From: Actinobacteria bacterium 13_1_40CM_66_12
GTDB taxonomy: Bacteria; Chloroflexota; Dormibacteria; Dormibacterales; Dormibacteraceae
Assembly (NCBI GenBank): GCA_001917895.1
Contig: MNEW01000066.1
Location: 1-16,476 of the forward strand
Reading direction: 5' to 3'
Length of the DNA stretch: 16,476 nucleotides
Both the position numbers and the translations under genes were made by a program. Positions 1 through 16,476 of the stretch are shown piece by piece; within the stretch, counting starts at the first letter, position 1; each line of letters opens with the position of its first letter. The notes beneath the pieces are model-generated. The model saw nothing but the letters and a program-made list of their open reading frames with translations, was not told where the DNA came from and did not search any database.

Positions 1-1294
1 TGAGGTCGAGCTGATTGAGCGTAAGCCCGTTCTGGACCGCCAGCGTCGCTTCGGCGATGAGGTCGGTGGCGCGGGGTCCCACGATGTGGACGCCGAGTAC
101 GCGCCCGGTCGGCGCGTCCGCCACAACTTTCACGAAGCCTTCGGTCTGCCCAAGCGTCAGCGCGCGGCCGGCGGCTGCGAACGGGAAGCGGCCGACCTTC
201 ACCTCGATGCCCCGCTCCGTCGCCTCCTTCTCACCCAGCCCGACGTGCGCGATCTCCGGGTCCGTGTACACGCAGTTCGGCGCCGCGTGGTAGTCGGGGA
301 TGCGCGCGTGGCCGGCGATGTTCTCGACGGCGCATATACCTTCATATGAGGCGACGTGGGCGAGCATGATGCCGCCGATCACGTCGCCGATGCCCCATAC
401 ACCAAGCGCGCTCGTACGCAGGTGATCGTCGACGACTACACGACCTCGCTCGAGCTTTACTCCGGCCGCTTCGGCGCCGAGGCCTTCGGTGTACGGCGAC
501 CGGCCCACCGCGAGCAACACCTGGTCGGCATCCACCGCGCCGCCGCCCTCGCCGCCGGTAGAGAAGCGAACCTGCAGCGCGCGTCCGGCTTTCGCGACCT
601 CAGCGACCTTGCTGCTGGTGTGGACCTCCGCGCCAAGGCCGGTGAGGTGCTTCACGTAGGCGTTGACGACGTCCGCCTCGACCATGGGGAGGATCTGCGG
701 GAGCATCTCGAGCACGGTGACCTTGCTGCCCAGGGCCGCGAACATGGCCGCGAACTCCATGCCGACCACGCCGCCGCCGATGACGGCGAGGCGCGCGGGC
801 ACCTCCTTCAGCTCGAGGATGGCGTCGGAGTCGATGGTGAGCTCGGCGCCTTTGAGCGGGATGCGCGAAACGGCCGAGCCGGTGGCGATGACGATGTCCT
901 TGGCTTGCAAACGCTCACCGGCGACGTCGATCGCCCCGTCGCCCACCAGCTTCCCGGCCCCACGGACGACGGTCACGCCGCCGGCTTTGAGAAGTCCCTC
1001 AACGCCTTTGACGAGCTGGTCGACCACCGCGCCTTTCCGCTTCTGCGCCGCGGCCCAGTCGAAGGCGATGTTGTCGGCGACGACGCCGAATGGGGCGCCG
1101 CCCTTGGCAAGCGTGTACAGCTCCGACGACTGGAGCAGGGCCTTGGTGGGAATGCAGCCACGGACCAGGCAGGTGCCGCCCAGCCGGTCCTTCTCGACGA
1201 TGGCTGTGTTCGCCCCGAGCTGCGCGGCGCGGAGCGCTGCCACGTATCCGCCAGGTCCGCCACCCACCACCACGACGTCGAACGATCCCGCCAT
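1..1294 (-). CDS. lpdA: Dihydrolipoyl dehydrogenase (E3), C-terminus beyond left edge
   Basis: FAD-dependent E3 subunit that reoxidises dihydrolipoamide with NAD+ in 2-oxoacid dehydrogenase or glycine-cleavage complexes; cytosolic. I translated the minus strand from the ATG at 1294. The FAD Rossmann motif VVGGGPGG is at about residues 9-16, the redox-active disulfide C42-LVRG-C47 follows GGT, the NAD-binding motif VIGGGVVGMEFA lies mid-protein, and the second FAD motif GIGDVIGG follows. About 431 residues are visible of a usual 460-470, so the C-terminal dimer domain with its His-Pro active-site motif is cut off. AGGAG sits 4 bases before the ATG. The gene is 51 bases downstream of nadE on the same strand, so cotranscription is likely. 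The disulfide loop reads LVRGCIPTK rather than the common LNVGCIPSK, a mild variant; mercuric reductase or another family member is less likely but not excluded without the C-terminus. Confidence 0.93.
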   Translation of the reverse strand, partial: MAGSFDVVVVGGGPGGYVAALRAAQLGANTAIVEKDRLGGTCLVRGCIPTKALLQSSELYTLAKGGAPFGVVADNIAFDWAAAQKRKGAVVDQLVKGVEGLLKAGGVTVVRGAGKLVGDGAIDVAGERLQAKDIVIATGSAVSRIPLKGAELTIDSDAILELKEVPARLAVIGGGVVGMEFAAMFAALGSKVTVLEMLPQILPMVEADVVNAYVKHLTGLGAEVHTSSKVAEVAKAGRALQVRFSTGGEGGGAVDADQVLLAVGRSPYTEGLGAEAAGVKLERGRVVVDDHLRTSALGVWGIGDVIGGIMLAHVASYEGICAVENIAGHARIPDYHAAPNCVYTDPEIAHVGLGEKEATERGIEVKVGRFPFAAAGRALTLGQTEGFVKVVADAPTGRVLGVHIVGPRATDLIAEATLAVQNGLTLNQLDL

Positions 1295-1345
1295 ATAGCT
1301 CCTATCTATAGCCCCTATCAGACTTGATTATGCCCAGCGGGTCGG

Positions 1346-3094
1346 CTACTTCGCAGGATTGGCGCCGTTGGGGACGTACCGGTTGGTGATCGGCATGCGC
1401 CGGTCGCGCCCGAACGCGCGCGGCGTGATCTTCACTCCTGGAGGCGACTGGCGGCGCTTGTACTCGCTGCGGTCGACGAGCTGGATCACGCGGGCCACGG
1501 TCTCCGGGCGGTTGCCGTTGGCGATCAGCTCCTCGGGCGTGAGGTCCTCCTCGACGTACCCGTGGATGATTGGGTCGAGCTCTTCGTACGGCGGCAGGCT
1601 GTCCGAGTCTTTCTGGTCGGGCTTGAGCTCGGCCGACGGTGGCTTCGTGAGAATCCGCTCGGGGATCGCCGGGCTGAGCGAGTTGCGATAGCGGCTCAGC
1701 TCGTAGACCGTCGTCTTGGTGATGTCCTTGAGGACGGAGAAGCCGCCCGCCGAATCGCCGTACAGCGTCGTGTAGCCGGTGGCGATCTCCGACTTGTTGC
1801 CGGTTGTGAGCACGATGTAGCCGAACTTGTTCGAGAGCGCGTGCAGGATGATCATTCGGATTCGCGGCTGCAGGTTCTCCTCGGCGATGCCAGGCTGCGT
1901 GCCTTCGAATGCGCTCGCGAGGATCTGCTCGAAGCCGCGGTGAGCGGGCTCGATGGGGAAGTCCAGGAGCTGGATCCCCAGCGCCTCGGCCACGAGCCCG
2001 GCGTCCTCGAGGCTCTCGGGCGATGAGTACCGGGACGGCATACGCACCCCGATGACGTTCTCCGGGCCGAGTGCGTCGGCGGCCACCGCGGCCGTGAGCG
2101 CCGAGTCGATGCCGCCTGAGAGGCCGACGACGACTTTCTTGAACTGCTGCTTGCGAATGTAGTCGCCGGTGCCGAGCACGACCGCGGCGTAGATGTCGGC
2201 TGCACCCTCGAGCGGGGTTTCGATGCGGGTAACAAGCTTTGGCTTCGGCCGCTCAACCGCCGGAGGCGGGATGGAAACCTCGCTCGTCACCAGCTCCAGC
2301 CGCGCCGCGCCATCGGCCTCGTAGCGGATCTTTTCGTGCGGCCGGTGGTAGGCGGCGGTGGTCAGGTCGACGTCGTAGAAGAGCAGGTCCTCGCGAAACG
2401 AAGCGGCATGCGCGACGATCTCGCCCTGCGGGTCGAAGACGACGCTGTTCCCGTCGAACACGAGCTCGTCCTGACCGCCGATCTCATTCACATAGGCCAC
2501 GTACGCCCCGTAGTCGGCCGCACGGCCGGCGACCATCTCCTCCCGCGGTGCGCGCTTGCCGCAGTGGTACGGCGAGCCGTTGATGTTGATCAGCAGCTCG
2601 GCGCCGTGGTAGGCCTGCCAAGCCATCGGGCCTGACGGATACCAGCAGTCTTCGCAGATGGTGACCCCGACCCGGATGCCGGACAGCTCGAGGATCGGAG
2701 ACCGGTGGCCGGGCGCGAAATAGCGCTGCTCGTCGAACACCCCATAGTTCGGCAAGAACACCTTGTGGTAGATCGCTTTGATCTCCCCGTCGTGCATGAA
2801 AGCCGCGGCGTTGTAGAGGTCGCCGTCCTCGTCGACGAAACCGACGACGGCCGAGATTCCTTTGGTCGCGCGGGCCACGACGTTCAGCTGCTTGAGGTTG
2901 TCCCGCACGAAACCGGGCTTCAGCACCAGGTCTTCCGGCGGGTAGCCCGTTAGCGCGAGCTCGGGAAAGGCGACGATGTCGGCGCCCTCGTCGCGCGCGC
3001 GTCCGATCCACTCGCAGATGAGGTGCGAGTTTCCCTCCAGGTCGCCGACCGTGGTGTTGACCTGGGCGAGCCCGATCCGGATCAGCCGCTCCAC
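1346..3094 (-). CDS. nadE: Glutamine-dependent NAD+ synthetase
   Basis: Last step of NAD+ synthesis: amidation of deamido-NAD+ using ammonia channelled from an N-terminal glutaminase. The N-terminal CN-hydrolase domain shows the Glu-Lys-Cys triad (numbered from the GTG start: E45 in AFPELALTGYP, K111 in YHKVFLPNYG, C147 in TICEDCWYP). The C-terminal synthetase domain has the PP-loop GLSGGIDSALTA and the TTGNKSEIATGY region. About 582 residues, full length for the fused type. An ATG at 3127 also opens the frame (11 extra residues) but would overlap the pyrF start on the other strand. I prefer the GTG at 3094 because homologues normally begin just before IRIGLAQVN and because a TACCAT -10-like motif ends 6 bases upstream, which suits a leaderless mRNA. 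Divergent from pyrF; likely cotranscribed with lpdA. Confidence 0.93.
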   Translation of the reverse strand: MERLIRIGLAQVNTTVGDLEGNSHLICEWIGRARDEGADIVAFPELALTGYPPEDLVLKPGFVRDNLKQLNVVARATKGISAVVGFVDEDGDLYNAAAFMHDGEIKAIYHKVFLPNYGVFDEQRYFAPGHRSPILELSGIRVGVTICEDCWYPSGPMAWQAYHGAELLININGSPYHCGKRAPREEMVAGRAADYGAYVAYVNEIGGQDELVFDGNSVVFDPQGEIVAHAASFREDLLFYDVDLTTAAYHRPHEKIRYEADGAARLELVTSEVSIPPPAVERPKPKLVTRIETPLEGAADIYAAVVLGTGDYIRKQQFKKVVVGLSGGIDSALTAAVAADALGPENVIGVRMPSRYSSPESLEDAGLVAEALGIQLLDFPIEPAHRGFEQILASAFEGTQPGIAEENLQPRIRMIILHALSNKFGYIVLTTGNKSEIATGYTTLYGDSAGGFSVLKDITKTTVYELSRYRNSLSPAIPERILTKPPSAELKPDQKDSDSLPPYEELDPIIHGYVEEDLTPEELIANGNRPETVARVIQLVDRSEYKRRQSPPGVKITPRAFGRDRRMPITNRYVPNGANPAK

Positions 3095-3100
3095 GACTTG

Positions 3101-3114
3101 ATGGTAGCTACGAT
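3101..3114. promoter_or_regulatory. Divergent nadE/pyrF -10-like motifs
   Basis: Two -10-like hexamers lie back to back between the divergent genes: TACCAT read on the minus strand (3106-3101), 6 bases before the nadE GTG, and TACGAT on the plus strand (3109-3114), 11 bases before the pyrF ATG. No convincing -35 hexamer or Shine-Dalgarno sequence is seen for either gene. The whole space between the two starts is 31 bases, so both genes would have very short or no leaders. Inferred from pattern only. Confidence 0.4.
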
Positions 3115-3125
3115 TTGGGTTGCCC

Positions 3126-4118
3126 ATGAGCTACTTCGAACGCCTGCGCGCGCTCGCAAAAGAGCGCGACACCATGCTTTGTGTGGGGCTGGACCCCGAC
3201 CCGGAGCGAATCCCGGGCGACGCGGCAGGCGCGCTGCGGCACTGCCGCGAGGTGGTGCGCCAGACCGAGGAGCACGTCTGCTGCTACAAGCCCAACAGCG
3301 CCTTCTGGGAGCAGTACGGCCCCGATGGCTGGAAGGCGTTGCTGGAATTGCGTGATGAGGCGCCGCACACGCCTTTTCTCTTCGACGGCAAACGCGGAGA
3401 CATGGGCAACACGATGCGCGCGTACGCGCTCACGGTTTTCCGGACCCTGGCCATGGACGCGGCCACGGTCAATCCGTATCTGGGCACGGACTCGCTGGAG
3501 GAGTTCACGCGCTATGAGGATCGCGGGGTGTACGTCGTGTGCCGCTCATCGAACCCGGGAGCCACAGACCTGCAGCACCTCGATGCCGGCGGACGCCCGC
3601 TGTACACGCGCGTCGCGGAGCTTGCCGAGGGCCTCAACACTCATCGCAACGTGGGCCTGGTGGTCGGCGCAACCGCGCCCAACGAAATCGCTGACGTGCG
3701 CCGGGCGTCGCAGCTGCCATTTCTCATCCCAGGCATCGGCGCGCAGGGAGGCGACCTCGAGGGCTCGGGGCGCGCGGCCTGGAACGGCGATCCGGCTTCG
3801 TGCCTGGTTTCGGCGAGCCGCAGTGTCCTGTTCGCAGAGAAGCCGTCACGGGAGGCGGCGAAGCTGAAGGATCATCGACTCGATGATGCTGCCCCAGGTC
3901 ATGGACCTGGTCATGGACCACGGCGGAAACTTCACGATCGAAGAGCTCAAGGTCGGCCAGCACAAAACCGACACTTCGCTCTGCCGCATGGAGGTGGTTG
4001 CGTCGTCGGCCGAGCAGCTCGACAGGATCGTGCGCCAGGCTCGCGCCCTTGGCGCCACGGCGGAGTCCGAGCTACCAGCGCAGCTCGAGAAGGTGACCAA
4101 GGACGGCGTGTTCCCTGA
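3126..4118 (+). CDS. pyrF: Orotidine 5'-phosphate decarboxylase (type II), abnormal 3' end
   Basis: Converts OMP to UMP, last step of de novo pyrimidine synthesis. Type II PyrF motifs are clear: CVGLDPDP (19-26), YKPNSAFWE, FDGKRGDMGNT with catalytic Lys89 and Asp92, TVNPYLGTDSLEEF (114-127), and SASRSVLFA near the end. Homology stops around residue 250 (about position 3880). The frame then has no stop and runs 235 bases across the start of the next gene, giving a low-complexity Gly/Pro/Arg tail typical of out-of-frame translation. A TGA at 3884-3886 lies in another frame and would form an ATGA overlap with the next gene, so one base may be missing near 3860-3880. The start is the ATG at 3126; a TTG at 3120 is also in frame. 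No Shine-Dalgarno is visible. Confidence 0.88.
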   Translation: MSYFERLRALAKERDTMLCVGLDPDPERIPGDAAGALRHCREVVRQTEEHVCCYKPNSAFWEQYGPDGWKALLELRDEAPHTPFLFDGKRGDMGNTMRAYALTVFRTLAMDAATVNPYLGTDSLEEFTRYEDRGVYVVCRSSNPGATDLQHLDAGGRPLYTRVAELAEGLNTHRNVGLVVGATAPNEIADVRRASQLPFLIPGIGAQGGDLEGSGRAAWNGDPASCLVSASRSVLFAEKPSREAAKLKDHRLDDAAPGHGPGHGPRRKLHDRRAQGRPAQNRHFALPHGGGCVVGRAARQDRAPGSRPWRHGGVRATSAAREGDQGRRVP

Positions 4119-5064
4119 GGGCTTCTACTCGACCAGCAACCTGCCGACCGAAGTTCTCATCGACGGCACGTGGGTGACGGTCGAGGACATCGAGATGGAC
4201 TGCGCCATCGCCGTCGACTCCAACGCCGGGCGCGCCCGCTGCATTGTCTTCCAGGGCGCGCGGCCGGGCATGGAGATCGTCGTCGGGCACCAGGGAGTCA
4301 GGGTCACCCCGATCGAGCGATCCCGGCAGACGGAGATCTTCACGTTCATGGCGAGCGAGGTTTCAGCTGAGAAGCCCAAGAAGGTTTTGATCGCCGCGAT
4401 CGCCGATGAGATGAAGCAGATCAGGACCTCAGGCGGACGCATCGTCGTCGTCGCCGGGCCCGCTGTCGTCCACACCGGCGCCGGCCGCTACCTGTCCCGG
4501 CTGATCGAGCTCGGATACGTGCACGTCCTGTTTGCAGGCAACGCGCTAGCGGTCCACGACGTGGAGTCGGCTCTCTTCGGGACGGCGCTGGGCGTCAATG
4601 TCGAGAGCGGGCTCGCCATCGAGCATGGCCACGAGCATCACATGCGCGCGATCAATCGCGTCCGGGCCGCGGGCGGTCTGAAGCAGATGGTCGAGAGCGG
4701 CCAGCTGACCTCCGGGGTGATGAAGTCGGCCATCGACCACGGCGTCGAGTACGTCCTCGCAGGTTCCGTGCGCGACGACGGGCCGCTGCCCGACGTGATC
4801 ACAGACATGGTGGAGGCGCAGCAGCGGATGCGCGCCTCGCTGAGCGGGGTCCGGATGGCGCTCATGCTCTCGACCATGCTGCACTCGATCGCCACGGGCA
4901 ACATGCTGCCGGCCGGCGTACGCACGGTCTGCGTGGACATCAACCCGGCGGTCGTGACCAAGCTGGCCGACCGGGGCAGCTGGCAGTCGATCGGCCTGGT
5001 GACGGACGTCGAATCCTTCTTGCGCGAACTGGCCCTCGTCATAGAAACTGGGTCTCATGGCTAA
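3883..5064 (+). CDS. TIGR00300 / LOR-SDH-like protein (putative ornithine cyclodeaminase type)
   Basis: 393 residues from the ATG at 3883. Whole-length features recall the TIGR00300 family: an N-terminal region beginning MMLPQVMDLVMDHGG, shared with the LOR/SDH and AgrE C-terminal regions, and a C-terminal nucleotide-binding-like region with VVAGPAVVHTGAG, LFAGNALAVHDVE, a His-rich IEHGHEHHMRAIN stretch, and VCVDINPAVVTKLADRG. Archaeal and cyanobacterial relatives have been linked to ornithine cyclodeaminase activity (ornithine to proline); whether this one does the same is inference. Family members usually carry some residues before the first motif. Here the codons just upstream read R-I-I-D-S but are closed by TGA at 3865-3867, so the N-terminus may be slightly short or altered by an indel. 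An AAGG is 12 bases before the ATG. Its 5' end lies inside the open pyrF frame, and its stop overlaps the next small gene. Confidence 0.82.
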   Translation: MMLPQVMDLVMDHGGNFTIEELKVGQHKTDTSLCRMEVVASSAEQLDRIVRQARALGATAESELPAQLEKVTKDGVFPEGFYSTSNLPTEVLIDGTWVTVEDIEMDCAIAVDSNAGRARCIVFQGARPGMEIVVGHQGVRVTPIERSRQTEIFTFMASEVSAEKPKKVLIAAIADEMKQIRTSGGRIVVVAGPAVVHTGAGRYLSRLIELGYVHVLFAGNALAVHDVESALFGTALGVNVESGLAIEHGHEHHMRAINRVRAAGGLKQMVESGQLTSGVMKSAIDHGVEYVLAGSVRDDGPLPDVITDMVEAQQRMRASLSGVRMALMLSTMLHSIATGNMLPAGVRTVCVDINPAVVTKLADRGSWQSIGLVTDVESFLRELALVIETGSHG

Positions 5065-5212
5065 AGGACGCAACAAACAGGGTCGCGAGGTCAAAAAGAA
5101 GAAGAAGGCCAAAGGGTCGGGCGTGCAGCCGGTTGGGGACGTCTCGTTCCGCCACCACTCCGTGGTGACCAGCCAACCCGAAGCGCCCCCCACCCCCAAG
5201 GCTCCCGAATAG
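5057..5212 (+). CDS. Small lysine-rich protein, 51 aa, unknown function
   Basis: I do not recognise this protein. The ATG at 5057 overlaps the stop of the upstream gene by 8 bases (ATGGCTAA), a layout that favours translational coupling. The N-terminal half is strongly basic (MAKGRNKQGREVKKKKKAKG), the middle is neutral (DVSFRHHSVVTS), and the tail is Pro-rich (PEAPPTPKAPE). There is no membrane segment. The basic start suggests contact with RNA, DNA or anionic lipid, but that is only a guess. The TAG stop overlaps a possible ATA start of the next gene (ATAG). Its place in a run of overlapping genes and its ordinary codon use support it as real; its short length and lack of known homologues keep confidence moderate. 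Confidence 0.55.
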   Translation: MAKGRNKQGREVKKKKKAKGSGVQPVGDVSFRHHSVVTSQPEAPPTPKAPE

Positions 5213-5586
5213 CAAAACCCGGGCGCCGCCCAGTCTTCGCCACGATTGGTGTTCTCGGTGGGTTCCTGGGTGGTCTGCTCGGCGTCGGCGGGGGCTTCGT
5301 GATGATTCCGTTGCAGCTTTGGTGGGCGGGTGTGAGCCAGCGGCACGCCAACGCCAACTCGCTCATCGCCATCATCCCGATCTCGATCGCGGCCCTGCCC
5401 GTCTACTACTTCCTGCAGAGCCGGCCCGAGGTCGATTTTCATTTCGCGCTGTTTCTGATCATCGGCAGCGTGGTCGGCGCCTACATCGGCGCGCGAATTC
5501 TCAACCGGATCCCGGAGCGTGAGGTCACCCTGATCGTCGCCGCCGTGCTGCTGATCGTTGGCCTCAAGGAGGTTATCGCGCCGTGA
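5209..5586 (+). CDS. TauE/SafE-type permease, N-terminal half (4 TM)
   Basis: First half of a TauE/SafE (sulfite/sulfoacetate exporter, DUF81) permease. Four hydrophobic segments are visible: one with the hallmark GLLGVGGGFVMIP, one around NSLIAIIPISIAALPVYY, one around FALFLIIGSVVGAYIGA, and a final VTLIVAAVLLIVGL. The first helix is encoded upstream of the GTG at 5299, yet there is no ATG, GTG or TTG in this frame between the stop at 5062-5064 and 5299. I place the start at ATA 5209, which overlaps the preceding TAG (ATAG) and has AAGG 7 bases upstream; this gives a basic AKPGRRP lead-in before helix 1. Starting at GTG 5299 would delete most of helix 1. The stop TGA overlaps the start of the second half. 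The transported solute is unknown; the family moves anions such as sulfite or sulfonates. Confidence 0.75.
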   Translation: MAKPGRRPVFATIGVLGGFLGGLLGVGGGFVMIPLQLWWAGVSQRHANANSLIAIIPISIAALPVYYFLQSRPEVDFHFALFLIIGSVVGAYIGARILNRIPEREVTLIVAAVLLIVGLKEVIAP

Positions 5587-5984
5587 ACTGGGGCGATGGG
5601 CTGGCCATCCTCGGCGGCCTGGCGGCCGGCATCCTGAGCGGCTTCATCGGCATCGGCGGCGGCACTGCCTTCGTGCCGATCATGACGGTGGGATTTCGAT
5701 TCAACCAGGCGCTGGCGCAGGGGACGTCGCTGGCGGCCATCATCCCAACCGCGATCGTCGGCGGGGTAACTCATGTGCGCGAGGGCAACGTGCTGCTCGG
5801 GCCCGCCCTCTGGATGGGTGGGGGAGGGGTCGTCGGCGCGATCCTGGGGGCGCTGCTCGCGGCTCACGTTCCCGGCCTGCTCCTGGCCCGGGTTTGGGGC
5901 GGATTCCTGGTCCTGACGGCGTTCCGGCTCGGTCAGGACGCGTGGAAGAAGGCGAATGTCGTCAAAGCCCTACCGCCTGGCTAA
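5583..5984 (+). CDS. TauE/SafE-type permease, C-terminal half (4 TM)
   Basis: 133-residue membrane protein that repeats the TauE/SafE fold unit: SGFIGIGGGTAFVPIM in helix 1, QGTSLAAIIPTAIVGGVTHV in helix 2, a Gly-rich helix 3 (LWMGGGGVVGAILGALLAA), and helix 4 (LLARVWGGFLVLTAFRLG). It starts at GTG 5583, sharing GTGA with the stop of the first half, so translation is probably coupled and the products made in equal amounts. Classical TauE/SafE proteins are a single chain of about 240-270 residues with two such repeats. Here each repeat is its own protein, and the pair most likely assembles as a heterodimer. The frames differ and both halves have a full repeat, so this looks like a genuine split rather than a simple broken gene. 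Confidence 0.85.
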   Translation: MNWGDGLAILGGLAAGILSGFIGIGGGTAFVPIMTVGFRFNQALAQGTSLAAIIPTAIVGGVTHVREGNVLLGPALWMGGGGVVGAILGALLAAHVPGLLLARVWGGFLVLTAFRLGQDAWKKANVVKALPPG

Positions 5985-6034
5985 ACCCCGTTAAGCCATT
6001 GACACGATGACGCGCTGCGGCGTAGCGTTCTGCG

Positions 6035-6063
6035 TTGCACAGACCGGTACGTACCAGTACCGA
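6035..6063 (+). promoter_or_regulatory. Candidate promoter of acyl-CoA dehydrogenase gene
   Basis: TTGCAC (6035-6040) and TACCGA (6058-6063) are spaced by 17 bases upstream of the acyl-CoA dehydrogenase gene. The -35 is good and the -10 weak. The inverted repeat at 6045-6062 fills the spacer and -10, so a bound repressor would block it. A second small inverted repeat, TTGT-AAAG-ACAA, is at 6068-6079, just downstream of the expected transcription start. Confidence 0.4.
6045..6062. promoter_or_regulatory. Inverted-repeat operator candidate (TetR type)
   Basis: CGGTAC-GTACCA-GTACCG is a perfect 6+6 inverted repeat with a 6-base spacer; inside it GGTACGTACC (6046-6055) is itself a perfect 10-base palindrome. 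It lies in the promoter of an acyl-CoA dehydrogenase that is followed by a TetR-family gene, the usual layout for a locally acting repressor responding to an acyl-CoA or related ligand. The link to that regulator is inferred. Confidence 0.5.
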
Positions 6064-6115
6064 AACGTTGTAAAGACAATCGAAGCCCCCGGAGCGTTCT
6101 GAGAACAGGAGAGAC

Positions 6116-7309
6116 ATGGTTTCCTTCGAGCTGACCGACGAGCAGCGTGAGATCAGGGACTGGGTCCACAGCTTCGCAGAGAAGGAGATCCGACCCGTGG
6201 CCGCGCAGTACGACGAGTCCGAGGAGTTCCCGTGGCCGGTCGTGAAGAAGGCGGCCGAGGTGGGCCTGTATGGCGTCGAGTTCCTTCAGCAGACCTTCGC
6301 CGACAGCAGCGGCATCATGCCCGCCCTCGTCGCCGAGGAGCTGACCTGGGGCTGTGCCGGCATCGCGCTCGCCATCCAGGGCACCGGCCTCCCGATCGCG
6401 GCGATCTTCTCGCAGGGCACCCCTGAGCAGATCGCGACGTGGATCCCGGCCTGTTTCGGCACCGTTGAGAAGCCGGCCCTGGGCGCTTTCGCCGTCACCG
6501 AGCCCGAAGCCGGGTCGGACGTGTCGTCGATGAAGACGCGCGCTGTGCGCCAGAACGGCGACTGGGTCATCAACGGGCAGAAGATCTTCATCACCAACGG
6601 CGGCATCGCGGACGTGCACGTCGTGGTCGCCGCTGTCGAACCTGAGCTCGGGACTCGCGGGCAGGCGAGCTTTGTCGTGCCGCCAGGGACCAAGGGCATC
6701 CGCCAGGGCAAGAAGGAAAGGAAGATGGGCATCCGCGCCTCGCACACCGCCGAGGTGCTGCTCGAGGACTGCAGGATCCCGCTCGAGAACGTCCTGGGCG
6801 GTGTGGAGAAGCTGGAGGCCAAGCTGGCCCGCGCGCGTGCGGGAACGCACTCGCGATCGTCGGTGGCGCTGAAGACGTTCGAGCTGTCGCGACCGATCGT
6901 TGGAGCGCAGGCGCTCGGCATCGCCCGCGCGGCATTCGAGTTCGCGCTGCAGTACGCCAAGGAACGCAAGCAGTTCGGCCGGACGCTGATCGAGAACGAG
7001 GCGATCGCGTTCATGCTCGCGGACATGGCGACCGAGATCGAGGCGACGCGGGCGCTGATCTGGCGGGCGCTGTGGGAGGGCCGCAGCGGCGGAGAGTTCA
7101 AGAAGGCCGAGGGCTCGATGGCGAAGCTGAAGGCCGGCGAGGTTGCGGTCAAGGTCACCGAGCAGGCGATCCAGATCTGCGGCGGTTACGGCTATATCAG
7201 GGACTTCCCGGTCGAGAAGTGGCACCGCGACGCCAAGATCTACACGCTGTTCGAAGGCACCAGCGAGATCCAGCGGCTTGTCATTTCGCGAGCCCTTGCC
7301 CACGACTAG
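6116..7309 (+). CDS. Acyl-CoA dehydrogenase family protein
   Basis: FAD enzyme catalysing alpha,beta-dehydrogenation of an acyl-CoA, passing electrons to ETF; 397 residues, the usual length of short/medium-chain members. An all-helical N-terminal domain (FELTDEQREIRDWVHSFAE) is followed by the beta domain with FAVTEPEAGSDVSSMKT and INGQKIFITNGGIADV. The C-terminal helical domain has YAKERKQFGRTLIENEAI, the CGGYGYIRDFPVEKWHRDAK signature, and IYTLFEGTSEIQRLVI, where Glu380 is at the catalytic base position. AGGAG is 4 bases before the ATG. The stop lies inside the 5' end of the TetR gene, so the two are likely coupled. Substrate chain length cannot be told from sequence alone; roles in fatty acid or branched-chain amino acid breakdown are equally open. 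Confidence 0.93.
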   Translation: MVSFELTDEQREIRDWVHSFAEKEIRPVAAQYDESEEFPWPVVKKAAEVGLYGVEFLQQTFADSSGIMPALVAEELTWGCAGIALAIQGTGLPIAAIFSQGTPEQIATWIPACFGTVEKPALGAFAVTEPEAGSDVSSMKTRAVRQNGDWVINGQKIFITNGGIADVHVVVAAVEPELGTRGQASFVVPPGTKGIRQGKKERKMGIRASHTAEVLLEDCRIPLENVLGGVEKLEAKLARARAGTHSRSSVALKTFELSRPIVGAQALGIARAAFEFALQYAKERKQFGRTLIENEAIAFMLADMATEIEATRALIWRALWEGRSGGEFKKAEGSMAKLKAGEVAVKVTEQAIQICGGYGYIRDFPVEKWHRDAKIYTLFEGTSEIQRLVISRALAHD

Positions 7310-7913
7310 GGCGGTAGCCTCCGAATCAGACGTTCTTGATCCGCGCGAGGCGCGACGTTTGCAGCGGCGTGCGCGGCTGACCCAGGCCGCGCTGGGCATG
7401 TTCGCCGCGCGTGGCTATCACGACACGTCGGTCGACGATATCGTGGCACGCGCGCGGATGTCGAAGTCTGCGTTCTACGAGCAGTTCGAGTCGAAGGAGC
7501 ACTGCTTTCGCGAGGTCCTCGCGCAGGAAGGCGGCGACCTGATCCACGCTGTGATTGGCGCCGCGGCCGGCGGTGTCGACCATCGCGATCGGATGCGCCG
7601 CGGGATCCGCACGTTCGTGGTGGCGTGCTACAAGCGCTCGACGGTGGCGCGGTTGATGATGGTCGAGTCGGTGGGCCTGAGCGCGAGCGTCGAGGAAGTG
7701 CGCCACCAGCTGCAGGAGCGGTTCGCGCACATGGTCGCGGAGGAGGTGCGGCTGGCTCTTGTCGACGACGAGTTCTACGCCGACCAGGATCCGCAGGTGT
7801 TCGGGCGAGCGGTGGTGGGGGCGGTCAACGACGCGATCGGGTACTTCCTCACGCACCCCGGGGCCGACGCGGAGTCGTTGGCGGAAAGCCTCTGCCGGAT
7901 CTTTGCCCCTTAA
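7296..7913 (+). CDS. TetR/AcrR family transcriptional regulator
   Basis: About 205 residues. The N-terminal helix-turn-helix domain is clear: RLTQAALGMFAARGYHDTSV, DDIVARARMSKSAFYEQFES, KEHCFREVL. The helical C-terminal ligand and dimer domain is of ordinary length and has no recognisable ligand signature. No ATG or GTG lies just before the DNA-binding domain. The TTG at 7296 leaves 14 bases of overlap with the acyl-CoA dehydrogenase gene and gives a normal lead of about 20 residues; the TTG at 7359 is a shorter alternative. Cotranscription with the dehydrogenase, and the inverted repeat in its promoter, suggest it represses its own operon. The 3' end overlaps the tail of the convergent DinB-like frame by about 65 bases. 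Confidence 0.88.
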   Translation: MPTTRAVASESDVLDPREARRLQRRARLTQAALGMFAARGYHDTSVDDIVARARMSKSAFYEQFESKEHCFREVLAQEGGDLIHAVIGAAAGGVDHRDRMRRGIRTFVVACYKRSTVARLMMVESVGLSASVEEVRHQLQERFAHMVAEEVRLALVDDEFYADQDPQVFGRAVVGAVNDAIGYFLTHPGADAESLAESLCRIFAP

Positions 7914-8331
7914 GCGAGCTCCAGTAGTAGAGGTCGCGTAGGTAGCCGATCACCCCGCCGTGGAAGGCGTCGTGGTCGGCCATCGTCGTAAAGATCCTCC
8001 AGGCCGGCCAGAGGTCGCCCCAATTCGTCTTGCGCGGATCGTCGAGATTGGCTTCGGGCATGCCGCGAAGATCGTCCGCGAGCATGCCTTGGGCCTTTTC
8101 CAGAAGCAGCAGCGCGCCAGAGGCGCTTGACGGGATTTCGATTTGAGGAAAGGTGAGGCGAGCGTCGCCGTACGCCCACTCGTGATACATGAGCTTGGTC
8201 GTCCCAAGGTGGACCAGCTGCCAGCCGATCGTCGTCAGGGGAGCTGGGTCGGGCTCCGGAATCGCGTAGTGATAAGTCCAGTGTCCGGGCTTGTCTTCGT
8301 AAATGGTCCAGCTGTCTGGAGTCCACTTCAG
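7849..8331 (-). CDS. DinB-like four-helix protein, 5' end abnormal
   Basis: Minus-strand frame with DinB/YfiT-superfamily character: WTPDSWTIY near the start, TTIGWQLVHLGTTKLM with a candidate metal-binding His, and DHDAFHGGVIGYLRDLYYW with a DHxxxH motif supplying two further His. The family includes metal-dependent thiol transferases and many uncharacterised members, so no reaction can be assigned. The frame is open up to a TGA at 8404-8406 but has no ATG, GTG or TTG before the ATG at 8190, which lies inside the domain. Homology begins at about 8331, where CTG overlaps the TGA of the upstream gene (CTGA). The first helix of the fold is not in this frame. A C6 run at 8333-8338 (plus strand) is a plausible indel site: one extra base would join it to the end of the upstream frame. 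The tail after LYYWSSLK overlaps tetR and may be spurious. Confidence 0.6.
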   Translation of the reverse strand: MKWTPDSWTIYEDKPGHWTYHYAIPEPDPAPLTTIGWQLVHLGTTKLMYHEWAYGDARLTFPQIEIPSSASGALLLLEKAQGMLADDLRGMPEANLDDPRKTNWGDLWPAWRIFTTMADHDAFHGGVIGYLRDLYYWSSLKGQRSGRGFPPTTPRRPRGA

Positions 8332-8927
8332 GCCCCCCGGGAGATGGTCGCGGTCGCGAGCTGGTACTGGTCGCTTTGATCGCCGACCAGATGCTCGAGG
8401 TGGTCATCCTCCGTGATCGTGATCGTTCCAGAATCCATCCCAACTGTCGACACGGCTACGAGCGCCCATCTGCCTGTGCCGGCAACGCCGTAGAGGTACT
8501 GGTGCGCATACAGCCAAGGCCTCGCACGATAGCAATGGATGACGAGCTCCCTGGTCGAGGGAACGTACTCGAAGTTGTATCCGTCCCACGGAGTGATCTC
8601 ACCCGCGCCCGACCAACTGACGCAATGGGGCCAAATCAAGTAGAGGGTCTGCGCGCTCTGGGTGAGGTTGGGATAGTAGGCGGCCACCGTGGTGGTATCG
8701 CACTGGGTTGCTTTGCCGGGCAGAAAGCATTTCATTTGGGCGAGGTTTTGGCTGGCTGGACTCGCCACCCAGACAAAAGCCTCGCTGGATTCGAAGAATG
8801 TGACCTTGACCGGTATGCCGCCAACCGAATGCACGTCATGCACCGGTGGTGCGACAAAAGCATCGGCCAAGAGGAATATCAAAATTGCGGCGCCGGCACC
8901 TAGAAAGACGGCACGTCTGCGTCTCAC
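8328..8927 (-). CDS. Signal-anchored extracytoplasmic protein, unknown function
   Basis: 199 residues from a GTG with a strong GGAGGAG 5-6 bases upstream. A basic MRRRR start is followed by one hydrophobic segment (AVFLGAGAAILIFLLADAF), then a region rich in beta-type sequence, so the protein is probably exported and anchored at the membrane or cleaved. Two Cys pairs are possible from KCFLPGKATQC and later HCVSW and IHCYRA. I recognise no family. The last 36 residues (from MDSGTITITEDD through LVGDQSDQYQLA) may be the true C-terminus, or may be the missing first helix of the downstream DinB-like protein, since that domain resumes exactly where this frame ends. Transcribed away from the 3-TM protein gene at 8993. 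Confidence 0.7.
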   Translation of the reverse strand: MRRRRAVFLGAGAAILIFLLADAFVAPPVHDVHSVGGIPVKVTFFESSEAFVWVASPASQNLAQMKCFLPGKATQCDTTTVAAYYPNLTQSAQTLYLIWPHCVSWSGAGEITPWDGYNFEYVPSTRELVIHCYRARPWLYAHQYLYGVAGTGRWALVAVSTVGMDSGTITITEDDHLEHLVGDQSDQYQLATATISRGA

Positions 8928-8938
8928 ATCCGCTCCTC

Positions 8939-8974
8939 CGGTTACCCAACGCTGCCGCCCCCGTTACGTAACCG
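8939..8974. repeat. Inverted repeat between divergent genes
   Basis: CGGTTAC (8939-8945) and GTAACCG (8968-8974) are perfect 7-base inverted copies, and the second is part of a 10-base palindrome GTTACGTAAC (8963-8972). They lie between the divergent genes starting at 8927 and 8993 and could bind a shared regulator. Function inferred from position only. Confidence 0.35.
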
Positions 8975-8979
8975 GGCAG

Positions 8980-8985
8980 TATCCT
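8980..8985 (+). promoter_or_regulatory. -10-like motif, probable leaderless start
   Basis: TATCCT ends 7 bases before the ATG at 8993. No Shine-Dalgarno precedes that ATG (the TCCTCC there is the opposite sense), so transcription probably begins at or next to the start codon. No clear -35. Confidence 0.45.
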
Positions 8986-8992
8986 CCAAAAA

Positions 8993-9793
8993 ATGCGCGG
9001 GCCAAAAACAGCGCTGCTCGTCTGCTTCGGCGGGGCCGCCGCGGCGGTGCTGGGCCTGGCATGGGATGTGTCTATCCATAGCGCGTATCCCAGCCTCGCT
9101 CAACACGAGACTCCGCTCGACCCGCTCAGCCCCGCGCACGACCTGATCGCGGCCGGCATCCTGGTCGCCGCGATTGGAGCAGCGTGGGCGATCGGCGTCG
9201 GCGTCAGTCGCCGGCTGGGCGCCTTGGCTCTGCTGCCGATCGTGGCTTCGATCGCGTGGGTTGGCACAACCGCTCTGGACGCGCCGGCGCTCGAGACCGG
9301 AACCACCGATCAGCAGGCGGCGGCCAACCAGTTGTGGCAAAAGACGGAGGAGGCGTCGATCCGGTACAGATCGCTCTCGGCTGCGCGTGCCGACGGCTAC
9401 CTTGCCTTCAACCCGATCGGCGATCCCTTGATCCACTACGTGAACCCCGCCTACATGCAGGACGGAAGGATTCTCGACCCCGAGCACGTGGAGTCGCTGG
9501 TCTACGAGAACACGCTGCGCGGTCCGGTGCTGCTGGCGGCCATGTATTCGCTCGAGGATCCAAACGCGGCGCCCCCTGACGTGGCCGGGCAGCTGACGCC
9601 CTGGCACCGTCACGACGATCTGTGTTTCACGCCCGGAGGCGAGGTCGTCGGGGCGGCACCTGCTTGCCCGCCCGGTTCAGCGACCTACTACACGCCGTGG
9701 ATGCTGCATGTGTGGCTGGTGCCAAACCGCTACGGGCGCTTCGCGTCCGACCTGGATCCGTGGAACCAGCTGGCTATCGAGCTGTTCGGATGA
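8993..9793 (+). CDS. 3-TM membrane protein with His/Cys-containing C-terminal domain, unknown function
   Basis: 266 residues. Three hydrophobic segments (about 7-24, 49-71, 75-94) are followed by a soluble domain of about 170 residues that is probably outside the membrane. That domain contains YLAFNPIGDPLIHYVN, LLAAMYSLEDPNA, TPWHRHDDLCFTPGG (His205, His207, Cys211), ACPPGS (Cys225), and TPWMLHVWLVPN (His239). The conserved-looking His and Cys suggest a metal site, possibly cupin-like, but no family is recognised and this is inference. The start is an ATG without a Shine-Dalgarno, 7 bases after TATCCT. The stop TGA overlaps the methyltransferase ATG (ATGA), so the two proteins probably work in one process. 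Confidence 0.75.
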   Translation: MRGPKTALLVCFGGAAAAVLGLAWDVSIHSAYPSLAQHETPLDPLSPAHDLIAAGILVAAIGAAWAIGVGVSRRLGALALLPIVASIAWVGTTALDAPALETGTTDQQAAANQLWQKTEEASIRYRSLSAARADGYLAFNPIGDPLIHYVNPAYMQDGRILDPEHVESLVYENTLRGPVLLAAMYSLEDPNAAPPDVAGQLTPWHRHDDLCFTPGGEVVGAAPACPPGSATYYTPWMLHVWLVPNRYGRFASDLDPWNQLAIELFG

Positions 9794-10416
9794 GTGACTG
9801 CCTGCGCAAAGTACAGCGCATCTACGACCAGGACCCCGACGCGTATCACCGTGCGATGTCGACGAGGTTCTCGGATTGGTTGACGGGCGGCCGGCGGCGG
9901 AAGGTGGGGGAGACCGTGCGCGGATTGGTCCTCGACGTCGGCTTCGGGACCGGGCTGAGCATCCCCCACTACCCGCCGGACGTTCGGGTGGTCGGCATCG
10001 ACTTGAGCTCGAAGATGCTCGAGGTTGGGCGCCGCTTCGCCCGCGAACGCAGCCGTCAGGCTGACGTTGGGGTCATGGACGCCGAGCACCTGGCGCTGCG
10101 CGACCATGTCTTCGATTCGGTGGCTTTCAACCTGTGCTTATGCACGATTCCGGATCCAGGGGCGGCGGTCCGAGAAGCCCTGCGAGTCGCCAAGCCAGGG
10201 GCGCCCATGGTGTTCCTCGAGCATGTCCGGAGCCACCTGATGCCGGTTGCGCTCGTCGAGGAAGCCCTGAATCCGGTAATGGTGGCGCTGCAAGCGGATC
10301 ACATGAATCGCCGGACCGCAGACATCATCAAGCGGAGCGGGGTGGAGGTTCTTTCCATTGACCGTTGGTTCGCGGGCGTCTTCAACCTGATAATCGGCCG
10401 CGCGCCCGCCGGTTAA
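9790..10416 (+). CDS. Class I SAM-dependent methyltransferase
   Basis: 208 residues with a Rossmann methyltransferase core: motif I VLDVGFGTGLSIPHYPP, acidic ribose-binding VVGIDLSSKML, motif II region GVMDAEHLALRDHVFDSV, and VFLEHVRSHLMPVALVEE. The closest resemblance is to UbiE/MenG-like and phospholipid or small-molecule methyltransferases of the type with an EHVRS element; the substrate is not known. The frame is open upstream to 9622 but that stretch is antisense-like low complexity within the previous gene. The ATG at 9790 (ATGA overlap) gives the right N-terminus (MSDCLRKVQRIYDQ). Likely coupled to the 3-TM protein gene upstream. The SOS-type promoter of the next gene begins 8 bases after its stop. 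Confidence 0.88.
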   Translation: MSDCLRKVQRIYDQDPDAYHRAMSTRFSDWLTGGRRRKVGETVRGLVLDVGFGTGLSIPHYPPDVRVVGIDLSSKMLEVGRRFARERSRQADVGVMDAEHLALRDHVFDSVAFNLCLCTIPDPGAAVREALRVAKPGAPMVFLEHVRSHLMPVALVEEALNPVMVALQADHMNRRTADIIKRSGVEVLSIDRWFAGVFNLIIGRAPAG

Positions 10417-10423
10417 GCTACAC

Positions 10424-10453
10424 TTGCACGCCGAACGCCTGTTCGTGTAAGAT
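10424..10453 (+). promoter_or_regulatory. SOS-type promoter of the 121-aa unknown gene
   Basis: TTGCAC (10424-10429) and TAAGAT (10448-10453) are 18 bases apart, and the whole spacer is occupied by a LexA box. The ATG of the downstream gene begins 10 bases after the -10, so the transcript would have a very short leader. The arrangement (box between -35 and -10) is the same as at the LysM gene next to lexA. Confidence 0.65.
10432..10445. promoter_or_regulatory. LexA (SOS) box upstream of unknown gene
   Basis: CGAAC-GCCT-GTTCG: perfect 5+5 inverted repeat with a 4-base centre, matching the Gram-positive/actinobacterial LexA consensus CGAAC-N4-GTTCG. lexA itself, 1.2 kb away, has an identical-type box. 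Position between -35 and -10 is ideal for repression. Confidence 0.75.
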
Positions 10454-10463
10454 TATTGTGAAC

Positions 10464-10829
10464 ATGCGTACGCTCCAGACCCAGGTCAAGCTCCGCCGGC
10501 TCATCCGATCCAGCTCGGAGGCGTTCTCGCGTCTGCGCTGGCAGCCGAGCGAACGCCGGATGGCGGATGCGATCGTCGACCGCCTCCTGGGCCTGGCGGC
10601 CGAGGTTCGGGAGTCCTGGGCCGAGGATGCGCTTTCGGGACGCCCTGGAGAGGCTCTGAGGGCCTTCGTGGCCGAATCGCTCCGTACCGCCGAGCTGGCG
10701 ATCACCGGCGCCGCCCAGGAAGGCTCTGATCTCGAGCTGCTGCGCCAGGACTTCGAGCGGGCCGCGCTGCCGCTGGAGGTCTTTCTACGCGGCCTGGACG
10801 CCGAGCCGGCCCTGCAGCGCTCCGCTTAG
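10464..10829 (+). CDS. Putative SOS-regulated helical protein, 121 aa, unknown function
   Basis: I do not recognise a family. The protein looks entirely alpha-helical and soluble, with no signal or membrane segment. It has a basic N-terminus (MRTLQTQVKLRRLIRSSSEA), a middle helix pair (RMADAIVDRLLGLAAEVRES), and an acidic-leaning C-terminal half (LRTAELAITGAAQEGSDLEL). ATG 10464 is chosen; GTG 10458 is in frame two codons earlier. There is no Shine-Dalgarno, consistent with a leaderless or nearly leaderless mRNA from the TAAGAT -10. A perfect LexA box sits in the promoter, so expression should rise after DNA damage. A role in repair, division control or a damage checkpoint is possible but unproven. 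The upstream methyltransferase ends 47 bases earlier and is probably a separate unit, though read-through would be possible. Confidence 0.72.
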   Translation: MRTLQTQVKLRRLIRSSSEAFSRLRWQPSERRMADAIVDRLLGLAAEVRESWAEDALSGRPGEALRAFVAESLRTAELAITGAAQEGSDLELLRQDFERAALPLEVFLRGLDAEPALQRSA

Positions 10830-10846
10830 TTCGTAGGAGCTTCGCG

Positions 10847-10861
10847 ATTCCGCACGTTTGG
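10847..10861 (+). repeat. Direct repeat, copy 1, with 16-base palindrome
   Basis: ATTCCGCACGTTTGG, identical to the copy at 10889. Its 3' part begins a perfect 16-base palindrome, CGTTTGGATCCAAACG (10855-10870). Confidence 0.8.
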
Positions 10862-10888
10862 ATCCAAACGCGCCAATCCAGGGCCCGC

Positions 10889-10903
10889 ATTCCGCACGTT
10901 TGG
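10889..10903 (+). repeat. Direct repeat, copy 2, with imperfect palindrome
   Basis: ATTCCGCACGTTTGG, starting exactly 42 bases after copy 1, close to four helical turns. It runs into an imperfect palindrome CGTTTGGCGCAAAACG (10897-10912), so both copies sit at the same place relative to a dyad. Could be paired protein-binding sites or pieces of a dispersed repeat. Confidence 0.8.
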
Positions 10904-10986
10904 CGCAAAACGATCGGAAAGCCCGAGGGTATGGCCGGCATTAGGCTTGCTTAAAGGGGCATTATCAAAACCATAAGCTCACGATA

Positions 10987-11232
10987 TTAGGGGTCGCCAG
11001 GTCCCCTTCCCGACCGCTTTAGAGCCTTCTCCAGGGACTCGCGTCCGATGCGACCCACGGCGACGACGGCGCCGTCAACCAGCACGACTGGGACTCTGAA
11101 GTCGTAGAGCCGGTGCAATTCGGCGTCGGCGTCGACGTCGGCCAGCTCGGGCTGGACGCCGAGCTCGCGGAGGAGGCTCAGGGCTTCATCGCAGAGGTGG
11201 CAGCCCTGCCGGGTCACCAGGACGACGTTCAC
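10987..11232 (-). CDS. Glutaredoxin-like thioredoxin-fold protein
   Basis: 81 residues with the DUF836/glutaredoxin-like pattern: VVLVTRQGCHLCDEALSLL (CxxC as CHLC at about residues 11-14), an acidic ELADVDADAEL strand, a cis-Pro loop RVPVVLVDG, and a closing helix. Probably a small dithiol redox protein in the cytosol; the partner is unknown. The GTG at 11232 is preferred because homologues begin right at the first beta strand; a longer frame to 11283 would overlap the LysM gene with unconserved sequence. The 19-base gap behind the LysM gene suggests a shared transcript from the SOS-controlled promoter. Confidence 0.8.
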   Translation of the reverse strand: MNVVLVTRQGCHLCDEALSLLRELGVQPELADVDADAELHRLYDFRVPVVLVDGAVVAVGRIGRESLEKALKRSGRGPGDP

Positions 11233-11251
11233 CAGGCTGAGCCTAGCTGTC

Positions 11252-11560
11252 CTAGGCCGGCAGGCGCAGAGTCTCCCCCACATTGATCACCGGGCTCGAC
11301 AGGCCGTTCAGCTGCTCGATCTCGTCTACCCGCATCCGCGTGTCGTCCGCGGGGTAACGAGCGGCCGCAATCGTCCACAGCGTGTCGCCCGGCTGGACGA
11401 CCATCGTCGCCGCCGCCTCGCCGCCCTGGGCGATCCGGCTCAGAGCCAGCATCACCGCCAGCGCCGCCACCAAGACCAGGGCCCAGCGGTAAACGTGCCG
11501 CAGGGCCCGGTCGGAACGGAGTGGGGTACGTGGTTTGGTGGCGTAGCCGGCGGCGTACAT
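11252..11560 (-). CDS. YneA-like LysM protein (SOS cell-division suppressor candidate)
   Basis: 102 residues: a cytoplasmic N-terminus of about 25 residues, one membrane helix (WALVLVAALAVMLALSRIA), then a single LysM domain (VVQPGDTLWTIAAARY to INVGETLRLPA) that should bind peptidoglycan outside the membrane. This architecture and the position divergent from lexA match Bacillus YneA and the mycobacterial Rv2719c arrangement, SOS-induced proteins that hold back septation or act on the wall. Function here is inferred from that parallel. The promoter is strong (TTGACA, 17 bases, TAATCT) with a perfect LexA box in the spacer. The ATG lies 9 bases after the -10, so the leader is very short and no Shine-Dalgarno is seen. 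Confidence 0.82.
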   Translation of the reverse strand: MYAAGYATKPRTPLRSDRALRHVYRWALVLVAALAVMLALSRIAQGGEAAATMVVQPGDTLWTIAAARYPADDTRMRVDEIEQLNGLSSPVINVGETLRLPA

Positions 11561-11569
11561 GTGTTCGAG

Positions 11570-11598
11570 AGATTACCGAACGGGCGTTCGGATGTCAA
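11570..11598 (-). promoter_or_regulatory. SOS-type promoter of the LysM gene
   Basis: Read on the minus strand: TTGACA (11598-11593), a perfect -35, 17-base spacer, then TAATCT (11575-11570). A LexA box fills the spacer. This is the best consensus promoter in the window. Confidence 0.8.
11577..11590. promoter_or_regulatory. LexA (SOS) box 1, lexA/LysM intergenic
   Basis: CGAAC-GGGC-GTTCG, perfect 5+5 dyad. It lies between -35 and -10 of the LysM gene promoter and upstream of the lexA promoter. Confidence 0.88.
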
Positions 11599-11603
11599 GG
11601 CAT

Positions 11604-11617
11604 CGAACAAAGGTTTG
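11604..11617. promoter_or_regulatory. LexA (SOS) box 2, at lexA -35
   Basis: CGAAC-AAAG-GTTTG, one mismatch from the dyad consensus. It overlaps the first bases of the lexA -35 and lies 27 bases centre to centre from box 1, which supports autorepression of lexA at somewhat weaker affinity. Confidence 0.7.
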
Positions 11618-11643
11618 CAACCGCCCGCGCCAAGTGCTAGCAT
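11615..11643 (+). promoter_or_regulatory. lexA promoter
   Basis: TTGCAA (11615-11620), 17-base spacer, TAGCAT (11638-11643) with an upstream TG one base away (extended -10). Predicted leader of about 45 bases ends in a GGGAG Shine-Dalgarno (11683-11687), 7 bases before the TTG start. Confidence 0.7.
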
Positions 11644-11694
11644 GAGTTCAACGTCCCCCCTACGCCCTGAATACGAACTCCCGGGAGAAGTAAA

Positions 11695-12309
11695 TTGACC
11701 GAACAGCTGACCGAACGCCAGAACAAGATCCTCGACTACATCCGCTACGTCACGAAGTCCCGCAACTACCCGCCCAGCGTCCGCGAGATCGGCGAGGCGG
11801 TCGGCCTGAGCTCGAGCTCGACCGTTCACAACCACCTCAACCAGCTCGAGCGGCGCGGACTGATCAAGCGCGACCCCAGCAAGTCCCGCACCGTCCAGCT
11901 CGTTCAAGACGTCGAAGTCGACAAGCAGCGGCGCAACGCCGTTTCGGTCCCCGTCATCGGCAACGTGGCCGCCGGCGCTCCCATCCTGGCCGAGCAGAAC
12001 ATCGAAGACCACTTCCTGCTCTCGCCCGAGATGGCCCAGGAGGGCAATTTCCTGCTCCGAGTCCGGGGCGAAAGCATGATCAACGCCGGCATCCTCGACG
12101 GCGACATGGTCCTGGTGAGGCCTCAGCAGGATGCGCCCAACGGCTCCATCGTCGTCGCCCTGGTCGACGGAGACGCGACCGTCAAGCGATTCGAGCGCGG
12201 CAACGGCCACGTCAAGCTGATCGCCGAAAATCCGGCCTACGAGCCGATCGTGACCAGCAACGTGAGCCTGGTCGGCGTTGTCCGCGGTGTGATCAGACTC
12301 TTTCGCTGA
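11695..12309 (+). CDS. lexA: LexA repressor, SOS master regulator
   Basis: 204 residues. The N-terminal winged helix-turn-helix (TERQNKILDYIRYVTKSRNY, then PPSVREIGEAVGLSSSSTVH) binds SOS boxes. The C-terminal S24-type self-cleaving domain has the Ala93-Gly94 cleavage site (NVAAGAP), nucleophile Ser127 (RGESMIN) and general-base Lys164 (DATVKRF), all intact, so RecA-stimulated autocleavage should work. The start is TTG 11695 with GGGAG 7 bases before it. Divergent from the YneA-like gene across a region with two LexA boxes. Its 3' end overlaps the convergent hflX frame by 17 bases. Confidence 0.97.
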   Translation: MTEQLTERQNKILDYIRYVTKSRNYPPSVREIGEAVGLSSSSTVHNHLNQLERRGLIKRDPSKSRTVQLVQDVEVDKQRRNAVSVPVIGNVAAGAPILAEQNIEDHFLLSPEMAQEGNFLLRVRGESMINAGILDGDMVLVRPQQDAPNGSIVVALVDGDATVKRFERGNGHVKLIAENPAYEPIVTSNVSLVGVVRGVIRLFR

Positions 12310-13526
12310 CCTCGGCGTAAGACTCGAAGCGGCGCGCTGCGTGACGGGGCACCCATCCCCAGGCCCGCGTTCCGCCTTCGACGTATTCCGTGCGGTCGAC
12401 GCCGCCGATTCGCCGCAGCTCCGCGAGCACTCCCTCCTGTCCATATGGGACCAGGATCTCCACCGTGACGACCTCGCCTCGACTGGCGGCGTCGATGGCT
12501 TCGAGCAGAGTCGGGAATCCAGACCTGCTCAGCGCTGAGATGGCGACCGCCCCGGGGTAACGCGCGCTGATCGCCCCAACCGCGCGGCGGCGAGCGGCCG
12601 GGCCGAGCAGATCGACCTTGTTCAACGCCACCACACGCGGCTTGGTGGCGGCGTCCAGGTCACGCAGCACCTCCTCCACAGTCTCCCTCTTCGAGCGTGG
12701 CCCGGAAGGCGGCGACCAGGTCGGTAGGCAGCTTCTGGATGAAACCGACGGTGTCGGTGAGCAGAAGCCCTCGCCCTGTCGGAAGGTCGAGGCGTCGGGT
12801 CGTGGGGTCGAGAGTCGCGAAGAGCCGATGCTCTGCCTGCACACGCGAGCCGGTCAGCGCATTGAGCAGCGTCGATTTGCCCGCGTTGGTGTAGCCGACG
12901 ATCGCCGCCGTCTCCAGCTCGGCTCGCCGGCGGCCGGTACGCTGCTGGTGGCGCTGCGAACGCACCTGCTCGATCTCACGCTCGAGGTCGCGCATGCGCT
13001 TGCGAATGCGCCGGCGCTCGACCTCGATTTGCTGCTCGCCGAAACCACCGCGAGCCCCCACCCCACCTCGACGGCCGCCTACCTGGCGGTCGTAGGCATA
13101 GGCGCCGATCAACCGCGGCAGAAGATGGTGCAGGCGCGCCGCCTCCACTTGAAGCCGGCCCTCGTGCGTACGCGCGTGCTGGGCGAAGATCTCGAGGATC
13201 ACCTCGGTGCGGTCGAGCACCCGCGTCTTCAGCTCGAGTTCCAGGTTTCGCTGCTGCCGCGGGCTGAGGTCGTCGTTGCAGATGACCAGGTCGAACGCAC
13301 CTTCGAGCTTCAGGTCGCGAAGCTCCTCGACCTTGCCCATGCCGATGAAGTGAGCGGGATCGACTGCGGCGCGCCGCTGGACGTCAGTGCCGACGACCTC
13401 GGCCCCGGCTGTGCGCGTGAGGTCGGCCAGCTCCGCCATCTGGTCGCGGACCAGCTCTGGGGTCGATCCCGGCAGCAGCAGCCCGACCAGGTACGCCCTC
13501 TCTCGGGGCGGCTTCGTCGTGATCAG
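12293..13526 (-). pseudogene. hflX: HflX-type ribosome-associated GTPase, frame broken by internal deletion
   Basis: HflX binds the 50S subunit and rescues or splits stalled ribosomes. The first part (frame of 13526 to about 12687) carries the HflX N-domain (GMGKVEEL, NDDLSPRQQRNLE, HARTHEGRLQVE), G1 GYTNAGKST, and G3 DTVGF, up to AFRATLEE. The rest (about 12682 to 12293) lies in another frame and resumes at TVEEVLRDLD with G4 ALNKVDLL, G5-like ISALS and the C-domain. At the junction (12683-12686) only 4 bases separate parts that in HflX are some 20-25 residues apart (the ADLLLHVVDAS-type strand), so about 65-70 bases are missing and the frame shifts. The 5' end also lacks ATG, GTG or TTG: homology (RERAYLVGLLLPGS) starts upstream of ATG 13439, and the best-placed start is CTG 13526, overlapping the dapL stop (CTGA). 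Real decay or an assembly fault are both possible. Confidence 0.85.
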
Positions 13527-14698
13527 AGCTTGAGCTGCCTCAGCCGAGCCATCGCTTCGGCCAGACGAGCATCCGGCGCTGTGACCGAGAGCCGGAAATA
13601 GCCTTCGCCGTAGGTGCCAAACCCGACGCCGGGCGTGATGTTCACGCCGACCTGGTCGAGAACATAGCCCGCGAATCCGATCGAGTCATATCCAGGCGGC
13701 ACCGGTGCCCACACGTAAAAGGTCGCGCGCGGAGGCTTGATCGACCAACCCAGGCCGTTCATCGTTTCCGCGACCAACCGATGTCGCCGCGCATAGACCT
13801 CGCACGCGGCGAACGTCTCCGCCTCGCCACCGTTCAGCGCCTCGATCGCCGCCCACTGCACGGCCTGAAAGATGCCCGAGTCGATGTTGGTCTTGAGCTG
13901 CCCGATGAGGCCCACCAGGTCAGAACGGCCGCACACCCAGCCGATGCGCCAGCCGGTCATGTTGTAGGTCTTGGACAGAGAATGGAACTCGAGACCGACC
14001 TCCGTCGCACCCTCGATCTCGAACAGGCTGAGCGGCCGGTAGCCGTCGAAGGCGATCTCCGAATAAGGAGCGTCGTGACACAGCACGATGCCGTGCCGTC
14101 GGCAGAATTCCACCGCGCGCTCCAGAAACTCGCGCTCGGCCACGGCCGCCGTGGGGTTGTTCGGGTAGTTGAGCCACATGAGCCGCGCGCGCTCGGCGAC
14201 CGCGGGCGGGATGGCATCGAGGTCGGGGAGCCAGTGGTTCTCCAGCGTCAGCGGCATGATGTACGGCTCTGCGCCCGCCATCACCGCCCCGGTGACGTAG
14301 ACCGTGTAGCCAGGATCGGGGGCGAGCACCACGTCGCCCGGATCGACCAACGCGAGGGGCACGTGACTGATTCCATCCTTCGAGCCGAGCGTAGGCAGGA
14401 TCTCCGTCCCGGGGTCGAGGGCGACGTTGAACCGCTCGCGATACCAGTTCGCGATGGCCTCACGCAGCTCCGCGAGCCCGAAGTACGACGGATACCGGTG
14501 GTTGGACGGATCGGCCGCGGCCTCCTGCAAGACGCTGACGATGCGCTTGGGTGTCGGCAGATCCGGATCGCCGATGCCGAGCGAGATCACGTCCACACCG
14601 GCGCGCTTCTTCGCCTGCACCTTGCGGTCGATCTCCGCGAAGAGATACGGCGGGATCAGGCTCAAGCGCTGAGCGCCGGCGCTGGTCGTCTCCTTCAT
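13523..14698 (-). CDS. dapL: LL-diaminopimelate aminotransferase
   Basis: PLP-dependent fold-type I aminotransferase that makes LL-diaminopimelate from tetrahydrodipicolinate and glutamate in the short lysine and peptidoglycan precursor pathway. 391 residues, full length. Seen are ISLGIGDPDLPTP (39-51), GSKDGISH (105-112), the PNNPT element (179-183), HDAPYSE (208-214) and the PLP lysine K243 in HSLSKTYNMTGWRIG. These match DapL-type enzymes better than aspartate aminotransferases, though an alternative alanine or aspartate aminotransferase role cannot be ruled out. The ATG overlaps the miaA stop (ATGA), and its own TGA overlaps the likely hflX start, so the three form one operon. Confidence 0.88.
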   Translation of the reverse strand: MKETTSAGAQRLSLIPPYLFAEIDRKVQAKKRAGVDVISLGIGDPDLPTPKRIVSVLQEAAADPSNHRYPSYFGLAELREAIANWYRERFNVALDPGTEILPTLGSKDGISHVPLALVDPGDVVLAPDPGYTVYVTGAVMAGAEPYIMPLTLENHWLPDLDAIPPAVAERARLMWLNYPNNPTAAVAEREFLERAVEFCRRHGIVLCHDAPYSEIAFDGYRPLSLFEIEGATEVGLEFHSLSKTYNMTGWRIGWVCGRSDLVGLIGQLKTNIDSGIFQAVQWAAIEALNGGEAETFAACEVYARRHRLVAETMNGLGWSIKPPRATFYVWAPVPPGYDSIGFAGYVLDQVGVNITPGVGFGTYGEGYFRLSVTAPDARLAEAMARLRQLKL

Positions 14699-15585
14699 TC
14701 CGACTCCTTCACGTAATTGAGGATAACTGGCATCGGATCGGGCTCGATTGGAAACCAGCGCACCCGATCATCTCGCCGCCACCATCGCAGCTGCCGGCGC
14801 GCGTAGCGGCGATTGGATCTCGCCATCGCTATCGGGAGGTCCTCCAACGTCAGCTCACCCCTTATATGCGCAAGCGCATCCGCATAGCCGATGCCAGTCA
14901 ACACCGGCGCCGTCGGCGGCACGCCTGCGTCGAGCGCGGCCTGCGTCTCCGCCACGAGGCCGCGCCGCACCTGCTCTTTGCTGCGTTCTTCCAGGCGGCG
15001 ATCGATGACGTCGAGGTCGGCCACCAGCCCGATTCGTACCGCCTGCCATGGCGGCGCCGTACGCCGGCGTAGTCGACGCAGAGGCGGTCCCGCCGCCTCC
15101 AGCACCTCGATGGCTCGGATCATGCGCACCGGATTGCGCAAGTCGACGCCGGGGTCGGGGTCCAAGGCCAGCAGGCGTTCGGCCAGGCTCGCGGCATCGA
15201 GTCGTGCAAGCGCATCGCGAAGCTCGCGATTCGGCGGCACGCCGGTGAGGCTGAACCCATCGCACAGGGCGTCGACGTACAGCATCGTTCCCCCTTCGAC
15301 GATGGGGAGGCGACTCCGGGCGGCGATGTCGTCGATGGCGTCGCGAGCGCCCTGGACGTATTCCGCCGCGTTGAAAGTGGCGGCTGGATCGACGAAATCG
15401 ATCATGTGGTAGCGCACGCGTCGGCGCTGGTCGTCGCTCGGTTTGTTGGTGGCGATGTTGAGGCGCTGGTACACCTGCCGCGAGTCGGCGACGACGATCT
15501 CGCCATCCGTCTCGAGCGCGAGGTTGAATGCCAGCGCGGACTTGCCGATGCCGGTGGGGCCGACGATGACGGGAACGCGGGTTAT
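14695..15585 (-). CDS. miaA: tRNA dimethylallyltransferase
   Basis: Adds a dimethylallyl group to A37 of tRNAs that read UNN codons. Visible: P-loop VGPTGIGKSALA, DSRQVYQRLNIATNKPS, YHMIDFVDP, PIVEGGTMLYVDAL, and the C-terminal RSNRRYARRQLRWW. About 296 residues, normal size. The P-loop part lies upstream of the first ATG in the frame (15474), and no ATG, GTG or TTG exists between the in-frame stop near 15630 and there. I place the start at ATA 15585: GAGG lies 5 bases before it, and it overlaps (ATAA) the stop of a four-codon ORF (ATG 15596, reading MRRQ) that itself lies 9 bases after a TATTCT -10. miaA next to hflX is common in bacteria; here dapL sits between them. Confidence 0.9.
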   Translation of the reverse strand: MTRVPVIVGPTGIGKSALAFNLALETDGEIVVADSRQVYQRLNIATNKPSDDQRRRVRYHMIDFVDPAATFNAAEYVQGARDAIDDIAARSRLPIVEGGTMLYVDALCDGFSLTGVPPNRELRDALARLDAASLAERLLALDPDPGVDLRNPVRMIRAIEVLEAAGPPLRRLRRRTAPPWQAVRIGLVADLDVIDRRLEERSKEQVRRGLVAETQAALDAGVPPTAPVLTGIGYADALAHIRGELTLEDLPIAMARSNRRYARRQLRWWRRDDRVRWFPIEPDPMPVILNYVKESE

Positions 15586-15611
15586 TGTCGCCTCATCCGT
15601 GGTCGAGAATA
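15583..15611. promoter_or_regulatory. Divergent -10-like motifs, miaA / GT87 gene
   Basis: TATTGT on the plus strand (15583-15588) is 10 bases before a GTG at 15599, and TATTCT on the minus strand (15611-15606) is 9 bases before the ATG at 15596. No good -35 is seen for either. The two transcripts would overlap at their 5' ends. Pattern-based only. Confidence 0.35.
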
Positions 15612-15622
15612 GCCATCGCCTC

Positions 15623-16476
15623 GTGAATCATCGAACATCCAGCTCGGCACGCCCGCCTCTGTGGCTCGTCGCGTCGGTGGTCGCCGCTTTTTGGAGCGCG
15701 GCCTACGACATCCAGCAGTGGGTGACCGAGTTCGTTCGCAGCGCGGTTCACGTGGATTTCGCCACCTTCTACATCGCGGCTGAGGCCGGCATGCGGTACG
15801 GGTGGTCGAGCATGTACGACCGGGCGACGCTGCAAGCGCTCGCCACCACACATGGGCTTCCTCATGACTACATCAGCTCCGCGCAGGTGTTCGCCAATCC
15901 GCCCGCCTTCGCGTGGCTGCTGGTCCCGTTGACGGTCCTCACCATCCCCGCCGCGTACCTGGTATGGACGATCGTTTCCCTGGGCGCGCTGGTGTGGGCG
16001 TGGTACGTGGCCGCGCCCTACGCCGGTTTGGGCAAGTTGACCTTGCTGCTCGTCGCGCTGGCCATCTGGCCGGTGCTGAACGCGTTCTTCTACGGCCAGC
16101 CGTCGATGTTGATTCTCGGCCTCGTGGCCACGGCATGGTGGTTCGGCGCGAGGAACAAGCCGAATCCGATAGCGGCGGGCGTGGCGCTGGCATTGGCTTT
16201 TGCCCTCAAGCCGCAGGCGGTGTTCCTGGTTCCGATCGCGGTTCTGGTCTCTGGCCGATATCGGTTGTTCGCGAGCTGGGCCGTGAGCGGTGGCGTGATC
16301 GCACTCGTCAGCGTTGCCGCGCTTGGATCAACGGGCCTTACGAACTGGTGGCATGCGCTCAACTACCTGCAATCAAACAGCACCCACTCGCACGTAACCA
16401 TCGCCTATGTCTTCGGCCAGGGCCCCGTGGCATATGCCCTCGAGGGCCTGCAGGGTGTGGCCGCGCTCGTGATCGC
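15623..16476 (+). CDS. GT87-like (DUF2029) integral membrane glycosyltransferase, partial
   Basis: Open to the right edge; about 284 residues visible. Multi-spanning membrane protein with GT-C/GT87 features: a first helix (LWLVASVVAAFWSAAY) followed by an acidic exported loop VDFATFYIAAEAGMRYG, then SSMYDRATLQAL, the loop FANPPAFAWLLVPLTVL, and further helices including LTLLLVALAIWPVLNAFFYG, QPSMLILGLVATAWWFG, and ALAFALKPQAVFLVPIAVL. Family members use polyprenyl-phosphate mannose or a similar lipid donor to glycosylate cell-envelope glycans; the Asp in VDF is at the expected catalytic position. The start is uncertain: GTG 15623 gives a compact N-terminus (VNHRTSSSARPP), while GTG 15599 is in frame and better placed after TATTGT. 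Divergent from miaA. Confidence 0.85.
   Translation, partial: MNHRTSSSARPPLWLVASVVAAFWSAAYDIQQWVTEFVRSAVHVDFATFYIAAEAGMRYGWSSMYDRATLQALATTHGLPHDYISSAQVFANPPAFAWLLVPLTVLTIPAAYLVWTIVSLGALVWAWYVAAPYAGLGKLTLLLVALAIWPVLNAFFYGQPSMLILGLVATAWWFGARNKPNPIAAGVALALAFALKPQAVFLVPIAVLVSGRYRLFASWAVSGGVIALVSVAALGSTGLTNWWHALNYLQSNSTHSHVTIAYVFGQGPVAYALEGLQGVAALVI

Follow-up and report, generated by a model that had tools for sequence, protein, structure and literature searches.

What kind of protein do soil bacteria of the Dormibacteria produce from a small gene that belongs to no named family and stands behind a perfect LexA operator, close to lexA itself? We analysed a stretch of 16,476 nucleotides (hereafter the window) in which such an open reading frame, here called X, runs on the forward strand from an ATG at position 10464 to a stop codon ending at 10829 (10464..10829, 121 codons). 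Its putative promoter consists of a -35 hexamer TTGCAC (10424..10429, forward strand) and a -10 hexamer TAAGAT (10448..10453, forward strand). A sequence-only reading of this DNA had claimed that the 18-base spacer between them is filled by a perfect CGAAC-GCCT-GTTCG dyad, and we confirm this dyad at 10432..10445 on the forward strand (CGAACGCCTGTTCG), 18 bases before the start codon. It fits the consensus CGAACNNNNGTTCG, which we take to be that of the Gram-positive (Cheo-type) LexA box. Two sites in the window match CGAACNNNNGTTCG perfectly, one at 10432 and the other at 11577, whereas 200 shuffles gave 0.01 such sites on average. The second lies in the divergent region between a LysM gene and lexA, 1,145 bp from the X box; the same reading had noted it about 1.1 kb away, and it is indeed the only other perfect site. 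The hexamers in the window are weak (TTGCAC has three mismatches to TTGACA and TAAGAT two to TATAAT), and better ones are found in some relatives, e.g. TATAAT in L011 and TTGACA in L060-L063. The start codon is only 10 nt past the -10 hexamer, so the mRNA of X is probably nearly leaderless.

Judged by its conservation, X is a real gene, because it has 727 homologues at E ≤ 0.001 in a single-sequence search (930 with a profile) and is under purifying selection, with dN/dS between 0.13 and 0.42 across 15 pairs of members. Among the matches listed, i.e. the best 120 of each search, most are nameless and the named ones are called hypothetical protein; the sole other label among them is NTP pyrophosphatase, given by JGI to one protein (P0146). 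MazG-type proteins carry an acidic metal motif. We rejected an all-alpha NTP pyrophosphatase as the identity of X: P0146 itself matches no Pfam family, and no acidic residue is found among the invariant columns of X. No family was matched by X in Pfam or NCBIfam. When 15 members were searched, Pfam returned six families, each for a single member and at best with E 0.0032 (MLTR_LBD), and PHROGs returned nine, again for one member each (best E 3.9e-4). The best matches among PDB sequences were designed proteins (E 0.41). A viral origin was set aside, as no relative of X was found in viral_contigs, and so was a function as a defence gene, PADLOC having reported nothing for two of three members and a weak match to BrxC (E 0.0066) for the third.

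A two-pattern scan of genome_contigs gave 27 X loci, all in metagenome-assembled genomes whose titles name Chloroflexi or Candidatus Dormi(i)bacterota/Dormibacteraeota. Within the class to which one of these genomes belongs, X was found in 36 of the 110 genomes, and lexA was over the cut-off in 95 of them. At NCBI, Candidatus Dormibacteria is placed as a class within Candidatus Dormiibacterota, and we infer that it is the class searched. A sample of 400 genomes of the phylum contained 24 matches to X, 21 of them in genomes already counted in the class. We did not accept G130, G186 and G194 as carrying relatives of X, since their matches are weak and partial (E 5e-4 to 8e-4) and lie inside frames of more than 500 residues. 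The window itself probably belongs to this group, given that its X protein is 80-86% identical to those of L001-L004 and that gene order is shared. X appears to be an SOS gene characteristic of the Dormibacteria. One locus (L025, 561-1015) is peculiar: the C-terminus of an upstream TetR-type gene (recognised by eye) is fused in frame to residues 19-121 of X, so that the box, the promoter, residues 1-18 and most of helix 1 are missing. A deletion may account for this fusion, or else an artefact of assembly.

We then compared 35 promoters, each taken from a different locus (the window, L001-L024, L056-L063, L152 and L153). The L025 fusion, which has no promoter, and L026 and L027, which are truncated at contig ends, were left out before this count, and L044-L055 and L104-L117 were treated as repeat views of genomes already counted. 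Spacer lengths derived from an automatic choice of hexamers, which picked other letters for the window, were left out of the counts. The spacer box is perfect in 32 of the 35 promoters, has one mismatch in one (L010) and three mismatches in two (L152 and L153). The last two lack a clear box; L152 is the most divergent member of the family and L153 is cut by a contig end. The sequence-only reading had proposed an undescribed protein under a LexA box beside lexA, and had named orthologues lacking the box, or a frame not conserved as protein, as evidence against it. The proposal holds for 33 of the 35 promoters, and does not extend to L152, L153 or the fusion in L025. In the genomes of L152 and L153 (G040 and G447), where the spacer box of X is unrecognisable, we made a further observation: the lexA/LysM region of G040 (L154) has no perfect box, and its best one differs by one mismatch. 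The LexA motif may thus have shifted in this branch.

Neighbouring genes served as a control. We sought boxes between -80 and +25 of the start codon in the same loci, some of which overlap, using for HflX the broken first part of the hflX gene of the window as the query. Thirty of the 31 X rows have a perfect box there, as do 21 of the 28 rows of the LysM gene, all 28 of the latter having a box within one mismatch. Over the same interval, there were none in the 168 rows of eight neighbour families (PyrF 0/12, O3883 0/11, ACAD 0/22, MTase 0/9, Grx 0/35, HflX 0/27, AspAT 0/26 and MiaA 0/26), nor in those of NadE (0/4) and LexA (0/33). Allowing one mismatch added 1 of 22 rows for ACAD and 8 of 33 for LexA. 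At the scale of whole genomes, the numbers of perfect boxes (13, 15, 10 and 8) are not clearly above those of a reversed-pattern control (9, 8, 4 and 9, respectively). Hence, the box by itself is weak evidence, and the argument is built on its position and conservation instead of on the motif alone. Such counts near the control are what one would expect if the box were a chance dyad before a meaningless frame. Yet only 0.01 perfect sites are expected per window, and the 727 homologues, the conserved box and dN/dS values below 0.5 refute this explanation, to which we attach practically no probability. The operator of X overlaps the promoter and is conserved across orthologues, as in a LexA regulon. 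Because the box is conserved, X is almost certainly under the control of LexA, and it is very probably produced upon DNA damage.

The promoter of X contains what may be a further operator. An imperfect dyad (TGAACATGCGTACG, 10459..10472, forward strand), with two mismatches to the box in the window, spans the start codon, and in most members this region reads CGAAC-ATGC-GTACG or a close form. Two mismatches or fewer were counted in 25 of the 35 promoters, three in 4, and four to six in L020 and L059-L063; the dyad lies 27-29 bp from the spacer box in 29 of the 35. Among 33 genes, the second codon is CGT in 26 of the 29 cases where it encodes arginine, yet CGT makes up only 28 of the 506 arginine codons that these genes have past codon 3. 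A comparable dyad is found at the start of the LysM gene (CGAACACATGTACG, 11554..11567, reverse strand), with the form CGAAC-NNAT-GTACG or nearly so, set in a reading register different from that of X. Paired boxes also occur in genomes devoid of X: of 22 lexA loci read there, 11 contain a pair of perfect boxes at a distance of 28-30 bp, three have one and eight have none within the available stretch. In one locus (L148) the start of the LysM gene, as aligned, falls within the second box.

We considered that the conserved CGAACATGCGTACG at the start of X might serve translation rather than LexA. This would fit less well with the different register of the dyad in the LysM gene, with the paired perfect boxes in half of the X-less lexA loci (11 of 22), and with L152, where codon 2 is AGT (serine) and GTACG is still kept. 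These three observations favour an operator over a role in translation. The start-codon dyad is thus a probable second, weaker LexA operator, lying over a nearly leaderless message. If so, a design with paired candidate operators is used at two unrelated genes, X and LysM.

The lexA module lies downstream of X. The LysM gene (11252..11560, reverse strand; Pfam LysM, E 8e-12) encodes a YneA/ChiZ-like protein with one hydrophobic segment, seen by eye. The motif scan and the promoter comparison both place a perfect LexA box in the spacer of its promoter (11577..11590, reverse strand). Between this gene and lexA the motif scan found a box with one mismatch (CGAACAAAGGTTTG, 11604..11617, forward strand), which is probably the operator of lexA. 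The latter follows at 11695..12309 on the forward strand (LexA_DNA_bind, E 3.4e-24; Peptidase_S24, E 5.5e-34). The LysM gene, divergent from lexA, is likely the SOS division inhibitor of the YneA/ChiZ type in these bacteria. X and lexA share a contig in 30 genomes. In every one of these the two genes have the same orientation and X lies on the upstream side, at a distance of 0.8-7.2 kb (within 2.4 kb in 28 of them). In the remaining six of the 36 genomes with X, the two genes are on different contigs (five) or lexA was not found (one), i.e. lexA is present in 35 of 36. The gene order ACAD - (MTase in some) - X - Grx - LysM/lexA - HflX - AspAT - MiaA is largely common to the X loci examined and varies in distant ones, e.g. 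L159 and L161. The linkage to the lexA module downstream, pointed out from the sequence of the window, is therefore general among same-contig genomes. The methyltransferase upstream, also proposed as a linked gene, adjoins only some copies of X and is an inconstant neighbour. Grx, which follows X in the window, is oriented towards it, and X is therefore probably transcribed as a single-gene unit.

Other features of the window deserve mention. The frame of hflX (12293-13439) is broken by either a sequencing error or a real frameshift: its stop comes after 259 codons, whereas six relatives have 402-419. A frame encoding 266 residues, without a Pfam family (8993-9793) overlaps the start of the methyltransferase gene and is conserved at 76-78% in L004 and L018. 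Directly after X, ATTCCGCACGTTTGG occurs twice (10847-10903), and its first copy overlaps the palindrome CGTTTGGATCCAAACG; this stretch is possibly a terminator or a repeat element.

We also asked which other genes carry the box, reading 42 of the 46 perfect boxes of four genomes; nine box-linked proteins were searched with Pfam and the others were recognised by eye. Perfect boxes precede X (4), recA (4), an ImuA-like RecA homologue (3), uvrB (2), a DEAD-box helicase (2), lexA/LysM (2), C-5 cytosine methylases (2) and DUF222-type genes. Not every one of these is boxed in each of the four genomes, and many perfect boxes lie inside genes or far from any start. The boxed recA was found in all four (one confirmed by Pfam, the others by eye), and together with the presence of lexA in nearly all X genomes it is what a LexA regulon would contain. 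The box before the helicase is at position 2001 in L072 and L079; Pfam gave a weak, below-cut-off match to an HRQ1-type winged helix (L072 only), and we presume that this is perhaps an MrfA-like repair helicase. The boxed RecA-like, ImuA-type gene of L066, L077 and L091 (Pfam RecA, L066 only) suggests a damage-induced mutasome. In two genomes (L069 and L080) a LexA-type box lies close before C-5 cytosine methylase genes. Together, these observations provide a sketch, at the level of sequence, of the SOS regulon of the Dormibacteria.

The product of X is predicted to be a soluble four-helix bundle. The AlphaFold model built with 118 sequences has helices at residues 4-26, 28-59, 63-82 and 90-120 (pLDDT 89.7, pTM 0.84) and a less certain tail; that of a distant member has four helices and two short C-terminal ones (pLDDT 86.8). 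No transmembrane segment is evident by eye. Foldseek searches of the PDB and of viral models gave no match at E ≤ 0.001, and fold searches retrieved only generic bundles (designed bundles, FAT, FliS and PsbQ). The claim of an undescribed, conserved helical protein is thus borne out by the homologues, the selection, the absence of a family and the model. Eleven columns are invariant (M1, L4, T6, Q7, R12, R15, R23, L41, W52, L104 and R109), and conservation is strongest mainly in helix 1, over its first half (Q7, R12, R15), at W52, and from the last part of helix 4 into the C-terminal tail (L104, R109, -[RK][ST]A). By the order of the helices, as opposed to coordinates, most of the invariant residues sit near the same end of the bundle, R23 and L41 being outside it; mean conservation is 0.70 at this end and 0.61 elsewhere, a modest difference. 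The final alanine is present in all of the 118 aligned proteins, which were chosen from listed matches and loci. The C-terminus reads [RK][ST]A in 111 of them and RPA, LAA or KIA in the other seven; in the window it is Arg-Ser-Ala, encoded at 10818..10826 on the forward strand.

How does X compare with known SOS proteins? Division inhibitors of the YneA/ChiZ/SosA type, ChiZ among them, are linked to lexA and, like X, are encoded by small LexA-boxed genes in its neighbourhood. The LysM gene next to X looks exactly of this type. In contrast with YneA (PMC13396833), X lacks a LysM domain by Pfam, has no transmembrane segment evident by eye and is modelled as a soluble bundle. LysM was also absent from the weak Pfam matches of the 15 members. 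The generic bundles retrieved by the fold searches count among the closest known systems as well, none reaching E ≤ 0.001 in Foldseek. RecX is a small helical protein linked to the SOS response. Its gene shares a contig with X in some genomes, and no RecX match was found for X among Pfam families. We dropped the idea that X replaces RecX, since separate RecX genes are present in 34 of the 36 genomes with X. SulA has an alpha/beta fold, whereas X is predicted to be all-helical and has no Pfam match; none of the six families weakly matched by the 15 members is SulA. The likeness is of another kind: the SulA of E. coli, according to PMC6051672, is a soluble cytoplasmic SOS product that is cleared by proteolysis. 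The argument that X has no membrane segment and is for this reason not of the SulA type fails, since SulA itself is described there as cytoplasmic.

Three roles can be envisaged for a damage-induced protein of this kind, and we rank a checkpoint effector first, a repair accessory second and a modulator of the SOS response third. As an accessory of DNA repair or translesion synthesis, X would use its conserved basic end (R11, R12, R15 and R109) and W52 as a binding surface for nucleic acid or for an enzyme of repair, and its induction would raise repair capacity instead of causing arrest. The invariant basic residues and tryptophan are compatible with this, as are the other boxed genes of the same genomes, which include recA, uvrB, the ImuA-like gene and the helicase. 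Yet neither sequence nor Foldseek searches found a significant match to a nucleic-acid-binding family. Furthermore, the start-codon dyad is present at the LysM gene and none was seen by eye at the recA and uvrB sites, so the layout of X is more like that of the LysM gene. We regard a repair accessory as rather doubtful.

RecX and DinI are modulators of the SOS response. By binding LexA or the RecA filament, X could tune the switch as they and gp7 of phage GIL01 do, which would explain its fixed place on the same strand beside lexA in all 30 same-contig genomes. Small proteins that modulate LexA do exist, gp7 being an example (PMC4551915). This role is nevertheless the least expected of the three and we find it quite unlikely: 34 of the 36 genomes with X already have RecX, which is over the cut-off in 80 of the 110 genomes of the class, and the larger block around X is syntenic, so that closeness to lexA may be inherited gene order. 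We tentatively favour a checkpoint-type effector over a repair factor or an SOS modulator, short of calling it probable. The paired operators common to X and to the YneA-like gene suggest, by analogy with division inhibitors, that stray expression of X is costly. The conserved C-terminal alanine suggests removal by proteolysis, as for SulA, which is cleared by Lon, and YneA, which is cleared by two proteases (both according to PMC6051672). That the C-terminus of X is a degron is a possibility, itself somewhat doubtful.

The checkpoint effector that we prefer would work as follows. LexA would repress X from the perfect operator in the spacer between the -35 and -10 hexamers, helped in most members by a weaker one that covers the start codon. 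The RecA-triggered cleavage of LexA, established for the SOS system in general, would then release X. The protein might dock through its basic end onto a partner in the replication or division machinery, and impose a checkpoint for a limited time, alongside the YneA-like LysM inhibitor in the membrane. Proteolysis at the invariant C-terminal alanine would subsequently remove it. As a whole, this explanation, i.e. a soluble SOS checkpoint effector, tightly repressed by LexA, acting beside the LysM protein and removed via its C-terminal alanine, comes close to being an even bet. It is unlikely, if conceivable, that X also opens a new class of soluble, SOS-controlled checkpoint effectors. Such an effector would be a cytosolic four-helix bundle working in parallel to a YneA-like membrane inhibitor, the genes of both being silenced by paired LexA operators, one within the promoter spacer and the other across the start codon of a leaderless message, and X would be cleared via a C-terminal [RK][ST]A degron.

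A search of titles and the starts of abstracts, covering few subscription papers and with the spelling Dormiibacterota outside it, found nothing on X or on SOS and LexA in the Dormibacteria, and in the literature searched the response of these soil bacteria to DNA damage via SOS seems to have received no study. To this response X adds a conserved gene without a known family. If it is a checkpoint effector, it would represent a new bacterial way of pausing after DNA damage.
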